A stretch of 63,743 nt of DNA from IMG/VR virus record IMGVR_UViG_3300050014_000315, positions 1 to 63,743 of that record, one strand, 5' to 3'. Positions within the stretch are counted from its first letter, which is position 1. Every line of letters begins with the position of its first letter. Of this stretch, positions 1 to 63,743 are shown piece by piece. Source of the DNA: a virus. Position numbers and translations under genes: made by a program. The notes under the pieces were generated by a model. It made no database searches, had not been told where the DNA came from, and saw only the letters and a program-made list of their open reading frames with translations.

Positions 1-182
1 CGATCCAATGGACCGAAGAGTATCAAGGGGATGTTCAAAAGCAGTTGCGACATTCCCGATTAACCGAGCACTGCTACCTGGAATATTGGAAAGCATGTCC
101 TCGGTATAGCCGAGAACTCTCTGCCCTCCACTGACGCGCTGGGGCGCAAAGCCAAGTACCTTATTCTGCTCATCGGGATGAA
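1..182. repeat. terminal redundancy, copy 1 (circular genome closure)
   Basis: This block is repeated at the far end of the window with a single difference: C at 56 versus T at 63617. Joining the copies gives a continuous reading frame across the junction, so the repeat is an assembly overlap of a circular or circularly permuted molecule rather than two functional repeats. The mismatch is non-synonymous on the minus strand (Gly in this copy, Glu in the other), so it is either a population variant or an assembly error. Confidence 0.95.
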
Positions 183-285
183 GTTGTCCAAACGAAGGGT
201 CCATCGTGGAGATCACCTTTCGGCGTTCCTCAATGGACAACTGGCGAAAGTTCGGATCTTGTAGAACGGTACCTACGTCAGCCAT
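1..285 (-). CDS. N-terminal part of 634-aa internal virion protein (continues at 63561)
   Basis: The ATG lies one base beyond the stop of the upstream 680-aa gene. The frame stays open to base 1 and then continues at the other end of the window after the circular overlap. The first 63 residues (MADVGTVLQDPNFRQ...) precede the Met that would otherwise look like the start in the distal copy. The whole protein is about 634 aa and is described under its main segment. This piece carries the Gly variant of the Gly/Glu polymorphism. Confidence 0.9.
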   Translation of the reverse strand, partial: MADVGTVLQDPNFRQLSIEERRKVISTMDPSFGQLHPDEQNKVLGFAPQRVSGGQRVLGYTEDMLSNIPGSSARLIGNVATAFEHPLDTLRSIGS

Positions 286-286
286 C

Positions 287-2329
287 TTATTTCACCACAC
301 CGATGGATTTCAAATAATCGTTCGCATTTTGGGGAGCGAAATTCCCACGACCACCACCAGATGAAGGAGCATTATTGGATGGAGATGCTGGCCCCGCTGC
401 TGGGTTCATCCCCGGTTGCCCATAAGTCCCCATCTGGTTGAGCATCGTTCCTCGCTTGCGATCCAAAAACGGAATGATGATATCCTGCACCGCAGAACGG
501 AAGTTCTCAGGGCTCAAGTTCTCATCAGTCATGTTGAACCCCATCTCTCGGCTCATGTCCGTTGCGGAGCCGAAGCCAAGGGCACCGGAAAGTTCATCCG
601 CAAAAGCGATTCTGGCCATTCGGAAGTTAGAGTACTTCTTATTGCCGACTGCAATACCACCGGGAACGATTGCCTTGTTTAGGATTGTTGCACCGGATCG
701 AGAGGCGGCATTAGATGCGGCAATTAAATCAGGAACGGCCAACTTCACGTTATCAAGAGCAGCCAATTGCTGTTGAACCTTGGGGTTCTTCGCTAAGGTG
801 AATCCCATTTCAAAAGATGCTGGATTGAAGTTTGGATTGAGGTCTGCCGCAAGATCGTAGATGGCGAGCTTCTGTTGAGGATCGCGACTGTACGAATACA
901 AACCACGGAACTGCTGCATTGTGAGTTTCCCATATGCCAGATCTTGGGCCACTCGGTATCGAGGTGTTCCCGGATCAATGGGGGGAGCAGGCTTGTTTCT
1001 AGCATCGACTTCGTTCTGAATACGGACAGTCGTATTGCTACCAGCTTGCCCAGGGGTTGGGTTAGTCAGCAGATACCCAGTACCGAAGTCTTTATCCTCC
1101 GGGGAAAGCGTCTTAGAATTCTGAATTGCCCCGTAGGTTTTGTTTGCGTCCGTGACTGCTCCCGTAGGGATTTCTCCTGACGCCCGAAGCTTACCGATGA
1201 TTGTCTGGTATTTGCTCTTGTCCTTTTCAACCTGCGGTTTGTTTGCATTCCTGGTCTGATCTGTGTTGTAGGCCGCTTCTGCCGCTTTAATGACAGATCG
1301 TGGAACGATTTCTCCCGCTTTGTGCCCTACGGCAAACGGAGCTAGTTCGTCAGATAGAGCGGCGAACGGAGGAGGATGTACGTATACCATCCCCGGCTGC
1401 GTGGGCGATGGCGTACTGGACATTCCGGGAGGAACCGGATCGCTTGCCTTCTGAAGTTGCGCGTCAGTTCCCCATTGCTTCACATATTGCTGCTCAAGGG
1501 CTTCGTTCCGCTTCGCAATAGCGTCTGCCGATTTAATCCCCGGCGCTGCCGCCGCCGATGCGGCTTGCGCTTTCCGCCATTCCGCTGTTGCGGCTCGTTG
1601 TTCTTCTTGTGAGGCTGCGTTTGCTAGCTCAGTCTTTTCCTTAGCCGCCTCCGCATTCATCGCGGATTGTTGCTGAATCTGTTGCACATTGCGCTGGTAC
1701 GCTTCCATCTGCGCGCCGTAGCCAGGATGCAAGATACCTTCCTTCGCCGCCTGTATTGTCGCGGGGGGGATATAGGATCTCCCTGCCGCATTGACATACC
1801 CGGCGGCAAAGCCCATTCCTGCCGATCCAAGCCGCTGAAGAATACCAGGGGCTCGTGGGACGGGTTCCTGCGGAACCTGCATAGCTCCGTTGGCGGCATT
1901 CTGCGGCACCGCCGGGGGCGGCGGCTGAAACCCCGTCATCCTCTGAGCAAATGTCGGCTTGAATGGAGGCGGAGTGATCGATCGCGTGGGAGCGCCTTGC
2001 GGTTCGGCCATCTCTCCATTCTCCGAGATGTTCGGGTTGATGGGTGGAGGAATCGGGGACGCGGGGTTCGGCGCCACGACATCAGGCATGGGAGTTGAGG
2101 CTCCCTGGTCCTGCTGCATTTTCTGCCGCGCGGCCTGTGCGATCAACGTGTCGTCATTCAGGTCGGGAATCGGCGGGGGAATACTGGCGACGGGCGCGGG
2201 CGGGACGACTGGACGCGGCGGCGCTCCCGCTGGAGTGCCGGAAGGCTCCAGCGTCGGGACAATCGGTTGTCCGTCTTCGTCAATCGGGTTTCCCTGCGCG
2301 TCAAAGCGCGGCATCGTCAAAACTGACAT
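287..2329 (-). CDS. 680-aa Pro/Ala-rich probable internal virion protein
   Basis: Function is not recognised. The first ~170 residues are a low-complexity Pro/Ala tract (many PPP and PIPP runs). A predicted helical Ala/Gln/Glu stretch follows at ~190-260, and a more globular second half after ~330 includes a conserved-looking segment around 500-630. It ends in a Gly/Asn/Ser linker and GVVK. The start overlaps the stop of the next gene upstream by one base. Its size and its position after the fibre genes suggest an ejected or internal capsid protein of a podovirus-like particle. That role is inferred from position only. It lacks the GExGPE motif of its neighbours. Confidence 0.75.
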   Translation of the reverse strand: MSVLTMPRFDAQGNPIDEDGQPIVPTLEPSGTPAGAPPRPVVPPAPVASIPPPIPDLNDDTLIAQAARQKMQQDQGASTPMPDVVAPNPASPIPPPINPNISENGEMAEPQGAPTRSITPPPFKPTFAQRMTGFQPPPPAVPQNAANGAMQVPQEPVPRAPGILQRLGSAGMGFAAGYVNAAGRSYIPPATIQAAKEGILHPGYGAQMEAYQRNVQQIQQQSAMNAEAAKEKTELANAASQEEQRAATAEWRKAQAASAAAAPGIKSADAIAKRNEALEQQYVKQWGTDAQLQKASDPVPPGMSSTPSPTQPGMVYVHPPPFAALSDELAPFAVGHKAGEIVPRSVIKAAEAAYNTDQTRNANKPQVEKDKSKYQTIIGKLRASGEIPTGAVTDANKTYGAIQNSKTLSPEDKDFGTGYLLTNPTPGQAGSNTTVRIQNEVDARNKPAPPIDPGTPRYRVAQDLAYGKLTMQQFRGLYSYSRDPQQKLAIYDLAADLNPNFNPASFEMGFTLAKNPKVQQQLAALDNVKLAVPDLIAASNAASRSGATILNKAIVPGGIAVGNKKYSNFRMARIAFADELSGALGFGSATDMSREMGFNMTDENLSPENFRSAVQDIIIPFLDRKRGTMLNQMGTYGQPGMNPAAGPASPSNNAPSSGGGRGNFAPQNANDYLKSIGVVK

Positions 2330-2916
2330 TAGCGTCTCCGGTATTGCATCTGAGGTAGGTTTGCCGTCGATACGCGGGCGTCAGGGCGTCCATTGAGCGG
2401 GATCACGGCTTCTGGCCCATCCTCTCCCAGCAGGACGTTGGTGGGCTTGGAAACTACCGTTCCTTGGGCTGCTGCCTGCTGTGGCCTGGTGTTCCGTGGC
2501 GGCACGCCGAATTGTTCATGGAACTGGTTAGGAATGGGCGTCTGCGGAGGCATTAGGTTTGCCGCTCCATCATCTAGCGTCTGCGTGGCGTTGGGCAACT
2601 GCGGGACTGGAGTAGGGGCGATCCCACTTCCAGGTGTCGGCCCTTGATCTGGGCTGGATGACGGGATGCTCTGCATTTGCGCGATGTCGTCTGCCGTTTG
2701 CGCGTCAGACTGGGCTGGAGGTGCCGAACCGACCGGGAGTGGACCCTGCGCCGGCCCCTGCCCCCGATTCCGATTGCGATAGTTCATCAGCAATCCCCCT
2801 ACAGCCCCACCGGCTTTTATGGAATTCTGCATCTGCGCGTTCTGCGGATAGGCGGCTCCCATGTAACCAGATCCAAACCGCCCTGCCGTGTGTAATATTG
2901 CTCCGATATCCGACAT
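2329..2916 (-). CDS. 195-aa virion-associated protein with C-terminal GExGPE motif
   Basis: The ATG is preceded by GGGAGG. The N-terminus (~1-45) is Gly/Ala-rich and possibly membrane-active, and the middle is Pro/Gln-rich and disordered. The C-terminus carries KPTNVLLGEDGPEAVIPL, followed by the terminal tag MQYRRR. The GExGPE motif is known from the C-termini of many phage tape-measure proteins. Here it sits on a short protein and is shared with three other gene products of this genome. Function is unknown. Confidence 0.75.
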   Translation of the reverse strand: MSDIGAILHTAGRFGSGYMGAAYPQNAQMQNSIKAGGAVGGLLMNYRNRNRGQGPAQGPLPVGSAPPAQSDAQTADDIAQMQSIPSSSPDQGPTPGSGIAPTPVPQLPNATQTLDDGAANLMPPQTPIPNQFHEQFGVPPRNTRPQQAAAQGTVVSKPTNVLLGEDGPEAVIPLNGRPDARVSTANLPQMQYRRR

Positions 2917-2917
2917 A

Positions 2918-3874
2918 TTACCTCCCGCCCTGTTTGTACTGCATCCTTGGACCGACCGGGACTACTGCCTCCGGGCCATTCTCTGCAATTCGCGCCCGAG
3001 TGGGCTTGCGAATGATGCCTCCCTTTGCGAGATTCATGTAATCTGCGTCTTGATTTTCAACCGCTCCAGGGGTGTACCCACCGCCTCCCCAGTTGTTATC
3101 ATTACCGCCGCCCATCCCTGGGTATGCGATCGATGACGTAACGGACGGCGAAGGCTCTGGTTCGGGTGGGGCTTCCGGCCACCCGCCGGCCCATGGAGGC
3201 GACTCGATGTATCCTCCCCCGCCGTTGGATTCTCCGCCGCCGCCTCCTGTCCCTGGATATGTAACGTTGCTGGACGCCTCGCCCGGCGCTGGAGGCTCTG
3301 GAATCTGGGGATCTGGAGCCGCAGGATTAGGGGATGGCTCGATAGGCTTCAGCGGAGTGGGGGTCGGCACGACTCCACCCCATTTCACATTGGAGTCCAC
3401 GGATGTCGGTGCTGGAGGCTCTGGGATAGTGGGATTCGTGGGAGGGGGCAAAGCAGGTGGCGCAAGTGGGGCTGGAGTCGTCGCGGGGCTCCCGCTTCCC
3501 TTAACCGGGCCAACACTCATAGTTGGGGAAGGCGGAATCACGCCCACGCCAGGCCCCATTGTCATGGTCGGATTTGGAAGGGTTTGCACGCTTGTATGTG
3601 TTTGCCCCGATTCAAGCGGAACAGGCGCGCTTTTCGGCGGTTGCGGCGGAGGCGTGTTGATCGTACCTCCAGGCATACCGCCTTCCGATCCTTTGTCCGG
3701 GGAAGTATTTTTCCTACTTGTTAGCGAGAAGCTCTGCGATGATGGATAATCCTCTGGGTCACTCCCAGGTCCACCTGTCTTGGGCCTCAACCGAGGGTCC
3801 AACTGATCGTAAATTGTCGGGTCCACCACGTTTTGACGCGGCAACCAAGGGTAACGGCTTCGGAGATCAGGCAT
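2918..3874 (-). CDS. 318-aa Pro/Gly-rich virion-associated protein with GExGPE motif
   Basis: Most of residues 40-270 is a proline- and glycine-rich linker with repeated PEPPAP and YPGxGGG segments. The C-terminus reads GGIIRKPTRARIAENGPEAVV followed by MQYKQGGR, matching the terminal motif and tag of the adjacent 195- and 602-aa proteins. The start overlaps the end of the 602-aa gene by 8 bp, indicating coupled translation. It is probably a flexible structural or ejected protein. No enzymatic domain is visible. Confidence 0.75.
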   Translation of the reverse strand: MPDLRSRYPWLPRQNVVDPTIYDQLDPRLRPKTGGPGSDPEDYPSSQSFSLTSRKNTSPDKGSEGGMPGGTINTPPPQPPKSAPVPLESGQTHTSVQTLPNPTMTMGPGVGVIPPSPTMSVGPVKGSGSPATTPAPLAPPALPPPTNPTIPEPPAPTSVDSNVKWGGVVPTPTPLKPIEPSPNPAAPDPQIPEPPAPGEASSNVTYPGTGGGGGESNGGGGYIESPPWAGGWPEAPPEPEPSPSVTSSIAYPGMGGGNDNNWGGGGYTPGAVENQDADYMNLAKGGIIRKPTRARIAENGPEAVVPVGPRMQYKQGGR

Positions 3875-5675
3875 ACGCTGGAACCTCGTTGCGGCGACGA
3901 TAATTCATGCCGCCAAGTTTGATTACGATTTCCGGTCCGTCCTCGCCCACGCGAGCCACAGTAGGCTTATCCACCACGCCTCCCTTTGCAAGTGCGTTTG
4001 CCACCCCGCCCACTACCTTTTCCAGCGTGGTTGGCAATTGTGCCGCCTTAATCGCGCTCTGTTGGCTGGCCGCGTTCGCTCCAGTCGTATTGCCGAACGC
4101 CTGGAGTTGGCCGGCCATCATCGAATTCGCTTCGTTGTAGCCCGTCTGCTCTTCATTACGGATGTCCGAGCGCGCTGCCGTCTGATCGGAGCGGGTTGCC
4201 CCAGCCTCTTGCGTAGCACGCTGTGATGCCGCCGTGTCTTGGTAGCTCCCACGGCTGAACTGGGCTGCCTGGTTGGATTGGCTTGTCTGCTGTCGATTCT
4301 GTGCGAGCGCCTGCGCTCTCTGCGCCGCCGTCACATCCCCGGCAGTGGCGAGCGCCGTCTGCTGATTGGCAATATCGTTCTGCTCTTGGAGATACGCCGC
4401 CCCAGTGGTGGTTGCTCCGGCCGCCCGTCCCGTAGTCAGAAATTGCTGATTGGCGATATTGGCCTCACCGGATGTCGTGGCTGCCTGGGTTTCCCGCGTG
4501 GCGATGTCTTGCGCCGTCGCGAGTCGAGTCTGTTCTTTCTGCTGTTCCGTGGTGAGTCCGAGTTGCGCGGCCTGGATCTTGGCTTTTGTCATGGCGTCGG
4601 CGGAAGCAACCGCGCCGGTTTGCCGCTGCCGATCTAGCGCCGCAGCCATAGCCAAGGGGGAATTAGCCCCAGATGCATTCGCTTGTCGCTGGAGTTGATC
4701 GGTCGTGGCCGCCGTACCCTGCCCGACCGTGCGCGCCGCGTCTTCGATCATGGCTTGCTGCTGATCTGGACCGAAATTGTAATTGTTCTGATATTCAGAA
4801 CTGAGCCCCAGCTGTGATGGATCGATTGCGTTGTCCAACTGCTGAGACATCTGGCCCGTTGCGGTGTTGAGATCGGTCGCTCCCGTGTCGTATGTCCCGG
4901 CAACCTGCCCCTGATAATTGCGGGCGTCCTGACGAAGATTTTCAACGCTGGAGTTGTATGTCTGCGAGCCGATGTTAGCATTCCCCGTCATCGCCGCTTG
5001 CTCGTCGGGGGTCAACTGATTTTCCGCCGCCATCGCGGGAGTCCATCCGAGCGCATCCAGCCCCGCTTGATTCGTGATCCCAGACGCTTGGTCGGCGGTA
5101 TACCCAGGATTTTGCAGGAGATTCGCGTAAGCCTCATCTCCGGTAGACCCTAATTGGGTGGCGCGCATTTGCTGCTGCGCCATTTGCGTTCCGTAATTAT
5201 TCATCAGAACGCCGCCCTGCGTTACCGCGTAGGCATTCTGATTGGCGAGCATGTCCCCGACGTTATTGGAGGAATTGAAGGACCAATCGGGGACCGTGCT
5301 GGTGGTTCCGTCGGCGTTGGTTGTGGTCTTGATCGGATACCCACCGATGGCACCCGTCGTCATTGTCCCTGGATTGCTAGCGCCATAGCCCCCAGGCAAG
5401 ATCCCATTCGTAACTCCGTTCGTGGCAGGCGCCGGATCTGATGCTCCCGGTGTGACTGAATCGGAAGGCATCGTCGGTGTAGCAGGCGCAGGCGGAACAG
5501 TCGAATCTACTACACCAGTATTCGTATACGCCGGAGGGTCAGTCTGCGCCGCAGCTATGGCCTGAGCGCCGCTTGGATTTGCGGACGAATCGGCGTAGGA
5601 TGTCGCGCCAGGAGGAATCGGCTGTCCGAGCGAATTGAATGTGTACCCTGCATCGAGCATCTGTTGGTAGGTCAT
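3867..5675 (-). CDS. 602-aa Gln/Ala-rich probable internal virion protein
   Basis: AGGGGA precedes the ATG. Residues 1-140 are a Thr/Pro/Ala-rich disordered head. Residues ~150-560 are rich in Gln, Ala, Thr and Asn, with many QxxA and RQxQ patterns typical of long helical ejection proteins. The C-terminus is GGVVDKPTVARVGEDGPEIV and then GGMNYRRR, the shared motif and tag. An internal-core role is inferred from composition and position between the fibre gene and the other GExGPE proteins. Confidence 0.75.
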   Translation of the reverse strand: MTYQQMLDAGYTFNSLGQPIPPGATSYADSSANPSGAQAIAAAQTDPPAYTNTGVVDSTVPPAPATPTMPSDSVTPGASDPAPATNGVTNGILPGGYGASNPGTMTTGAIGGYPIKTTTNADGTTSTVPDWSFNSSNNVGDMLANQNAYAVTQGGVLMNNYGTQMAQQQMRATQLGSTGDEAYANLLQNPGYTADQASGITNQAGLDALGWTPAMAAENQLTPDEQAAMTGNANIGSQTYNSSVENLRQDARNYQGQVAGTYDTGATDLNTATGQMSQQLDNAIDPSQLGLSSEYQNNYNFGPDQQQAMIEDAARTVGQGTAATTDQLQRQANASGANSPLAMAAALDRQRQTGAVASADAMTKAKIQAAQLGLTTEQQKEQTRLATAQDIATRETQAATTSGEANIANQQFLTTGRAAGATTTGAAYLQEQNDIANQQTALATAGDVTAAQRAQALAQNRQQTSQSNQAAQFSRGSYQDTAASQRATQEAGATRSDQTAARSDIRNEEQTGYNEANSMMAGQLQAFGNTTGANAASQQSAIKAAQLPTTLEKVVGGVANALAKGGVVDKPTVARVGEDGPEIVIKLGGMNYRRRNEVPAYA

Positions 5676-5684
5676 ATAATTCCC

Positions 5685-6878
5685 CTATGCCGCGATCATG
5701 TGAATTGAACCCCAGTGCCCGTTAGTGCCAGTTACCGGAGATCCAGAACTCTGAAATGCAAAGAATTCCACGATGTCATTGACCGCCAAGCGGGCAAACG
5801 ATGTGACATGGGCCGTTCCATTCGGGCTTTCCCCGATATGGGATGGCGCACCGGCTGGGTCAGATCCGTTGATCTTCACTTGGAGCACCGTGATATACGA
5901 AGTGCTCGACATGTTGATATAGCCGGTAATCATGTACCAGCCGGCGGTCTGGCAGGTGAACCTGGAAGGGTTAACGCTTGTCGAATGGATTCCGCCAACA
6001 TCTTTGACGTTAGTATCAAATTGGATAGCGCCTGCGGAAGTTGGGATGGTCCATGATGCAGACCGGTATGCAAGGCTGTGTTGCGCCACAAGTGCTGGAC
6101 CTTGCGGGCCAGTTGCACCTGTCGGGCCAGTAGCACCAGTGCTTCCTGTAGGACCAGTTGGACCAGTTGGTCCTGTTGCACCCGGAGTCCCAGCCGATCC
6201 CGTCAATCCGGTTGGTCCAGTTGGTCCCGTTGCTCCAGTCGCTCCGGTTGGTCCAGCGGAGCCCGTCAGCCCTGTCGGGCCTACAGAACCCGTTGCTCCA
6301 GTCGCTCCGGTCGGCCCCACCATTGACGTTCCAGCGGGCCATACGCCGCCCGCTTTTGGACCGTACAAATAGTTGGTGGTGGTGCGAATGTAGAAGTTCC
6401 CGTCTGAACCTTCAGTAGTAGGGGCGGCAGTACCGTACAGAACCGTATTTGACGCTCCAGTTGGGTTCCATATTGATCCGTTGACCGTCACTGGGCTGCC
6501 CACAATATCCAATTCCAGCGGGGCTCCCGTGTTGTGATCCCACGATGCGATATTGGCTTTCTGGTCCGCAAATGTGAGGTCGAGCCCCTGCCCCGCCACC
6601 GTCTCCAAGCCTCCCTGCACATGGATTCCGCCTAGTATTCGATCACCCGACACATAGGAGCGAGAAGGTCTACGGGGGTCGCGCGTATCGGGAGAAGCCA
6701 GTTCCTTATGGCGATTTTCCAAATTGTCAATCGCCCCCTGCGCTTGGTCAAGTGCCCCCGCGATGGCTGTTAACGCGTCCTGCACCGCTGGATAGGTGAT
6801 AGTTGAGATTGCCGCTCGCACGGTCTGCGCCGCGCCGCGAAGGTTCGATACTGATGGAGTTCCTGATTCTCGTGGCAT
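5685..6878 (-). CDS. collagen-like tail-fibre protein
   Basis: About 80 residues in the middle (~190-275) are continuous Gly-X-Y triplets, mostly GPTG/GATG, a bacterial/phage collagen-like triple helix. The N-terminal ~90 residues contain a helical segment that probably trimerises and attaches the fibre. The C-terminal ~120 residues form a beta-rich, C1q/TNF-like globular head (a pattern such as [10 protein letters not shown]). Proteins of this design are usually fibre or head-fibre adhesins. The start overlaps the stop of the 749-aa tail gene by one base. Confidence 0.8.
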
Positions 6879-9127
6879 TATCGTTGCATCAAATAGGGGC
6901 TGTAGTACCAGCGAAGGTACGCCAGATTCCAGTAGTTATCGATCAATGAGTCCGAAAATTCCACAAAGGCGAGTTCGTTGCGCATCCGAGCCAAAACGAG
7001 AGCATCCTGGTCAGGGACGGTGGATAGAGCCACCTGACGGCACGGGAAGTTATTCGCCGCGTCAATGTCGTATACTTTCGGCGTGATAGATCCAAGCCCC
7101 TTCAGCCGCGCATGGAATCCGTGGTGCATGAGGATCTGCCCCTGCGAGACACCGCGTCCGGGCAATGGGCAGGTTCGATAAAGGGACGAAATCGCCGCGC
7201 CATTGTCCTGGTATGGAGTCGTATTGACGGAGAGGGTCGCGTCAGCGTATGTCGCTGTCGGCACCCCAACGGTGGCAAACGTGAATGTCGCCGGTGCTGG
7301 CACGGTGGCGATGGTGTAATATCCATTGAGCGCCGCTGTCGCCGAGCCTGAAACCTGAATCCGTTGCCCAACGTAGAGACCGTGTGCGCTTGCCGTGGTT
7401 GCCGTCGCAATGTTCGTTGGGGTTCCTGCCACGGCAATGTTGGTAAGCGTGGAATCTGAACGCTTGAATGCTCGAAAATCAGCGTCGCTGGTCTTTCGAA
7501 CTAACGGGTTTGATACGGAAGATCCGAGCCACAATTCCACCTTCCCGGAATTCCCAATCGCCTGCCCCGGAAGATCGTTACGAACCAGATCCATCGCTCC
7601 CAGGAAATACCCGTATAGCGAATCGAGAGAATACATGATGGTGTCTGGCGTAGTTCCGTTCGTGTAGTCCCACGTCATGATGTGTGAGGCGCTGGTTGCT
7701 CTATCGAGCGCCACCATTACATGCACACGCTTATTCCCAGCATCGTCCTTGATTTTTATTAAATATGACAGTCCCCAATTGATTCGATTCCAGTCTGGAG
7801 TCTGTAAATAGCTCACCGGCAGAGAAGTGATTGGTGCTCCCGTAAATAGATACAACCCAGCCTGATCTGCCAACCAAGCATAGTTTCCGCTAGGTGCAAC
7901 TTCTACCCCGTGGATTGCCTGTGTCCCATGTCTCCCGTCGATCAACTGTGCCGCTGCCCATGTCACTGGAACGTCGTTATTGTCAGTGGTTGCCCAAATC
8001 TCATTCGGGCCGACGATGTAATTGGCGCTTCCCATGTGAAACATGGTGACGATTGGCCGTTGCCCTGGGAGTTGCAGCATGTGCTGATCTTCCGTGATTG
8101 CTTGATAGCTGTTCGGCTCGCTCACGTAGATTGCGTCAATCGTGTTCCCTTGATTATCGGCCTGGGTTCCGAGGTACGCCATCCGGTTCCCAAACAGCGC
8201 AACATGGCGGATCTTGAACGCGCCGGTTGTAGTGTTGTTGCTACCCTGCGTAAGCCAGTACAGATAAGGAGTGGCATCTACCCCTTGACTAGCTAGGTCG
8301 GCGTCCGATGTTGAAATATCGACGTTGAACGCCGCACCTGCACCTGGAACTGAGGTTCTAGAACCTGGGACGATGTAATACTGGTTTAGGTTGGTGCTCG
8401 TGGACATTATTACCGATACCGCTGTCATTTCAGCCTGCATCGGATGTGAAGCGTTCCAGTTTAACGCGAAAGCCATCCGCAGGTTTTTCCCCCCTGAGGA
8501 TGTTACAGAAATCGGCGATAAAGATGGGCGGGATGCCGTAAATGAAGTTGTCGAATCCGGGGATACCCGCGTCACAAATCCGGTCGTGAATTCTACCAAA
8601 TACCCTAGGCGGTGGTCTCCTGCCGTGACTACTCCGGCGGAGTTCTCTGATATTACTGGAGCATAATTAGATGGTCCGCCGAATAGATTATCCTTTGAAC
8701 TGGGTCCAGACATCGGAAGAACGCACCCGATGCTTACTCCTTGCTGGCTGGAATCAAAAATAGTTCCATACAACCGCAGCCCTACTCCTATTATGCTTCC
8801 GCCGTTACATGGCGCAGAAAACATAGGTTTGTCAACAATTGCAGCGCATGACTTCAAGTCGTAAACCGCAAGGTATGTATATGGGATCTGCGACCTTATG
8901 TACGCTATAGCGGTAGTCCCAAAACTTGAATTGATCTGATAAAATGGCGCGATGTAATTGTACATCTCCGCAGGCTGACCGAGCGATAGACTCGTGAGTG
9001 CTGGGTTGACTGCCGCATATCCGTGCCGCTTCCCTACGCTCCCGGCGCTGTATTCCACATTCCGCGCCAGTAGAGCTTGCGACACAGCCCCGGAATAGAC
9101 CGCCGCGGCAGAGCGAATACCCACCAT
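6878..9127 (-). CDS. 749-aa tail/stabilisation-type structural protein
   Basis: The N-terminus (residues 1-45) has a pattern reminiscent of podoviral tail-nozzle or packaged-DNA stabilisation proteins: early Ser/Ala/Gly, then a RNVEY...GKRHGY segment. The body is beta-rich throughout. Residues ~575-650 hold a module with [13 protein letters not shown] that also occurs in the 186-aa secreted protein. It lies directly before the collagen-like fibre gene. Assignment rests on position and fold-like pattern rather than a firm family match. Confidence 0.65.
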
Positions 9128-9219
9128 GGATGGATCGGTGAGAAGATTCGCCCCGCCGAAGGAGTTGATTTCGGAGTAGCTGTAATCGTTTAGGAGGCTC
9201 GTATGGATACCCTAGAGGA

Positions 9220-9246
9220 GGGGCGCAAGCGCCAAGCCAGCGCCCC
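9220..9246 (-). terminator. GC-rich hairpin between the 465-aa and 749-aa genes
   Basis: GGGGCGC and GCGCCCC form a perfect 7-bp stem with a 13-nt loop in the only sizeable gap of this part of the late operon. No strong U-tract follows on the minus strand, so partial attenuation or RNA stabilisation is as likely as termination. Confidence 0.35.
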
Positions 9247-9252
9247 GATGGA

Positions 9253-10650
9253 CTACCGAGCCAGAAGCGCGGCGGTGATAACCAACCCGGCCACCTGGGA
9301 AGTCGTACCAGCAGGCTTGGTGCTCAAGCGGTCTCCCTTTAGTAGGAACCGATTACCGAGTACGGCCAATGTCGCCACCTGGGTGGTTCGGACCGTGGAC
9401 TTCAGGTTGAACGCTCCGGTTGTGACTGACACGCCAGATCCAGGGGCCGTCGTGCCGCTGTCCGCCGTGACATCGATGGTAACGCCGCCTCCGTCATTGG
9501 CGATGACATCGTAGTTGGCGCGCAGATCCAGAATCTCGTAGGTCCGGTCGGCAATAAAGAATGCCGCTGCCGCTAGGCCAGTGAGGTCGCTCTGCCCTAC
9601 CACATGATGCTTCGCGTAGGTGATTTCCTTGCGCCCTTGCTGGTCTTCGGCCACGGTGATTGTGACGACCAAACCAACCAGCGCGGCAAAAGTGGCGCCG
9701 CTAAACGCGATAGACAAACGATCCCCTGTCGCCAGACGGAGTGTCGCCGCAGTTGCGGTGAGTGTACCGGGATAGACGACGTTTGCGGTCTGTGTCAGCA
9801 GAATTCCGACGTTCGTGTTGTCAGAAAGTAGGGATGTTCCGCCGCCGGCTGCCGTAGTCCCTGTATCCTTCGTGACGGTGAGTTTCACGCCAGCCGTGCT
9901 GGATTTCGTAGACCACCGCATGTCGATGCCGGTGACAACGTATGCGCGATTGGCGACAAACACGTACTGGTTCTGCACCAGGTCCGCATTCGCCTTCACA
10001 CTGTAGTTGACTGACCGGCAGACCCCGCCAGGAGCGAGGCTGATAGTTACGGACACGCCAGCCAGGGAAGTAGTCGTACCAGCTATCACGATGCCCAGAG
10101 AATCGCCCTTCGCTAGTTGCAGATCCACGGCGTCGCTGTCTCCGGTACCCGTGGCTGCCAGCGTAGCCGCCGTCACAGTCGCATTGGCGATGGCGTGCAG
10201 ATCAAACGTCCCGCTCATCAGCGAAGTACCGGAACCCGGCGCGGTGCCAGAAGGGCACTTCTCCACGTAGGCCGTGCCCGACACGGAACTCTGCGTTTTA
10301 TGGAACCAGTCGATGCCCACGACGCGGTACGGCTGATCCGCGATGAAAAACAGTTGGGTGGTGATCGAAGCGGCATCTTCGAGGGGGAATGTGATGGACT
10401 TCCGGTCGTAATTCGCCGCCGATTCAGCTAGCAAGATCCGGTTGTTGGCGTCTACGCTCAAAGCGCGAATATCATCGGTGTTGGCGGCGTTCCTCCACCG
10501 TTCCTCAAATGTATTATCCTTGGCAAAAGACGGGATAGTCCCCGAGTATTTGGTGGACGCGGGGTTGTTTCTCAGGCCGGAGCGCTCCAGAAACGGAGCG
10601 CGAATAGCCGCTGTGAGATTCTGGATCGTAGTGTTGCGACTCATTGTCAT
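9253..10650 (-). CDS. 465-aa structural protein with three tandem beta domains
   Basis: AAAGGAGAGA precedes the ATG. After ~80 residues the protein consists of three related ~110-residue units beginning FFIADQPYRVVGID, VFVANRAYVVTGID and FFIADRTYEILDLR. Each continues with a D(S)GTTAxGxGxS turn and ends in a hydrophobic VxITIxL strand. Such repeats fit a decoration, head-fibre or capsid-vertex protein built from a triplicated beta sandwich. The place after the connector genes supports a virion component. The family is not recognised. Confidence 0.7.
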   Translation of the reverse strand: MTMSRNTTIQNLTAAIRAPFLERSGLRNNPASTKYSGTIPSFAKDNTFEERWRNAANTDDIRALSVDANNRILLAESAANYDRKSITFPLEDAASITTQLFFIADQPYRVVGIDWFHKTQSSVSGTAYVEKCPSGTAPGSGTSLMSGTFDLHAIANATVTAATLAATGTGDSDAVDLQLAKGDSLGIVIAGTTTSLAGVSVTISLAPGGVCRSVNYSVKANADLVQNQYVFVANRAYVVTGIDMRWSTKSSTAGVKLTVTKDTGTTAAGGGTSLLSDNTNVGILLTQTANVVYPGTLTATAATLRLATGDRLSIAFSGATFAALVGLVVTITVAEDQQGRKEITYAKHHVVGQSDLTGLAAAAFFIADRTYEILDLRANYDVIANDGGGVTIDVTADSGTTAPGSGVSVTTGAFNLKSTVRTTQVATLAVLGNRFLLKGDRLSTKPAGTTSQVAGLVITAALLAR

Positions 10651-10704
10651 TCTCTCCTTTGGTGATGGTTGATGTCGGAAGCGCCGGTAAAGGCATTTCG
10701 GGGA

Positions 10705-11640
10705 TTACAGTAGATAATTCACGTCCTGATTGACGCGTAATCGATATGGGGGACGCTGCGTCGGAGTGCATTGAAGAGCGCGCACGCCAGTCTGAAGTAG
10801 TTCGCGCAGAATACCACCCGTAGCGTCAGCTTGCATAGTTGGGCCAAGAGCCATCGTATTGAGTTCCGATGCTCGATCACGAGCACCCCTGGATGACGCA
10901 GCAAGCCCCGCTGTGCGAATGGCAAGGAAATCAATGCTGTCATCGATGCCCGTCGTGTCGGTAGAGCCAGACACCGTCGCTGCGCTAGAGATGTACACGA
11001 TACGCAGTTCGCGGATTCCCGAGCACGGGGGAAAGCGTAGGGAGTCTTCTTCCCACGACACACTCCCCAATACCGGGTTGGAGTTGCTCACCTGTTCGAT
11101 ACGGTTTACCTGCGTCAGTGGAACGAACTGATCGCCTGATTTGGTAGCTGTACCCGTGGCCGCCGTGTACGTCCCGATTCCCACCGCTCCATTCAGCAGG
11201 AAGGTGGACGGGTCCGAATACGTGACGGCAAACATGCCGTTGGCCCCGACGATTCCGAGTATGCCGAAGACCACCGCCTGATCGCCGTTGATGAACGGAT
11301 GCCCCGCTGCCGTGACGGTGATAAATCCAGAACCAGACGCGGCGTTTGTGATCGCCACGCTGGTCAGATTTCCGCGCTCTTCAACCGCCTCGATCTCCCC
11401 GAGGTCCGTGATGCCTGCCGTCGCTGGGCTGAGGAAGCTTGTATTCGCGGGAAGGTCATAGAATACCGTCCGCTGAACGCGCGGATTGGCGACTCCCTGC
11501 ATGGCGCGGTAGAGTTCCCTCAGAGACATCTGGAAAGGCTGCTCCAGCGCCGTATTGGTGAAATCCTGCCCACCGGCAACGAGATCGTCACCGAGGTAGA
11601 ACCGCGCAGCATCCAACACCATTTGTTTCGTCGGGACCAT
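10705..11640 (-). CDS. 311-aa head-tail connector/tail-completion candidate
   Basis: The likely start is MVPTKQMVLDAARFY; an upstream arginine-rich extension in the same frame has no ribosome site. The N-terminal helical region (VLDAARFYLGDDL) resembles podoviral head-completion or tail-adaptor proteins. Residues ~90-190 form a beta module (HPFINGDQAVVFG...NGMF) like the FCCH-type modules of the tail proteins. A helical C-terminal region follows. Position between the capsid gene cluster and the tail genes supports an adaptor role. This is inference. Confidence 0.65.
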   Translation of the reverse strand: MVPTKQMVLDAARFYLGDDLVAGGQDFTNTALEQPFQMSLRELYRAMQGVANPRVQRTVFYDLPANTSFLSPATAGITDLGEIEAVEERGNLTSVAITNAASGSGFITVTAAGHPFINGDQAVVFGILGIVGANGMFAVTYSDPSTFLLNGAVGIGTYTAATGTATKSGDQFVPLTQVNRIEQVSNSNPVLGSVSWEEDSLRFPPCSGIRELRIVYISSAATVSGSTDTTGIDDSIDFLAIRTAGLAASSRGARDRASELNTMALGPTMQADATGGILRELLQTGVRALQCTPTQRPPYRLRVNQDVNYLL

Positions 11641-11647
11641 GTGAGCT

Positions 11648-12442
11648 TTACGCCGCCTTAGACGCCTTCTTCGCCGTGATCCGGTTCTCAAGGAACGCGA
11701 ACGCAGCGGGGTCTTCCAGCTTCTCCGGGATGAGGTCGTGCTTTACGTAGAAGTCCACCAGATCTACGCCGCACTCCTTGCAGACAAGCGCCTGAGCGCG
11801 GATCTGCTCACCGCAAGCGCGGCAAGCTTTCAATTCCACCTGCTCGATTTTGGGAACCCACGGAAGGTTGTTTGCCCCGAGCCATAGCGCCATTGATCGG
11901 TGCAGGTCGCTGATGTTTTTCACTTCCTGCTTGGCGTACATGACCGTGGCAGAGTTGATGAGGGCGAGCGCATACGCGGTCTGCCGGCGTCGCACTTCTG
12001 CCAATTCCTCGGCGGTCGGAACGTCCCCTGCGATGACCGTCACGCCAGGCCCCATATTTCCGTTACCCTCCACCACATCGGACGCCCAAGCGGTTACCAG
12101 CGTGCGCGCCACTTCGAGAGCGGAAAGCGGATGCGGGATAAACCTTTCTCCGTCCTGGGTGAAGTCGCGGCTCCACGTAAACGTATCGTACAGGCGGATG
12201 AGCGTGTGACCCTGGTTCACCTCGCACGGCGATTCATGATCCCGGAACAGCGGTTCCGTGGCGGGTACGCGCCCCGGATTGGAAGTACTCATGCGCTCCG
12301 GGTTGTACTCGCGGACGATAATCGCATCCCGCTTCGCTGCCGGATGCTGATAGGTGATGAGTCCGTTGTGCCTCGCGTAGTGCTCCACCGCGATGGGATA
12401 AACGGATAGGATCGTTCTACTGTTCGGGATGATGGTCGGCAT
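11648..12442 (-). CDS. 264-aa protein with C-terminal zinc ribbon, capsid cluster
   Basis: The function is unknown. The C-terminal third contains C-x2-C and C-x2-C pairs (CRACGEQ...CKECGVD), a treble-clef or zinc-ribbon pattern, followed by a Lys/Ala tail. The N-terminal two thirds are mixed alpha/beta with no recognised motif. The start overlaps the end of the preceding 200-aa gene by 26 bp. A role in the capsid or connector is suggested only by its neighbours. Confidence 0.7.
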   Translation of the reverse strand: MPTIIPNSRTILSVYPIAVEHYARHNGLITYQHPAAKRDAIIVREYNPERMSTSNPGRVPATEPLFRDHESPCEVNQGHTLIRLYDTFTWSRDFTQDGERFIPHPLSALEVARTLVTAWASDVVEGNGNMGPGVTVIAGDVPTAEELAEVRRRQTAYALALINSATVMYAKQEVKNISDLHRSMALWLGANNLPWVPKIEQVELKACRACGEQIRAQALVCKECGVDLVDFYVKHDLIPEKLEDPAAFAFLENRITAKKASKAA

Positions 12443-13019
12443 TTGCTTCCTTTGTGCCCCAACTGGGGTAGCTGATTGAATCTTTCGTGCCCTCGACGTG
12501 ATCGTATGTCGTAAGATCGTTCCTGATCCGGTCGTACATATTCGCCTTGCTGCGGGCTTCCTTCTTTTCGATGGTTTCGGTTGCGCGTCGCTCTACCTCT
12601 TCTGGGGTAACGCTGCGCTGTTTTCTGATCTCATCGATTGCGGCGGTAGTGAGTTCAATGCAAGGCTCCATACCAGGGTCCAAAACAACCGTCGTCGGGT
12701 AATACTGCCCAACGCGCGGCCATTCCAGGCTGTATCCGAAGTGCTTGCGCCACTCGCTTTCAGACGGAGATTCGATGAAATGGCACAGTATCCACTGGTG
12801 ATCCGCCACTAGGCACATCTTGCGAAGCGCGTACACGGGCCATGCTACGATCAGCCCAGTGTCCGGTTCCGCTTTGTAGTCGAACTTCCCGACAATCCGC
12901 ATCGGGTGGAGCATGGACGGGTCTTCTGACCACACCCACTTATAGAGCCCTTGCCCTGTTGCGACGCGCCCTAGATCTTGAGCGAGCCGGGTGTTCAGTT
13001 TTCGGATGTCATTGGTCAT
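12417..13019 (-). CDS. 200-aa hypothetical protein downstream of major capsid gene
   Basis: The chosen start is the ATG of MTNDIRKLNTRL. A GTG 36 bases earlier (13055) is possible, and neither has a good ribosome site. The middle contains Trp-rich beta segments (YKWVWSEDP, WPVYALRKM). The C-terminal ~70 residues are a charged helix rich in Glu, Lys and Arg. No family is recognised. It is likely a minor head protein or an assembly factor. Confidence 0.65.
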   Translation of the reverse strand: MTNDIRKLNTRLAQDLGRVATGQGLYKWVWSEDPSMLHPMRIVGKFDYKAEPDTGLIVAWPVYALRKMCLVADHQWILCHFIESPSESEWRKHFGYSLEWPRVGQYYPTTVVLDPGMEPCIELTTAAIDEIRKQRSVTPEEVERRATETIEKKEARSKANMYDRIRNDLTTYDHVEGTKDSISYPSWGTKEANADHHPEQ

Positions 13020-13092
13020 ATAGTGTGCGGAAAACGGGGCCGCGGGTTTGAGCACGGCCCCAGGGTGGACGTGGACGGAGGAAAATCAGCGA

Positions 13093-14400
13093 TTAATAGC
13101 CCGACGGTAGTGTGACATTTGAGATGTAGAAATTTGCTCCGGGGTCAAAGCAGACGAAATCATACGCCTGTTTGATAATGAAGTGGCGAGCGGCCTTGAG
13201 GTTGCCGGTGCTCATGCGGGACTCGAACACAGTTTTGCCGCCGACATCATGGAACTTGGTGTCGAACAACTGCGCGCGGCCCCAGACCTTCGGGTTGGTG
13301 AAGTCGAAGCGGCTGCGGTCCTGCCGTTTGGAAAGGTGGCAGGTGATGCCGCAGTAGTCGAAGGTTTCCTCATAGCCGATGTTGCTGGGCATGAGGTCAG
13401 TGGACTTCTGGGCCTTGTCGGTGCGGAAGATGGTATTCAGCGCAATACCGAGCGAATGGACGGAGGCGCGCTGGCTCATGTGGGCGATTCCGATTAGTCC
13501 CTTGACCACGGACGCATCGCGGCGGGCGATAATCCCGTCGAGACCGAGCAGCCCGTGCTGGAAGGTCAGCGAACTGGAAGCGTTGATAACGGTTGGCACC
13601 AACTGAGGGATGGTGCTCTTCAATTGACCGAGGTAGTAATTCGTGGTGGTGGCGTCGTTCGCATAGTACAGACCGTGGCGGAAACTGTCGCCCGTAAGCG
13701 GGGCAGTCAGGTTGGCGAACGTCAGGATGTCGGTCGTCGCGCCGTCAGTGATCGTGCCATTGAAATAGACGACCTTGTTGGTGTAGTCAATGTGGTCGAT
13801 TTGCAGCGGGATCACACTGGTAACGCGCTTTGTGGTACCGAGCGTATCGAACACGCTGACCACCATTCCCTCGCGGAGTTTGCCGATACCGAGGTAATCG
13901 GTGGCTCCAGCGAACGTCATGGAATCGCCGCCGGACCATGCGCCGGACGAATACAGGCTGGAGGAATTGGTCAACTTGCCGCTTCCGTCGCCGTGGAATG
14001 CGATGTCGTCGTAGACCTTCATTTCATCCATCGCCTCGTTCAACTGCTTGGCGAAGACGTTCACGACAGCTTGGCCGGGCTTGCTGGTGGTGTCGATGGA
14101 CTCTTCGGACACCTCAACCACATAATCCGAGTAGATGTAGCCTGCCGTGAGCTTGTTGATCTTCATTCCCGACCCGGAACCCATGTCCCCGGCGTCCGCG
14201 TTGTACTTCTGGTAGGAACCACCACGGAACAACCGGATGGGGATGCGGTAGAGCTTCTGGGAAATGGTTTCGACCTCGCCGCCTTTGCCGATGAGGCCGG
14301 AAATCTGATCCGAGGACTCAAAATAGTCCTGGAGTTTGTTGCGTACCTTCTCGATGTTCGCTTCTAGCGAAGATGCTTTCAACGCTACGTTGTCAGCCAT
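13093..14400 (-). CDS. major capsid protein
   Basis: This is 435 aa with AGGAGAATTC before the ATG. It follows the scaffold gene, as the main coat gene normally does. The N-terminus is helical (NIEKVRNKLQDYFESS). It is followed by a segment with SQKLYRIPIRLFRGGSYQ and then beta-rich regions, in a style like the N4-gp56/P22-type HK97-fold coat proteins. Assignment to an HK97-fold coat is well supported by order (portal-scaffold-coat) and length. The exact family is not proven. Confidence 0.8.
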   Translation of the reverse strand: MADNVALKASSLEANIEKVRNKLQDYFESSDQISGLIGKGGEVETISQKLYRIPIRLFRGGSYQKYNADAGDMGSGSGMKINKLTAGYIYSDYVVEVSEESIDTTSKPGQAVVNVFAKQLNEAMDEMKVYDDIAFHGDGSGKLTNSSSLYSSGAWSGGDSMTFAGATDYLGIGKLREGMVVSVFDTLGTTKRVTSVIPLQIDHIDYTNKVVYFNGTITDGATTDILTFANLTAPLTGDSFRHGLYYANDATTTNYYLGQLKSTIPQLVPTVINASSSLTFQHGLLGLDGIIARRDASVVKGLIGIAHMSQRASVHSLGIALNTIFRTDKAQKSTDLMPSNIGYEETFDYCGITCHLSKRQDRSRFDFTNPKVWGRAQLFDTKFHDVGGKTVFESRMSTGNLKAARHFIIKQAYDFVCFDPGANFYISNVTLPSGY

Positions 14401-14439
14401 GATGAATTCTCCTGATGTTGGAAGTTGTCAGGAACGCCG

Positions 14440-15762
14440 TTAAGCCTGCATATCCGCTGCAATCCGCCGGAAATTGAAATCACTCAGAGTCTCGCCTGGA
14501 TTCCGCTTGAGTTCAGGAATGATGGACTGGGCGCGCGGCGCGCCGCCGGATGCCGGGCCAACTTTGGCCGCTCCCTTTGCTAAAGCTACGTGCCGTGCAT
14601 CGGACGCAGCCTTGATGCCCTTACTCGCTTCCGCAATAAACTTTCCACGGATCGTGTGGATTGCTTGTCGCGTCATATTCGTCCAAATGGAGACGATAGC
14701 CTGTTTATCCGCAGGCGACTGCGTGCGTTTGGCTTTCTCCACTGCCAGATCGTACTGGCGGCGGCCCGCGGAGTTCTTATTCAATGCCTCCTGGCACTGA
14801 TCTACGAACGCCTTGCGAACCGAATTAAATGTCAAATCGTTGGGATAGTGCTGTTTCAATGGCGCGAGTACTTTATCGACATCTGCCGATGTGCCCGCGT
14901 TGATCTCTTGGATTGCCGACTGGTAGAAGCCGTTCCACTTGGCTTCCGTCGTCTGCTTGTTGATCCCCTGCAACTGGGCGCGGGCTTCAGCCAACTGGCG
15001 TACCGTCTCATTCGGTGCCGGAGTCCCCTTGCCCTGCCGCATCAACTGCTGAATCTGTTCGTCGCTTCGATAGGAACCGGGCTGCGCATCGGGTCCGCCG
15101 GCCAGCCACCATTCCATCGCCCGCGCGTTATCGAGCACGTACTTTTGGATATTGGCATCTTCAAATTGTGAGCCACGCTGATACATCCAGTCGATGGCAC
15201 GCTGCAATACCGGGGTAGCGACCGCCTGATATGCCTGTGGATTCGCTTTGGCGAGATAGTCGGGCAATTGCGCCGCGACCGTCTTCATCCCATCGGGAGA
15301 GAACGTGTTCCAATTATGGATGAACTGCTGCGCGTTCTCCGGGTCGGCGGAAGAGAAATCGTGCTCCATCGCGAGTCGGTCGGAGTATGCCGTCTGCATC
15401 CCAGCCACTTCTTCGATGGGAGGGAAGAGCGAGATGTCCACGCGGCCGTCTTCACCCACGATGCCGAGGGCTTTACCGAGTTCGCGGGCATATTTGTACC
15501 CGCTGTGAACCGTTTTCCAGCGGGAGTCCGTCAGATTCTCGATCTCCGGCTTTTCGTCTTCGGAAGGCTCGGGCGGAGTTGCGTTGGGGTCCGTTTCTTC
15601 TTCGGGTGCGATGGCATCCGGTACCTCTATCGGCGCATCGTCGCCATCCGGGATATCGTTCACTTCTGCCGTGGTTTCAGCTGAAATCGGCGGCGCTTCC
15701 GGGGTCGCTGGCGCATCTGGCGCAGCGAGATCGGCGGAGATCATATCGAGTGTATCGGCCAT
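14440..15762 (-). CDS. capsid scaffolding protein
   Basis: This is 440 aa with a very acidic, Pro/Glu/Asp-rich N-terminal ~90 residues, a helical middle, and a long Gln/Ala/Lys-rich helical region ending in a basic C-terminal segment. That is the usual charge layout of scaffold proteins, in which the basic end binds coat. It lies exactly between portal and coat genes. No protease motif is visible. Confidence 0.7.
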   Translation of the reverse strand: MADTLDMISADLAAPDAPATPEAPPISAETTAEVNDIPDGDDAPIEVPDAIAPEEETDPNATPPEPSEDEKPEIENLTDSRWKTVHSGYKYARELGKALGIVGEDGRVDISLFPPIEEVAGMQTAYSDRLAMEHDFSSADPENAQQFIHNWNTFSPDGMKTVAAQLPDYLAKANPQAYQAVATPVLQRAIDWMYQRGSQFEDANIQKYVLDNARAMEWWLAGGPDAQPGSYRSDEQIQQLMRQGKGTPAPNETVRQLAEARAQLQGINKQTTEAKWNGFYQSAIQEINAGTSADVDKVLAPLKQHYPNDLTFNSVRKAFVDQCQEALNKNSAGRRQYDLAVEKAKRTQSPADKQAIVSIWTNMTRQAIHTIRGKFIAEASKGIKAASDARHVALAKGAAKVGPASGGAPRAQSIIPELKRNPGETLSDFNFRRIAADMQA

Positions 15763-15801
15763 ACTGTTTTGGTGGTTCCTTTCCCCATCTGGGGCGGTGA
15801 T

Positions 15802-18183
15802 TTACGCTTGCTGCCCATTTGCCGCCATCTGGGGCGGATGGGCCAATTTCGGCAGGTTGTTTTGGCCTGGGAAGGGTAGAACATTATGCCCTTCCGGGGC
15901 CGGCGGATGGCCCGTGGGAGCCCCAGACGGTCCTTGGTGCTGTCCTGGAGCCGGAGGCCCATCGGCAGGCGCTGGAGTGGCCGGAATACCCGGAGCGCCC
16001 GCATCTGGAGGCGGTGGCATCGTCAAATCGAGATGCGCCATGCCCCAGGCGACTACATTGCTGTATCCATCCGGTTTGGTGTCCTTTGCAATCCTCCCTG
16101 GATCGCTCTGGCACCATTCTTTGACGATTTGCGCCGAAAGCGCATGATCGTCTTCGAAAATGTCGATAGGCACGCTGGGATCTACCTTCCCCGTGGCCGG
16201 GTCATGTATGGGAGACGACTGGAGAAGCTCTCCGATGACCTTGTAGACCTTATCGCGGTTGTCGAGGTTCGGAAGTACCCATCCGTCCATGCCAAGTACC
16301 TGCTGGATCTGCGGAAGATTGTTGGGGTGCTGTAATCCGAGCATCCCCCAGACCGCTGGGCCTTTGTCAAGCAAACTCATGAAGAAGTCGCGCCGTTGAT
16401 TCCATGGAATCGGCATCTGCTCTTCGGTTTCGCAATGGAACTCTCCGGTTTCAAGTTCCGCGAGACTCGCAAGCTGCGATCCCTCTCCCTCATCTGCCGC
16501 TCCGTGCGCCGCGCCATACTTGGCGAACAGGCGTATGCCATTTTCGATGGATTTCGCCCAAAAAGAGCGCATTTCAGACCAAACCAAGCTCCATTGCATG
16601 AGCGCCTGGTTGCGGTCAAGTTCCGCCTGGTGCGCCGTCTTCTGCGGGCCGCCCGCTCCGCCAAAAACCGATGGAAGCGCGCCGCTGATCTCGCGGCCTG
16701 TTTCCCAGAGTGCATCGGTCCAGCGCCCGACTTCGGTATTCAACTCGGAAACGGGTGCCTTCCAGATGGAATTCTGGAGTTGCTGCCCTACTCCTGCTTT
16801 CGCCGGCACACCCTCACCCGGCAATAGCGCATGTTTCCGCATCTGCGCGGGGTCAAGTACCTGCGGGTCGAACAGAAACCACGGGATTGACCGTTCCGCC
16901 GTCTCCACGGCGATATTGTGCATGTCATTCGTGATGTCCTGAATACCAATGAGGTCAGCACAGATAGGATCGGCGTAGATGTACTCCGAAACATCCGGCT
17001 TGCAGTGCGTCCAATGGTCCTGGATGCGTTCTTCCTCAATATCCACGATCTCCCCGAGCACGATGGTCAGTTTCGCGCCGGTCGGGAAGTTCTCTACGAG
17101 CATCTGGCGGTTCTGATCGCTCTTAACCAACTCGTACATCAGCGGATGGAGCCAAATGCGCGTGTACAGCGTCCGATTCTTACGGCTCGTGCTCTGAAGG
17201 CTCATCGGAGACGCGGCGGTATCGCGCGCAATCGTCCCCTGAGTGGCTGCATTGCCTCCGGTCGTCCCAGAAGATGTGAACCCGCCGTCATCCTTCAGCT
17301 TTTCGCGCAACTGAGGATAGAGCTTGAGGATGCGCCCCGTGTGCTCATCGTATTCGTAGAGCAACCATGGCAATTCTTCGATGGATTTCACGTAGAACGG
17401 CGTGGTCACTTCAAACACCGTCGCCAGTGCGAATTCCACGGCACCTTTGGGGTACGACTTACTCCCAGTGACCGTGGGCACTTGATCGTTCTGGGGCGGC
17501 GTGTATTCGTCTTCGGTCAGTTCTGCGCCGCACTGCGGGCAGGTTCCGGTTGATTCTGGCTCTGGAGTGTCCGTCCCGCATTGCATACAATGGAACGAGC
17601 CCGGCTCGCCCTGCTGGTCCTTCAATTCATATACGGGCTCATCCGTCGTACCGTACTTCTCGGCATCCGCGACGTAAGTCTGATACCCAAATGTGGTGCT
17701 GATCTTCCAGAGGTTGCTAGCAAGCTGCCGCTGCTGCCGGTCCACTTCCCAATCGAAGTAGAAGCGGCGCGCCTCAATGTCCGCTCGCCGGGCGATGCGG
17801 ATAGCCTCTTCGTCGTCTGAACGATTCGGCATACATTTGACGGTCGGCGCGCGCTGTCCTAGAATTGCGACGAACTTCTTGCGATCACCGCGTAGGCGGT
17901 TTATTACATTGTCATATCTTCCGCGCGTCGTGCTCTGATCGCTGTACTTCGTGTTGCCAAGCGGAGTCCAGTCTGCAATCTGCCCGGAAACCATCTGGGG
18001 GACTAGATACTGACGGCCTTTGTCGTAGAGGACGTTTTTCTTTGCTTGCGCGTATTGGTAGACCTTCTCAACATCGATATCGCCACGAACATCGGACGCT
18101 ACGAGATTCATCAGGTCGTCTTTCAACGTGCCGATGATCTGCTCTTTGCTGGGTGCGGGTTGTGCGGCGCCGAGTTCTACCAT
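15802..18183 (-). CDS. portal protein with an internal zinc ribbon
   Basis: This 793-aa protein would form the dodecameric DNA channel at one capsid vertex. Residues ~35-170 match the N-terminal pattern of large podoviral portals (RQYLVPQMVSGQIADW). Unusually, C199, C202, C215 and C218 (CMQC...CPQC) form a rubredoxin-like zinc knuckle inside the protein. The C-terminal ~60 residues are Pro/Gly/Ala-rich and disordered. It overlaps its upstream neighbour closely (TAG-GAT-ATG). Portal identity rests on length, the order terL-portal-scaffold-coat, and these patterns. Confidence 0.8.
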   Translation of the reverse strand: MVELGAAQPAPSKEQIIGTLKDDLMNLVASDVRGDIDVEKVYQYAQAKKNVLYDKGRQYLVPQMVSGQIADWTPLGNTKYSDQSTTRGRYDNVINRLRGDRKKFVAILGQRAPTVKCMPNRSDDEEAIRIARRADIEARRFYFDWEVDRQQRQLASNLWKISTTFGYQTYVADAEKYGTTDEPVYELKDQQGEPGSFHCMQCGTDTPEPESTGTCPQCGAELTEDEYTPPQNDQVPTVTGSKSYPKGAVEFALATVFEVTTPFYVKSIEELPWLLYEYDEHTGRILKLYPQLREKLKDDGGFTSSGTTGGNAATQGTIARDTAASPMSLQSTSRKNRTLYTRIWLHPLMYELVKSDQNRQMLVENFPTGAKLTIVLGEIVDIEEERIQDHWTHCKPDVSEYIYADPICADLIGIQDITNDMHNIAVETAERSIPWFLFDPQVLDPAQMRKHALLPGEGVPAKAGVGQQLQNSIWKAPVSELNTEVGRWTDALWETGREISGALPSVFGGAGGPQKTAHQAELDRNQALMQWSLVWSEMRSFWAKSIENGIRLFAKYGAAHGAADEGEGSQLASLAELETGEFHCETEEQMPIPWNQRRDFFMSLLDKGPAVWGMLGLQHPNNLPQIQQVLGMDGWVLPNLDNRDKVYKVIGELLQSSPIHDPATGKVDPSVPIDIFEDDHALSAQIVKEWCQSDPGRIAKDTKPDGYSNVVAWGMAHLDLTMPPPPDAGAPGIPATPAPADGPPAPGQHQGPSGAPTGHPPAPEGHNVLPFPGQNNLPKLAHPPQMAANGQQA

Positions 18184-18186
18184 ATC

Positions 18187-18621
18187 CTACTGTGATTTAC
18201 CGCTGGGGTTATTCCCTTCCATGCCGCCCGCATATTGCGCGTAGAACGCCCGTGTTTCAGCCTCAACTTCAAGCCGCGCCTGCGACCGGGGACGTTCGAT
18301 AATCTCCGGCGCCTGCGAATATTCGGGAAGCGTCGGGGCGCCTGAGTAGATCTTGTGCCCGAATTGCATTTGCGCGAGGAAATCGGCAACCAACTCCGTA
18401 GAGTGGACGGTCTTTCCGCGCGCTTCCGCGAGTTCCGTCAGGATACGTTCATTCTCGGCTTCGAGGTATCGAACACGATCTTGCGCCTTGATCTTTGCTG
18501 AGTTTTCCGCTTGGATTTCCGCATTGTGAACCTCTCGCAACTGCTGCTCAGAGCGCGCCGCGTGCTGGAGCTGTGATTCCAGTTCGCGGAAAGCCGAGAA
18601 TAGCCTAAGAAACCATGGCAC
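18187..18621 (-). CDS. 144-aa coiled-coil protein between terL and portal
   Basis: GTG start with GGAG seven bases upstream, the ribosome site lying in the end of the preceding gene. Residues ~10-75 are a strongly charged heptad-like helix (RELESQLQHAARSEQQLREV). The C-terminus is polar. It has no recognised family. The position next to the portal suggests a head assembly or packaging accessory role. Confidence 0.65.
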   Translation of the reverse strand: MPWFLRLFSAFRELESQLQHAARSEQQLREVHNAEIQAENSAKIKAQDRVRYLEAENERILTELAEARGKTVHSTELVADFLAQMQFGHKIYSGAPTLPEYSQAPEIIERPRSQARLEVEAETRAFYAQYAGGMEGNNPSGKSQ

Positions 18622-18622
18622 T

Positions 18623-19018
18623 CTACTGCTCCATCCCTTCGCCCATATCAGCGCCCATCCCGCCGGCGGGCTCCACGGATTCTTGGCCTTCGCTCAATGC
18701 CCTACCGAGGGCGCTCAGGAAGGCACCAGCGGCTTCGCGCGCCTTGGATGGGTCATGGATACCAACCGATGCGCCAGCGGCTTCAATCTCCTGGAGCATC
18801 TTCGCGCCGCTCTCTTCCTGCGCCTCATACTCCGGCGTTTCCGCCGCTTCATGCTCGGGGGTGGGGGACATCCCCGGCGTGGGCTTCTTCGGGCGGCCGC
18901 CTACGCCGATGACAACCGCAAGGTCCGGCTTCTTCGCCGGACCGCCAAATGGCGGTGGCGGGGTCGAGCGTTTCCGGGGGCCTGCGCCCACGCCGAGATT
19001 GCTGAACTTGGGACTCAT
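18623..19018 (-). CDS. 131-aa low-complexity protein downstream of terL
   Basis: AGGAGAAA precedes the ATG. The first half is Pro/Gly/Lys-rich (GRPKKPTPG repeats). The second half has a short helical segment (DPSKAREAAGAFLSALGRAL) and ends in an acidic Gly/Met tail. It is not recognised. It sits between the terminase and coiled-coil genes with 1-10 base gaps, so it is clearly part of the late operon. Confidence 0.65.
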   Translation of the reverse strand: MSPKFSNLGVGAGPRKRSTPPPPFGGPAKKPDLAVVIGVGGRPKKPTPGMSPTPEHEAAETPEYEAQEESGAKMLQEIEAAGASVGIHDPSKAREAAGAFLSALGRALSEGQESVEPAGGMGADMGEGMEQ

Positions 19019-19027
19019 AGATTTCTC

Positions 19028-20929
19028 CTAGTTGTAGAGTTGTTTGGCCCGCCGCGAACTCAATCGCGGGATGTAGAACGGTTCACCGCTGGCGCTCGCC
19101 GCGGCGAAATCAGCTTCCAATTTCTGCGCCACCTGGCACTTTACGTTCCCGTCCAGTTCTCCGCCGCGCATTCCCGCCACCATCGCCATCCGCTGCTCCA
19201 TCTGAACGCGCAACGGGGCTCTGATGGTTTCCTTGCTGTGTGAGAAGACGGCGTAGCGGAAACCGTCATAGACGTTATCCAGCGGATCTTCTTTAAGCTT
19301 CATTACGTCTTCGGGATTCTTCTCATCGCGTGCTCGGGTAAGCAGCGATTCAATGAGCATTGGGCAACAATCGTGGATCAAAACTCCGGGGAGCGTCTCC
19401 GGGCGAGACTGGCGCTCACAAGCATCCCGATAGTCCATCGCGCGGGAGGCATCCACCTGGAGTAGACGCATGAAAAGCTTCTGGTCAAATCGCTGAACCT
19501 CAACCGTGGTGATCGGCCACCATCGCAACAGCGACCGGATGTACTGGACACCCGCCACGCGCTGATTCGCGGCCTTGCGGACGATGATTCCGAATCGCTG
19601 CTGCTCTTCCATACGGGTGATGAACTCGCTCACGGTCCCTTTGTTGTCCGTGTAAGCCATTCCACTAACGGAGCCGACGCCTCCCACCCCGTCTTCAGCT
19701 AATACAATGGCCGACTGTGGCCCGAGTACATGAGCGATTCCCTGCCCGATTTGATCCGCGATGGCGCGCTGATCGTTCCGCTTGTCCCAAGCATCTGGCG
19801 AAAGGTACATTGTGATTACGCCAGAATCCAGACCTCGCAAATCTTCCAGCGTGGCTAGCGCGATCTCCGCTCCCCACGATTCAGCGCCCATGCCGGAGCG
19901 AACCATCTCCCGGTAAATGTGTGTGCGCTGATCGTCATTGTCGCAGCCCCAGTACACCGCGCCTTCGTGAGCATAACCCCAATCCATTCCGATGAAGCGA
20001 TTCAACCACGGGCTCAGAGTCTTCGACGGGATCACATGCCGCGCCTGCATGGGCTCTCCAACCATCGGGCCAGTAGCGCGAAACTCGGAAAGCATCAAAC
20101 CGGAGAGCGCATCCCAGTCCCCGTCTAGCATCGCGCGCCGCGTGGATGGGTCCAGGTCCAGTAGGTTCTTGATATATCCGGGGTCGTTTTTCTCCAACGC
20201 CGGGTTATCGGAAAGCCTCGCCGGGATGTAGATTCTGGTCTTCCCTGTGGCCTTATCGTTGATGCGAGTATTCGGCGGAACAACTGCTCCGCTGGCATCC
20301 TTCGCCTTGACGAATCGGTCGCGAACCCACCCATGGCCGGCGTTGCCTGGATTTGCCGTCAAGAGCGCCTGCGTCCGAAGCTCTGGGTATACGGATCGCA
20401 AACACGTTAGCACCATCTTGTACGACTTAAGGTCTGGTACCAACGTGGCTTCTTCAAGCAGTAGCCGGTGGAACTCCTGCCCTAAGTACTTCTCATAAGC
20501 GTCCTTATCGTCCAAATGGCCCAGGATGATTTTTGCCCCGGTGGGGAATTCGAACATCGCCAATGGGCGTTCACGAAACTCCGCTCCGATGGGGCCGTAG
20601 ATGCGCTTGGCTTTGTCGATCCAATCTCCCATGTCCGTCAAGTTGCGGCGGAGGACCAGCGCGCGATAGTTCGGATGATTGATATAGCTCACATCCGCCG
20701 GGCGCGTATGCGGTTGAAGGTTTCCGCTTACCAGCCAAACGATCCCTGCAGCGGTTTTTCCCCCGCCGCGGGCGCCTCCGTATAGGATCTCATCTTCTTG
20801 CGCGAGGAATACCGCCGTCTGGGGCCCGGGATGTGGACGCCAGAGTACGCTTACTCCCTCAGGCGCCTCATCGTTTACATTACCGATGATTGTTTGCGAA
20901 CGAACCTGTTGCTGCTTTTTTGCTGCCAT
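19028..20929 (-). CDS. terL: terminase large subunit (packaging ATPase/nuclease)
   Basis: This 633-aa motor pumps DNA into the prohead through the portal and cuts the concatemer. The Walker A is GGARGGGKT (residues 51-59). The Walker B is in HRLLLEEA around residue 155. The RNase-H-like nuclease domain shows IGMDWGY, a mid-domain SPDAWDKR acidic site, and a final DNVYDGFRY. All expected catalytic acidic residues appear present. The putative small subunit is not adjacent; it lies about 6 kb upstream, beyond the recombinase and HNH genes. Confidence 0.93.
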   Translation of the reverse strand: MAAKKQQQVRSQTIIGNVNDEAPEGVSVLWRPHPGPQTAVFLAQEDEILYGGARGGGKTAAGIVWLVSGNLQPHTRPADVSYINHPNYRALVLRRNLTDMGDWIDKAKRIYGPIGAEFRERPLAMFEFPTGAKIILGHLDDKDAYEKYLGQEFHRLLLEEATLVPDLKSYKMVLTCLRSVYPELRTQALLTANPGNAGHGWVRDRFVKAKDASGAVVPPNTRINDKATGKTRIYIPARLSDNPALEKNDPGYIKNLLDLDPSTRRAMLDGDWDALSGLMLSEFRATGPMVGEPMQARHVIPSKTLSPWLNRFIGMDWGYAHEGAVYWGCDNDDQRTHIYREMVRSGMGAESWGAEIALATLEDLRGLDSGVITMYLSPDAWDKRNDQRAIADQIGQGIAHVLGPQSAIVLAEDGVGGVGSVSGMAYTDNKGTVSEFITRMEEQQRFGIIVRKAANQRVAGVQYIRSLLRWWPITTVEVQRFDQKLFMRLLQVDASRAMDYRDACERQSRPETLPGVLIHDCCPMLIESLLTRARDEKNPEDVMKLKEDPLDNVYDGFRYAVFSHSKETIRAPLRVQMEQRMAMVAGMRGGELDGNVKCQVAQKLEADFAAASASGEPFYIPRLSSRRAKQLYN

Positions 20930-20945
20930 TAGGCAATTCGCGTAT

Positions 20946-21137
20946 TCACTTTTCGCCGCGCCGCCTGTAGCTCATCTTCGGGCTGACTCGCTCAGGCAAC
21001 CCCTTCTCTGGGGTGGAAGCAAAATCGTGCATCTGTTGGTGAGTTAGCCCCCTCCCTACGCCTTCCGCTTTGGCCTGACCGGGGTTATGGTCTAGCCAGC
21101 CAAAGTAGCGTCTCTGCGCCTTGGAAACAGCCGGCAT
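20946..21137 (-). CDS. DUF3008-like small protein
   Basis: This 63-aa product begins MPAVSKAQRRYFGWL and contains the DFAST...GLPERV segment typical of the DUF3008 family of small phage proteins often found beside terminase genes. It ends MSYRRRGEK, which resembles the C-terminal tag (MQYRRR, MNYRRR) of the internal virion proteins of this genome and suggests packaging with them or proteolytic handling. Function is unknown. Confidence 0.75.
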   Translation of the reverse strand: MPAVSKAQRRYFGWLDHNPGQAKAEGVGRGLTHQQMHDFASTPEKGLPERVSPKMSYRRRGEK

Positions 21138-21140
21138 ATG

Positions 21141-21449
21141 CTATCCCAGCCCCGCTCCCCGTCGAGCAAGCGCCGGGAACTTCGGATGCCCAGTGACTCC
21201 CCACGACAACGGGTATCGCAGAAAACCACTCTGCCTGCTGTCTCCCACCTGATCTCCTATCGTCCCAAGATCTGCTCCCCATGCGGGGCGCGGTCGGTCT
21301 GGCGCAGACTGCGGCGCTGCCATGACCACCCCCTTTCGCACCAGAACGAGGTATCCAGACTTCAGGTGACGTTCCGCGCTCCGTATGGAGATGAACCCAA
21401 GAGTCCCGTCAATCTTCTGTAAACGATAGGAACGGCTAGGTTTAGACAC
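21141..21449 (-). CDS. 102-aa hypothetical protein, first gene of the late leader
   Basis: GTG start with only a weak ribosome site (AAAGG, 13 nt upstream). The N-terminal half looks like real coding sequence (MSKPSRSYRLQKIDGTLGFI, with a possible small basic fold). The C-terminal half is Pro/Arg-rich and less convincing. It ends four bases before the next gene. It is downstream of a good minus-strand promoter, so transcription is likely, but its protein status is uncertain. Confidence 0.45.
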   Translation of the reverse strand: MSKPSRSYRLQKIDGTLGFISIRSAERHLKSGYLVLVRKGVVMAAPQSAPDRPRPAWGADLGTIGDQVGDSRQSGFLRYPLSWGVTGHPKFPALARRGAGLG

Positions 21450-21522
21450 GTGTGGATGTAACCTTTGGGAAGGGCGGGTGCGAGGATCAGCACCCGAGAG
21501 ATGAAAACCATCAGACGCCTAC

Positions 21523-21551
21523 AATATAGCGTTTAGATTCAACAGATGCAA
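21523..21551 (-). promoter_or_regulatory. putative late promoter (TTGCAT-N17-TATATT)
   Basis: Read on the minus strand, TTGCAT and TATATT are separated by exactly 17 bases and point into the terminase and structural operon, with a leader of roughly 65 nt to the first candidate gene. Both boxes are close to the primary-sigma consensus, so host RNA polymerase could use it directly. Confidence 0.5.
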
Positions 21552-21607
21552 GGGGGATAATTTTCAGGATGAAATATCCCTTGCAATCTTCGCGGAGCCA
21601 TGTCACA

Positions 21608-21769
21608 ATGGCTCCCGATATGCCAAACAAAAGTGAACCGCGTATTCACATTCGGATCGGGGATTCCCTGCTCCGAAAGCTGGACGAACTGCGCGTCAAG
21701 GAAGTCCCCCCGCCGAGTCGCCAAGCCATCATCCGGCGTATGATCGCAGCATGGAAGGAAACCAAATGA
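21608..21769 (+). CDS. ribbon-helix-helix DNA-binding protein
   Basis: This ~53-aa product has the core PRIHIRIGDSLLRKLDEL...SRQAIIRRMI, a MetJ/Arc-type strand-helix-helix fold that acts as a dimeric transcription regulator. GGAG lies 11 bases before this ATG. Two other in-frame ATGs (21569 and 21620) are possible starts. The stop overlaps the next gene (ATGA). As the first gene of the plus-strand operon it is a candidate autoregulator of this cluster or of the divergent late promoter. Confidence 0.7.
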   Translation: MAPDMPNKSEPRIHIRIGDSLLRKLDELRVKEVPPPSRQAIIRRMIAAWKETK

Positions 21770-22113
21770 AACGAACCCTACTCGCATTCGCACTTCTCGC
21801 CGCCACCGCGTTCCCTGCTGAACGCCACCTATGGCTGCTCACTCAAACCAATGTCACGGGCCTTCCCCAGACGAATACGGCGGCCACGCTGTACGGGGTT
21901 CAGGTCTTTTGCGGCTCCGACGATCCCGCCGTCACTGGATGGGATATCGCGATTTCCGTGTTAATGCCAAACGGCGAGCACCGCACGTTCACCGGACAGC
22001 TGAAGCGCCGAACGGATGGCCCCGATACGCCATACTCTGATATCTGGGTGGCGTGGGTTGGGGAGCGCATGGACTTCACGGTGGAGCGGCTGGAGGTAAC
22101 ACCCCATGTCTGA
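21766..22113 (+). CDS. small secreted protein (Sec signal peptide)
   Basis: This 115-aa product begins MKRTLLAFALLAATAFPAE, a clear type I signal peptide with probable cleavage after FPA. GGAAGGAAA precedes the start. The mature ~95 residues are beta-rich with VFCGSDDPAVTGWDIAIS and YSDIWVAWVGERMDFTVE. Function is unknown. Its location in an early-type regulatory operon, not next to lysis genes, suggests a periplasmic role during infection such as superinfection exclusion, but that is inference. Confidence 0.7.
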   Translation: MKRTLLAFALLAATAFPAERHLWLLTQTNVTGLPQTNTAATLYGVQVFCGSDDPAVTGWDIAISVLMPNGEHRTFTGQLKRRTDGPDTPYSDIWVAWVGERMDFTVERLEVTPHV

Positions 22114-22288
22114 TCCCAAGATATTCGAGCTACGCAAGAATGGATGCTTTGAACTTCTGATCCGCGCACAGGATTCTCTCGATGTGGTAATCATGGAAGC
22201 GATGGCAATTGCGGCGGCGAACAATCCAGCAGCAGTGAAGTTCTCCTACAAGGATGGCGTGGCGACAGTCACGGTGGAACGGCGATGA
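22106..22288 (+). CDS. 60-aa hypothetical protein
   Basis: It overlaps the secreted-protein gene by 8 bases, and its own stop overlaps the next start (ATGA). The short mixed alpha/beta product has a hydrophobic helix (DVVIMEAMAIAAANN) and a final beta segment (KFSYKDGVATVTVERR). No family is recognised; coupling with neighbours supports it being real. Confidence 0.65.
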   Translation: MSDPKIFELRKNGCFELLIRAQDSLDVVIMEAMAIAAANNPAAVKFSYKDGVATVTVERR

Positions 22289-22563
22289 AGACCCGCTACC
22301 CGGACCGCCGAGACAACACCTACGACTACATCACCGCACGCACAGGAGTCGTGCTCGGAGACTACAGCAGGACGAAGACGTGCCTAACGCATGGCGAATG
22401 GCCGGCGACCTCTCCAAACCAGGGGTGTCCGCAATGTAAGGCGATGAAACTGGACCCATTATGCCAATGCGGCCATCGCAAGTCGGAACACTGGCATGGG
22501 GCCGGAGGCGCAGAGTCTTGCGGCAAGCCAAACTGTAGGTGCAGAGGATTCCAGGGAAAATGA
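22285..22563 (+). CDS. 92-aa Cys/His-rich zinc-binding protein
   Basis: Eight cysteines and several histidines occur in paired motifs (CPQCKAM, CQCGHRKSEHWH, CGKPNCRCRG), enough for two small zinc sites. The N-terminus is basic (MKTRYPDRRDNTYDY). Overlaps at both ends by four bases place it firmly in the operon. It is likely an RNA-, DNA- or protein-binding zinc finger. The specific role is unknown. Confidence 0.65.
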   Translation: MKTRYPDRRDNTYDYITARTGVVLGDYSRTKTCLTHGEWPATSPNQGCPQCKAMKLDPLCQCGHRKSEHWHGAGGAESCGKPNCRCRGFQGK

Positions 22564-22952
22564 CCACGATCTGCTCTAATTGCAACCCCATAACACGTGA
22601 CTCCAATCCGCCGACCTGCCGCGTGCTCTGCCTGAAGCGCGATGAACTCACCGCCCTCATCGCCAATCTACATGCCGGTCTGACCGTTGAACATGTCTCG
22701 GAGACGATGGAAGATCGCGTACTGAGTGATTCCCGCGAGGCAGTGGCTTTGGAAATCTGGGGATCGAAGAACTTGGCCGAACAGGTCTCCGCTGCCATAA
22801 TCCGCGTCCAGGACGGAAGCTACTACGGCTCCTGTACGGAATGCGGAGAGCCGATACCCAGCAAGCGCCTGGCTGCACTCCCATGGGCTTCTCTCTGCTT
22901 GGGATGCGCAGCGGAATGGGAGTGGGAGTGGGAAAAGTCATGCTCTATCTGA
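22560..22952 (+). CDS. TraR/DksA-like zinc-finger protein
   Basis: DksA/TraR proteins enter the RNA polymerase secondary channel and change promoter choice. This 130-aa product has the family C-terminal block GSYYGSCTECGEPIPSKRL...LCLGC with zinc ligands C92, C95, C113 and C116. A helical region before it (~55-85) holds acidic residues where DksA carries its coiled-coil tip. An extra CSNC...C cluster is at the N-terminus. It probably redirects host transcription early in infection. The start is the ATGA-overlap ATG rather than one 21 bases earlier. Confidence 0.75.
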   Translation: MTTICSNCNPITRDSNPPTCRVLCLKRDELTALIANLHAGLTVEHVSETMEDRVLSDSREAVALEIWGSKNLAEQVSAAIIRVQDGSYYGSCTECGEPIPSKRLAALPWASLCLGCAAEWEWEWEKSCSI

Positions 22953-23155
22953 AGCCGTCCTTCACCGTTCCTGCTGTTGATCGGATCATGCCCGGGACGT
23001 GCGAAAGGTGCGTCTACGGCACAGGAAGACACGCGGCGGCCTGTACGTCGTACATCTCTGCGTTCGATCGCATTGACGAGATTGTTGCATCCGTCGAGCG
23101 GCAATCTCCCATCCTTGAGCTGCTCGACCGTGCACGCCATGAGGGAGATCGGTGA
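22940..23155 (+). CDS. 71-aa hypothetical protein with CxxC pair
   Basis: It overlaps the DksA-like gene by 13 bases and ends in a GTGA overlap with the nucleotidyltransferase. The N-terminus holds CERCVYGTGRHAAAC, a possible zinc or disulfide site. The rest is an amphipathic helix (DRIDEIVASVERQ). Two other in-frame ATGs lie 24 and 36 bases upstream. It may be a partner of the following nucleotidyltransferase, judged only by coupling. Confidence 0.55.
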   Translation: MLYLKPSFTVPAVDRIMPGTCERCVYGTGRHAAACTSYISAFDRIDEIVASVERQSPILELLDRARHEGDR

Positions 23156-23694
23156 ACGATTGGAAGCAACTTCTGAAAATTTTACACCGCTATGAGGTTG
23201 ATTTCCTTGTGGTTGGCTCCCATGCCATGGCCCACCATGGGTATACTCGCCCGACTGATGACCTAGACTTGTTTCTGCGCCCGTCAGAAGCCAACGCTAT
23301 TCGCGCAAGGTACGCCCTCGGAAAGTTCGGCGTGGACGTGACCAACGACGACCAGAGAAGGATTGCAGAACCCGGCTGCGTCATCCGCATCGGAGAGCCG
23401 CCTGACCGAATTGATCTCGCGACGTGCATAGACGGTGTGACGTTTGAGGAAGCGTGGGGCTCTAGATCCGCCGGCATGATGTTTGGCAAGCCCGTCAATT
23501 TCCTTGGATTTGATTGCCTGCTACAAAACAAGATGGCGAGCAAGCGGCCCAAGGATGCGGTGGACGCGGCGCACCTGATCGAATATCGGATGGCTAGTCT
23601 TCAGTTGGGAGTGGGGCTTACTAATTTGCACTGCGCCCTAGCATCCGACCACCCTTTCCACAGAAACGGCATAGGGGTTAAGCGGACTTCCTGA
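23152..23694 (+). CDS. nucleotidyltransferase-fold protein (AbiEii/MNT-like)
   Basis: GTG start in a GTGA overlap. The 180-aa product has the nucleotidyltransferase signature VGSHAMAHHG (G22, S23) followed by TDDLDLFL with the metal-binding pair D37 and D39. A conserved late segment (LLQNKMASKRPKDAVDAAHL) resembles DUF6036/AbiEii-type enzymes, which in toxin-antitoxin and abortive-infection systems modify tRNA or other targets with nucleotides. In a phage it may act in inter-phage competition or host takeover. The last ~45 residues are unlike the family and overlap the convergent recombinase gene. Confidence 0.7.
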   Translation: MNDWKQLLKILHRYEVDFLVVGSHAMAHHGYTRPTDDLDLFLRPSEANAIRARYALGKFGVDVTNDDQRRIAEPGCVIRIGEPPDRIDLATCIDGVTFEEAWGSRSAGMMFGKPVNFLGFDCLLQNKMASKRPKDAVDAAHLIEYRMASLQLGVGLTNLHCALASDHPFHRNGIGVKRTS

Positions 23695-24322
23695 GTATCC
23701 GCGCCACCACGTTCCGATGCCACGGCTTCCCGCCGCGCCCCACTCGCCCGCGCTGATTGAGTTCTCCCGCAACCGCTGTCGGGGTGGCCTTTTCACCAAG
23801 CTCCATAATCTCCGCCAGAATATCAGCCTCGCCGGGATAAAAGCCGTATGGTTTCTGCCCCTCACAGCGCCCGGTCTTCTTCTTCATCCGTTGCCGAGCG
23901 CCGCGAAGTTTAAGCACTATCTGAGCCCTTTCCCATTCGGCGATGCATCCGAAGATTTGGCGCATCAATACGCGCGTAGGATCGGTGGAGTCCAGGTCAG
24001 GTTCAGCGCAAGAAATCAGCGTCACACCGCGCTTGCACAGATCGGCAATAATGTTCTCTTGGGACATTAAGCGACGTGCTAGTCGGTCCAGGCGCTCGAT
24101 TACGATAATGCGCACGCCATCCAGTCCTTCGATGAGATCAAGCCACGCTGGCCTGGATTCCCATTCTGTTTTCCCGGATATAGCCTTTTCTTCGTACCAC
24201 CGCGCAATCTCGATATCATGGGCAGCAGCGTATGCTTCGATTGCAAGGCGTTGCCGCTCAAAACCATCTCCATCGATCTGGGCCACCCCAGAAACTCGGC
24301 TATAGGCACATGCTTTGGTCAT
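23678..24322 (-). CDS. small serine recombinase (resolvase/invertase family)
   Basis: This 214-aa product starts MTKACAYSRVSG; the Ser in YSRVSG is the expected nucleophile. The catalytic domain covers ~1-140 (ERQRLAIEAYAAAHDIEI, VIERLDRLARRL, GCIAEWERAQIVLKLRGARQ). A short C-terminal helix-turn-helix (ATPTAVAGELNQRG...WHRNVVARIL) resembles the beginning of the Recombinase domain. It could integrate the phage, resolve multimers or invert DNA. No inverted gene segment or attachment site was recognised. It is the second gene of a two-gene operon. Confidence 0.85.
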   Translation of the reverse strand: MTKACAYSRVSGVAQIDGDGFERQRLAIEAYAAAHDIEIARWYEEKAISGKTEWESRPAWLDLIEGLDGVRIIVIERLDRLARRLMSQENIIADLCKRGVTLISCAEPDLDSTDPTRVLMRQIFGCIAEWERAQIVLKLRGARQRMKKKTGRCEGQKPYGFYPGEADILAEIMELGEKATPTAVAGELNQRGRVGRGGKPWHRNVVARILRKSA

Positions 24323-24326
24323 TGGT

Positions 24327-24551
24327 TCACCTGTCCCACCTTGCCCTAGCCGCTGATCGCGCGACATCCCTTCTGGTTTCACTTGAAACAGATGCCCGGC
24401 TCTTGCGGCCCATTGTTACTGCCGCCGGATCTTTAGCGGATTCGCGCTGTGCCTTGATCTGTTTCTTCACATGCGCCCATTCTTCTCGCGTCATAGGTAC
24501 AGGGCGCTTCCGCAAACTTCGAGTTGCGTCCCATCGTTCAGTAGTTGCCAT
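24327..24551 (-). CDS. 74-aa basic protein upstream of serine recombinase
   Basis: The start codon lies exactly 6 nt after a -10 box, so the mRNA is probably leaderless. The product is rich in Arg, Ala and Ser, with TREEWAHVKKQIKAQR and a basic tail (RRDVARSAARARW), consistent with a small DNA-binding protein. It ends five bases before the recombinase start. It may be a recombinase accessory factor or a regulator binding the adjacent palindrome. Confidence 0.6.
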   Translation of the reverse strand: MATTERWDATRSLRKRPVPMTREEWAHVKKQIKAQRESAKDPAAVTMGRKSRASVSSETRRDVARSAARARWDR

Positions 24552-24557
24552 ACCAGA

Positions 24558-24586
24558 AGTTTATCCTAACGCTTGCATATTTGCAA
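24558..24586 (-). promoter_or_regulatory. leaderless promoter for the recombinase operon (TTGCAA-N17-TAAACT)
   Basis: The -35 TTGCAA lies inside the palindrome shared with the divergent promoter. The -10 TAAACT ends 6 nt before the ATG at 24551. That spacing puts the transcription start at or near the start codon. Confidence 0.55.
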
Positions 24587-24588
24587 GC
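24571..24588. promoter_or_regulatory. perfect palindromic operator between divergent genes
   Basis: GCTTGCATATTTGCAAGC has 7-bp perfect arms around TATT. It overlaps the -35 boxes of both the recombinase promoter and the divergent plus-strand promoter, so one dimeric regulator bound here would control both directions. Confidence 0.6.
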
Positions 24589-24602
24589 GGAAAGCGTATA
24601 CT
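24573..24602 (+). promoter_or_regulatory. leaderless promoter for the 141-aa gene (TTGCAT-N18-TATACT)
   Basis: TATACT ends 6 nt before the ATG at 24609, mirroring the minus-strand promoter. There is no Shine-Dalgarno sequence in between, which supports a leaderless transcript. Confidence 0.55.
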
Positions 24603-24608
24603 GTGTCC

Positions 24609-25034
24609 ATGCACAAACAAAATATCGACCGCCTCGCCCGTGAGTTCTGGGAGCGGGTGGTAATCGCGTATGTCGGTCCAAATCCGAAGCTGGCTGGTGT
24701 TGCGGCTGACGAACTCACTGCCGAGTGGCGGAATCGGTTCGCGCTAAATGCCAGCCGGCCCGTGACATCGGACGAATCGTTTTCCGCCTCCATTGACGAT
24801 GCGCATAAACGCGCCATCGATGCCGCATATTGCCGCTCCGCCGAAGCCGAGCGTAAGCGGTGCGCCAGAATCGCGAAAGACGCCGAATCCTTATACGATA
24901 ACGCCTTAGGCGCGATCAATCATGAATCGTGGGGATGGGCGATGAACGAGATGGGTGAACCCACGCATGAGCAATGGACCGCCGCCGTGAAACATTTTAG
25001 AGAGATTGCGGCGCGCATTGTTAGCGGGGAATGA
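24609..25034 (+). CDS. 141-aa hypothetical protein from a leaderless transcript
   Basis: The start MHKQNIDRLAREFWERVV is fixed by the promoter geometry. The product is mostly helical and charged (DDAHKRAIDAAYCRSAEAERKRCAR), with a Trp-rich segment (ESWGWAMNEMGEP). No family is recognised. It shares an operator with the recombinase operon and may be the regulator of that switch, though no clear HTH is seen. Its 3' end overlaps a minus-strand gene candidate by 14 bases. Confidence 0.6.
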   Translation: MHKQNIDRLAREFWERVVIAYVGPNPKLAGVAADELTAEWRNRFALNASRPVTSDESFSASIDDAHKRAIDAAYCRSAEAERKRCARIAKDAESLYDNALGAINHESWGWAMNEMGEPTHEQWTAAVKHFREIAARIVSGE

Positions 25035-25227
25035 GCGGACGATGGCGTCCAGTTGAAACCGCATCGCACTGGATGTCGCTTCCAGGTTCGCCAGATTCCA
25101 TCGCTATCCGATAAGCCTCTCCCACCCCCACGGTCTCCCACATGGGACGGGCGATCTTGTCCAGTGCGCGAGTCTCAGCCCAGTTGGCAAGCTTGGCCTG
25201 GCTGGCGGTGATCTTCTGTGCGCTCAT
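25021..25227 (-). CDS. 68-aa hypothetical protein downstream of HNH gene
   Basis: The start MSAQKITASQAKLANWAETRA follows the HNH stop by 28 bases, but no ribosome site is evident. The first 45 residues look coding; the end is less so. It is kept because the strand and spacing continue the HNH transcription unit. Confidence 0.35.
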   Translation of the reverse strand: MSAQKITASQAKLANWAETRALDKIARPMWETVGVGEAYRIAMESGEPGSDIQCDAVSTGRHRPLIPR

Positions 25228-25255
25228 GATGTACGCACGGTTACTAGGCGGCGGA

Positions 25256-25981
25256 TCATGGCAGTTTCCCGTGGAACTTGGCATGGCACGGATGGCAAAG
25301 AACTATCAGATCCTTCATGTCCTCGCATCCGCGCCGCTCATATGTACGGTGGTGGACATTCAGCAGGCCGCCCTGGTTGCACAGTTGGCATTTGAACCAT
25401 GCCTGTTTCAGCTTTCTATTGCGAGTGTTGAGCCATTCCTCCGTAAGGAGGTATTCTCGATATGGCATTGAACGCAGGGCAGAAATTCGTTCGTCCTCTA
25501 CACGCCGTCGCTCTCTCCAGTCCTCGCTGCTGGCTTCCTGTTTTCTCTTTTCACATTCAAGGCAAAGTACGGGCAACTGGATGCGACGTTTCCTCGACAA
25601 TTCCGCAACGGAGCTGCGGCTGGCAAAGGGAACATCCGAACCGCACCCGTCACATGAAAACTTAGGGGCCGAGTCCCTAGGCAGGGTGGAGCAAAGCTTG
25701 CTGGCCGCCTTTGAATTTCCAAAGACGACGGATGCTATCGAAGACGCAGAAACGTCCGGCATGGACCAGTAGACTTTGCCAGCCCGGTCCAGCAGTTCTC
25801 CTTCAGGAGATTCCAACAGGAATACTCGTGCTACATCCTGAAGATCAGTCTTGCGGGATTCTAGCGCCGCGAGAGCCGCATCTACGGAATCCTGCGCAAC
25901 CCATAGAGCGTCGAGCGCTTCCGCAACGGATGGAGAAGCACCGGACGGAACCACATTCTCGTTTATTCGTTTCTCAAACAT
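25256..25981 (-). CDS. HNH endonuclease
   Basis: AGGAAG precedes the ATG. The C-terminal ~45 residues form an HNH domain: CQLC (198-201), VHH (209-211), then DLIVLCHPCHAKFH with zinc-binding C229 and C232. An additional zinc cluster lies in the middle (CDGCGSD and CLECEKRK). The N-terminal ~90 residues are helical. It could be a packaging-associated nuclease, given the terminase small subunit candidate just upstream, or a homing endonuclease. Its placement between terS and terL fits either. Confidence 0.8.
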   Translation of the reverse strand: MFEKRINENVVPSGASPSVAEALDALWVAQDSVDAALAALESRKTDLQDVARVFLLESPEGELLDRAGKVYWSMPDVSASSIASVVFGNSKAASKLCSTLPRDSAPKFSCDGCGSDVPFASRSSVAELSRKRRIQLPVLCLECEKRKQEASSEDWRERRRVEDERISALRSMPYREYLLTEEWLNTRNRKLKQAWFKCQLCNQGGLLNVHHRTYERRGCEDMKDLIVLCHPCHAKFHGKLP

Positions 25982-26455
25982 CTTGACTACTTCCTGTTTT
26001 TCCGCCTACAATGAGGCGTCAGACGGTAACGGATGACGCAGTCTTAATTAGTGAAACCCTCCGCCAAGTGCAGGCGACGCGACCGGCAAGCCGTGCTTCG
26101 TAACACGCCTTCCGCTCCCCGTTTTTGTCAATCAACGTCATAACACCCCCATTCTACCCCCGCCATACTCCATGGAACCAGATTCCCCAAAAGGGCATAG
26201 GGGGTCAACTCTGAAGGAACGGTGAAATGCGTAAGCGAATAATAGGCAACTAGCAGGCGATGGTACCAGAATCCGAAAACGGCCATACCGGGGGTCCGCT
26301 CCCTTCCTCCGGCCCTAGATACCCCCCCACTGGCCCTAGCGTGGCGCAGGCTGGCGCGCGTGCTCTTCGCTGGCACCTGAACCTACCATCAGGCGCGCGT
26401 ATCCTAGGGTATATCTAGGGCATCCGCACTCTATCTGTAGATTGGGTTCTCCAGG
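25982..26455. other. 474-bp region without a convincing gene
   Basis: This lies between the putative small terminase and the HNH gene. It contains two GGCCCTAG copies (26311 and 26332), a CCTAG-N7-CTAGG inverted repeat (26403-26419), C-runs and GC-rich stretches. An 82-codon open frame has poor amino-acid composition and no ribosome site. Its length, repeats and position beside the terminase gene make it a candidate packaging (pac/cos) or replication site, which cannot be shown here. Confidence 0.5.
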
Positions 26456-26989
26456 CTACTCGCAGGGTTCGGCGTCGATCACTCCATCCGGCTCACCTGG
26501 CGCGTCCAGCAGCCCTTGTGCGCGCGTGGTGATCTCTACAGGCATGACTGGCGCGGCAGATGGGACTATGAGCATCTGGCCCACATTGATCGTGGTCCTG
26601 CTGCCATCGCTGATCGCGCCGGTGACTCTCAGGCCAGCTTCAATGATTTTCGCCTGCGCCGTCAGGTAGCGCGCGCCCGCGTGCCATGCTGATTCGCCTG
26701 GCTGTTTGGACCGCTCGATACCCCACTGAGCCTCGGCAAATGATGATTCGAGCCGTGTCTCCCAGATGTTTTCGACTTGTTTTTGCCGCCTTTGCTCCGC
26801 TTGCTTCGCTTTCCGCTCCACTTCAGGGGAAGCCTTTGGAATCAGGTGGTTAGATCGATGTCGATACATTGCAGAGGGCGAAAACTTGTATGCTTCGGCA
26901 GTGCTCCGGTAGGATGCTCCGCTTGCGAGGGCGATATCGATGACCCTCCGATCAGGGCTGGTGCAGATGGAGCATTTAGGCTCTGTCAT
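26456..26989 (-). CDS. HTH DNA-binding protein, putative terminase small subunit
   Basis: In this 177-aa product, residues ~3-50 match a phage-wide pattern: a CSIC zinc knuckle, then a helix-turn-helix (IDIALASGASYRSTAEAYKF...SAMYRHRSNHL). A long helical middle and a beta-rich C-terminus follow, fitting a small terminase that recognises DNA and oligomerises. A transcription regulator is the alternative. It starts 6 nt after a TAAACT box with no good -35, next to inverted TTGGCACA repeats, so it may need an activator. Confidence 0.55.
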   Translation of the reverse strand: MTEPKCSICTSPDRRVIDIALASGASYRSTAEAYKFSPSAMYRHRSNHLIPKASPEVERKAKQAEQRRQKQVENIWETRLESSFAEAQWGIERSKQPGESAWHAGARYLTAQAKIIEAGLRVTGAISDGSRTTINVGQMLIVPSAAPVMPVEITTRAQGLLDAPGEPDGVIDAEPCE

Positions 26990-26995
26990 GCCTTC

Positions 26996-27046
26996 AGTTT
27001 ACTCCATAATGTGTGCCGATTTGGCACAGTTTCACAGGTTGGCACA
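26996..27046. promoter_or_regulatory. operator region with TTGGCACA repeats upstream of the HTH gene
   Basis: TGTGCC (27012) and GGCACA (27023) form an inverted repeat. TTGGCACA occurs at 27021 and again at 27039, and a third copy lies at 27104. A minus-strand TAAACT box (26996-27001) ends 6 nt before the HTH gene. The layout suggests a regulated divergent control region between terS-like and early plus-strand genes. Confidence 0.5.
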
Positions 27047-27103
27047 CCACACTTTTAGCGTTGATTCCATTAGATTTAGGCTGGATTATGGCAATTTATC
27101 GAC

Positions 27104-27130
27104 TTGGCACAGGGGTAGATCCCCTATATT
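27104..27130 (+). promoter_or_regulatory. putative early promoter of the plus-strand cluster
   Basis: TTGGCA (part of the third TTGGCACA copy) and TATATT are 15 bases apart, slightly short. Between them AGGGG-TAGAT-CCCCT forms a small palindrome. The promoter points to the gene starting 83 bases downstream. The TTGGCACA overlap suggests that the same regulator acts here and on the divergent gene. Confidence 0.4.
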
Positions 27131-27212
27131 TGTTTGCTATAACTTGCGGGCTTTTGGGGTTTGGCGCGTGCATTGCATTAGTCTCAGTGTCCGAACAATT
27201 AGGAGGCTGAAA

Positions 27213-27473
27213 ATGGTTGCAATCACCGGAAATACCTACCCCGTGAAAGACGCCATCAAATCCCTTGGTGGCCGCTGGAATCCAGATGCAAAATCCTGGA
27301 TGGTACCCGACGCGAAAGCAGACGCAGCGCGCAAACTGGTGGCTGGCGCACCAAAGAGCGCCTACGCCCCAGCGCGCAGCAGCAGCCGGTACTCTTCGCG
27401 CCGCAACCGAGATCACGACACCTGCAACTGTGATATGTGCCGCTCCGGCTCCGAGTGCCTATGCCGTTACTGA
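27213..27473 (+). CDS. 86-aa protein with a GGRWNPxxKxW motif
   Basis: A strong AGGAGG lies 6 nt before the ATG. The first 45 residues (YPVKDAIKSLGGRWNPDAKS...VPDAKADAARKL) match the small DUF5710-like domain that occurs alone or fused to primases and helicases. An Arg/Ser linker leads to a Cys-rich end (CNCDMC...CLC) likely to bind zinc. It may be a nucleic-acid-binding accessory. Confidence 0.7.
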   Translation: MVAITGNTYPVKDAIKSLGGRWNPDAKSWMVPDAKADAARKLVAGAPKSAYAPARSSSRYSSRRNRDHDTCNCDMCRSGSECLCRY

Positions 27474-27516
27474 ACGGCTAGTGTCGCAGCATTGGGTTTT
27501 ATACGAAGGGATCAAA

Positions 27517-27690
27517 ATGATTCAAGTTACCAATCTTTGCTACGACCGGCACGTAAACAAGACGTTCGCCGTTGTGCGGACGGCGGAATTCACCAACACA
27601 TTCTACGTGAGCGGGGAATGCACGGAGGAACAGTTTGCGGCATGGGTAATGCCCACTGTAGACCGGATGAAGGCAGAGGTGACGGGGTGA
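27517..27690 (+). CDS. 57-aa hypothetical protein
   Basis: AAGGGA lies 7 nt before the ATG. The product MIQVTNLCYDRHVNKTFAVV has a beta-alpha-beta look and an acidic helix (TEEQFAAWVMPTVDRMKAE). No family is recognised. It is followed after four bases by the next gene in the same direction. Confidence 0.6.
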   Translation: MIQVTNLCYDRHVNKTFAVVRTAEFTNTFYVSGECTEEQFAAWVMPTVDRMKAEVTG

Positions 27691-27694
27691 CGAT

Positions 27695-27892
27695 ATGACA
27701 TGGCAACCAGGTGACAGGGTATATTTTGTGGCGCAGCCGGAGCTTACCGGCACGGTCACTCGGGATCTCGAAGGGCCGGGATATTGGCAGTGCGTAGTGG
27801 ACCCAGACGACACGACGAAAGGGTTGCCGTTTCTCTTGGCTCGGGATTCCGAGCTTGAGTGCTATACCCGACCGGCGGAGGCGAAATCGTGA
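27695..27892 (+). CDS. 65-aa KOW/SH3-like small protein
   Basis: It begins MTWQPGDRVYFVAQPELTGT, followed by a Gly turn and WQCVVDPDD, a pattern like small SH3/KOW barrels. It overlaps the next gene by four bases (GTGA). It could bind RNA polymerase or nucleic acid. That is inference from fold-like pattern. Confidence 0.6.
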   Translation: MTWQPGDRVYFVAQPELTGTVTRDLEGPGYWQCVVDPDDTTKGLPFLLARDSELECYTRPAEAKS

Positions 27893-28059
27893 CGCCTCCC
27901 ATCGCTGGCCTAGCGGACGTTGAATGGGAAGCGAAGCTTGACGCGGCGCGGGTTACCGCCGAATGGAAAACCTGTAATCCGCGCAACATCGATTGCGGCG
28001 CAATGCCGATAGATGAAAGCCCGCTGTTCGGCGGGGCAAAACAAGAGGAAATGTTCTGA
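27889..28059 (+). CDS. 56-aa hypothetical protein
   Basis: GTG start inside a GTGA overlap with the preceding gene; its stop overlaps the ATG of the clamp-loader-like gene (TGATG). It is a short soluble product with ADVEWEAKLDAARVTAEWKT. The double coupling supports it as a real gene and perhaps a partner of the ATPase. Confidence 0.6.
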   Translation: MTPPIAGLADVEWEAKLDAARVTAEWKTCNPRNIDCGAMPIDESPLFGGAKQEEMF

Positions 28060-28895
28060 TGAAACCATTGGTGGAAAAATACAGACCGACGCGCCTTGCG
28101 GAGTTCGCCGGGCTGAATGACATCCGGGCAATGTTCGGGCGGTTTGCCTCTGCGCCATATAGCTCGGCATGGCTGCTCACTGGGCAGGCGGGCACCGGGA
28201 AGACAACGCTAGCCTATGCAGTGGCGGAGTTGATCGGCGGGCAGGTGATCCACGTACCGAGCCGCTCATGTGATCTAGCGGCAGTGGACGGACTTCGCGC
28301 CACTTGCCATAGCTACCCGATGTTCGCTCGTTCGCCGTGGTACGTCGTGATCGTTGATGAGGCGGACCAGATGACGCGGGCCGCGCAAGTGGCATTCCTG
28401 AGTCTGTTGGATTCGACTGAGGCGCCGCCGAACACGGTTTTCATTTTCACCTGCAACGACGTGGCGGGGCTGGAGCCTCGATTCCTCAGCAGGACGCGGG
28501 TTATCGGATTTGACCTGGCTCCGGACGCAGCAGAGGCGGTATCGTTTCTGGATCGTGTCTGGAAGGTGGAAACCGCGGCGGCATTACCGGACATGGCGGC
28601 GCTGTTCACGGCGTGTGACTCGAACTTGCGCGATTGCCTGATGAAACTGGAGGTCCAAATTGCCATGCACCCGTCGCCCTCAATTCAGCCGGCGAAACCA
28701 TCCGGCACGTGGGTAAAAAGACTGGAAGGGCGGCCGGTCATCGTGGGTTGCGGCGTAGGTAAACCCCTGAGCCAGGGTAAACCCCTGATGGGGACTTTCC
28801 TGATGTACAAAAAACTGGGGAAGATGGAAACTGGAATTGCGGACGGGAAAGAGATCGGGGCGCGCGCCAGCCTAGCCCCTCTCCCCACCGAATAA
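28059..28895 (+). CDS. AAA+ clamp-loader-like ATPase
   Basis: Residues 1-20 carry VEKYRPTRLAEFAGL, the signature of RFC/DnaX-type small subunits. The Walker A is GQAGTGKT (42-49), the Walker B VVIVDEAD (96-103), sensor 1 TCND (131-134), and an SRC-like RFLSR follows at 141-145. The usual C-terminal collar domain is missing: after ~230 residues the sequence becomes low-quality (GKPLSQGKPL) and is encoded over a DNA direct repeat. No phage clamp or polymerase gene was seen, so it may load a host clamp or remodel replication or transcription complexes. Confidence 0.8.
   Translation: MKPLVEKYRPTRLAEFAGLNDIRAMFGRFASAPYSSAWLLTGQAGTGKTTLAYAVAELIGGQVIHVPSRSCDLAAVDGLRATCHSYPMFARSPWYVVIVDEADQMTRAAQVAFLSLLDSTEAPPNTVFIFTCNDVAGLEPRFLSRTRVIGFDLAPDAAEAVSFLDRVWKVETAAALPDMAALFTACDSNLRDCLMKLEVQIAMHPSPSIQPAKPSGTWVKRLEGRPVIVGCGVGKPLSQGKPLMGTFLMYKKLGKMETGIADGKEIGARASLAPLPTE
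28758..28788 (+). repeat. two 13-bp direct repeats, 18-bp period
   Basis: GGTAAACCCCTGA occurs at 28758 and again at 28776, inside the 3' part of the clamp-loader-like gene where the protein departs from its family. It may be a small duplication that extended the frame, or a protein-binding site. Confidence 0.5.
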
Positions 28896-28916
28896 AGTCT
28901 TTTAGGAGAATTCAAA

Positions 28917-29327
28917 ATGACGAAACAACAGCAGTCTGAACGTGACGAATACATCACCAAACTTCGCGAGACGCTGAAACCGGGTGACACTCTGTACACG
29001 GTTCTGCGCTCGGTGTCCCGCACTGGCATGAGCCGGGTTATTGACGTGTTTTTCTTCTCCTCCGATGCCGATGGGAAGATCCAAAAACAATGGCTCTCCT
29101 ACTGGATTGCGAAAGCCGGCGACATGACGTTTCAGCGCGGCGATGTCGGAAAGCCAGAAGGTATCAAGATCAGCGGTTGCGGGATGGACATGGGATTCAG
29201 CATCGTATACCACCTAGGGCGCACGTTGTACCCGGATGGGTTCGCGGTTGCCGGGCGCGGGCGTAATGGCGATACGTCCGGCCACGACAACGATGGTGGA
29301 TACGCTTTCCGCCATGAATGGCTGTAG
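28917..29327 (+). CDS. 136-aa conserved-type phage protein
   Basis: TTAGGAG precedes the ATG. The product contains LYTVLRSVSRTGMSRVIDVF and CGMDMGFSIVYHLGRTLY, a pattern I recognise from small hypothetical proteins in many siphovirus and podovirus genomes. It has no known activity. The C-terminus is Gly/Asp-rich. Confidence 0.7.
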   Translation: MTKQQQSERDEYITKLRETLKPGDTLYTVLRSVSRTGMSRVIDVFFFSSDADGKIQKQWLSYWIAKAGDMTFQRGDVGKPEGIKISGCGMDMGFSIVYHLGRTLYPDGFAVAGRGRNGDTSGHDNDGGYAFRHEWL

Positions 29328-29460
29328 CGAAATATCCCCTCATACTGTTGCTCTGCCAGACCGCGGCCATCTGGTAGCGCGCGCGGCTGAGGGGAGGCCG
29401 ACGCAAATCAAGGATTTTGGCAATAACAACGGTCACTGGCCGTATATAAGGAGTCACACA

Positions 29461-29719
29461 GTGACAAATACGACGATTACCCTCTCTATCCGCCGCGCGA
29501 TTCTCCGCTCGGCTAATCAGCCCCAGGCCAACATCGCTATCGAGGTTATCCCCGGTATCGCGCTCGCGCCGCGTAGGCGAGTCCTACTACTGGACCACAC
29601 CGAGCGGAAAAACCATCGTGGATCACCCCGCCGCCTACGGCTGGCCGACCTGGTACCACGCATCCACCAGGCGCGTGCATGTGGGAGAGCAGTGGATCGC
29701 GCAAGCCTGCTCCGCATAG
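29461..29719 (+). CDS. possible small gene interrupted by a frameshift
   Basis: A GTG with AAGGAG eight bases upstream opens MTNTTITLSIRRAILRSANQ and continues to ~IALAPRRR. In the adjacent frame a convincing segment follows (GESYYWTTPSGKTIVDHP, then YGWPTWYHASTRRVHVGEQW) and ends in TAG at 29717, but that frame has no start of its own. The two halves join near 29575. The cause could be a sequencing error, a mutation or a recoding site. Confidence 0.4.
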
Positions 29720-29794
29720 CCCCTGATGAGTCCCTGGGCAGGGGACGAAACGCGGGTTGCTATCCCCGCGTCGGGCAAAGCCCAAAGGAGCACC

Positions 29795-30961
29795 ATGCAA
29801 GCTACGATCACTTACCTGCTCACTGAGCAGGCGCAACGCGCGCAGATGGCGGCCACAGGCCAGCCGGTGGCGCGCAAACAGACCATGACCATTGAGGTGT
29901 CCGCCGAAGATCTGCCGCTGCTCGATGTCAGCCACGAGGGAGTGGCATATCTCGATCTCGCCACCGCACCCACCGATGTCCGCTCGATGCCGTGCATGGC
30001 GCGGGAATGGAGGCGCCAGATCCTCGGAGGGGACTATCTCTCCACCACTATGCCGGAGTTTGCCGATCCTCCCACGCCTGACTATCTCAGGCATGAGGAA
30101 GAAAACTACAGTGCGGCATACGCCCTGGCTGTGCAAAAAAATGATCTGTATATCGCCGGGCGTAAGCTGATCGGAGATGACAATATCCGCTCCGCTATAC
30201 AGGCCGCAGTTGGTACGCGGCGCGGTAACAGACTGTATGATGCGGCGTATCTGGGCGGCCTGCTGGGACCGTTGGCGAGGGCCTCGCGAGATATGCAGAT
30301 TGCCAAGGTGGAGGCCAAAATGGCGGAGATTGCGCGCGAGCAGTTCGGAGCGGTGAACAGATTCATGTCTGATCCGGACGCCCGAGTGAAGATCAGCTAC
30401 AAAGGAGCGGATGTGAATCTGCCGGGCGCGCCGGTGATCTCGGATCGGTTCGTGTGGTACGGCGAACTGTATGCCGAGGCCCAGCGCCGCGAGCAAGCCG
30501 ACGCCGACGCGAAAGATGCCAAGGACGCCGCCCTGACAGCCCAGAAGGCCGAGGCCATGGATGCATTTGTCGCCGCCTCCGGAGATGAGCTGCTCCAGCA
30601 GCAGTACGCCGATGGGCTGTGCGCGCGTTCGGTAATCGTGTCCATGATGGCATCCGCCGCACTGGATGCCGCCGGCCTGCCGGGTGCTTGCCCGGCGCCG
30701 ACGGCCTGCGACGACAGCGGCTGCCCGTGCGCGGACACCAAGGTTGACACCATCCCGCCGGCGGTATACGCGGCGTGGAAGGCGATTGGCCCGCTACCGG
30801 AGGGTAGCACCGCTGAGTTCCGAGAGGTTCGGAACTGCACCATGGATGACGATGACCAGTACGACGGCGACACAGAGACCGCCGAACCGACCGAGTACCA
30901 CGCGTTGATAACGGTCCCGTCTGGTCCGTTCCGGTTCGTTCGGCGGATCAAATTATCCTAG
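29795..30961 (+). CDS. 388-aa hypothetical protein
   Basis: AAAGGAG lies before the ATG of MQATITYLLTEQAQRAQMAA. It is largely helical. Around 205-275 it has a highly charged Glu/Ala/Asp/Lys stretch. There is a Cys pair cluster near 310-325 (CPAPTACDDSGCPC) and a beta-rich acidic end. No catalytic motif is recognised. It is one of the largest early genes, so probably important for takeover, but function cannot be assigned. Confidence 0.65.
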   Translation: MQATITYLLTEQAQRAQMAATGQPVARKQTMTIEVSAEDLPLLDVSHEGVAYLDLATAPTDVRSMPCMAREWRRQILGGDYLSTTMPEFADPPTPDYLRHEEENYSAAYALAVQKNDLYIAGRKLIGDDNIRSAIQAAVGTRRGNRLYDAAYLGGLLGPLARASRDMQIAKVEAKMAEIAREQFGAVNRFMSDPDARVKISYKGADVNLPGAPVISDRFVWYGELYAEAQRREQADADAKDAKDAALTAQKAEAMDAFVAASGDELLQQQYADGLCARSVIVSMMASAALDAAGLPGACPAPTACDDSGCPCADTKVDTIPPAVYAAWKAIGPLPEGSTAEFREVRNCTMDDDDQYDGDTETAEPTEYHALITVPSGPFRFVRRIKLS

Positions 30962-31021
30962 TATCCCGGATTATCCGTGTTGCGCCGAGCGGAGAAAATT
31001 CGGCGTACAGGAGGTTCCGCG

Positions 31022-31366
31022 ATGAAATTTGAATTGATTGGCAACCCGAGAATCGAAGACAGTTACCAGTGGGAAACCACCATGGTCTGCAACGTGCGCC
31101 GCGATGACGGCGAGACTGGCGATGTGTGGATTGTGGCCGGCGTGCCAGAATACCTGCGCGAGAGTAGCGGGGCGGCTGGGACACAGCACGGATACCAGTA
31201 CGTATGGGTATTTGGCGACCCGCCGGACATGTGGTGCCCTGAGAGTCTGCGGCCCACGGCAGACTCGATGGAAAACCCCGTGGCACCCTACGATGAAATC
31301 GCAGAGGCCATCATAGTGGCCTGCAAGAATGCCGCTCTCGCCGCTCACCGGGCGCGGGTGGCGTGA
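31022..31366 (+). CDS. 114-aa hypothetical protein
   Basis: AGGAGG lies before the ATG. The N-terminal half is beta-rich (MKFELIGNPRIEDSYQWETT, a GDVWIVAGVPEYL segment). The C-terminus is a helix (EIAEAIIVACKNAALAAHRA). The stop overlaps the next start (TGATG). No family is recognised. Confidence 0.6.
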   Translation: MKFELIGNPRIEDSYQWETTMVCNVRRDDGETGDVWIVAGVPEYLRESSGAAGTQHGYQYVWVFGDPPDMWCPESLRPTADSMENPVAPYDEIAEAIIVACKNAALAAHRARVA

Positions 31367-31611
31367 TGGACATCCAGTTCCTGCCGCGATCTGCCTCCAC
31401 CGTGCTCGATAAGCGCCGCCCAGTGGAGGCGGCGCTCCGCAAGCTCCAGCCAGGCCAAATAATCGTCATTACGAATCGCCATAATTGCATCTCGATTCGG
31501 GATGACCTACAAAGGGGCGGAATTGATGCTAGAGTGACCCCCGCGCCAGATAACGAATGGACGGTATTGGTGGAGCAATCTCAATACCGGGCATCTTATG
31601 ATCTGGTCTAG
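31366..31611 (+). CDS. 81-aa hypothetical protein
   Basis: Translationally coupled to the preceding gene; a GTG three bases earlier is an alternative start. It contains DKRRPVEAALRKLQPGQIIV and CISIRDDLQRGGIDARVTP, an alpha/beta pattern. Function is unknown. Confidence 0.6.
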   Translation: MDIQFLPRSASTVLDKRRPVEAALRKLQPGQIIVITNRHNCISIRDDLQRGGIDARVTPAPDNEWTVLVEQSQYRASYDLV

Positions 31612-31661
31612 GGAGACGAACACAGGATGGCCGGAATCGCGGGGATAGAGAGGCCGGAAGC

Positions 31662-32048
31662 ATGAGCGATAGAAATAATCCGATGGGCTGGGAAGACGAC
31701 ATTACCAATCGAGAGCCGAAGACGGAAACAGACCCGAACCGCGCATGGCCTAAGCAGTGGTTTCCCGCCGCGCTTGACCGGCTGCTGGCCGACGTGCAAG
31801 CGAGTCCCGCAACGACCGAGATTGACCGATACGCGCTGGCGAAGATGACGGAGAAGTACGCCGCATCGCAGCTCGTAATCCACGGCCTACGCTCGCAGAT
31901 CAACGGATTGCGGGCAGATCTCACAATCTCGGAGCGGACGTGCGCTGTGCTGAGGGCGCAAGTGGTGCAGATGTCCCGGCCCTGGTGGCGGAAGGCATGG
32001 GCGTGTCTGGCTGAGTTTGTGGCTGTGATTGGGCGGGCACGGGGATGA
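31662..32048 (+). CDS. 128-aa coiled-coil protein
   Basis: The ribosome site is GGAAG. After an acidic N-terminus there is a long helix (ALAKMTEKYAASQLVIHGLR continuing with leucines at heptad-like spacing) and a hydrophobic, Trp-containing end (WRKAWACLAEFVAVIG) that could touch a membrane. The stop overlaps the next start (ATGA region). Confidence 0.6.
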   Translation: MSDRNNPMGWEDDITNREPKTETDPNRAWPKQWFPAALDRLLADVQASPATTEIDRYALAKMTEKYAASQLVIHGLRSQINGLRADLTISERTCAVLRAQVVQMSRPWWRKAWACLAEFVAVIGRARG

Positions 32049-32341
32049 CCGAGTTCGAATTATTTCAGGCGCTTCGCCCGCTTTATCCCGCACGCGAGTA
32101 CGCGCTGCTTCCGCAGGTCGCCAATGGGACCGGGGCAGGGTCCAAGCGGCATTGTGACGCGCTGGCGTTGAGCCTGTGGCCTTCGCGCGGGCTTTATCTC
32201 ACGGGGTTCGAGATGAAATCGTATATTGTCGGGGCCATCAGCCGATGGACGCTGGATCATTGGCGCGCTTTTTCCGACCGGGAGATGGCCCGGCAGTCAC
32301 CGGAAACGATGAAGCGGAGGAAACGTGCGGAGTCCGATTGA
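32045..32341 (+). CDS. PD-(D/E)XK nuclease-like protein, C-terminally shortened
   Basis: Residues ~13-60 match the start of a phage nuclease family: AREYALLPQVANGTG, then RHCDALALSLWPSRGL with the Asp, then LTGFEMK with the E-x-K pair. Full-length relatives continue with a conserved SRSDW-type helix and more than 100 further residues. Here the sequence departs right after EMK and ends at 98 aa, so it may be inactive or a remnant. It overlaps the next gene by 17 bases. Confidence 0.6.
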   Translation: MTEFELFQALRPLYPAREYALLPQVANGTGAGSKRHCDALALSLWPSRGLYLTGFEMKSYIVGAISRWTLDHWRAFSDREMARQSPETMKRRKRAESD

Positions 32342-32564
32342 GCAACTGGAGGACTTGACGGCCTACTTGGATGCGGCAACCAGGGCGGTCCAGGAACTCA
32401 AGCGTAGCCCGTTGCGGCGCTACGAAGGCGCGGACGTGTTGCTGTTGGACCCGGAGTTGCTGGCTGACGTGATCGAAGAAAACCTGTGCGCGTTGCAAGA
32501 ATCACTGCACGCGGTAACGGAGACGTTGAAACGTGGAACGCAGGAGGAAACCAATGCGAGTTGA
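32325..32564 (+). CDS. 79-aa helical protein
   Basis: GTG start after GGAGGAAAC. The product is a Leu-rich helix bundle (IEQLEDLTAYLDAATRAVQE, LLADVIEENLCALQESL) typical of small phage regulators or anti-proteins. It overlaps both neighbours. No family is recognised. Confidence 0.6.
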   Translation: MRSPIEQLEDLTAYLDAATRAVQELKRSPLRRYEGADVLLLDPELLADVIEENLCALQESLHAVTETLKRGTQEETNAS

Positions 32565-33234
32565 AATGGACCTAAACGGAGAAATCTGGATCATGAGCGG
32601 GGACCAGCCGGTGGCACAGGTTTGCCCGGAACAATGGAGCGGCGTCGAGTGCTTCAGTGAAATTCAGGAGATGATCCATTTCCGCGAATCATGCGGAGGC
32701 GGTATCGCGGCGTGCATGCGGCTCAATGCCAGGCTGACCGAGCGCGTGGAAGAACTCAGGGAAGTGCTCGCCCCCTTTGCAAATCGATGCGCAGAGAAGG
32801 CGCAGGGCACCAAATACAGCGCGTTAACAGATAGCCAATGGAGGCGCGCGCTCGAAACGTATCAGGAGTGTCCGGGCGGCGATATGTGCGGTTGCCATCC
32901 ACGGAGCGACGCCATTGATGCCGCGATGAAAGGAGGTGATGCCCCATGCCCGTCTACGGTTTACCGTTCGCCGGGATGTAACGATGCCCCGGCGCCAACA
33001 GGGCAGTCCGGCGCCGGGGCATCCGAAGACTTGCGTATGCCCATTTTCACGCCGTCCCCCGCGCGCAATGGAACGGGGGATAAAACACTGAACGCGAAGA
33101 TCCGCACGGAGGATGGTGTTCAAAAGGTCCGATGCCCTGATTGCGGAGTAACTACTATCTTCGATGAGTGTGAAGTGGTTGCCAGCTTCATTTGCTGGAA
33201 ATGCAACAGCAATATCGAGGTGAAAAATGTCTGA
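32554..33234 (+). CDS. 226-aa protein with C-terminal zinc ribbon
   Basis: GCAGGAGG precedes the ATG. A mixed N-terminal region (MRVEMDLNGEIWIMSG) is followed by a helix and a CxCH cluster (GDMCGCHP). The middle is a Pro/Gly linker. A terminal zinc ribbon follows (VRCPDCGVTTIFDECE...ICWKCNSN). It probably binds nucleic acid. It overlaps the next gene by eight bases. Confidence 0.6.
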   Translation: MRVEMDLNGEIWIMSGDQPVAQVCPEQWSGVECFSEIQEMIHFRESCGGGIAACMRLNARLTERVEELREVLAPFANRCAEKAQGTKYSALTDSQWRRALETYQECPGGDMCGCHPRSDAIDAAMKGGDAPCPSTVYRSPGCNDAPAPTGQSGAGASEDLRMPIFTPSPARNGTGDKTLNAKIRTEDGVQKVRCPDCGVTTIFDECEVVASFICWKCNSNIEVKNV

Positions 33235-34453
33235 ACGAATAGTGTTTACCGTGACTTGCGAGCATCCGTACATCAAGCATAAAGCGGGTAAAATCGCCGC
33301 CGAGATCCAGGATCATATGCGGGCATATTGGTTTCGGGATGCGAAGGTGAGCATCGAGGATATCAAGAGCGCCAGCACCGGCCCAAGCGCGGAAGCCTCG
33401 GCTCGGGCAGAGTTCGGAGACCCGTCGCCGGCGCCGCATGACGACGCGAAGAAGACTATTCCCCCAGTCTGTTCCGCGACGTGTCCGATATGCGACGGAA
33501 AAGGCATCGTGGAGGATATTTCAGCGCCGAACCAGGCCGCGAACTATCCGGTAATCCCGGATAGTTGCCTGTGCCGGAAGGTCTACATTTCATCGTCCTG
33601 GAAAAACCGAGATCGCGTGCGCGAAGTTGCAATGTCCCTGCGAAAGCATGGGCACGAGGTCTATGATTTTACCGATCCATCCTGCCGCAAAACGCCAGAG
33701 ATCCCGCCAGAAAGATTCCCTGATCCGTTTGACCCAGAGCGTGGATCGTATGCGCAATATATTTCCAGCGTCCCGGAATGGCGGCATGCCGTGGAGTGCA
33801 ACCAAGAAGCAATCCGATGGTGTGATGCGGTAGTCCTACTGCTCCCATGCGGCGCAGACGCCCATGCGGATTGGGCCTACGCCATTGGGCTGGGGAAGCG
33901 CACCTGTGTGGTGGGTTCCCCGAAGATGGGGGAGCGCACACCGACGCATCTCTGGGCTGATGCTTTGCTTGACACGGATGATGGTATTCCGCAATGGGTA
34001 TCCCGCGTCTCCATCGCCGATCCCTGCCCACTGGAGGCCGAGAACGCCAAGCTGCGTGCCGACATCGAGGCCAGACAGCGGGGCACCGCCGAAGTTGTCA
34101 ACGAGGTCCACCGGATGAAAGCGGACCTGGATGCCATTGCCATCGCGCTCCCTGGCACGTTCTACGCCGGGCTTCCGCTGGCGCAGAGAGTCCAGCAGAT
34201 GAGTGCAGGGTGGTACAGGGCCGTGGCTGCCAACCATTACCTGGAGTCCGAAAACTCGACGCTCCGGGAAAAGTCTGACGTGCTCATCATGGAGCGCGAC
34301 AAGGCTAGCCACCGGGCAGAGAAGGCGGAGAAGGATTTGGCAAATGCGTTGGAGGTGCTGAACTCCGTCTCCACACACTATCCGCGGACTTGCGACTTAG
34401 ATCGCGCCGACGCGCTGCTACTGAAGCACAGGGAGGTCAAAAATGCCGAGTAA
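33227..34453 (+). CDS. nucleoside deoxyribosyltransferase/TIR-like protein with coiled coil
   Basis: Residues ~110-245 show the Rossmann-like pattern of the NDT/DUF4406 group, related to TIR domains: VYISSSWKNRDRVREVAMSL, GHEVYDFTDP, an AVECNQEAIRWCDAVVLLLP strand-helix, then AHADWAYAIGLGKRTCVV. The position usually held by the catalytic Glu (HLEAG) reads HAD-W, i.e. Asp. A CPICDGKG zinc motif precedes the domain. A ~110-residue coiled coil follows. NDT/TIR enzymes cleave nucleosides, NAD or NADP. Here it may salvage nucleotides, counter NAD-based defence, or be a non-catalytic sensor. Confidence 0.7.
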   Translation: MSERIVFTVTCEHPYIKHKAGKIAAEIQDHMRAYWFRDAKVSIEDIKSASTGPSAEASARAEFGDPSPAPHDDAKKTIPPVCSATCPICDGKGIVEDISAPNQAANYPVIPDSCLCRKVYISSSWKNRDRVREVAMSLRKHGHEVYDFTDPSCRKTPEIPPERFPDPFDPERGSYAQYISSVPEWRHAVECNQEAIRWCDAVVLLLPCGADAHADWAYAIGLGKRTCVVGSPKMGERTPTHLWADALLDTDDGIPQWVSRVSIADPCPLEAENAKLRADIEARQRGTAEVVNEVHRMKADLDAIAIALPGTFYAGLPLAQRVQQMSAGWYRAVAANHYLESENSTLREKSDVLIMERDKASHRAEKAEKDLANALEVLNSVSTHYPRTCDLDRADALLLKHREVKNAE

Positions 34454-34511
34454 AATGACGCGAGGGATGCGCGCCGCTGCCTACTGCCTGTTTCAGGTTG
34501 GGGAGAAGTGA
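34443..34511 (+). CDS. 22-aa peptide (MPSKMTRGMRAAAYCLFQVG...)
   Basis: The start lies in the last codons of the NDT-like gene, after GGAGG, and the stop is one base before the next gene's GTG. It is a short basic, partly hydrophobic peptide. It may be a leader that couples the next gene rather than a functional product. Confidence 0.35.
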   Translation: MPSKMTRGMRAAAYCLFQVGEK

Positions 34512-34512
34512 C

Positions 34513-34740
34513 GTGAAATGTTCTGAAATGACGCCTCGATATCGGTGTCTGGACGAACTCCAAAGGCTGCACCGAGAGATTCTGGAGTGTTTCCAATGCG
34601 CCCAGATACGGGAAAAGATCGGGAAGCTCTCCGCCATCATGCCGCCGGCGCCGTCCAGCGCCGTCTCGATTCGGATTCCCAACCGTCGCGCGGCTGTGGT
34701 GAAACTGTGCTGCTGCGTCTCTCCTGCCGGCTGGGAGTGA
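34513..34740 (+). CDS. 75-aa Cys-containing hypothetical protein
   Basis: GTG start after GGGGAG. The N-terminal half is helical (RCLDELQRLHREILECFQCA). The end is basic with a CCC run. It is the last gene of the plus-strand early cluster and faces a convergent operon 57 bases away. Confidence 0.5.
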   Translation: MKCSEMTPRYRCLDELQRLHREILECFQCAQIREKIGKLSAIMPPAPSSAVSIRIPNRRAAVVKLCCCVSPAGWE

Positions 34741-34797
34741 TAGATTAAGCGTTCTCCGATCATTCAGATCCTTCCTTTCCGCCATCGGACATGCGAA

Positions 34798-34878
34798 TTA
34801 GTGCAACAGAATCAGCACTGCCAGCACGACGGCGGAAATGAATACGGCGACTCCGCACAGCATCAGGTCATTTGGCAT
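34798..34878 (-). CDS. 26-aa single-span membrane peptide
   Basis: The start overlaps the stop region of the RHH-zinc gene by 11 bases. The peptide MPNDLMLCGVAVFISAVVLA, ending VLILLH, is one hydrophobic helix with almost no other residues. It is the last gene of the minus-strand operon. It resembles tiny phage membrane peptides and toxins in design, but has no family match. Confidence 0.5.
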   Translation of the reverse strand: MPNDLMLCGVAVFISAVVLAVLILLH

Positions 34879-35113
34879 TTCCGCACCTCTGGCACACTGG
34901 AATCGCGCCGCTCTCACCCACAATCAGCTCCGCTTCGCACTTGAGACAGTGGACGACAATCTGTCTAGATAAATACTCGCGCATTGTTTTGGTGACCAGC
35001 GCGGAAAATGATAGGTGATCCGCAGCGGCGTGCGCCCTAGCCGTCCTGAGAACACTCCGGGTCATCGTGATCGACGTTTGCTGAACTGGATCTTTTCTTT
35101 TTGATCTCGCCAT
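34868..35113 (-). CDS. RHH regulator fused to a zinc ribbon
   Basis: This is 81 aa. A ribbon-helix-helix unit (QTSITMTRSVLRTARAHAAA...SFSALVTKTMREYL) is followed by a zinc knuckle (CLKCEAEL...CQRC). It acts presumably as a dimeric DNA-binding repressor or activator. It has its own promoter inside the end of the upstream gene, with the ATG 8 nt after the -10 box, and no Shine-Dalgarno. It is a good candidate for the regulator of the leaderless promoters. Confidence 0.65.
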   Translation of the reverse strand: MARSKRKDPVQQTSITMTRSVLRTARAHAAADHLSFSALVTKTMREYLSRQIVVHCLKCEAELIVGESGAIPVCQRCGNAK

Positions 35114-35121
35114 GTGATAAT

Positions 35122-35150
35122 ATCCTATTCCTGCGTAGGGACGTTGTCAA
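35122..35150 (-). promoter_or_regulatory. promoter of the RHH-zinc regulator (TTGACA-N17-TAGGAT)
   Basis: A perfect -35 TTGACA with a 17-base spacer and TAGGAT, read on the minus strand. The -10 ends 8 nt before the ATG at 35113, so the transcript is nearly leaderless. It overlaps the last codons of the upstream 90-aa gene. Confidence 0.6.
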
Positions 35151-35397
35151 CAGATATCTGAGATTTATTTTCGCCGGGTATCCTCATCGATTCCGCAATC
35201 TCTTCGGCACTACGCAACCGAGCGGGGTTCTCCAATTTCCGCGCCCGGATTGCACCCAGCGCGTCGATGGCACCGACCAGCTTGAGCGTTGCCCCTAGCG
35301 CGTGTGTGATGCCCAGATGATGTTCGAGATCCTTGATGGATTCGCGGCACGCCGCGCGCGCTCGGTTGATGCTCTCGATCTGTTCTTCAATCGTCAT
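35125..35397 (-). CDS. 90-aa helical protein downstream of dnaB
   Basis: It starts in an ATGA overlap with the helicase stop. It has two helices (TIEEQIESINRARAACRESI, LGATLKLVGAIDALGAI) and a polar tail. It may be a helicase partner or loader-like accessory, suggested only by coupling. Confidence 0.6.
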   Translation of the reverse strand: MTIEEQIESINRARAACRESIKDLEHHLGITHALGATLKLVGAIDALGAIRARKLENPARLRSAEEIAESMRIPGENKSQISVDNVPTQE

Positions 35398-37961
35398 TCG
35401 CTGTATTCCTCGTTACTAACTTGTTCAAATCGCTGATAGTTCGGGAAAAACCAAAAATCCTGGTAAACATTCCGCCGACCGTCTCGCTGTTTGGGGAGCA
35501 TAAATTTTACCGGCACCTGATTCGAGTCCTCGTTGCTGGCTCGGTGGATAAACCACACGCCATTCGCATGATTTTCGATGTCACCGCTGTTGTGCGCCAC
35601 AATTCCATTTGCGATAAAGTTACCGCATCCAGGCACGCTAAGGTCAAATACTTCCTCGGTCCCCGCCGGCTGAATTGACGCGATTGGCTCCCACAGCAGG
35701 TCACTCTCTGCCCACATCAACACTTCGCGATCATTATGTTTCATCGACCACTGCTTGGCGCTGCTCCGACGCATTGTCTTTCCTTGGTGCGTCCAACCTC
35801 CATACTTCTTTCCGCCACTCCGTTCCCAGCAGAGTTCGCTAATTTCCACCGGGAGATTGAATAAACCGCCGCCGGTCTCCTTTTTGGGCGGTCGATTTAG
35901 GATTTCCTGAAGCATTCTGCCCTTCTTGCCGCGCGCCGGGACTGCGGCAAATCTTCGAATGTTGCTGTCAACGATTGAGACCGTCAGTCGATAGATCGGC
36001 TTACTGGACTTTGTATTCCAGACTCCCCGGTTTAAGGTAGACACTACTCCAATCTTTAGGAGTAATAGTTGAACGTCCTCCAATAGGCCGCTGCTGGTTG
36101 AATCGAACTGTACCTCCGCTCGGGGGTGCTGCTTACTGAATTTTACGCATCCATCAGTTGCTAAGTACCCGGCGAGAAATTCATAAGCCGCAACGATTCC
36201 CGATTCGAATACAAAATCAGGTACCCTCTTGTTAGACTCCCGGCATCCGTAGATTCCCAGTCCCCTCAACCATTCACGCATCGGGTTTCCGTGCGGCTTT
36301 CCGTACCCGTTCTCAAACAGTTGCGTGTAGTACGTGGCAAAATAGCCTTCGGGATGCTCGCATGGCGTGTGCGTCAGCGTCGGCCAGTGCTGTTTTATGA
36401 TCGATCCGGCATCCTCAAAGACTTTCCGGTCAGCCGAAATAAAACTGATTGATGAATGGTTGAGATATGATCCATCCCCCACTAGATAGCCCAGCAACCT
36501 GCACAGGTCGGCATTTTCTTTGACTTCTGTACCAACATCAAAGATCCGTTTCGCCGTAGCAATACCGTCTCCCGATTTAAGCTCAGACAGCGGCTTCCAG
36601 CCATTCGGGGTGAGGAACGGATGGTTCCCAGTGGCGCGCACAGTTCGGCCTGTCCGCGTTCGCAGCGCGAACACTTCCCTGATTCCAGTGCTCCACACAC
36701 GTTCTGCCGTAAATACCCGCAGACGTTGCCGCTTATCACATCCCAAAATCCGGTACGGATTCCCACCAATCATATCCTTAACGCACAGCATTCGGCCACT
36801 GTCCGCGTCCACAACGCGCGTATCGCCGGTTACGCATTCTTTGAGATCCGATAACTCCGGTTCGCGCGTCTGTCCCGACTTATTTCCCTGTTGCCGGGCA
36901 AATTGCGAGAGCAGGAGCACGGGAATCTTAAATTCCGTCGCCAGCATCTTCAGCGCCCAGGCGTTTGCTCCTACCGCTTGCGCGCGGTTGTCGTATTTGC
37001 CTGAGTTGCCGAGAAGCTGCAAATAATCCACAATGACGTGATCGACCCGATGTTTCAGGCGTAGCCGGCGGAGCGCCGCATGGATTGCCATGGTGGTGGT
37101 GCTTTGAGTGTCCAGATATAGAGGCATGTCGTGGATCTCAGTGGCGGCTGAGTTCTCAGCTGATTTTTGCTCCGCATCTAGCGTCCCCCGGTTGGCGGAC
37201 TCGGAATCGATACGCCCAAACTGGTGGATTGCTTTTTTTAGCAGCGCTTCCGCGCCCACCTCCAGCGAGAAGATTGCCACGCCAAGGCCCCTACGGGCCG
37301 CTGTGACCGCGTGCTGTAGCATGGCTGATGTTTTCCCCGAACTGGTGTATCCCGCGAGCACCCAGAGTTCGGCAGGCAGCATACCGCCCGTTCTGTAGTT
37401 CATCCACGGCCACGGAAATAACAATCCCGACTCCCGGCGAGACCGGAGAATTGCCGAGAGTCCCACGGCATCGATAATTTCCGCCGCGCTCCGAAGGCCA
37501 CATCCAACCTGTTGCGGCGACAATTGCATGATGGTTTGTGCCGCGCCGTCGAGAATCTGCTGGGGCGTCTCGATACCTTCCATACATCGGTTCTGAAGGT
37601 GCTGGCAGGCAAAAAACACATTTCGCAAAAGCGCCTTGTCTTTGACGCCCTGCACGTAGGCATCCACATTCGGTAGGCGCGGGAGTCCGTCGTCCAGCGA
37701 AACCAAGTAGCTCAGGCCGTCGCAGGATGCCGCCTCTCCAAATTTCAGAAGCTCGGCATAAACCGTGGTGCGATCCACAGCCCGGCCAGAATCATAGAGC
37801 CCGCAGACGCGCTTCCAGATGCGCCGGTGCTTCTCCAGGCTGAAATCTTCAACCTCTAGCACGGGTCGCATGGCGTGAATCAATTCCTGGTCCAGCATGG
37901 CGGAGCCGAGCACCAGCCGCTCGAATTCCAGATTTTCGGGTAGTCCTTTTTCTCTCGCCAT
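35394..37961 (-). CDS. dnaB: replicative helicase DnaB containing an intein
   Basis: In this 855-aa precursor the host protein parts are residues 1-375 and 792-855 (439 aa together, the usual DnaB length). It shows the DnaB N-terminal collar (LEFERLVLGSAMLDQELI), Walker A GYTSSGKTS (204-212), Walker B VIVDYLQLLG (309-318), and the arginine-finger/DLKE region. The enzyme unwinds DNA at the fork as a ring. A 416-aa intein interrupts the conserved SDLKE/SGDIE motif. It follows the initiator gene directly, as in many phage replication modules. Confidence 0.92.
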   Translation of the reverse strand: MAREKGLPENLEFERLVLGSAMLDQELIHAMRPVLEVEDFSLEKHRRIWKRVCGLYDSGRAVDRTTVYAELLKFGEAASCDGLSYLVSLDDGLPRLPNVDAYVQGVKDKALLRNVFFACQHLQNRCMEGIETPQQILDGAAQTIMQLSPQQVGCGLRSAAEIIDAVGLSAILRSRRESGLLFPWPWMNYRTGGMLPAELWVLAGYTSSGKTSAMLQHAVTAARRGLGVAIFSLEVGAEALLKKAIHQFGRIDSESANRGTLDAEQKSAENSAATEIHDMPLYLDTQSTTTMAIHAALRRLRLKHRVDHVIVDYLQLLGNSGKYDNRAQAVGANAWALKMLATEFKIPVLLLSQFARQQGNKSGQTREPELSDLKECVTGDTRVVDADSGRMLCVKDMIGGNPYRILGCDKRQRLRVFTAERVWSTGIREVFALRTRTGRTVRATGNHPFLTPNGWKPLSELKSGDGIATAKRIFDVGTEVKENADLCRLLGYLVGDGSYLNHSSISFISADRKVFEDAGSIIKQHWPTLTHTPCEHPEGYFATYYTQLFENGYGKPHGNPMREWLRGLGIYGCRESNKRVPDFVFESGIVAAYEFLAGYLATDGCVKFSKQHPRAEVQFDSTSSGLLEDVQLLLLKIGVVSTLNRGVWNTKSSKPIYRLTVSIVDSNIRRFAAVPARGKKGRMLQEILNRPPKKETGGGLFNLPVEISELCWERSGGKKYGGWTHQGKTMRRSSAKQWSMKHNDREVLMWAESDLLWEPIASIQPAGTEEVFDLSVPGCGNFIANGIVAHNSGDIENHANGVWFIHRASNEDSNQVPVKFMLPKQRDGRRNVYQDFWFFPNYQRFEQVSNEEYSE
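35589..36836 (-). other. DnaB intein with LAGLIDADG homing endonuclease
   Basis: The insert runs from Cys376 (CVTGDTRV, splicing block A) to His790-Asn791 (IVAHN), followed by Ser792 as the +1 nucleophile. Block B is seen in RATGNHPF with its His. Two LAGLIDADG-type dodecapeptides (LLGYLVGDGS and LAGYLATDGC) mark an inserted homing endonuclease. All splice residues are present, so self-splicing is expected. Such elements spread by cutting intein-free alleles of the same gene. Confidence 0.92.
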
Positions 37962-37962
37962 A

Positions 37963-38937
37963 TCAGCCCTTCGTGTAGATCGACTTCGGTTGGGTTACCG
38001 TTTGCTGAGCTTCGTCCAGCCACCGCTCTTGGTGAATCCAAGTAGCGCCCATTGCCAACAGCATCTCGGGGTCGGCGGCCGCCTTGGCGGCATAATTCTT
38101 AGCGCCTTTCCAGAGCATCACGGCCTTGTCATGGTCGGCCACGGAGCGTTCATAGGCATTCATCGTGGGATTCATCGCGTCATGCCGGGGGTAGATTTTC
38201 CAGAACTCTTCCCACCAGGGAAGGCGGCTGTTGAGGGCGCGCTTGATTTCCTCCGTGGTGCGATTTGCTCTACGAGAACGTGGCTGCTTGCCGTCGGCTG
38301 TTGTGGGTTCTTTTTCCTCGGCAAATACATCGTGTCGAACCACGCCTTGTGATTCGGCGGTAAATGGAACATGATTTTCCTCTGTGTCAGCGCCGTTAGG
38401 CGCGGGGGGTTTAGGGGGTTCTTGTAGTGAATCCGAAACCGAAACCGAAACCGAAGCCGTAACGGTCGGCTTTTGCTCTTCTTTTGCTGGACGGTTTGTA
38501 CCATCAAAATTACCAGCAAAACTACCATCAGCCGCTCTTTTGCTCGTCTCCATTCGGCTTTTTGCTGCCGCTTTTCTGACGGTACTGATGTGGGTATCTC
38601 GTGCCATTCGACGGCAGTAATAGCAGCGCCGGTCATCTATGGAGTAAGTACCGATACGCGCCATCTCCGAGAGGCACTTTTCAACCTCACGCGACGCCTT
38701 GCCAACCTTGGCGGCAATGTCTGCTACGCCCATTGGCTCTCCAGTGGGAAGCTCTGCAAATCCTCGGTGGGCTTCGTTTTCGCTCATCCAGCAGAGCATT
38801 CGACTCCACAATCCCTGAGAGGAAAGGGAGAGGATCTGCATGTCCCGCTCGTAGTCAGCGGTGTAGAACCAAAAGCCTGGTGATTTCTTGTCTGACTTCG
38901 GCTCCTGGACTTCGGGCGTGTCGGTTGTGGTTTTCAC
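37963..38937 (-). CDS. phage replication initiator/helicase-loader-type protein
   Basis: In this 324-aa product, the N-terminal ~110 residues form a winged-helix pattern (FWFYTADYERDMQILSLSS, then GLWSRMLCWM and DIAAKVGKASREVEKCLSEM) as in DnaD/DUF1376-like replisome organisers. A Ser/Pro-rich linker follows, then a C-terminal helical domain (WWEEFWKIYPRHDAMN...WIHQERWLDEA) with the DnaD-type FW..YP signature. It directly precedes dnaB, one base apart, and probably loads it at the phage origin. Confidence 0.75.
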   Translation of the reverse strand: MKTTTDTPEVQEPKSDKKSPGFWFYTADYERDMQILSLSSQGLWSRMLCWMSENEAHRGFAELPTGEPMGVADIAAKVGKASREVEKCLSEMARIGTYSIDDRRCYYCRRMARDTHISTVRKAAAKSRMETSKRAADGSFAGNFDGTNRPAKEEQKPTVTASVSVSVSDSLQEPPKPPAPNGADTEENHVPFTAESQGVVRHDVFAEEKEPTTADGKQPRSRRANRTTEEIKRALNSRLPWWEEFWKIYPRHDAMNPTMNAYERSVADHDKAVMLWKGAKNYAAKAAADPEMLLAMGATWIHQERWLDEAQQTVTQPKSIYTKG

Positions 38938-39143
38938 TTGCTCCCCCTCATTTCCGACTCGGACAAATTGAACGGAGCTTCCGGCTCATCCGCCTCATCC
39001 GTGGCCTCGGCACTCTCAATCCGCTGCTGAGTGGCGTGTTTCCGATTACCCTGGCAGTATGGGCAACTTCCATGGTTCCTGCAACTGGCGTTCACGGGTC
39101 GGATGCCACGATACTGCCGGCGGCGATCACGGGAGCGGCTCAT
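38934..39143 (-). CDS. 69-aa basic Cys-containing protein
   Basis: Four-base overlaps with both neighbours. The N-terminal half is Arg-rich with a CRNHGSCPYC zinc-like knuckle; the end is acidic. It is possibly a small nucleic-acid-binding protein. No family is recognised. Confidence 0.6.
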   Translation of the reverse strand: MSRSRDRRRQYRGIRPVNASCRNHGSCPYCQGNRKHATQQRIESAEATDEADEPEAPFNLSESEMRGSK

Positions 39144-39388
39144 GCCTGCCTTCCCATGAGAACCAGCGCGCGGCGGTCCAGTTCATCATCTGAAACCTCG
39201 GGACTCAGCTGCCTTTTCGCGCGCTTGGCTTCGGCGTTTTTCCGCAATATCTCGCCGCGGCGGGTGACATCGGCCATGTAATAGCGGGCGCGTGCTTCAC
39301 GGGCCTTGCAGACGCGGCACTCCCCGCATCGGCAGGTAGGTGCTGGCCCAGGCTTCAGCTTCACGGGAATAAGGGCAGGGATGCTCAT
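39140..39388 (-). CDS. 82-aa small zinc-finger protein
   Basis: It contains CRCGECRVCKARE, a compact Cys cluster resembling the zinc part of small phage HNH-like or recruitment proteins. A basic helix (RRGEILRKNAEAKRAKRQ) and an acidic end follow. It overlaps both neighbours by four bases. Confidence 0.6.
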   Translation of the reverse strand: MSIPALIPVKLKPGPAPTCRCGECRVCKAREARARYYMADVTRRGEILRKNAEAKRAKRQLSPEVSDDELDRRALVLMGRQA

Positions 39389-39699
39389 GCGGTAGCTCCT
39401 AGGCTATCCATCCGCTTCTTGCACTTTTCCAGACGGCATAGTCCAGTTTTCAGCGCCGCTTCAAGCACAAACACACAATCTCGTGCGCGCTGCGTAGCGA
39501 ATTCCCATGCTTCGGACTCAGTCTCAAAAGTGCGCGTTGGCTTCCATCCATATCGTAGATGCTGGCGCTCTTCCTTCTCGACTGTCTTCTTCTGCCTCTG
39601 CTTCACGGAATCGGTGTATTCGGCAACAGTCCAGATAAACTCCGTTGCCTGGGTATCTTTGGCGGTAGCGCGCCGGGTGATGGAGAGTTCATCGGACAT
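39385..39699 (-). CDS. 104-aa hypothetical protein
   Basis: The start MSDELSITRRATAK has GGAGG six bases upstream; an earlier ATG in frame lacks one. Charged helical regions and a Trp/Phe segment (FETESEAWEFATQRARDCVF) are seen. Overlapping gene ends place it in the operon. Function is unknown. Confidence 0.6.
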   Translation of the reverse strand: MSDELSITRRATAKDTQATEFIWTVAEYTDSVKQRQKKTVEKEERQHLRYGWKPTRTFETESEAWEFATQRARDCVFVLEAALKTGLCRLEKCKKRMDSLGATA

Positions 39700-40006
39700 C
39701 CGATTCCTCCACGTATCCGATGATGTTGGCAATCGCCCTCAACTCTGAGGCGCCGCCCCCTCCGTACTGAATCATGCGGTAGATTCGGTAACGGTTTTTA
39801 TCCGCCCACAGCGAATCCATGTAATCCGCCTCGGTCACAACCCGGTACTTGTTTTTCGCGTACTTTTTCTCACTCCACGGGACTCCCGTCACCCAACTAC
39901 GCGATGTCTCGCGAATCAGTTCTAATTTCTTTACGGAGCGACAACCCTCAATAGCAACCAGATAGATTGTCGTCGTTCCGGGTACGCCTTTAGTTTTATC
40001 GACCAT
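39689..40006 (-). CDS. 105-aa basic hypothetical protein
   Basis: The start is MVDKTKGVPGTTTIYLVAIE. Two beta-alpha segments and a Tyr/Arg-rich stretch (SLWADKNRYRIYRMIQY) are visible. It overlaps both neighbours by about 11 bases. No family is recognised. Confidence 0.6.
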   Translation of the reverse strand: MVDKTKGVPGTTTIYLVAIEGCRSVKKLELIRETSRSWVTGVPWSEKKYAKNKYRVVTEADYMDSLWADKNRYRIYRMIQYGGGGASELRAIANIIGYVEESDVR

Positions 40007-40430
40007 TGGATTTCGCCTGCTCCTTCTGCTTCGCATGCAGCGCCTTGTACATCGCCAGCCTATTCACCCTCTCGCACTTGGTACACCTGAGCGCGTCGGC
40101 CCTCTTACCTGTTGGCTGCTGCTCGCACACGATGCACATGGTTGGTTTGCGTAGCGCCGCCCTGCGCGCGTTCTGCGTCTCGTTGTGGACCTTCCGCCGC
40201 ATCTCCGGGTCCACCGGCTCTCGGTATCGCGGTAACTTGCTCTTCGGCGCGGGCTTTATCGTAACCATCTGTTCCAGCGGGCCGGCGCGGACGCTCTTGG
40301 TCGGCGGTGTCCAAGGCTTCACAAAGATGCGAGACTGCACCCAGGAGTGGTTACGATCCTCTGCGCACACGGCGGCCAGCATGACAGCAGCGCATTCCGG
40401 GGAGCATGTATCGCACAGATCGCAAGTCAT
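39996..40430 (-). CDS. 144-aa protein with two zinc clusters
   Basis: N-terminal CDLCDTCSPEC and C-terminal CIVCEQQP...LRCTKCERV pairs bracket a basic, Pro-rich middle. The C-terminal part (CxxC-x15-CxxC then a basic helix) looks like a small DNA-binding zinc ribbon. The stop and start overlap neighbours. Confidence 0.6.
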   Translation of the reverse strand: MTCDLCDTCSPECAAVMLAAVCAEDRNHSWVQSRIFVKPWTPPTKSVRAGPLEQMVTIKPAPKSKLPRYREPVDPEMRRKVHNETQNARRAALRKPTMCIVCEQQPTGKRADALRCTKCERVNRLAMYKALHAKQKEQAKSNGR

Positions 40431-40636
40431 AAAAATAGCCCAGGGTACAAGTCACCCACCTTATCCGACGCTGCCAGATAGCGGTAGCGCCGTTCAAATT
40501 GATCCTGCCTCACGTTGCTCTTATTGCCGTTGAGCGTCGCGCGGACCAGCACCTCTCCAGATGCGGTGTCCACTACCATCACTCGGCGACCATCCTGCTT
40601 GCACTCCCATACGCTTCCAATTTTGATGTCTGTCAT
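40427..40636 (-). CDS. 69-aa beta-rich protein
   Basis: The start MTDIKIGSVWECKQDGRRVM is chosen because the upstream in-frame sequence has Arg/Pro-rich non-coding character. The pattern (GSVWECKQDGRRVMVV, then EVLVRATLNG) is SH3/KOW-like. It overlaps the preceding gene by four bases. Confidence 0.65.
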   Translation of the reverse strand: MTDIKIGSVWECKQDGRRVMVVDTASGEVLVRATLNGNKSNVRQDQFERRYRYLAASDKVGDLYPGLFL

Positions 40637-40857
40637 TTCGCCCCGCTTTTGCAGCCATGCCCCGGCGCGCACCAATGGCGGTGTCCGTCGTAATAGACCT
40701 GCACCTGAACGTACTTTGCCCATCGCCAGCGAAGACAGCAGTTCGTGAAAAATAGCGCACGGCCTGGATACTTGAATACCTCGGGCGGATCTACATTGGA
40801 ATCGACAAACCGAATAGCAGGCTGGCAGTCGGCTGCGAATATATGGACCGTGCTCAT
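40633..40857 (-). CDS. 74-aa hypothetical protein
   Basis: The start MSTVHIFAADCQPAIRFVDS lies in an ATGA overlap with the RuvC-like gene. It has a beta-rich core and a Cys/His/Trp-rich end (HRHWCAPGHGC) that may bind zinc. No family is recognised. Confidence 0.6.
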   Translation of the reverse strand: MSTVHIFAADCQPAIRFVDSNVDPPEVFKYPGRALFFTNCCLRWRWAKYVQVQVYYDGHRHWCAPGHGCKSGAK

Positions 40858-41333
40858 GGCCGCGCCGCCGCGTGAGCATCTGCCCATGTAATCGCTACCG
40901 CAAGGGCACTCCATATGTCGGCAGACACACCAAATAACGGTCCTGGAGACTTCTTGGTGCCCACCGGGCCTAGCCGATCAATCAACGCCTGCCGAATGTT
41001 CGCGTCCTTCGCCCGGCTGGAGTGGCAGAGGTGATTCTTGATCTGGATTCGCGGAATTCGGTCGCATTTATCGGGTCCGAACGCCTCCATGAAGCGGCCA
41101 ATCCAAACGCACGTCTCGAAGACTTCCGCGCCAACCGCCATACCGTATGATGCGATCATCTCGATACAGCATCGGTTATAATGATCTAACTTGAAGTTCC
41201 CGATTATGCCCAGCATGTCGGCGTTAGTTTCCTTTCCCTTCCATTCTATTCGCGCGCCATCCCAAACCACATATGCGCTCTCGGTGGGTCCAGGGTCAAT
41301 CGCGAGAATTTTGATAGGGATGTCATTAGTCAC
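40854..41333 (-). CDS. RuvC-like Holliday junction resolvase
   Basis: In this 159-aa product the RNase-H fold is indicated by AIDPGPT (D13), the second acidic residue in CIEMIASYG (E58), and the last acidic site in VSADIWSALAVA (D139). That spacing is expected for RuvC-type four-way junction nucleases. In phages they debranch replicative concatemers before packaging, working with the annealing protein encoded upstream. It is coupled to its neighbours by short overlaps. Confidence 0.85.
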   Translation of the reverse strand: MTNDIPIKILAIDPGPTESAYVVWDGARIEWKGKETNADMLGIIGNFKLDHYNRCCIEMIASYGMAVGAEVFETCVWIGRFMEAFGPDKCDRIPRIQIKNHLCHSSRAKDANIRQALIDRLGPVGTKKSPGPLFGVSADIWSALAVAITWADAHAAARP

Positions 41334-41454
41334 GTCTGTCCTCGCGGATTACCACCGTCTGGAAGTTCGCGCCAGGGTACTCGCCCCATACCTGGCGGCG
41401 GTCGTAGATCTTTTTCGTAACTCTCACTCCATCAATCAGATATATGATTCTCAT
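41326..41454 (-). CDS. 42-aa small basic protein (MRIIYLIDGVRVTKKIYDRR...)
   Basis: It overlaps the RuvC-like start by eight bases. It is a beta-alpha pattern with a basic centre and a DRRD end. It is too short for standard gene calls but has a well-behaved composition and operon spacing. Function is unknown. Confidence 0.55.
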   Translation of the reverse strand: MRIIYLIDGVRVTKKIYDRRQVWGEYPGANFQTVVIREDRRD

Positions 41455-41461
41455 TTTCGTT

Positions 41462-41495
41462 TTACCCGCCGATGGGGTCTGATGTCATCGGCGGG
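41462..41495 (-). promoter_or_regulatory. hairpin with an 8-codon leader frame upstream of the 42-aa/ruvC genes
   Basis: CCCGCCGATG (41465) and CATCGGCGGG (41486) form a perfect 10-bp stem with an 11-nt loop. On the minus strand a GGAGG site precedes ATG ACA TCA GAC CCC ATC GGC GGG TAA (MTSDPIGG), which is read entirely through the hairpin. A translating ribosome would melt the stem, so it could gate expression of the downstream genes. Confidence 0.45.
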
Positions 41496-41542
41496 CCTCC
41501 ATTTATTGCATCACCGGTAGTGTGCCGGTCCACAAAGCTATG

Positions 41543-41854
41543 TCACTTCGCCAGCCGCGTAATCATCTTGTTGACGGACACGCGCCGATCCGCCTGGGCA
41601 GTCCCGAAGGCGTAGGCCGCCATCTGCTCGTGGCGCATCTCGTCGCCGCATCCCCAGACGGCTATGCCGCGCGTTTCCTCGCCTTCGGCAACGTAGGGAA
41701 ATGAGAGCGCCAGGTACACTTCAGATATCCGGTGCTTATCTCGCGCGGCGGCCACGTCGTCTAGAAATGCTTCCATGGCCGCGTTGCCGTCATTCGCGCT
41801 TGCGAACGGCTCTCGGATTTTTCGCATCAACGCCGCGTCGTTATGGTCACTCAT
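41543..41854 (-). CDS. 103-aa hypothetical protein
   Basis: It starts in an ATGA overlap. It is helical at first (MSDHNDAALMRKIREPFASA) with a mixed alpha/beta middle (EVYLALSFPYVAEGEETRGI). It ends RRVSVNKMITRLAK. No family is recognised. An 89-base gap with the leader hairpin follows. Confidence 0.6.
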   Translation of the reverse strand: MSDHNDAALMRKIREPFASANDGNAAMEAFLDDVAAARDKHRISEVYLALSFPYVAEGEETRGIAVWGCGDEMRHEQMAAYAFGTAQADRRVSVNKMITRLAK

Positions 41855-42201
41855 GCGTTTTCCTGGAGGTCCAGCAACTCCTGTCTATCCGCGTCCGTCA
41901 TCGCTGTGACTTTGACCTCTTCTCCAGAGTCAAGACGAACGATGCGCTTGCAACCGACTTCTGGCGTATCGAGTTCCACGCGACATTCCACGTTCCGGTA
42001 TTCGTAGCCCATGCCGATCTGCTCGGAAAGACGCTGGATCTTCGTGTTTTCGGCTTCTATCTGGCCATTTAAGTCGGAGTCGATTTCCTTTTTCTGCTGC
42101 TCAATCGCTGTGCGCCGTCGGTTGGATGTGGCGAGTTCTCTGGCGCGGTCGCTGATTTCCGCATCCGAAAAATCACACTTCAGATATTCCGTATATTCCA
42201 A
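41851..42201 (-). CDS. 116-aa coiled-coil protein, TTG start
   Basis: GGGAGG lies 7 bases before a TTG that opens (M)EYTEYLKCDFSDAEISD; upstream in-frame sequence is Ser/Arg-rich and unlikely. A central helix (RRTAIEQQKKEIDSDLNGQI) is coiled-coil-like, and the C-terminal half is beta-rich. It resembles small phage proteins encoded near recombination genes. Function is unknown. Confidence 0.6.
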   Translation of the reverse strand: MEYTEYLKCDFSDAEISDRARELATSNRRRTAIEQQKKEIDSDLNGQIEAENTKIQRLSEQIGMGYEYRNVECRVELDTPEVGCKRIVRLDSGEEVKVTAMTDADRQELLDLQENA

Positions 42202-42318
42202 TTCACTACCTCCCACGTCGCCGCTGGCTTCGGAACTCCAGATCCTCCCAGATTCTCGGGCTCCGCTCCAGTGGCTACGTGTGGATGGCAACTTTTCAGT
42301 TGCCCTGTGAATTTTGGT

Positions 42319-42369
42319 CTAGCCGTAGCCATCGCCGTAGCCGCTGCCGTAGCCGATTATTGCTGCCAT
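42319..42369 (-). CDS. 16-aa Gly-Tyr peptide (MAAIIGYGSGYGDGYG)
   Basis: It begins inside the end of the DUF6948-like gene after GGTGAAGG, and ends in TAG. Gly-Tyr-Gly repeats like this occur in other tiny phage peptides of unknown role. The overlap and repeat composition support expression, but the frame is too short to be sure. Confidence 0.4.
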   Translation of the reverse strand: MAAIIGYGSGYGDGYG

Positions 42370-42653
42370 ACCTTCACCGCTTTAATGGACGCCTGAGCTG
42401 CTGGAGTCACGCCCAGAATTTCGATTGCCTCGGTAAGTGTCACCAGCGGCACGGCGACGGGGAATTTGCACGCGGTCGAATTGCTGGTACCACTCACAGC
42501 CAATTGCGAGAGCGACGCCGCTCCAGCCCAATACCACAATCGACGCGCAAGGGAGAGAGTTACCTCTTTCCCCTTCCTGCTCTCTAGCGTTCCGGCGAAG
42601 ACACCGGCGCTGTACGTTCTCACGATCACGTATGGTTTCTTTTTTGTTGCCAT
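42357..42653 (-). CDS. DUF6948-like small phage protein
   Basis: GGGAGGAAAG lies before the start MATKKKPYVIVRTYSAGV. The sequence follows the pattern I recall for DUF6948: VIVRTYSAGVFAGTLESRKG, then ARRLWYWAGAASLSQLAVSG and VTLTEAIEILGVT. Function is unknown. The family is common in tailed phages near recombination genes. Confidence 0.65.
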   Translation of the reverse strand: MATKKKPYVIVRTYSAGVFAGTLESRKGKEVTLSLARRLWYWAGAASLSQLAVSGTSNSTACKFPVAVPLVTLTEAIEILGVTPAAQASIKAVKVWQQ

Positions 42654-42703
42654 CTTTCCTCCCATCGGAAGGCTCGCACTATCGCGCGAACCCACTGATG
42701 TGG

Positions 42704-42726
42704 AGGTCGGCGGTAAGCGCCGACCT
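42704..42726 (-). promoter_or_regulatory. 8-bp hairpin in the gap before the DUF6948-like gene
   Basis: AGGTCGGC and GCCGACCT pair perfectly around a 7-nt loop. It lies in a 97-base gap of an otherwise overlapping operon. No U-tract follows, so an mRNA processing or stability element is more likely than a terminator. Confidence 0.35.
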
Positions 42727-42750
42727 GTGCTCTAGTTACTCGCGCATCCG

Positions 42751-43158
42751 CTATCCTTTCGCCGGCTGGTCCAGCAGCTGCGGTACTGAAAAGCCGGATT
42801 CTATGATCCGGTCAACGTCCTCATCGGACACGCCCGTGCCGTCGCTCTCCTTCCACGCGCGCTGGAACATGCGAATTATCGAGTCCCGGTCTGACCCGAA
42901 GCGAGTGAAGAACTTATCTGGCCCGAGGCGGTGTATACTGCCCGCCCCATCCCGGTGATGTTCCATACCGCACAGGGGTATTGCTTCGATATCCGGGTAC
43001 TTCTGCCCCAGTCCGCGACGCGATGTGCTGAGGCCGACGTGGGCGGCCTCTACCGGGCTGCTGGAGGCTCCACTATGGGATTGTTCACAAGCCCAGCAGG
43101 GAAGGCCGCGGAGCCATGATAGATAGGCGTAGTTTCGAGTTGGCTTCCGGTGCTTCAT
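42751..43158 (-). CDS. Ref/DUF968-like HNH-fold nuclease
   Basis: In this 135-aa product CWAC (21-24), the EAAHVG histidine (H40) and PLCGMEHHR (C63, H67, H68) form the metal-binding core seen in phage P1 Ref-like and DUF968 nucleases, some of which cut RecA-coated D-loops. A basic N-terminus (MKHRKPTRNYAYLSWL) fits DNA binding. Located between NinB-like and DUF6948-like genes, it is probably part of the recombination module. Confidence 0.7.
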   Translation of the reverse strand: MKHRKPTRNYAYLSWLRGLPCWACEQSHSGASSSPVEAAHVGLSTSRRGLGQKYPDIEAIPLCGMEHHRDGAGSIHRLGPDKFFTRFGSDRDSIIRMFQRAWKESDGTGVSDEDVDRIIESGFSVPQLLDQPAKG

Positions 43159-43571
43159 AGGTCTACCTCGTATCTAGGAACTTCTCCTGGGCTCGGAAGA
43201 TAGCACCCCAACTCCGCGCCCAGACGCATGAGGTTATCCACAAACTCGCCCATCTCCTTGGTATCCAGAGACGACGTGCTGCGTACGGTTGGAAGCGAAG
43301 AATCTCCGTGGATCTTCAGAAACTTAAACTTAACCGCGTCCTTCATTTCGTCGTCGTCATATCCGCAATGTTCCGCCAGAATGTGGATGCAAAAATGGAG
43401 GTACGAATTCTGCGACAGCGTGCGCTTCTTACGTCTGGAACGCGGCAATGGTACCTCGATCTCCCTGCCCTCAAGCCGGCACAGAGCGGAGAACCACTTA
43501 TCCCCTTCACCGGGCGCCCAGTCGATCTTGCCTTTGCTCGCCGTACCATGGAGAATGGGTGAGGCCGCCAT
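43155..43571 (-). CDS. NinB-like recombination protein
   Basis: This 138-aa product has the NinB-type signature RTLSQNSYLHFCIHILAE, followed by GYDDDEMKDAVKFKFL and STSSLDTKEMGEFVDNLM. NinB (lambda Orf) binds single-stranded DNA and helps annealing proteins. It sits in the same operon as the ERF annealing protein and the RuvC-like resolvase, which supports this role. Four-base overlaps lie on both sides. Confidence 0.75.
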   Translation of the reverse strand: MAASPILHGTASKGKIDWAPGEGDKWFSALCRLEGREIEVPLPRSRRKKRTLSQNSYLHFCIHILAEHCGYDDDEMKDAVKFKFLKIHGDSSLPTVRSTSSLDTKEMGEFVDNLMRLGAELGCYLPSPGEVPRYEVDL

Positions 43572-44165
43572 TTACTTCACCACCAAACTGATTCCGCGCT
43601 CCCCGATATGTGCTCCGGGGACTCCGCCGAGCTGCTCAATCCCCGCCCGAACCGCCGCGTTGCTGACCGCCACCGTGCATTTGGTGTCGGCGGGGAAAAG
43701 CGGCTCCATTGTTGCCCAGTCGCTATATGGGACCGTAACCGTCGCCGTCCGATACTCTTCGGGGATCTCTGCCTCGTCGGTGATTACAAGTGGCGCTATG
43801 CCACCATTCCCTCGGAGGCTGATGGTGTGTGTCTGCCCTACCAGCTTTCTCGGGCCTTTGCGCGGCTCGGGCTGGCGTTCCAGTCCCTCTATGAGGTAAC
43901 CATCCAACCGAGCCAGGTCGGCCTGCTCTGTGGCGATTGCGGCGCTGATACGATTACGCTCCGCCTTGAGGGTGTCGATGCGGCGATCCTTCCAAATCCG
44001 AACCGCCGCGCATCCGTCGATCTTCGCCGGCAGAGTCTGCAAATACTCGCGTATCTGCCCATCGATGGCTTCCGTGGTCTCGCCTGCTTCCACCATCTCC
44101 GAGCGGAGTTCCATTAGGTCGGTGAGACCCCGATCCAGCGAGAATAACGTCACGTCGGAGGTCAT
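43572..44165 (-). CDS. Gp157-like coiled-coil protein
   Basis: In this 197-aa product the N-terminal ~95 residues (GLTDLMELRSEMVEAGETTE...DTLKAERNRISAAIATEQ) follow the siphovirus Gp157 pattern of paired helices that accompany ERF genes. The C-terminal half is beta-rich with a conserved-looking HTISLRGNGG segment. It starts in an ATGA overlap with the ERF stop. It probably assists recombination. The biochemical role is unknown. Confidence 0.65.
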   Translation of the reverse strand: MTSDVTLFSLDRGLTDLMELRSEMVEAGETTEAIDGQIREYLQTLPAKIDGCAAVRIWKDRRIDTLKAERNRISAAIATEQADLARLDGYLIEGLERQPEPRKGPRKLVGQTHTISLRGNGGIAPLVITDEAEIPEEYRTATVTVPYSDWATMEPLFPADTKCTVAVSNAAVRAGIEQLGGVPGAHIGERGISLVVK

Positions 44166-44839
44166 ACGCTCCCCTTTTTCAGATCGGCCAGCGCCATCCT
44201 AAGATCGTCGAACAGCAGTTTTGCCTTCTCGACGACGACCGGGATTTGATCGATCTCCTGGTACCCATGGAGCCCCATCACGCGCTGGAATTCCTCGGGA
44301 TGCTTGGCTGCGATGAACTTCTGAAGCCATCCTTGCGCCGCCGTGGTGATGCTCGCTTTCAGGTCTCCGGTGGACTCCTGTGGAGCGGCAGTTCGAACCT
44401 GTACTTTGGGCTTCGGCTGAGCCCTGGAATCCTCTGCACGTGGCTGTGCGCCTTCCCCATCCGTGTCTTCTGGTGCTACTCCGCCAACTGCGGCTAGAGA
44501 ATAGCGCCGAGCGTAAGTGATGCCGATTCCAATTGCTTGCGGGGAATCATCCTTTACCGTCAGGGACAGATCTGACGAAATCCACTGGCCGGATGAATGG
44601 GCCAGCAACGTCGTCACTGTGACCCTGGCTCCCTCTGCCGATGGCATCTGGATTACCGACAGACCGTTGGCCCCGAGCGGTTCACGAATTGCCGCCCAGA
44701 TGGACGACAGATCCGCGTACTTGTTGTGGAAGGATGGATTTACGCTATCCTTGGAAGCTCCTTCCATGGCGCGCTGCGCGGCGGAAAGTGCCGTAGCTAG
44801 TTGGTCGATGCTGTCAGATTGACGATAGTTAGATGGCAT
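44162..44839 (-). CDS. ERF-family single-strand annealing protein
   Basis: In this 225-aa product the ERF core is clear: LATALSAAQRAMEGASKDS, FHNKYADLSSIWAAIREPL, GLSVIQMP, and GIGITYARRYSLAAVGGV. ERF proteins form rings on single-stranded DNA and anneal complementary strands for phage recombination and circularisation. A charged linker (~140-175) and a helical C-terminus follow. It is the centre of the recombination module (Gp157-like, NinB-like, Ref-like, RuvC-like). Confidence 0.88.
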   Translation of the reverse strand: MPSNYRQSDSIDQLATALSAAQRAMEGASKDSVNPSFHNKYADLSSIWAAIREPLGANGLSVIQMPSAEGARVTVTTLLAHSSGQWISSDLSLTVKDDSPQAIGIGITYARRYSLAAVGGVAPEDTDGEGAQPRAEDSRAQPKPKVQVRTAAPQESTGDLKASITTAAQGWLQKFIAAKHPEEFQRVMGLHGYQEIDQIPVVVEKAKLLFDDLRMALADLKKGSV

Positions 44840-44891
44840 AAATTACCTCGGTCAGCGTGTCAGTGGGAATTGTCGCCAGTTCGCCGCTCAT
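44829..44891 (-). CDS. 20-aa peptide between ERF and upstream gene
   Basis: MSGELATIPTDTLTEVIYAI starts in an ATGA overlap with the preceding gene's stop, and its own stop overlaps the ERF start by 11 bases. The double coupling suggests a translational relay or a tiny protein; there is no room for an ordinary ERF ribosome site without it. Confidence 0.5.
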   Translation of the reverse strand: MSGELATIPTDTLTEVIYAI

Positions 44892-45154
44892 AACTTTGCC
44901 TCCGTAGCCTTGTCCCCGCGCATCCAAACCTCCAGTGAATTAGTGGCCGGATGGGTTCTGAACGATAGCTTCATCTCGCGTTTTTTGGCACTCTGATACA
45001 GGCTTGATTGGGCGATTGACAAACTGGCATACCCCTCGCCGGATACCATCAGAGATTTACCCTCTGGGATCGCCACTAGATCGGCAAAGAACTGGTCCAA
45101 TATTCCGGGACGGTGGAGGGCTTGCGGCGTCCGGTCCGCTGTGGTGTATGTCAT
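44888..45154 (-). CDS. 88-aa hypothetical protein
   Basis: Coupled on both sides by four-base overlaps. It has a helical start (GILDQFFADLVAIPEGKSLM) and a beta-rich end (MKLSFRTHPATNSLEVWMRG). It may be a small DNA-binding accessory of the recombination operon. No family is recognised. Confidence 0.6.
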   Translation of the reverse strand: MTYTTADRTPQALHRPGILDQFFADLVAIPEGKSLMVSGEGYASLSIAQSSLYQSAKKREMKLSFRTHPATNSLEVWMRGDKATEAKL

Positions 45155-45414
45155 ATCCCCTCCGCCGGCTGGGCCGGTATCACGGGGGTCTTCCGTGTCT
45201 TACTGCCCACCGGGCGACCGGGCTTGCGCTTGCGCGGCGTCTGATAGCCGAGCTTCGCCAGCGCCTCATTGATCCCAGCACGCTGTAATATCAGCGCCGC
45301 GATCAGGTCTGTCTGCTGTTTCGCTGCGTCTGCCGCCTTAAGTAATAGCGCGTCCGCCAATTCTTGCGGCGTCGATTGAATTTCCGTTTCCATCGTCGTT
45401 CCCTCGCTGTTCAC
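45151..45414 (-). CDS. 87-aa protein with AT-hook-like tail
   Basis: GTG start with AAGGAGG four bases upstream, inside a GTGA overlap; an in-frame ATG lies 21 bases later. A helical body (PQELADALLLKAADAAKQQT) is followed by KRKPGRPVGSKTRK, an AT-hook-like GRP core that could bind DNA minor grooves. Function is unknown. Confidence 0.6.
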   Translation of the reverse strand: MNSEGTTMETEIQSTPQELADALLLKAADAAKQQTDLIAALILQRAGINEALAKLGYQTPRKRKPGRPVGSKTRKTPVIPAQPAEGI

Positions 45415-45656
45415 AAATCCTCCTTAGTCGCCTCGCCTATAGAGAGCGCCGAAAGCACCTTCTGGGCAAATTCCCGAATCTGCTCGGTTGTGCCGTGGAA
45501 ATTCACCGTGTCCTTGCTGAATACACTGCGATTCGGCGCGTCTCCGCAATACGATTCGAGCCAAACGCACAGCGGAAGGTTATGAATACCGCCAACCGTA
45601 CTCCGGTATTTCTGCACTTCCACTTTTCCGTCAACGTGCAAGCTAATTAATGCCAT
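45411..45656 (-). CDS. 81-aa hypothetical protein
   Basis: It begins MALISLHVDGKVEVQKYRST with a beta-rich first half and a helical second half (TTEQIREFAQKVLSALS). It overlaps both neighbours. It is a plausible small soluble protein of unknown role. Confidence 0.6.
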   Translation of the reverse strand: MALISLHVDGKVEVQKYRSTVGGIHNLPLCVWLESYCGDAPNRSVFSKDTVNFHGTTEQIREFAQKVLSALSIGEATKEDL

Positions 45657-45912
45657 CGTCGTTGTCCTCTTCCCTTGTGGGTTCGTTCTCTTGCCTGGCC
45701 TGCGACCTACACGACAGGGGAGCCCCGCATGGAGTCTCGCCGCACATCGAGCAAGTCGAAGCTAGATCGCTGTCCTCTACTCCGCACAAGCAGCCATCCG
45801 TTGAACCGCACTCATGGCAACTGCTGACGTGCTCGGTTCTGCCGGCGATTTCATCCTCATCGCCGTGCAGATGGTCATAGCGCCCAGATCCCTCTGCCGC
45901 GTATCGACTCAT
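45643..45912 (-). CDS. 89-aa acidic protein with Cys clusters
   Basis: The start MSRYAAEGSGRYDHLHGDED is in an ATGA overlap. Cys pairs (CHECGSTDGCLCG, CSMCGETPCG) suggest two zinc sites or a redox role. The end is highly acidic (REEDNDDG). No family is recognised. Confidence 0.6.
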   Translation of the reverse strand: MSRYAAEGSGRYDHLHGDEDEIAGRTEHVSSCHECGSTDGCLCGVEDSDLASTCSMCGETPCGAPLSCRSQARQENEPTREEDNDDGIN

Positions 45913-46097
45913 GCGCTTGCTCCCGCCGCGGCCATCGCTGTATCCCGCGCGATACCGGACCAGTCTGCCAGGTCGCACGGATGCGCGATCCTCTCATCCG
46001 GCATGGCGGCGCGCGCCTTTTCGAGGGCCGTCTGCGCCTCGGTGAGCATGTCGAGTATGTCGAGCGGCTTTGCCTGCGTTGCGATTCCCTGCGTCAT
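45909..46097 (-). CDS. 62-aa helical protein
   Basis: It has four-base overlaps with both neighbours. It is an amphipathic helix (ILDMLTEAQTALEKARAAMP) followed by an Ala-rich end. Function is unknown. Confidence 0.6.
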   Translation of the reverse strand: MTQGIATQAKPLDILDMLTEAQTALEKARAAMPDERIAHPCDLADWSGIARDTAMAAAGASA

Positions 46098-46426
46098 TTC
46101 GTATCCAGAATTGCTGCCACGTCTACCCAGCTAATGACACCAGCTATCGAGGATTTCTCCCACAGCGCAAGCCGGTCGTAGGCGCGGCCCTTGCGCTCTA
46201 GCTCGGATTGTGCGTCCGACTTAGCCAAATTCAGCGCCTTCTCGGCATCCCACTTTTCATCCCATGCCTTGTTTCGCGCCGCCAGTCTGGCTTCCACATA
46301 CGGCGGATAGTGCAGCTTGCAAAATCGCTTGCCGCCATGGTGCATGGACGCCTTGATACTGCACTCGTGGCCGAAGTACGGATCAACTGTGTGTATGGTC
46401 GCTGAACATTGGTCTTCTGGCTTCAT
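46094..46426 (-). CDS. 110-aa protein with CHC-type N-terminus
   Basis: Residues 5-40 carry CSATIHTVDPYFGHEC and FCKLHYPP, a mixed Cys/His pattern likely to bind zinc. A long charged helix (AARNKAWDEKWDAEKALNLA) and a hydrophobic end (IAGVISWVDVAAIL) follow. No family is recognised. Confidence 0.6.
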   Translation of the reverse strand: MKPEDQCSATIHTVDPYFGHECSIKASMHHGGKRFCKLHYPPYVEARLAARNKAWDEKWDAEKALNLAKSDAQSELERKGRAYDRLALWEKSSIAGVISWVDVAAILDTK

Positions 46427-46628
46427 CTAATTCCCTCTTCGAATCATCCCGCTTGCCTGCTCGATAACCCTTCCACCAGCCTTCGGCCACCATCGATGCA
46501 ATGTGCCTCATGGAGTTAGGTGACAAGGTTGCGCCGCGATCCATCCAGACGGATGGCACTATGCGCTTCGCCGCTCGTTCAGCCCTCACGAACAGAAGGA
46601 CAGTTCGCTTAGTCGTTGGCATTGTCAT
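46383..46628 (-). CDS. 81-aa basic hypothetical protein
   Basis: The chosen start (MTMPTTKRTVLLFVRAERAA) has GAGGG just upstream; earlier in-frame sequence is Arg/Gly-rich and unlikely. It has a helix (NSMRHIASMVAEGWWKGYRA) and a charged end. It overlaps the next gene by 44 bases, more than usual here. Confidence 0.5.
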   Translation of the reverse strand: MTMPTTKRTVLLFVRAERAAKRIVPSVWMDRGATLSPNSMRHIASMVAEGWWKGYRAGKRDDSKRELDEARRPMFSDHTHS

Positions 46629-46867
46629 TCCCTCGGCGGGCACCTGCTGGCACCCGTTTCCATTTGCTGCTGATCTTCCCATTCCGCCGCGTCGCTCCAT
46701 TCGGAATCTAGGCAATCGTCGTATTCCTGCTGCGCGGTGATTGTGCCTTCTCCCCCACACAGTTCACACGTCGGGTTTGCCTCCATGCGGATCGGCGCAT
46801 CCGGGCCGGGGCGAATTCCCTGCGGCTCTTCGTGGACGCATGGGCATTTCATCGTCATCGCATCCAC
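46625..46867 (-). CDS. 80-aa acidic protein with CxxC knuckles
   Basis: CPCVHEEP near the start and CELCGGEG in the middle suggest one zinc site. The second half is very acidic (EYDDCLDSEWSDAAEWEDQQ). The start and stop overlap neighbours. Function is unknown. Confidence 0.55.
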   Translation of the reverse strand: MDAMTMKCPCVHEEPQGIRPGPDAPIRMEANPTCELCGGEGTITAQQEYDDCLDSEWSDAAEWEDQQQMETGASRCPPRE

Positions 46868-47061
46868 CCCGCGAAGTTATTCGCGCACTCCCGAACCAAC
46901 TGGCCCAGGAGAATGCCGCCCATTGCCAACATCCCCAGGGAAAATATGATCTCGGCCAGGCGCGGGCGATTGCGGATACGGCGCGCTTCAATCTCTCGCA
47001 GGTAGAGCGCGTATTCCGTGGCGGGTTCTCCGTAGGGATGGTTATACGTCTGGGTTCTCAT
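46855..47061 (-). CDS. 68-aa single-pass membrane protein
   Basis: GAAGGATC lies before the ATG. The cytoplasmic-type N-terminus (EYALYLREIEARRIRNRPRL) is basic. One transmembrane helix (EIIFSLGMLAMGGILLGQLV) is near the C-terminus. It could act at the membrane early in infection. No family is recognised. Confidence 0.6.
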   Translation of the reverse strand: MRTQTYNHPYGEPATEYALYLREIEARRIRNRPRLAEIIFSLGMLAMGGILLGQLVRECANNFAGWMR

Positions 47062-47678
47062 GCTTGATCCTTCGACGGCAGTAGATATGCTCGAATAATC
47101 ACCGATTGAGCATCCCTGGCGGCAGCCTCGGCGGCAGCCTCGGCGGCAGCCCAGGCGGCTGCCTTGGCGGCATCCCTGGCGGCAGCCCAGGCGGCTGCCT
47201 TGGCGGCAGCCCAGGCGGCAGCCTCGGCGGCATCCCAGGCGGAATCCCTGCCGGCAGCCCAGGCGGCTGCCTTGGCGGCAGCCTCGGCGGCAGCCCTGGC
47301 GGCAGCCGATATCCGCCCCAGCGCGAAGTCACGCGCGGCCTGAATCGCAGCCCTCGGGCGCGCATCGCCGGGATACTGCCTCTCGAATATCGGCAGCACC
47401 GATTCCGCAAAGTCTGCCGCCATCAATCGCGCGATGACATCGCAATTCTGTTCCGTCGCCTGCAATGCCCATAGGCAGTCGGCCACGCCGTTGCTGTCCA
47501 GGATGCGTAGCAGGTTGATCGGTGCATCGGGATCGTAGGTGGCGCCGACTGATGTCAGCAGCTTGCGCCACCCGGACGCGCAGGGATTGCACGCGCGGAT
47601 GCGGTTCAGGCTCGTGGTGAGCACCATCGCGTGCTCGGATGGATTAGGTCGAGTGAGTGGCTGGAGGTTAAGAAGCAT
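47058..47678 (-). CDS. 206-aa protein with long Ala-rich tandem repeat
   Basis: The start MLLNLQPLTRPNPSEH follows GGAGG; a second ATG (47627) opens MVLTTSLNRIRACNPC. The N-terminal half has the pattern LNRIRACNPCASGWRKLLTS...ILDSNGVADCLWAL, seen in many phage and plasmid proteins with variable repeats. Residues ~135-190 are Ala-rich with Trp, Glu, Lys and Asp every four residues, a very long helix. The role is unknown. The repeat number is likely variable between relatives. Confidence 0.7.
   Translation of the reverse strand: MLLNLQPLTRPNPSEHAMVLTTSLNRIRACNPCASGWRKLLTSVGATYDPDAPINLLRILDSNGVADCLWALQATEQNCDVIARLMAADFAESVLPIFERQYPGDARPRAAIQAARDFALGRISAAARAAAEAAAKAAAWAAGRDSAWDAAEAAAWAAAKAAAWAAARDAAKAAAWAAAEAAAEAAARDAQSVIIRAYLLPSKDQA
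47111..47307 (-). repeat. about 16 tandem ~12-bp units inside the Ala-repeat gene
   Basis: Units of the type GGCGGCAGCCTC (with CCAGGC, TGCCTT and ATCCCT variants) run head to tail with a period of 12 bases, sometimes 24. The multiple-of-three period keeps the frame, so copy number can change without breaking the gene. Confidence 0.85.
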
Positions 47679-47904
47679 TGAGCGCCTCCAGCGCATCGAG
47701 ACAAACGACCCCCTCGCGCTCGACATGCACCACAGCCGTGTGTTCTCCCAGGACGAATGCTTCGTGCGTGGTATTCGTCTCGCGGCCAGCCTTCTCGCCG
47801 ATGACAGGGTGGTAAAGGACGACGGTTCCCACGGAATGTTCGTGGTTCCACACGATGGCCTGTGCTTTCAGCTGATCGATGGTCTTTCGTTTCGACCTAG
47901 GCAT
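47668..47904 (-). CDS. 78-aa hypothetical protein
   Basis: The start MPRSKRKTIDQLKAQAIVWN is preferred to an earlier non-conserved extension. The basic helix at the start is followed by a beta-rich region (GTVVLYHPVIGEKAGRETNT) ending in LDALEALNAS, a pattern familiar from small phage early proteins. It overlaps both neighbours. Confidence 0.6.
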   Translation of the reverse strand: MPRSKRKTIDQLKAQAIVWNHEHSVGTVVLYHPVIGEKAGRETNTTHEAFVLGEHTAVVHVEREGVVCLDALEALNAS

Positions 47905-48046
47905 TGATGGCCTCCATTTCTTCGACTCTCTCCGCACGTCTATCTGACCCCAAACCAAATGCGATGCCAGAACCCGAAAACGTAGGGCAGTGGTTATCGG
48001 CCACTCCCCTACAGGTGGACGCGCAAGGAGAATTCAGAGTAGGCAT
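47897..48046 (-). CDS. 49-aa hypothetical protein
   Basis: MPTLNSPCASTCRGVADNHC begins after CTGGAG. Cys-rich start and charged end (RRAERVEEMEAINA). It overlaps the membrane-peptide frame upstream by 13 bases. It is short, so only moderately supported. Confidence 0.45.
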   Translation of the reverse strand: MPTLNSPCASTCRGVADNHCPTFSGSGIAFGLGSDRRAERVEEMEAINA

Positions 48047-48132
48047 ATCAGACTCCAGATCGCGATTGCGATGACCGCCGCGCACGACGTAAGGGCCGCC
48101 ACGGTCAGGATGAACACGAACGCGGCCCACAA
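48034..48132 (-). CDS. membrane-spanning segment, TTG start or frameshift product
   Basis: The frame encodes LWAAFVFILTVAALTSCAAV and continues hydrophobic to SLICLL. A TTG preceded by GGAG is the only start available. The open frame extends upstream (ESRPASSAAPELW) without any start codon, and lies -1 to the short gene above it, so a -1 shift at a CTCCCCC run would join them into one anchored protein. Confidence 0.4.
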   Translation of the reverse strand: MWAAFVFILTVAALTSCAAVIAIAIWSLICLL

Positions 48133-48239
48133 ACCACTGCTCCAAAGCTCGGGCGCAGCAGAAGACGCGGGGCGGGATTCAGCGATTTGCTCGGCGCAGA
48201 ATGGGGGAGATCATACGGGCTGTAGGGAGGAGTGCTCAT
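48105..48239 (-). CDS. 44-aa Pro/Ser-rich protein, possible 5' part of a frameshifted membrane protein
   Basis: It starts in an ATGA overlap with the gene above (MSTPPYSPYDLPHSAPSKSL). In its own frame it ends after a Cys/Arg-rich stretch. Its start is convincing, its end is not; the -1 frame carries the better protein. Confidence 0.4.
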   Translation of the reverse strand: MSTPPYSPYDLPHSAPSKSLNPAPRLLLRPSFGAVVCGPRSCSS

Positions 48240-48580
48240 GCCTTTACCTCGCCCTCGGGGAGCAGAGCTTTGACAGCCCGCAGCGTGGCAATCGGCAGGC
48301 TGGTCCATTCGAAATCTCGGAGTGCGTAGGCCAGTGCTCGCTGGGCGCGCTCTTCGTTCTGCTGCACCAGTTTCTCTTCGTCTTCCGGCTTGAATGGGAA
48401 GATATAAGCGCCGTAGCGATCCGAATTACCCCATTCGCGGCCAGACATTTTCCACGTTCTCCCTCCCTTGGTTCTGAGCTTCACCTTGAGGACTTCGGAG
48501 ACGGTGAGAAATCCGCAAATGTCTATGTAATGCCGCTCGGTCACCCGGTCGCCGGGCTTCAAATCTCGCAGGCTGCTCAT
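48236..48580 (-). CDS. 114-aa KOW-like/hypothetical protein
   Basis: It begins MSSLRDLKPGDRVTERHYID with beta strands typical of small barrels (FLTVSEVLKVKLRTKGGRTW). A helical charged region and a Leu-rich end follow. ATGA overlaps lie at both ends. Function is unknown. Confidence 0.6.
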   Translation of the reverse strand: MSSLRDLKPGDRVTERHYIDICGFLTVSEVLKVKLRTKGGRTWKMSGREWGNSDRYGAYIFPFKPEDEEKLVQQNEERAQRALAYALRDFEWTSLPIATLRAVKALLPEGEVKA

Positions 48581-48837
48581 ACCGCCGCCTCGAACACATG
48601 GAATACCAACTGACCGCCCGATATCTGGACTGTCCCGATGTAATCAGTGAGCCCATCTGCCGGGTGGCCCGTGCCCACTATGCGAATCTCGCGATTCTCA
48701 AGGGGTTGCTCGGGGTCCACCAGCGCCCATAGGAAAGGCCATGCGTTCTGGACCTGGACCGTTAGGATGCGCGCCCCAGAGGGCATCGGAATCTGCTGAA
48801 CGTCGGCTGTGGAGATAGGGTACTTGTGTATGGTCAT
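48577..48837 (-). CDS. DUF7352-like small protein
   Basis: The start is MTIHKYPISTADVQQIPMPS. The pattern with GARILTVQVQN...FLWALVDPEQP, IVGTGHPA and LVFHVFE matches what I recall of DUF7352, a small phage family of unknown role. A GTG-type extension upstream is possible but overlaps the zinc-finger gene. Confidence 0.65.
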   Translation of the reverse strand: MTIHKYPISTADVQQIPMPSGARILTVQVQNAWPFLWALVDPEQPLENREIRIVGTGHPADGLTDYIGTVQISGGQLVFHVFEAAV

Positions 48838-48845
48838 GCCTTTTC

Positions 48846-48983
48846 TCACGTCTTTGGCCTCCGCTGGCACGTGCTAGCGTGCTTGACAAGCTCGGATGTC
48901 ATCAGCCGCGCCTTGCACCAGCCACAAGGGACGTATTTTGCGGGGCGACCCAGCTTCCGTGTCGGCTTGTTTGCTTTCTGCAT
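48846..48983 (-). CDS. 45-aa C2HC zinc finger from a leaderless transcript, first gene of the early minus operon
   Basis: MQKANKPTRKLGRPAKYVPC starts exactly 6 nt after the -10 of a strong promoter. A basic AT-hook-like KLGRPAKY precedes C-x2-C...H-x4-C (CGWCKARLMTSELVKHASTC). As promoter-proximal product it is a candidate DNA-binding regulator of this operon. It is too short for usual gene calls, but promoter geometry and zinc residues support it. Confidence 0.65.
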   Translation of the reverse strand: MQKANKPTRKLGRPAKYVPCGWCKARLMTSELVKHASTCQRRPKT

Positions 48984-48989
48984 AACCTG

Positions 48990-49018
48990 AATTTACGCCT
49001 GCCAGATCTGGATGTCAA
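48990..49018 (-). promoter_or_regulatory. strong leaderless early promoter (TTGACA-N17-TAAATT) with spacer operator
   Basis: A perfect -35, a 17-base spacer and TAAATT, read on the minus strand, drive the ~14-kb recombination/replication operon. The spacer contains the palindrome CCAGATCTGG (49002-49011), a likely repressor site. The -10 ends 6 nt before the ATG. Confidence 0.7.
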
Positions 49019-49081
49019 TTGTTTATTTAGAAATTCGTAGTTACCGTTAACTATTGAGTAATTTCCCCGGACCGGTCAACA

Positions 49082-49342
49082 TTACCATGGGGCCTTTCCA
49101 TCATCTCCAGCGTTCTGTGTTCGGTATGTGTCAACCTGCACGTCCGGTGGCTTACCGGTTCGCCTACCGTGCTTCAGCGAATCCGCGAACCACTCAGCAT
49201 ACGTCCGTTGCTGTGAGCGCCGACGTTGCTTGCTCCGATTGACACGCGGCGTTCGAAATAACGGTCCGGTCCTGACGTTCCCCTTGGCGTACTCCAACGA
49301 AGTCCGTCTGATTTCGTCTATGGTCATTCTATTTTTCTCCAT
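49082..49342 (-). CDS. 86-aa basic hypothetical protein
   Basis: The start MEKNRMTIDEIRRTSLEYAK or the internal ATG five codons later (with GGAG upstream) is possible. The middle is very basic (RVNRSKQRRRSQQRTYAEWF). It lies upstream of the main early promoter, with a 63-base gap, so it is on a separate transcript. It may be a DNA-binding protein. Confidence 0.5.
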   Translation of the reverse strand: MEKNRMTIDEIRRTSLEYAKGNVRTGPLFRTPRVNRSKQRRRSQQRTYAEWFADSLKHGRRTGKPPDVQVDTYRTQNAGDDGKAPW

Positions 49343-49600
49343 AGGAGCGCCTTCTCTTCGGTTTCCCCACCACATGGGGTTCCAAGAGGTCTTTGCTGCA
49401 TATTCCCTGCAACGCGAACCCGACTACCTATCGACCATGACGTAGGCGCTTATGCCGGGATTAACCCGGCCCGGAGCATGGATTTTTGGTTTCGCGGCAA
49501 ACAACGGAACGTGAGAGAGTGCAACGGAGGGGATAACGCTTGTGATGAAGGCCCGCTGCGAGTCGGCCAAGACACCACCGACGCCTTGAAGACGCAGCCA

Positions 49601-50173
49601 TCACTTGAGAGCCGCCTGAAAATCGAAATCGAACTGCTCGTGAAATCCGAAGGGGGAAATTGGCTCCGGCATGTTTTCAGGCCGCAACCGGACAGCCACC
49701 AAGCCGCCCTGCGTTTCCCCGTCGCGCTCGAATCCAGCACGTAAATAGCAGCGTCCAAAGTCCCGCTTGTGTTTTACTTTTTCTCTGTCAATGAATGTCA
49801 CCATTCCGAGCGCAGGCGGATCTCCGTAGAACCAACGTGTTACCGCGACCGCATCGCGGATTAATTCGCTTGCCAGTGGGCCAGATTCGCGCCGGAAGCA
49901 TGAGTTTACCCACGCTCCCGGCCATCGGTGTTTGACGTATTCCGCGAACGGCCAAGATGTCACCCACAGAGCTCCGCAATTGGGAGTGAGAAGCACAAGG
50001 CATCGACCGGGAGGGGTGAATTGTGGAGTGCCTATCTTTTGGCGGTTGTAGTGGCGGTCTGCAAGTGGAAGAGCGCGCGGGTCCGCGCGATGCGATAAGG
50101 TCCAAAAACTCGATATTGAATCTGTATGGATCACCGTCTTGACCACGGCGTTCCGAGGGGGCCAGTGGGTCAA
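49601..50173 (-). CDS. GNAT/Mom-like DNA-modification-type protein
   Basis: This ~190-aa frame starts at a TTG in a hairpin loop or at a GTG nine codons later; the true start is unsure. The segments PLADRHYNRQKIGTPQF, SCFRRES...ELIRDAVAVTRWFYGDPPAL and FGRCYLRAGFERDGETQGGL follow the layout of a phage acetyltransferase-fold group related to Mu Mom, which alters DNA bases to block restriction. It is next to a DNA methyltransferase operon. The assignment is pattern-based. Confidence 0.5.
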   Translation of the reverse strand: MTHWPPRNAVVKTVIHTDSISSFWTLSHRADPRALPLADRHYNRQKIGTPQFTPPGRCLVLLTPNCGALWVTSWPFAEYVKHRWPGAWVNSCFRRESGPLASELIRDAVAVTRWFYGDPPALGMVTFIDREKVKHKRDFGRCYLRAGFERDGETQGGLVAVRLRPENMPEPISPFGFHEQFDFDFQAALK

Positions 50174-50183
50174 GCACTGGCCC
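50159..50183 (-). promoter_or_regulatory. 9-bp hairpin at the 5' end of the Mom-like gene
   Basis: GGGCCAGTG and CACTGGCCC pair perfectly around GGTCAAG. The first possible start codon (TTG) of the Mom-like gene lies in the loop. Mu mom is famously controlled by mRNA structure and methylation, so a translational switch here is worth testing. Confidence 0.4.
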
Positions 50184-50429
50184 GTGGCCCTCAGAACAAT
50201 TCCAACTTCAGATTACGCTAACTCTGGATGGATTGCAAGCGAAAACGCAAGGGGCGGTGACCATGCGGGTGAAATCGGATTGTGGAGGCATGGGCATTTT
50301 TGCGCCAACCGCACAGTCACGTACGGTCGCTTACAGAATAGCACTCCAAATAGGGGCTATGCGGAATCCAGTGTAGAATGATGCGGTTCCAGGCGCAAGA
50401 AAATAATTCACCACATTCGGACTTCACTG

Positions 50430-50458
50430 TTGACAACCACGCTGGAATCCGATAAGAT
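50430..50458 (+). promoter_or_regulatory. leaderless promoter of the methyltransferase operon (TTGACA-N17-TAAGAT)
   Basis: A perfect -35 with a 17-base spacer and TAAGAT. The -10 ends 6 nt before the ATG at 50465, and no Shine-Dalgarno is present. It drives the genes leading to the methyltransferase and transposase. Confidence 0.65.
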
Positions 50459-50464
50459 AAGAAC

Positions 50465-50773
50465 ATGAAAAAGATCAACTGGACCCTAATCAGAACGCTC
50501 CCGGCAGACGCGGCAATCGTCACGGGCGGGCCGGAGTACGGTTGCTTCCGTTGCGCCCACGTCCCGGCTGGCCGTCATCACGTTGAGATGCTCCTGGCCG
50601 AGACCGGGGAAGGCATCGTGCTCCGACTGCTTGAGCCCCGCAAGGGGCAGCCGTCCAAGTGGGGGCAGGCTCACCTAATCGCTGGCCAGCTTGAAGACTT
50701 CAGAGTGCCCACTTGCGAGGAAAGCCCGCTCAGGCCTCTGGACCTGGAAAATCGGCAGGTGTGGTCATGGTAG
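50465..50773 (+). CDS. 102-aa hypothetical protein from a leaderless transcript
   Basis: The start MKKINWTLIRTLPADAAIVT is fixed by the promoter. It is beta-rich with a CFRCAHVP zinc-like pair and an acidic/hydrophobic second half. It overlaps the next gene by seven bases. No family is recognised. Confidence 0.6.
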   Translation: MKKINWTLIRTLPADAAIVTGGPEYGCFRCAHVPAGRHHVEMLLAETGEGIVLRLLEPRKGQPSKWGQAHLIAGQLEDFRVPTCEESPLRPLDLENRQVWSW

Positions 50774-51096
50774 GCGTCCCTGCGGAAACGATGCGACATA
50801 TCTTCCCCGACGCATCGAAGTTGCCAGCGCATATTGACTGCATTTGCTTCCAAGTACAGGCGCATCTCGACGGATACCCGGTTTGGTACGTCCGTGATCT
50901 GCCGGCAAACGGCGGCGACTTCGAATGGACGGAAGACCCGTCAGCCGCCAAGTTGCTTGGGTGGTTCTGGCAGCAACGCTTCCTGGCTTTCTGCCGGCGC
51001 GATACAAACCGACCGAACTATGGGTGCCTGCCGGTCTACCGCTATGAGGAAGCCGGCAAGTACAAGCGGATTTATCGCGGGGAGGTTGCGCGATGA
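50767..51096 (+). CDS. 109-aa Trp-rich hypothetical protein
   Basis: MVGVPAETMRHIFPDASKLP is followed by WYVRDLPAN, FEWTEDPS and WFWQQRFLAF, an unusually Trp-rich alpha/beta product. ATGA overlap with the next gene. Function is unknown. Confidence 0.6.
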   Translation: MVGVPAETMRHIFPDASKLPAHIDCICFQVQAHLDGYPVWYVRDLPANGGDFEWTEDPSAAKLLGWFWQQRFLAFCRRDTNRPNYGCLPVYRYEEAGKYKRIYRGEVAR

Positions 51097-51320
51097 TCGA
51101 ACACGTCAACGGAGTAGTGCTTGGGCCAGTAACCATAACCGCCACTATCCACACGCCAGATGGCAAGCCGTACGGCAACCCGAAGACCTTTGAGATAACG
51201 GAATCATCGGAGGCGAGAATGTGGGCCGAAGGAGTCCGCGCCAATACCCTGCGGAATCTTGGGCTAGAGGCCGCACGTCTCGGATGGGATCGCCCATGGG
51301 AGATGAGAACCCATGACTAA
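51093..51320 (+). CDS. 75-aa hypothetical protein
   Basis: MIEHVNGVVLGPVTITATIH starts a small beta-then-alpha protein ending WEMRTHD. It overlaps both neighbours (4 and 8 bases). No family is recognised. Confidence 0.6.
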   Translation: MIEHVNGVVLGPVTITATIHTPDGKPYGNPKTFEITESSEARMWAEGVRANTLRNLGLEAARLGWDRPWEMRTHD

Positions 51321-51657
51321 GTGCATTTGCCACGCTGGCTGCGACTGCCAGAATCCAGACCCGAAACCGGGGTCGGCTCGCCTGATTAGCGAGAACTGCC
51401 CAGTACACAACTGGCGACCATATCCCGTTCTCGGCTGCCCAGTGGTGGGAATACATGTTAACGGCGCAATCGATTCTGACGATACCGTCCAAGCACCAAA
51501 GCGGACACGCGAGGAAGCCGCCGAAATGGTTCTACGGTCCATGGTGGCTGACATGCGCCGGCAAGGGTGGAGTCTGAGTAACGAATCGGCAGATCAAATG
51601 GTAGCTAAATTGTCTGCTGAAATACTGGCGCTACCGGCCACACCGGAGTCCGAATGA
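51313..51657 (+). CDS. 114-aa protein with N-terminal Cys/His cluster
   Basis: CICHAGCDCQNP and CPVHNW suggest zinc binding. A helical region (EEAAEMVLRSMVADMRRQGW) and an acidic end follow. It has an eight-base overlap with its upstream neighbour. Function is unknown. Confidence 0.6.
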   Translation: MTKCICHAGCDCQNPDPKPGSARLISENCPVHNWRPYPVLGCPVVGIHVNGAIDSDDTVQAPKRTREEAAEMVLRSMVADMRRQGWSLSNESADQMVAKLSAEILALPATPESE

Positions 51658-51691
51658 GAGGTACCGTGTGGGCGTGCCAAACCGTCTCGGG

Positions 51692-51775
51692 ATGAAGGAC
51701 TGGATTGTGTTGGAAACACAAGAGGATGCGTACAATATGGGCTATTCGGAAGACAGTGTGGAAAGTGACAAATGA
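51692..51775 (+). CDS. 27-aa acidic peptide before the methyltransferase
   Basis: MKDWIVLETQEDAYNMGYSE ends in an ATGA overlap with the methyltransferase start. It lies in an otherwise empty 114-base gap, so it probably couples or tunes methyltransferase translation. Confidence 0.5.
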   Translation: MKDWIVLETQEDAYNMGYSEDSVESDK

Positions 51776-52971
51776 GCGATAACACGTCAACAGCGCCGAA
51801 ATCGGAACTTAGCGTAGAAAATCACACTGAAGTCCGAATCGCGCCGTCCTACGATCACGCCGGAATCACGATCTACAATGGCGATGCTCTGGAGATCCTG
51901 CGCCAACTCCCTGATGCCACTGTGAATTGCTGCATCACGTCGCCGCCGTACTGGGGTCTGCGGGATTATGGCACGGCGACGTGGGATGGTGGTGACACGG
52001 AGTGTGATCATCTTCAACCGCGTAAAGGCGGCGAGGGCCCAGCGTTACCGATAAATGGCGGCGGATCAGATCGGGATACTTCGGTTGGGTTGCAGCAGTT
52101 CCATGGGACTTGTCGTAAGTGCGGCGCACGCCGGGTTGATGCCCAGATTGGTCTTGAACGCACGCCCGAAGAATATGTGGCGCGTCTGGTTGATGTCTTC
52201 AGCGAAGTGAATAGAGTGCTGCGCGACGACGGCACCCTTTGGCTGAATCTAGGCGATTCATTCGCAGGTGGCGGGAATAATCGCGGCGGTAATCCAAGCG
52301 AGAAATCGCCCAAGCAGAAAAGCAACCGCGGCGGCTATGGCCAGATCGCCACTCCAATTCCAAAGAGCCTCAAGCCAAAGGATTTGTGTGGCATCCCTTG
52401 GCGCACGGCATTCGCGCTTCAGGAGGACGGCTGGTGGCTCCGTTCGGATATTATCTGGGCCAAGCCGGCGCCGATGCCTGAGAGCGTTACCGACCGGCCA
52501 ACGAAGGCGCACGAGTACATGTTCCTGCTGGCGAAGTCCGAGCGATATTGGTACGACGCCGCAGCTATCCGTGAGCCATTTGCAGATGATCGCATGGGGA
52601 ATCCCAATGGTGGTGGCCAGTACGCGAGGGAACTGTATCCTGTTCGTGGACAGGATGGCCTGCGCACGGGACAATGGACGCGCGGCGAAGAATTAGGAGG
52701 GCGCAACAAGCGTGATGTGTGGACCGTCAATAGCGACCCGTTTCCAGAAGCTCACTTCGCCACGTTTCCGCCTGCGTTGATCCTGCCGTGTGTTCTGGCC
52801 GGCTGCCCGGCCGGCGGAACTGTCCTGGACCCATTCAGCGGGGCTGGGACAACGGCTCTGGTAGCCAAAGAGCAAGGACGCCGGGCCATAGGGATAGAAC
52901 TGAACCCGGATTATGTCTCGATGATCGCCAGAAGACTGCGGCAGGACAATCTGTTTTCAACTCTACTATGA
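51772..52971 (+). CDS. DNA methyltransferase (N6-adenine or N4-cytosine, beta class)
   Basis: In this 399-aa product, motif IV TSPPYWGLRD (56-65) precedes motif I DPFSGAGTT (353-361) and the acidic IGIELNPDY, the order that defines beta-class amino-methyltransferases. Between them is a ~200-aa target-recognition part with a CRKCGARR knuckle. TSPPYW is typical of enzymes that methylate exocyclic amino groups. No cognate nuclease lies nearby, so it is likely an orphan protecting phage DNA from host restriction or marking it for regulation. Confidence 0.88.
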   Translation: MSDNTSTAPKSELSVENHTEVRIAPSYDHAGITIYNGDALEILRQLPDATVNCCITSPPYWGLRDYGTATWDGGDTECDHLQPRKGGEGPALPINGGGSDRDTSVGLQQFHGTCRKCGARRVDAQIGLERTPEEYVARLVDVFSEVNRVLRDDGTLWLNLGDSFAGGGNNRGGNPSEKSPKQKSNRGGYGQIATPIPKSLKPKDLCGIPWRTAFALQEDGWWLRSDIIWAKPAPMPESVTDRPTKAHEYMFLLAKSERYWYDAAAIREPFADDRMGNPNGGGQYARELYPVRGQDGLRTGQWTRGEELGGRNKRDVWTVNSDPFPEAHFATFPPALILPCVLAGCPAGGTVLDPFSGAGTTALVAKEQGRRAIGIELNPDYVSMIARRLRQDNLFSTLL

Positions 52972-52979
52972 GGTGGTAC

Positions 52980-53174
52980 ATGAATCTAACGAAGCGGTTG
53001 AAGCAGCGAGCTGTGGCTTGGGACTTAGTGGCCGATAATCTTAACCGCCTGCGCGCACTGAAGTTGGAAGAGGCTAATCTGGCGGCTGCGCTATTGGACC
53101 GCGCCAGGCGCGAAAAGGTGGAACTGGAAGAGTTGCTGGCGCTGCTGGACGCTGAAGGTGTAACCGATGTGTGA
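52980..53174 (+). CDS. 64-aa coiled-coil protein
   Basis: GAGGTGG before the start MNLTKRLKQRAVAWDLVADN; an ATG four codons earlier overlaps the methyltransferase stop. The product is one long charged helix (EEANLAAALLDRARREKVEL). It overlaps the next gene by eight bases. Confidence 0.6.
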   Translation: MNLTKRLKQRAVAWDLVADNLNRLRALKLEEANLAAALLDRARREKVELEELLALLDAEGVTDV

Positions 53175-53379
53175 CATGCCGATGGATAAGATCGACGTGA
53201 CCTGTCCATACTGCTGGTGGCGAGGCAAGCGGCACCCGTACACGTGGGCGGCGCGGCCGTGCCCACGCTGCGGGGAGCCGGTGAGCGGGGAGTGGATCTT
53301 CAAGACCGCCGCCATCCCTGATCGCGAGCAGGCGGCGATTGACATGCTACGCGACATGCGCGGAGGAGCAGATGATTGA
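53167..53379 (+). CDS. 70-aa zinc-ribbon protein
   Basis: CPYCWWRGKRHPYTWAARPC continues to PRCGEP, a clear four-Cys ribbon. A helix (DREQAAIDMLRDMRG) follows. It overlaps the upstream gene, and precedes the transposase in the same direction. It may bind nucleic acid or assist the transposase. Confidence 0.65.
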   Translation: MCDMPMDKIDVTCPYCWWRGKRHPYTWAARPCPRCGEPVSGEWIFKTAAIPDREQAAIDMLRDMRGGADD

Positions 53380-53423
53380 TGGTTTGGCGTGGGACATTCC
53401 ACAAATCACGAAAGGGGAGACGG

Positions 53424-54689
53424 ATGTCGGTGACAACCTGTTTTCTACACTGGAATCCGCATAGCCACAATATGAGGGTCGTAGCGGGGAAGCCTATACA
53501 GCCCGAAGTCTGCCCGCGTTGCGGTGTGGAAAACCCGCGCGTCTACAAGCACGACCAGCAAGACCAGACGTTCATGGACACGCCCATGCACGGCAAGCGT
53601 GTCGGTATCCAGGTCGTTCGCCAGCGGTGGCGTTGCCTGGAGTGCGGCAAGACCTTCCAGCAACTCCTGCCAGAGATGGATGAGAAGCGGAATATGACGC
53701 GGCGCCTGGTGGACTACATCCAGCAGCACTCCCTGGTCCGAACGTTCACCGAAGTGGCTGACGACGTGGGAGTCAACGAGAAGACCGTCCGGAATGTCTT
53801 CCGCGAGTACGTTGCACTGCTGGAGGAAGACCGCGAGATTGAGACGCCAACATGGCTGGGCATTGACGAACTGTTCCTGATCCGGAAGCCGCGGTGCATC
53901 TTCACCGACGTGAAGAAACGATCCATCGTTGACTTGCTGGCCAAGCGGGACAAGCTGACGGTCTCCAAATGGCTCACAAACCTACCCCATAAGGCCACAG
54001 TTGAAGTGGTGACCATGGATATGTGGAAGCCCTACCGGGACGCGGCACAGGCACTCCTGCCGGCCGCCAAGGTGGTCGTAGACAAGTTCCACGTCGTCAA
54101 GATGGCAAACAAGTGCTTGGACGATACCAGGAAGCGACTGCGGGCCGATATGACCACTGCTGACCGGCGCAAACTCATGCGTGACCGGCATATCATCCTG
54201 AAACGCGAGAAGGACTTGGACGTGATGGACCACGCGGCCATGGAAGTGTGGACCGGAATGTTGCCGGAACTTTACTACGGCTACCAGGCCAAGGAACGGT
54301 TCTTTGGCGTCTACGACGCACCAGACCGCAAGGAAGGGCAGGAACGATACGACGCTTGGCTGGGCAGTCTGGACATGCTCACGCGCGTGAACTTCAAGGA
54401 ACTCATCACTGCCTGCGAGAACTGGAAGCCGGAGATCCTGAACTACTTCGGGACCGGCGCGACGAACGCCTACACGGAAGCCGCCAACGGGCTGGCCAAG
54501 ATAGCGAACCGCAACGGAAGCGGCTACTCGTTCGAGGCGATACGCGCCAAGATCATCTACGGTAGTTCGGTCAAACGCGGCAAGTTCGGCGAGTCGTGCG
54601 TGGACGAGGAAATCTTCGCGGAACTCACGCGCCCGGTTGTGGAAACTCCACAGCCGACCGAAGAAGAGGAGACAGAAGGTGGTCAGTGA
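53424..54689 (+). CDS. ISL3-family DDE transposase
   Basis: AAAGGGGAG lies before this ATG; an earlier in-frame ATG (53376) overlaps the preceding gene. In this 421-aa product an N-terminal zinc finger (C30, C33, C71, C74) and a helix-turn-helix (VADDVGVNEKTVRNVFREY) are followed by the catalytic DDE domain: GIDEL (D148), TMDMWKPYRDAA (D199) and AYTEAANGLAK (E352). Length and residues are intact. No terminal inverted repeats or target duplications were found at either side, and the gene follows the operon without a break, which argues for a phage-resident gene rather than a fresh insertion. Confidence 0.85.
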   Translation: MSVTTCFLHWNPHSHNMRVVAGKPIQPEVCPRCGVENPRVYKHDQQDQTFMDTPMHGKRVGIQVVRQRWRCLECGKTFQQLLPEMDEKRNMTRRLVDYIQQHSLVRTFTEVADDVGVNEKTVRNVFREYVALLEEDREIETPTWLGIDELFLIRKPRCIFTDVKKRSIVDLLAKRDKLTVSKWLTNLPHKATVEVVTMDMWKPYRDAAQALLPAAKVVVDKFHVVKMANKCLDDTRKRLRADMTTADRRKLMRDRHIILKREKDLDVMDHAAMEVWTGMLPELYYGYQAKERFFGVYDAPDRKEGQERYDAWLGSLDMLTRVNFKELITACENWKPEILNYFGTGATNAYTEAANGLAKIANRNGSGYSFEAIRAKIIYGSSVKRGKFGESCVDEEIFAELTRPVVETPQPTEEEETEGGQ

Positions 54690-54719
54690 CTTTCACCACT
54701 CAAATCCGAATAGCCGGAA

Positions 54720-55166
54720 TTATTTGACTCCGATGATCGTGAGCAATGACTTGTTCTTCTTCGGTTGGACTGTTTTCGCCGCCGCACTCGCTGCCGCGAT
54801 GGCTTCGCGATTTCGGGAGATCCCCGCGCGGTTATCGGCGTCTGACTGCCTGTTCCGTAACTCTGCCCGGTCGGTGCGTTCATCCACGATGGTCCGGTAC
54901 TGGGTGAGTTCGATTGCCAGCCGATTGAAGCCGTCAGCCATCGCTTCATTGGCGTTGATCTGCCGCAGGTTGATGCCGTCCTGGTTTATTTTGGCGGTCT
55001 CCAACGCGGCAAGGCGGGCGTTCTGCTGGCCTTGCCAGTATCCGGCGGCGGAGACTACCCCGGCCACGGAAAATAAGTAGGAGGCTAGGGTGAGCATCAG
55101 CGCGAGTAGGCTGATATTCACCCCTCCGGGAATCTTCGTAATTACTGGCTCGCTGTGGTGGTTCAT
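54720..55166 (-). CDS. 148-aa membrane-anchored coiled coil (spanin-like candidate)
   Basis: AAGGGAGA lies before the start MNHHSEPVITKI. One transmembrane helix (ISLLALMLTLASYLFSVAGV) follows a short N-terminus. A long polar helical region (QQNARLAALETAKINQDGIN onwards) would face the periplasm and ends in a basic KKNKSLL tail. Topology and place next to the holin candidate fit an inner-membrane spanin (Rz-like), though no matching outer-membrane lipoprotein partner is clear. Confidence 0.55.
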   Translation of the reverse strand: MNHHSEPVITKIPGGVNISLLALMLTLASYLFSVAGVVSAAGYWQGQQNARLAALETAKINQDGINLRQINANEAMADGFNRLAIELTQYRTIVDERTDRAELRNRQSDADNRAGISRNREAIAAASAAAKTVQPKKNKSLLTIIGVK

Positions 55167-55210
55167 ATTCTCCCTTCTGGCATCTGTATCGCCGCCGAAT
55201 CTGGTAATCA

Positions 55211-55426
55211 TTACTTACTAGCCTGGTCCTTACTGGGGGGCGCATTCACGCCCGAAACATTCGAGTCTTTCCCGAAGATTCCCAAACTAGCGAATCCTCC
55301 GGCCATGACGAACGCAGCGGTTACGATCGCCCACTTAGGGAGAGGTACGCCTGCCGTGCTCAGAGCCAGCACCAGCCCGGCGCCGGATGAAACAAATCCC
55401 GATAGAGTCGTTTTCCAAGATCGCAT
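55211..55426 (-). CDS. putative holin (71 aa, two membrane spans)
   Basis: GGAGAAACC lies before the start MRSWKTTLSGFVSSGAGLVL; a longer frame upstream is Arg/His-rich and is the shadow of the neighbouring gene. Two short hydrophobic helices (GAGLVLALSTAGV and WAIVTAAFVMAGGFASLGIF) are separated by PLPK. A polar tail follows. Size and topology fit a small holin that opens the inner membrane for lysis. Confidence 0.6.
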   Translation of the reverse strand: MRSWKTTLSGFVSSGAGLVLALSTAGVPLPKWAIVTAAFVMAGGFASLGIFGKDSNVSGVNAPPSKDQASK

Positions 55427-55434
55427 GGTTTCTC

Positions 55435-55965
55435 CTACGGCTTGAACGAAATTCCGATGCGCGGAATCAGGTTCCACGCGCCGTTGATATATACCCCGCC
55501 CAGCGGTACCACTACGGCCCACTGCGGCTTGAAACGGTAGATAATGGTCGCCTGGAAGCTCCCGGCCAGCGATACGTTCACGCCGCTTGGTTGCGCCTGG
55601 CTGAAACCCGCGCCCGCATCGCCGCCGATCAGAAACCGCCAGTTGCCGGCGGCGTAGACCTGTTTGTGAACGCCCTGGCGCACGCTGGAACTGAAGCCCC
55701 AGTACACGCGTTTGGTAATCGGGTCGATGATTTGCACCGGCGCAATATCCGTGCTGGTGCTCAGATACAGCCCGAGCGAACTGGCGACCGGGTACACAGC
55801 GGAAGCAAACAAGTTCACGCGCGGATTGCCGATCTGGTTGAAACTCGCGCCGGCGGAAATGTACGTCGGCATGGCAACCGTGGCGACGGTGGGCGCGATG
55901 GGTGTAACGGTCTGCGCCGCCGCCGTGAGGCAGAGGCACGCGAATAGAGCGGTGATCGTTTTCAT
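55435..55965 (-). CDS. 176-aa signal-peptide outer-membrane-barrel-like protein
   Basis: MKTITALFACLCLTAAAQ is a Sec signal peptide with an AAA-Q type cut. The mature part is made of short alternating amphipathic strands separated by turns (GASFNQIG, NLFASAVYPV, YLSTSTDIAP, WGFSSSV, FQATIIYRF) and ends in RIGISFKP with a terminal aromatic-rich strand, as in small outer-membrane beta barrels. In a lysis neighbourhood it may disrupt the outer membrane, or it may block superinfection. No family is recognised. Confidence 0.65.
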   Translation of the reverse strand: MKTITALFACLCLTAAAQTVTPIAPTVATVAMPTYISAGASFNQIGNPRVNLFASAVYPVASSLGLYLSTSTDIAPVQIIDPITKRVYWGFSSSVRQGVHKQVYAAGNWRFLIGGDAGAGFSQAQPSGVNVSLAGSFQATIIYRFKPQWAVVVPLGGVYINGAWNLIPRIGISFKP

Positions 55966-55975
55966 AAGTCTCCTA

Positions 55976-56278
55976 TTATCCGTCCGCTGGAAGATCCGGC
56001 AGGCGTTCTATTGTGACCCGCACATGGGAACCACAGTAACTTGTCAAATGGCCGTTGATGGCTATGGTTGTTTGCAACTCCACAGCATTGTCGGGCCACA
56101 AACAACCCATCCGGGAATCGTCCTGCCTTACCGTTCCATGGATCTCGCGTATTCCAAAAATGGTTTTCTTGGGTAGAACTACGCCTTCGACGACGGTCTT
56201 CGTTACCCACGGTTCAGGTTCATTGCAGTGAGCGTTCAGCCACGCCATCGAATCATTGGAGAGTTCAATCGTTTCCAC
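55976..56278 (-). CDS. 100-aa hypothetical protein
   Basis: METIELSNDSMAWLNAHCNE starts a beta-rich product with SYCGSHVRVTIERLP near the end. It lies between the barrel-like gene and two small helical genes with short gaps, so it is in the late operon. Function is unknown. Confidence 0.6.
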   Translation of the reverse strand: METIELSNDSMAWLNAHCNEPEPWVTKTVVEGVVLPKKTIFGIREIHGTVRQDDSRMGCLWPDNAVELQTTIAINGHLTSYCGSHVRVTIERLPDLPADG

Positions 56279-56286
56279 GAGTCTCC

Positions 56287-56532
56287 TTATTTGGGCGCGA
56301 ACGTTGCGAGCGGACTCTGCTGGGCGGCCGCCTGCATTTCTTCCTTGAGCTTGTCGAACGCGAGCAACATCACGCGAACCTGCACGGTCAGCCCGGCCAG
56401 ATGGTCCACCGCGTTCAACGAGATGACTTGATAGGTGTCGCCGCCGTCGTATCCCACGTGGCTCAGGTACTTCTGGGACTTGACAGATTCGGCACGTAGT
56501 TTTTCCACTTCGATGGTGAATTGGTTTGGCAT
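56287..56532 (-). CDS. 81-aa hypothetical protein
   Basis: The start MPNQFTIEVEKLRAESVKSQ follows AAAGGAG; an earlier in-frame start is unlikely. The middle contains HLAGLTVQVRVMLLAFDKLK and the end is Ala/Gln-rich. No family is recognised. Confidence 0.6.
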   Translation of the reverse strand: MPNQFTIEVEKLRAESVKSQKYLSHVGYDGGDTYQVISLNAVDHLAGLTVQVRVMLLAFDKLKEEMQAAAQQSPLATFAPK

Positions 56533-56533
56533 T

Positions 56534-56830
56534 TCACTCCTTTGGTTTGAGCCGTACCTCAACCGAGGCCCCTCCATTAAGCGCCGCGAGGAAGGTCGTT
56601 ATCTGATCGGCCATTCGCGCGAATGGCGCGATGTCATGGGCGGCCTTGTCCTCAGTGGCTTCTACGCCCAAGATGGCAGCCGAGATGAGATTCGTCTGCT
56701 GCAACATCAGGTTGTTGACCTCGGCACGGATTCCGGCTTGGAGCGCCGGGATTATCTCGGCCTTCAGACGGTCCAACATCGGGTCGATGGTGTCCGTGTC
56801 GAAATCTTTTGCGCTGATTCCTATTCCCAT
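56534..56830 (-). CDS. 98-aa helical hypothetical protein
   Basis: MGIGISAKDFDTDTIDPMLD begins a mostly helical product (RLKAEIIPALQAGIRAEVNN). It is one base from the next gene. It resembles small tail-associated chaperones or fibre-assembly proteins in design only. Confidence 0.6.
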   Translation of the reverse strand: MGIGISAKDFDTDTIDPMLDRLKAEIIPALQAGIRAEVNNLMLQQTNLISAAILGVEATEDKAAHDIAPFARMADQITTFLAALNGGASVEVRLKPKE

Positions 56831-56881
56831 ATAATCTCCATTTTACTGCACCGCCACGCCGCGCTCCAGCAGCTTTGGATT

Positions 56882-59800
56882 TCACGGGATCACCACACTT
56901 GGTATCCTGGCCGCCATATCCGCCCGCGCCGCCGCAACTTCGCCGATCAACTCCACGTCACTCAATGCGCGCGGGAACACCGCCAGTTCCCCAAGCGTGC
57001 CGTAGAACGGCTGCGTTCCACCGGCCAGCGAGCCAAGCGTGATCGCCCCCGTCAATGATGACGAATCACTCACCGTCCCGAGGGCCGTGAATGTGCCGTT
57101 CGCCGCGATTCCAGCGCTGCTGTAGATCGTCGTCGTCGATCCGCTGCGCCGCAGAATCATCGTGGCGAAACTGCCATCCGTCGTAAGCGAAAAGGCGCTT
57201 GACGTTGTGCTGCCGATCTTGACCTTCCAGGAATTCGCCGTAGTGGAATTCCTGGAGATTGTAATTTTGCCCGCCTTGTCTAGCGGTGTTTCTGCACTCG
57301 GAATCGTCCCATTCGAATCGTGCTCGAAGGTAAGCAACAACGTGAAGTCGGTCGCCAGCGTGGCGTTGTACCCCGTTGTGATTGTCACCGTCTGCTGACT
57401 GCCATAACTGGCAGCCATCGGAAAGCCGAAGCCATTCATGCCCTGCCCGCTATACGACATGTTGGCGAGTCCGGTCGTGTTGTACGTACCGGGAATCGAG
57501 GCCGCATTCGAAAGCACCGTAGACATGGAGGCCGACGTGAAGGCGTAGAGCAAATCCGGCACAATGGCGTGCTGCCCGCGCCCGTTGCCAAAGTACTGGC
57601 GCGCTACTGCCGATGTGCGCGGAGCGAAGATCAGATCTCGGTACGTTGGGCTGTAACGATCCACGTCCGGATTCGTATAGTCCTGCTGGACATAGCTGCC
57701 CGTAGTACTCATGCGAACGCGCGCCGTACCGTTGCCGAGGTCTACATAGCTTGGCCGGATCAGATCCGGAAATACTGGGTAGTATAGTGGGTGAGTCACC
57801 GGGTCTTTGGGAATTGTGTACACCACTACCGCATCGTTCCAGGACCAAGGGTACCTCCCAAGGTCATAAATCAGAATCGAGCCTCCCTGATCTAAAGACG
57901 TAGAATTCGGGTTGGCATAGCTGATTGCCCCCCATCGATTAAACGGAGATCCAAGCCAGAATATCTTGGTGCGCCTACCGAGATTAAGAACGGTGCCAAT
58001 GCTGGCATCGTACGTGGTCCAATTGGAATCTAGCAACCCATCAGACCCGCTGCCACTACCGGTGTAGACCTGATACCGTCCTGCGAACTGGGATGCCTCC
58101 GTGATCGCTATGTCCTCGACACGAACCCTCACGATCCAATTTCCAATATTTCCCACCGAGGGGGTGAGCGCAGATCCATACACCCATCCATCGGTGCCAA
58201 CGTTATGAGGGCAGGTAAATTGCGTACCCGCCGTTCCACCCCAATCCTGGCAAAAGTTTGCAGCCTGCCATGCCAGCGCAAGAGTCGTGGAACATCCTAC
58301 TGCTGTGGTTGGATAGTCGTAATTTCCTTGCCCTGCGCCAGTGAAGGTCGAACCACTCACACTTGGTCCAGTATTACTCTGAGGCCCAATTGTAGTGGAC
58401 CAGTGATCTGCCGTCTTCTCAACGACCGTGCAAGCCGCCGATCCGCCAGCACGCGGCAGATACTGGTACATCTTCCCGCGCACAGAGACCAGGCCCTCCG
58501 CGTAGGACCTGCCGCCATCTGCGGTGTACGTCGTTGGATGATTATTGCCTCCAGATGTCGTGCCACCGGTGTTGTTCGACCCCGTGGTGTTGCCCAGTTG
58601 GGTCGCGGTAAGGCCATCCGCACTCAGTTTGCCTACGCCAACTGAATTGAAACAGCAGGACAACGCACCCACGTAATCGTTGCCGTTCACGTACCAGTTA
58701 CCATCGTCGGCCATGGTGCCGAAGAGGGTATCGCTATTGTATGATCGCCCGTTGCTGGGCATCCCGTTCTTACCCGTCCCCTGATCGTCGTAGTAAATCG
58801 GGTTACCGTAGCTGGCCACCGTGAACGGCACGCTGGTCAGCGCGGCGGGGGTCGCTACCCCAGTTGTCTCGTAGCTGATCGTTGTGGTTCCACTAGTGTC
58901 CACCGACGACGCAAAGCAGTAGTACGTCGTGCTCGGATTCGGTACCACAACCGCGATGGAGTGCGAGGTTACACCGTAGTAGGTATCGCCGGCTTTGACG
59001 GCATCCACAACCGGTGTGGCATACGAATACGGTCCACCGGATACCGTGCCGCACGAGCCCTGCGAGGACTGCTTAGTCCCGGTCGTCCATGTCAGGAGGA
59101 CCGAATTCGCCGTCACCGCCGTGGCCGTTGCCGAAAAACTCGGAGAGATGTTGTTGGTCTGCTCCGACCCGAACGTCACGTACGTGCCAGGAGCATGTTG
59201 ATTTCGGTACTCCGTCATGATCCAATCAGCCGATCTCGCAATTTCGGTGGAATGGCGAAATTCATCTACCGTAGCAGGGTGAAAAGCCAGATCAAATGAC
59301 TGGCCTAATCTAGCTGGTGAAAAAACAGTAAAAGTGCCGCAACCGGATTGGCTCGCAGCTTGCGTTCCGTCCACATATAACCGGCACATACCATCAATAT
59401 TGGTATATGTCGCTACGGCGTAATGCCATGTGCCATCGGCAATGGCGGGAGATGAGCTGTCAACTGTGACCACTAACATGATACTCCGCAAATAATTGGT
59501 CCCGGCAACAGTGTACATGAGCATCCCGACATTTCGCTGGTCCACCAATACGTTGGTGTTGGCGGAAGACCCAGAGAACCATATGGATGTCGTGTAGCTT
59601 GATGTGGACGGAACTGCCGTGGAATAGATCACATTCTGATTTGTGCCGTTAAAACTCTGACCTTTCCCCAGCGTTCCAGCACCGAACGCTCCAGTCACCT
59701 GCGTTGATAAATTCGTAGTGCTATTGTAACCACTCTTTACATCGATAGCTTGAGCGTTCGATGCTTCATCCAAGTGCGAGACGATCACGTAGTTTGAGTC

Positions 59801-60214
59801 CCACGCGCTTGCTCGCGTGCTCTGGTAAGTCGAAACGCCGGAGTTCCCGTAGTACATCGAGACCAGCACGTCCGATCCGTGAGTAAGCGTGCCGATCTTG
59901 ACGTGGATTTCCGCCGTCCCAGCTGAATACGACACCAGATCCCACAGCAACGCAGAACCGGAGCCGGAGCAGGAAGTCGAATTATCAAACACGATGTCGA
60001 AGCCGCTGGCGTTCAGGACGTGGGCGGATAGATTGGAGTCCGCAGCCGGGTTGATGAGTGCCGTGAAATTGGAGAGGTCGGCGGAGCCGCTGACCATCCC
60101 GCCAGACCCACCGTTGTAGGTTTTGATGGTCACCACCTTGCAGTACGTGTACCCGTTGGGGTACGCGCCCCATGCCGCAGTCGCCAGGGCTAATGAGCAG
60201 AGCAAGCGTCTCAT
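56882..60214 (-). CDS. 1110-aa exported adhesin/fibre-like protein (signal peptide, DUF2341, LamG domains)
   Basis: MRRLLCSLALATAAWGAY is a Sec signal peptide. Residues ~25-130 match a DUF2341-like beta domain (VLVSMYYGNSGVS). A LamG/concanavalin-like domain follows (~140-350: SIWFSGSS, DGTWHYAVATY, RLYVDGTQ), then a fibronectin-III-like unit (~355-450), a large Gly/Asn/Ser-rich middle, and a second LamG-like domain at the C-terminus (~930-1100). Many paired Cys (e.g. SCSGSGS, GMCRLY, SGCGTF, LSCCFN) fit an oxidising compartment. The design is of a carbohydrate-binding surface protein, but the gene lies inside the virion late operon. The stop is TGA with 12 further in-frame codons to the next stop. 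Confidence 0.75.
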   Translation of the reverse strand: MRRLLCSLALATAAWGAYPNGYTYCKVVTIKTYNGGSGGMVSGSADLSNFTALINPAADSNLSAHVLNASGFDIVFDNSTSCSGSGSALLWDLVSYSAGTAEIHVKIGTLTHGSDVLVSMYYGNSGVSTYQSTRASAWDSNYVIVSHLDEASNAQAIDVKSGYNSTTNLSTQVTGAFGAGTLGKGQSFNGTNQNVIYSTAVPSTSSYTTSIWFSGSSANTNVLVDQRNVGMLMYTVAGTNYLRSIMLVVTVDSSSPAIADGTWHYAVATYTNIDGMCRLYVDGTQAASQSGCGTFTVFSPARLGQSFDLAFHPATVDEFRHSTEIARSADWIMTEYRNQHAPGTYVTFGSEQTNNISPSFSATATAVTANSVLLTWTTGTKQSSQGSCGTVSGGPYSYATPVVDAVKAGDTYYGVTSHSIAVVVPNPSTTYYCFASSVDTSGTTTISYETTGVATPAALTSVPFTVASYGNPIYYDDQGTGKNGMPSNGRSYNSDTLFGTMADDGNWYVNGNDYVGALSCCFNSVGVGKLSADGLTATQLGNTTGSNNTGGTTSGGNNHPTTYTADGGRSYAEGLVSVRGKMYQYLPRAGGSAACTVVEKTADHWSTTIGPQSNTGPSVSGSTFTGAGQGNYDYPTTAVGCSTTLALAWQAANFCQDWGGTAGTQFTCPHNVGTDGWVYGSALTPSVGNIGNWIVRVRVEDIAITEASQFAGRYQVYTGSGSGSDGLLDSNWTTYDASIGTVLNLGRRTKIFWLGSPFNRWGAISYANPNSTSLDQGGSILIYDLGRYPWSWNDAVVVYTIPKDPVTHPLYYPVFPDLIRPSYVDLGNGTARVRMSTTGSYVQQDYTNPDVDRYSPTYRDLIFAPRTSAVARQYFGNGRGQHAIVPDLLYAFTSASMSTVLSNAASIPGTYNTTGLANMSYSGQGMNGFGFPMAASYGSQQTVTITTGYNATLATDFTLLLTFEHDSNGTIPSAETPLDKAGKITISRNSTTANSWKVKIGSTTSSAFSLTTDGSFATMILRRSGSTTTIYSSAGIAANGTFTALGTVSDSSSLTGAITLGSLAGGTQPFYGTLGELAVFPRALSDVELIGEVAAARADMAARIPSVVIP

Positions 60215-61365
60215 TGAAGTGTCACCCCACAGATTCTAGTCGTAATCGAGCCCCCCGTCAGATTACTCAGATATCCGGCTGGATTAACGCTTGTGTTAAC
60301 CAGTTGGAGATACACGTCCTGGGTACCGGCTGCCGTGGTGGCAAGCGAGATACCGCCACCAGTCTCTGCGAATGCCGGACTACTCGCAGCCATCAACGGG
60401 AAGCTAGACTTATACCCGCACGGAGTACCGGTAGTCCCGATGCACGCCGCAAGCGCAGTAACGGCCGCGCCACCCGTCGTGCCGCTCACAGTCAAGGTAC
60501 TGGTTTCCTCTATTCGAAAAGAGCGTGGCGACCAGTATGCCGGACACGTAAAGAGCCGCACTTGGTACGAGGTCGCCGCTTGCCCGGAGTAGTCGGTGTA
60601 ACTCGACACCACTGTAGTACACGTCTCAGGAGCCGCGTAGGTTGTTGCGCCGCTATGCAGATTTGCATTGGCCGAAACCGGTAGGTCGGCTGTTACCAAA
60701 ACGCCGAAGGCGGGATCGGCCCCCGTGTGCCCTCGTAGCACTTGATTGTCCGCGCCTACCGCGATTCCCTTGGCGTCGGTGGCCGTTGTCCAAACAGGTA
60801 GTTGGTGGATTAAAGGTGTGCCGCTGGAGGTCACTGTTCCAGAACCCGCGCCGGATGCCCCAGTATCCCCACGCGGAATCGTGAAATTGAAAGTCGCAGC
60901 AGAGGACGAACCTGCGTTCGTGACTATCACGCTGGAGCCAGCCGCTCCTGTGGTCACTGTGCCTACCGCGATGGTCGCCGCCGCGCCGTTGGTGCCATTC
61001 GTCCCATTGGTTCCCGCCGCACCAATCCCGCCAGTCGTCGCGTAGCAGTTCAGCGTCTCGGGGGTTGCTACTCCGAAGACCGAGGAATTCGCGCCTGCCG
61101 TGGTCTGACTCACACTGACTGGCGCATTGCTGGAGCTATCGAAGCACCAGATCTGGTTAACCGCATTCCCCAAGTTGTGCGTACAGGTATTGGTGGCTCC
61201 CGTCGCGCTGATCGGGTTCTCCGTGCAGGCTTTCGGTGTTACCCCAGAACCGCTAGAACTACCAGGAGGGCATGTCATCATGCCCAGCAGCGGATCGTAC
61301 CACGGCTTGCATTGGCCGAAGGAGAACCCTGCGAAAATCACAAGCGAAATTAGAAGTTTGGTCAT
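60211..61365 (-). CDS. 384-aa exported Gly-rich/collagen-like fibre protein
   Basis: MTKLLISLVIFAGFSFGQ is a Sec signal peptide, followed by an early Cys/Pro region. Residues ~115-190 contain Gly-x-x runs (GAAGTNGTNGTNGAA, GDTGASGAGSG). The C-terminal ~120 residues are a beta-rich head (FRIEETSTLTVSGTTGG) ending in TTRICGVTLQ. The stop overlaps the 1110-aa start (ATGA). It looks like a tail-fibre distal protein that has acquired an export signal. Confidence 0.7.
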   Translation of the reverse strand: MTKLLISLVIFAGFSFGQCKPWYDPLLGMMTCPPGSSSGSGVTPKACTENPISATGATNTCTHNLGNAVNQIWCFDSSSNAPVSVSQTTAGANSSVFGVATPETLNCYATTGGIGAAGTNGTNGTNGAAATIAVGTVTTGAAGSSVIVTNAGSSSAATFNFTIPRGDTGASGAGSGTVTSSGTPLIHQLPVWTTATDAKGIAVGADNQVLRGHTGADPAFGVLVTADLPVSANANLHSGATTYAAPETCTTVVSSYTDYSGQAATSYQVRLFTCPAYWSPRSFRIEETSTLTVSGTTGGAAVTALAACIGTTGTPCGYKSSFPLMAASSPAFAETGGGISLATTAAGTQDVYLQLVNTSVNPAGYLSNLTGGSITTRICGVTLQ

Positions 61366-61373
61366 AGAATCTC

Positions 61374-61934
61374 CTATTGATTGGTGGACGCCGTTGAACA
61401 GGCCAGCCCGTACCCCGTTCCCGTGCTCTCAAAAACCGTGCCGTCGAGCAGACTGCTGGAGTTCAGCGGCATCGCCAGAATGGCCCATCTCGTTGCCGTC
61501 AAGAGCGGAAACTTCGTGGTAATTACCAGCCCCGCATCCGTGTATGTGGCATCCGCTACCGCCGCCGTGGTGATTGTGTACGCCGTGCTGCTGGTGACAG
61601 ATCGGACGGTGTACGTTCCGTTTAGGTCCGTGTCCACTGTCGCGCCGGTGATCGTTACCCTCGCGCCAACGTACAGGCCATGCGCCGCCGAGGTGGTCAC
61701 CGTGCCAACATTGGCGGAAACTACAATATTGGTTAACGTGGAATTGCTCACCTTCTGCGTTGTGATAGGGCCAGCCTGCGGAGACTTGCAGACGAAGGTG
61801 ATATTGCCGCTCCCGTCGTAGAGCAGATGAGTCACAATTGGGCTGTTCGGGAACGCTCCCACTTGGTTAACGTCGGCGCCCCCTTGTGCAAAACAGGCGG
61901 CGGTGAGGATGAAGATTGCGAAGATCGTTTTCAT
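61374..61934 (-). CDS. 186-aa exported protein with FCCH-like module
   Basis: MKTIFAIFILTAACFAQ is a textbook Acidobacteria-like signal peptide. Residues ~80-150 hold a module with TTSAAHGLYVGARVTITG, DLNGTYTV and a following TSSTAYTI strand, which closely resembles the module of the 749-aa tail protein and, less so, of the 311-aa connector candidate. The C-terminal ~35 residues are Ser/Leu-rich. Coupled with the neighbouring exported proteins, it probably works with them. Confidence 0.7.
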   Translation of the reverse strand: MKTIFAIFILTAACFAQGGADVNQVGAFPNSPIVTHLLYDGSGNITFVCKSPQAGPITTQKVSNSTLTNIVVSANVGTVTTSAAHGLYVGARVTITGATVDTDLNGTYTVRSVTSSTAYTITTAAVADATYTDAGLVITTKFPLLTATRWAILAMPLNSSSLLDGTVFESTGTGYGLACSTASTNQ

Positions 61935-61941
61935 GTGTCTC

Positions 61942-63743
61942 CTAATGGATTCTAACCCGTGGTGGCATTACGCCATTGTGGGATTTTCTGATCGATTCAA
62001 AGATTGCGCCACGTTCTTTCGCACCGCGCGGCTTCATCATCGGATGGAGGCGAACCGGGGAAGGCATAGGCGCTTGTGCCATGCGGGGAGAGCCTATATG
62101 GATGGGCGGCGGCGCTCCGATGGGCACGATGGCTTCGGGGCCGGCCTCTCCTACCGTGGCGACGGTTGGTCGGCGGATGATGCCGCCTCGGGCGAGTTTG
62201 GGCGGATAGTTTTGAAGCTCATCTTGCGTCCATGGTTGTCCGGTAGCGGGGTTGATGTTGGCGCTTTCTTCCGTTTTCCCTGCCATACCTGCGGTGTTGA
62301 ATACCCGAGAAGTGATCGGAGACGTGAATGCGTTCCCGGTCCCGTATGCTCCGCGCGCCGCTGCGATTCTTACACTAGGGGAAGATAGTGCTTCCTGCGC
62401 TCCGAGCACTGCGGCTGCGCCCGCTGGTCCACCAGTCATCCCTCCAGCCAAAGTTGCCGCCATTGCGCCAGTGGGTCGGGTTGCCCGATTGATTGTGTCC
62501 TGGATAATCCCCGCTTTTTCGCTTGTCCGCTGTGCCGCATCCCGAACAGGAGTAAGGCTCTGAATTTGCTGGTTTATGGGTTGCGCGCCAGGGACCGCAC
62601 GGTTGAATTCAGCGGACATCTCATGGTATGCGCGATTCCCCAGCTTTCGCGCGCTGTCCTTCAGCGGAACGGCTGCGTCGAATCGGGTGAAGTCGTCTCC
62701 AAATTGGCGCTTCATCCCCAAATAATCCATAGGTTTCTGGAAGTTTGAAATTACGGGAGCGGGTGGCGTCCCAGGGACAACGGTGGGGGTTGGCGGAGGC
62801 GCTCCAATAATTGGAGAAGGAGGCGGGGTGCTGTAGGTGATTGGAGTTCGCGATCCAGTTGGGTATTCCGTTGTTCCTGTGAACCCAGGTCGCGGGGTGT
62901 TCAACTGCGTCCGCATCGGGGTTAGGTCGTCTACCAACCCATTGGCGGCCTGTACTCCAGAAATTCCCGAATCGACCGCGTTGCGCGCAGGCGTAAGCGA
63001 TGGGGTGCTGCCTGCGTTCTGCGCTGCCATGGCCCGCGCCTCCAGTTCGGTATTCAGCTCTCCTAGTTTTTTGGCGGAACTCGCCTTTATCGCTTCCGGC
63101 GTAAGCCCCGATGTCAGTTCCAGAGCAGCCTTTGCCGGGGTGGCTCCATATCGCTCCGTTTTCCCCGGTAGCCCCAGCGCACTTTTGATGAGCCCCTTCC
63201 CCGTGGCCTTGATGCCATATCCAAGTGGCTTGGTGACGAGATTTAGTGGGTTAGTGAGGTCGCTGGTGGCTCCAGCAAACTCTGCTGCCCGCGTAGCGCC
63301 CGACGCCACACGTGGAAGACTGGCGAAGTCTGCCGTTGCTGCCGTTCCGCGAGCGAGGCCACCGAAACCGCTAGCAATGGCCGATACATCCGCTACAACA
63401 CCCACCGGATCGGTGCGCAGCGTCTCTGCAAATGCTTGCGGGCTTCCATAACGCTGCTTAAGGGCATCCCACATGGAGTCAAGTTGTTGCGCGGCGTCAT
63501 GCTCTCCAGTGCCAGGAGTTCCAACCGGAATCCCTGCCTTTTCCGCCAATCCCACGGGTATCGATCCAATGGACCGAAGAGTATCAAGGGGATGTTCAAA
63601 AGCAGTTGCGACATTCTCGATTAACCGAGCACTGCTACCTGGAATATTGGAAAGCATGTCCTCGGTATAGCCGAGAACTCTCTGCCCTCCACTGACGCGC
63701 TGGGGCGCAAAGCCAAGTACCTTATTCTGCTCATCGGGATGAA
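61942..63743 (-). CDS. main part of 634-aa internal virion protein (begins at 285 across the circular junction)
   Basis: The frame is open to the end of the window and continues into 1-285, giving a 634-aa protein. It contains a helical N-terminal third (SNIPGSSARLIENVATAFEH, GVVADVSAIASGFGG), a long Ala/Gly/Pro/Thr-rich middle, and a C-terminal KLARGGIIRRPTVATVGEAG...PEAIVPIG, the motif shared with the 195-, 318- and 602-aa proteins. It carries a basic end. An ejection or internal role is inferred. The Met at 63657 is not the start. Confidence 0.85.
   Translation of the reverse strand, partial: HPDEQNKVLGFAPQRVSGGQRVLGYTEDMLSNIPGSSARLIENVATAFEHPLDTLRSIGSIPVGLAEKAGIPVGTPGTGEHDAAQQLDSMWDALKQRYGSPQAFAETLRTDPVGVVADVSAIASGFGGLARGTAATADFASLPRVASGATRAAEFAGATSDLTNPLNLVTKPLGYGIKATGKGLIKSALGLPGKTERYGATPAKAALELTSGLTPEAIKASSAKKLGELNTELEARAMAAQNAGSTPSLTPARNAVDSGISGVQAANGLVDDLTPMRTQLNTPRPGFTGTTEYPTGSRTPITYSTPPPSPIIGAPPPTPTVVPGTPPAPVISNFQKPMDYLGMKRQFGDDFTRFDAAVPLKDSARKLGNRAYHEMSAEFNRAVPGAQPINQQIQSLTPVRDAAQRTSEKAGIIQDTINRATRPTGAMAATLAGGMTGGPAGAAAVLGAQEALSSPSVRIAAARGAYGTGNAFTSPITSRVFNTAGMAGKTEESANINPATGQPWTQDELQNYPPKLARGGIIRRPTVATVGEAGPEAIVPIGAPPPIHIGSPRMAQAPMPSPVRLHPMMKPRGAKERGAIFESIRKSHNGVMPPRVRIH
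63562..63743. repeat. terminal redundancy, copy 2
   Basis: This is the same block as the window start with a T at 63617 in place of C at 56. It marks the assembly overlap that closes the circle at about 63,561 bp. Confidence 0.95.

Follow-up and report, generated by a model that had tools for sequence, protein, structure and literature searches.

Secretion signals and extra cysteines on fibre- and spike-type proteins suggest export of tail fibres in a phage and several otherwise unrelated ones

Tailed-phage assembly is taught as a cytoplasmic process, and the locus analyzed here raises the question of why a phage would place secretion signals on proteins built like tail fibres and tail spikes, and whether these signals are genuine. 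An earlier note, made from sequence alone, had reported that four late-operon products begin with export signals, and had proposed that these products might anchor to the envelope, block superinfection, alter the adhesion of the infected cell, or help lysis. To address this, we analyzed the complete virus record of 63,743 bp (IMGVR_UViG_3300050014_000315, hereafter "the window"). The two ends of this record (positions 1-182 and 63562-63743) overlap by 182 bp at 99.5% identity, so that it represents a circularly complete genome of about 63.6 kb. The late genes run on the minus strand from the terminase (19028-20929) through portal, scaffold, capsid, and tail genes, assigned by gene order and by homology to the related contig G006 (see below), across the ends of the record, and through the block of interest to a holin-like gene. 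The features of this region are as follows:

61942..63657, minus strand: 571-aa tape-measure/ejection-like virion protein directly upstream of the block, without a leader (weak PHROG tape-measure matches)
61374..61934, minus strand: 186-aa gene with a predicted leader (aa 1-16, ACFA^Q), a small beta-rich protein with two mature cysteines and an inserted domain common in phage structural proteins; proposed partner of the fibre encoded next
60211..61365, minus strand: 384-aa gene with a predicted leader (aa 1-17, FSFG^QC), a collagen-like, tail-fibre-type protein with about 11 cysteines and a degenerate form of the N-terminal motif QC-x5-NPxTGxLDC
56882..60214, minus strand: 1110-aa gene with a predicted leader (aa 1-16, AAWG^A), with a DUF2341 + LamG-like N-terminal part, an uncharacterised middle, and a second LamG-like C-terminus (by eye)
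55976..56830, minus strand: three small genes without leaders (100, 96, and 98 aa) between the 1110- and 176-aa genes
55435..55965, minus strand: 176-aa gene with a predicted leader (aa 1-17, AAA^Q), beta-rich, without cysteine after the leader; possibly a small outer-membrane barrel, judged by eye only
55211..55426, minus strand: holin-like 71-aa membrane protein directly downstream of the block (sequence inspection)
54720..55166, minus strand: 148-aa protein with an N-terminal transmembrane segment, of lysis-cassette type (sequence inspection)
5685..6878, minus strand: 397-aa collagen-like fibre without a leader in the same late operon, which serves as an internal control

The observation of four leader-bearing late genes was confirmed. 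The 186-, 384-, and 176-aa starts are each preceded by a strong AGGAG Shine-Dalgarno sequence, while the ATG of the 1110-aa gene overlaps the previous stop codon and has a weaker GGGGTGA. The leaders and likely cleavage sites are MKTIFAIFILTAACFA^QGG (186 aa), MTKLLISLVIFAGFSFG^QCK (384 aa), MRRLLCSLALATAAWG^AYP (1110 aa), and MKTITALFACLCLTAAA^QTV (176 aa), i.e., three of the four are followed by glutamine. To evaluate these leaders as Sec/SPase I signals, we applied an n/h/c-region rule of our own devising (basic n-region, hydrophobic core, AXA-type cleavage site), which was passed by 4/4 of these genes, 0/19 of the other late genes tested in the window (Fisher p = 1.1e-4), and 7/183 called genes of the phages Tunturi_3, _4, and _5 used as background. 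Composition-preserving shuffles passed at 3%, 7%, 6%, and 23%, so that the Ala-rich leader of the 176-aa protein is the weakest when taken alone. A fifth leader-bearing gene (115 aa, MKRTLLAFALLAATAFPAERH...) is found outside the late block and on the other strand (21766-22113, plus strand).

Some details of the earlier description required qualification. The note had singled out the 1110-aa protein as Cys-rich, but the 384-aa protein is more so (about 2.7% versus 1.1%), and the mature 176-aa protein contains no cysteine. The DUF2341 assignment (PF10102) falls below the Pfam cut-off (17 vs 23.4 bits), although it is supported by a homologue in G006 (29% over 374 aa, pairwise E 2e-29), while LamG rests on a weak pentraxin match (E 0.0024) and on those homologues. 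The designation "tail module" is inferred from position, between the tape-measure/ejection-like 571-aa protein and the holin-like gene. For the 384-aa protein, only PHROGs of unknown function were matched. The inserted beta domain of the 186-aa protein also occurs in the leaderless 749-aa tail protein of the same genome (6878-9127, minus strand; phrog_9998 in both). AlphaFold2 yielded a pLDDT of 52 from the alignment of the 186-aa family and of 35 for the 176-aa protein modelled as a single sequence, both too poor for a fold search.

Next, we searched for relatives of the block. (Labels beginning with G and L denote our own designations of viral contigs and loci.) A scan with the 186-aa protein identified L002/L006, in which the homologue (39%) carries a leader and is followed by a second leader-bearing gene whose mature part starts QCSRLVFNPTTQKLDC, and L003, with three consecutive leader-bearing genes, the last of which is cut off at the contig end and LamG-like. 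Homologues of the 186-aa protein with leaders are present in L006, L011, L012, and L014. Pattern scans for QC-x5-NPT-x3-LDC and QC-x5-NPxTGxLxC hit nine viral loci including L006; in all but the non-coding L007 the motif directly follows a leader, with L010 and L013 carrying the same sequence. The bodies behind this motif differ, and were judged by eye to be C1q-like, collagen-like, tandem NxAFGxxAL repeats, and others. In 84,980 bacterial and archaeal genomes the first pattern gave two hits, both non-coding, and the motif is therefore viral as far as these collections show. Importantly, however, these pattern searches required the cysteines, so that their presence in the hits is by selection: of the members found otherwise, two (window and L006) have the pair, and one (a 1087-aa protein of the contig G007, QYRLIPNPATGNMDF) has neither. 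Single-protein scans of IMG/VR with the 1110-, 571-, and 176-aa proteins returned no relatives, and INPHARED provided no useful match to the window proteins, to two related small proteins, or to the N-terminus of a spike from L041, while the DUF2341-LamG protein of G006 gave only weak LamG matches there.

The nearest relative found for the window is G006 (69.7 kb), with ten or more matching proteins, mostly in the same order (terminase 37%, capsid 48%). G006 has the same series, i.e., a 776-aa protein, a 202-aa leader protein, a QC-motif fibre, and a large leader protein, before its lysis-type genes. It also carries a second set of leader-bearing fibre-type genes behind the portal (L017, 10506-13481), including the DUF2341-LamG protein homologous to the 1110-aa protein of the window, indicating that one genome can carry two such sets. 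G007 (66 kb) has a series of leader-bearing genes before its lysis-type genes, with a GDSL-like hydrolase inside this run (L019, 14725-15588).

The DUF2341-LamG proteins show that the leader is a clean N-terminal add-on. An alignment scan, based on two sequences since single-protein scans did not reach this part, identified 23 viral DUF2341-LamG loci, of which L036, L037, L042-L045, and L049 could not be classed by leader. A leader precedes the domain in G006, L031, L035, L041, and the window, whereas in others (L028, L030, L038, L039, L046, L048, and more) the protein starts directly at the domain. The junction is precise, as illustrated by L031 (NAFG^AFTYYRSVTID) and the leaderless L028 (M-AFTYYSPVTID), although the L031 leader was called by eye because its charged start fails our rule. 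L031, L035, and L041 carry further leader-bearing fibre or spike genes beside this one, and the 674-aa protein of L041 is a tailspike by PHROGs (phrog_2234, E 1.9e-13) and Pfam (Pect-lyase, E 2.6e-17).

A similar block is also present in cultured phages. Tunturi_1, a podovirus of the acidobacterium Tunturiibacter psychrotolerans (PMC11924767), has five leader-bearing genes (gp12, gp13, gp14, gp16, and gp17) between a tail gene and the endolysin, with 20, 10, 21, 2, and 32 cysteines, respectively, including leaders. Tunturi_2 has the same set, and between the two phages the gp17 leader changes only by conservative hydrophobic or small residues. By contrast, the fibre genes of Tunturi_3, Tunturi_4, and the stretch of Tunturi_5 examined, all from the same host genus, have no leaders, so that the host does not force this trait. 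Tunturi_1 and Tunturi_3 infect the same host strain yet differ completely, one with five leader-bearing spike/fibre-type genes and the other with none.

Overall, runs of 2-5 leader-bearing fibre/spike-type genes were detected in several phage contigs, most of which share little or nothing else. Pairs such as G006-G007, G006-L014, G007-L014, and G006-L031 share one detectable protein above 80 aa, a leader-bearing one, and G007 and Tunturi_1 share only part of a leader-bearing fibre. Most of these are fragments, and the absence of other matches is thus weak evidence. Still, the pattern fits an exchange of export-tagged fibre genes among otherwise different phages, linked to Acidobacteriota through Tunturi_1. 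An Acidobacteriota link for the window, whose signal sequences the note had described as Acidobacteriota-like, is plausible on the same ground. An intact ISL3-family transposase gene beside the lysis genes of the window (53376-54689, plus strand) was uninformative as to the host, as its best plasmid matches were only about 47% identical, in Enterococcus and other bacteria.

We then evaluated whether these proteins display marks of export independent of the leaders. Pooled over the window and Tunturi_1, leader-bearing late proteins contain 1.85% cysteine against 0.44% in other late proteins, i.e., about four times more (Mann-Whitney p = 5e-4; p = 0.001 within Tunturi_1, p = 0.10 within the window). 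This enrichment is not clear-cut within DUF2341-LamG proteins alone, but holds for the blocks as a whole. Tunturi_1 gp12 and the L041 spike share an N-terminal domain with leaderless tailspikes of Serratia phage MTx and E. coli phage ECO1230-10, and the leader-bearing forms have a cysteine pair (NGVC...PGCTVTVY in gp12, GWC...PSCTVTVY in L041) where the leaderless ones have none (PGATVT). The 186-aa family shows the same pattern: leader-bearing members have a cysteine pair, while two small leaderless relatives in L004 and L005 lack both, albeit with small numbers and low identity.

Taken together, these data suggest that the block encodes fibre/spike-type proteins made as Sec pre-proteins. The sequences themselves establish the leaders, the cysteine enrichment, the leader as an add-on, the recurrence in several phage lineages, and the position before the lysis-type genes; export, cleavage, and location outside the cytoplasm are inferred from these, export being likely, and attachment to virions is the most uncertain step. 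In the reading we tentatively favor, the host would export these proteins, signal peptidase I would trim them, often leaving an N-terminal glutamine, and disulfides would form outside the cytoplasm. The proteins would then wait in the periplasm or at the surface, and join virions through a common N-terminal piece (QC-x5-NPxTGxLDC, with the small 186-aa-type partner) when the membrane is breached at or after lysis. This is consistent with the fibre/spike architecture, a shared N-terminal motif on variable bodies, and the usual fibre position before the lysis genes, with the block just upstream of lysis-type genes in the window, G006, G007, L031, L035, Tunturi_1, and Tunturi_2. The pair formed by the small partner and fibre genes is also kept across lineages, although in L004 and L005 the partner has no leader and follows the portal gene. 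It remains possible, although doubtful on present evidence, that a set of tailed phages, at least some infecting Acidobacteriota, finishes its virions outside the cytoplasm by loading receptor-binding fibres that have been secreted, trimmed by signal peptidase, and disulfide-bonded in the periplasm onto particles at or after lysis.

An almost equally weighted alternative is that the proteins are exported but never join the virion, and instead act in the envelope or outside the cell late in infection, by masking or degrading receptors and surface polysaccharide so that progeny do not stick to debris, by blocking superinfection, or by loosening the envelope with the lysis proteins. Some members look enzymatic or lectin-like (the GDSL-like hydrolase of G007, the pectate-lyase fold, a chitobiase C-terminal domain in Tunturi_1 gp17, and DUF2341-LamG), and the block lies next to lysis genes. 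In addition, the leaderless collagen-like fibre of the window and a short leaderless "tail fiber" in Tunturi_1 suggest that the exported set may not be the receptor-binding set, and no tailed phage is known to fit its fibres from the periplasm. A role in outer-membrane modification has been proposed for signal-peptide genes of Porphyromonas phages (PMC10367356). Conversely, one N-terminal motif on variable bodies is what virion attachment would predict, leaderless relatives are annotated tailspikes, and we recognized no large leaderless fibre in Tunturi_1. The interpretation offered in the earlier note is accordingly only partly supported: the export signals are real by sequence, recur in other phages, and come with extra cysteines, but neither an action on the envelope nor a place on the virion is excluded, and the block may represent the phage's own fibres matured outside the cytoplasm instead of a separate extracellular programme.

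Other readings appear less probable. The leaders might not lead to export, with the hydrophobic N-terminus instead staying as a membrane or virion anchor, or being removed by a phage protease during assembly in the cytoplasm, as signal-peptide calls on phage capsid proteins elsewhere were attributed to prohead-protease processing (PMC10367356). We consider this unlikely given the canonical AXA-type sites, about two thirds of them followed by Gln where Gln was not part of the search (about 19 of 31 leaders, with cleavage sites set by eye), the cysteine gain tied to the leader, leaderless homologues that start directly at the domain, and unrelated protein families that all carry the same kind of leader. 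Chance or artefact, i.e., hydrophobic N-termini arising from composition or wrong start codons, is very unlikely. While the 176-aa leader passes in 23% of shuffles and the rule is our own, none of the 19 other late genes pass, the background rate is 7/183, the starts carry ribosome-binding sites, and homologues in many contigs keep the leader.

A repeated, apparently mobile set of fibre and spike genes with Sec leaders and extra cysteines would mean either that some phages complete their virions outside the cytoplasm, or that they secrete their adhesins and depolymerases as free agents. Either would change how soil-phage "secreted enzymes" are annotated, as some may be fibre-type or structural genes, and Tunturi_1 and its host provide a cultured pair in which this question is testable. 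As the note had suspected, our literature searches for exported tail fibres or spikes found no description of such a block, although novelty is provisional since most subscription papers and all preprints lay outside these searches.

Among known systems, the most similar blocks are those of Tunturi_1 and Tunturi_2 (PP887698, PP885685; PMC11924767), with a run of leader-bearing, Cys-rich, fibre/spike-type genes between a tail gene and the lysis genes and a similar genome size (63 kb). However, they have no protein match to the window at E 1e-3, and the genes are annotated only as hypothetical, tail fiber, tail spike, pectin lyase, or virion structural proteins, without mention of signal peptides in the main text. 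The closest precedent found in the literature searched is in Porphyromonas gingivalis phages (proposed Nixviridae; PMC10367356), in which predicted signal peptides are followed by Gln, following the Bacteroidota Q-rule (PMC5837995), and are proposed to use host Sec export; these are five genes of unknown function in siphoviruses of Bacteroidota, not described as fibres, spikes, or a late block. The tailspikes of Serratia phage MTx and E. coli phage ECO1230-10 are homologous to Tunturi_1 gp12 in their TVTVY-type N-terminal domain, but have neither the leader nor the cysteine pair. Phage outer-membrane proteins such as lambda Lom have a signal peptide and are encoded near tail genes (PMC12309495), each being a single OMP and not a fibre/spike protein; a kinship of the 176-aa protein with them rests on inspection by eye and is not supported by its poor model. 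Finally, the position of the block recalls that of the T7-type tail fibre, encoded between internal virion proteins and the holin, although T7 gp17 has no signal peptide and is fitted in the cytoplasm.
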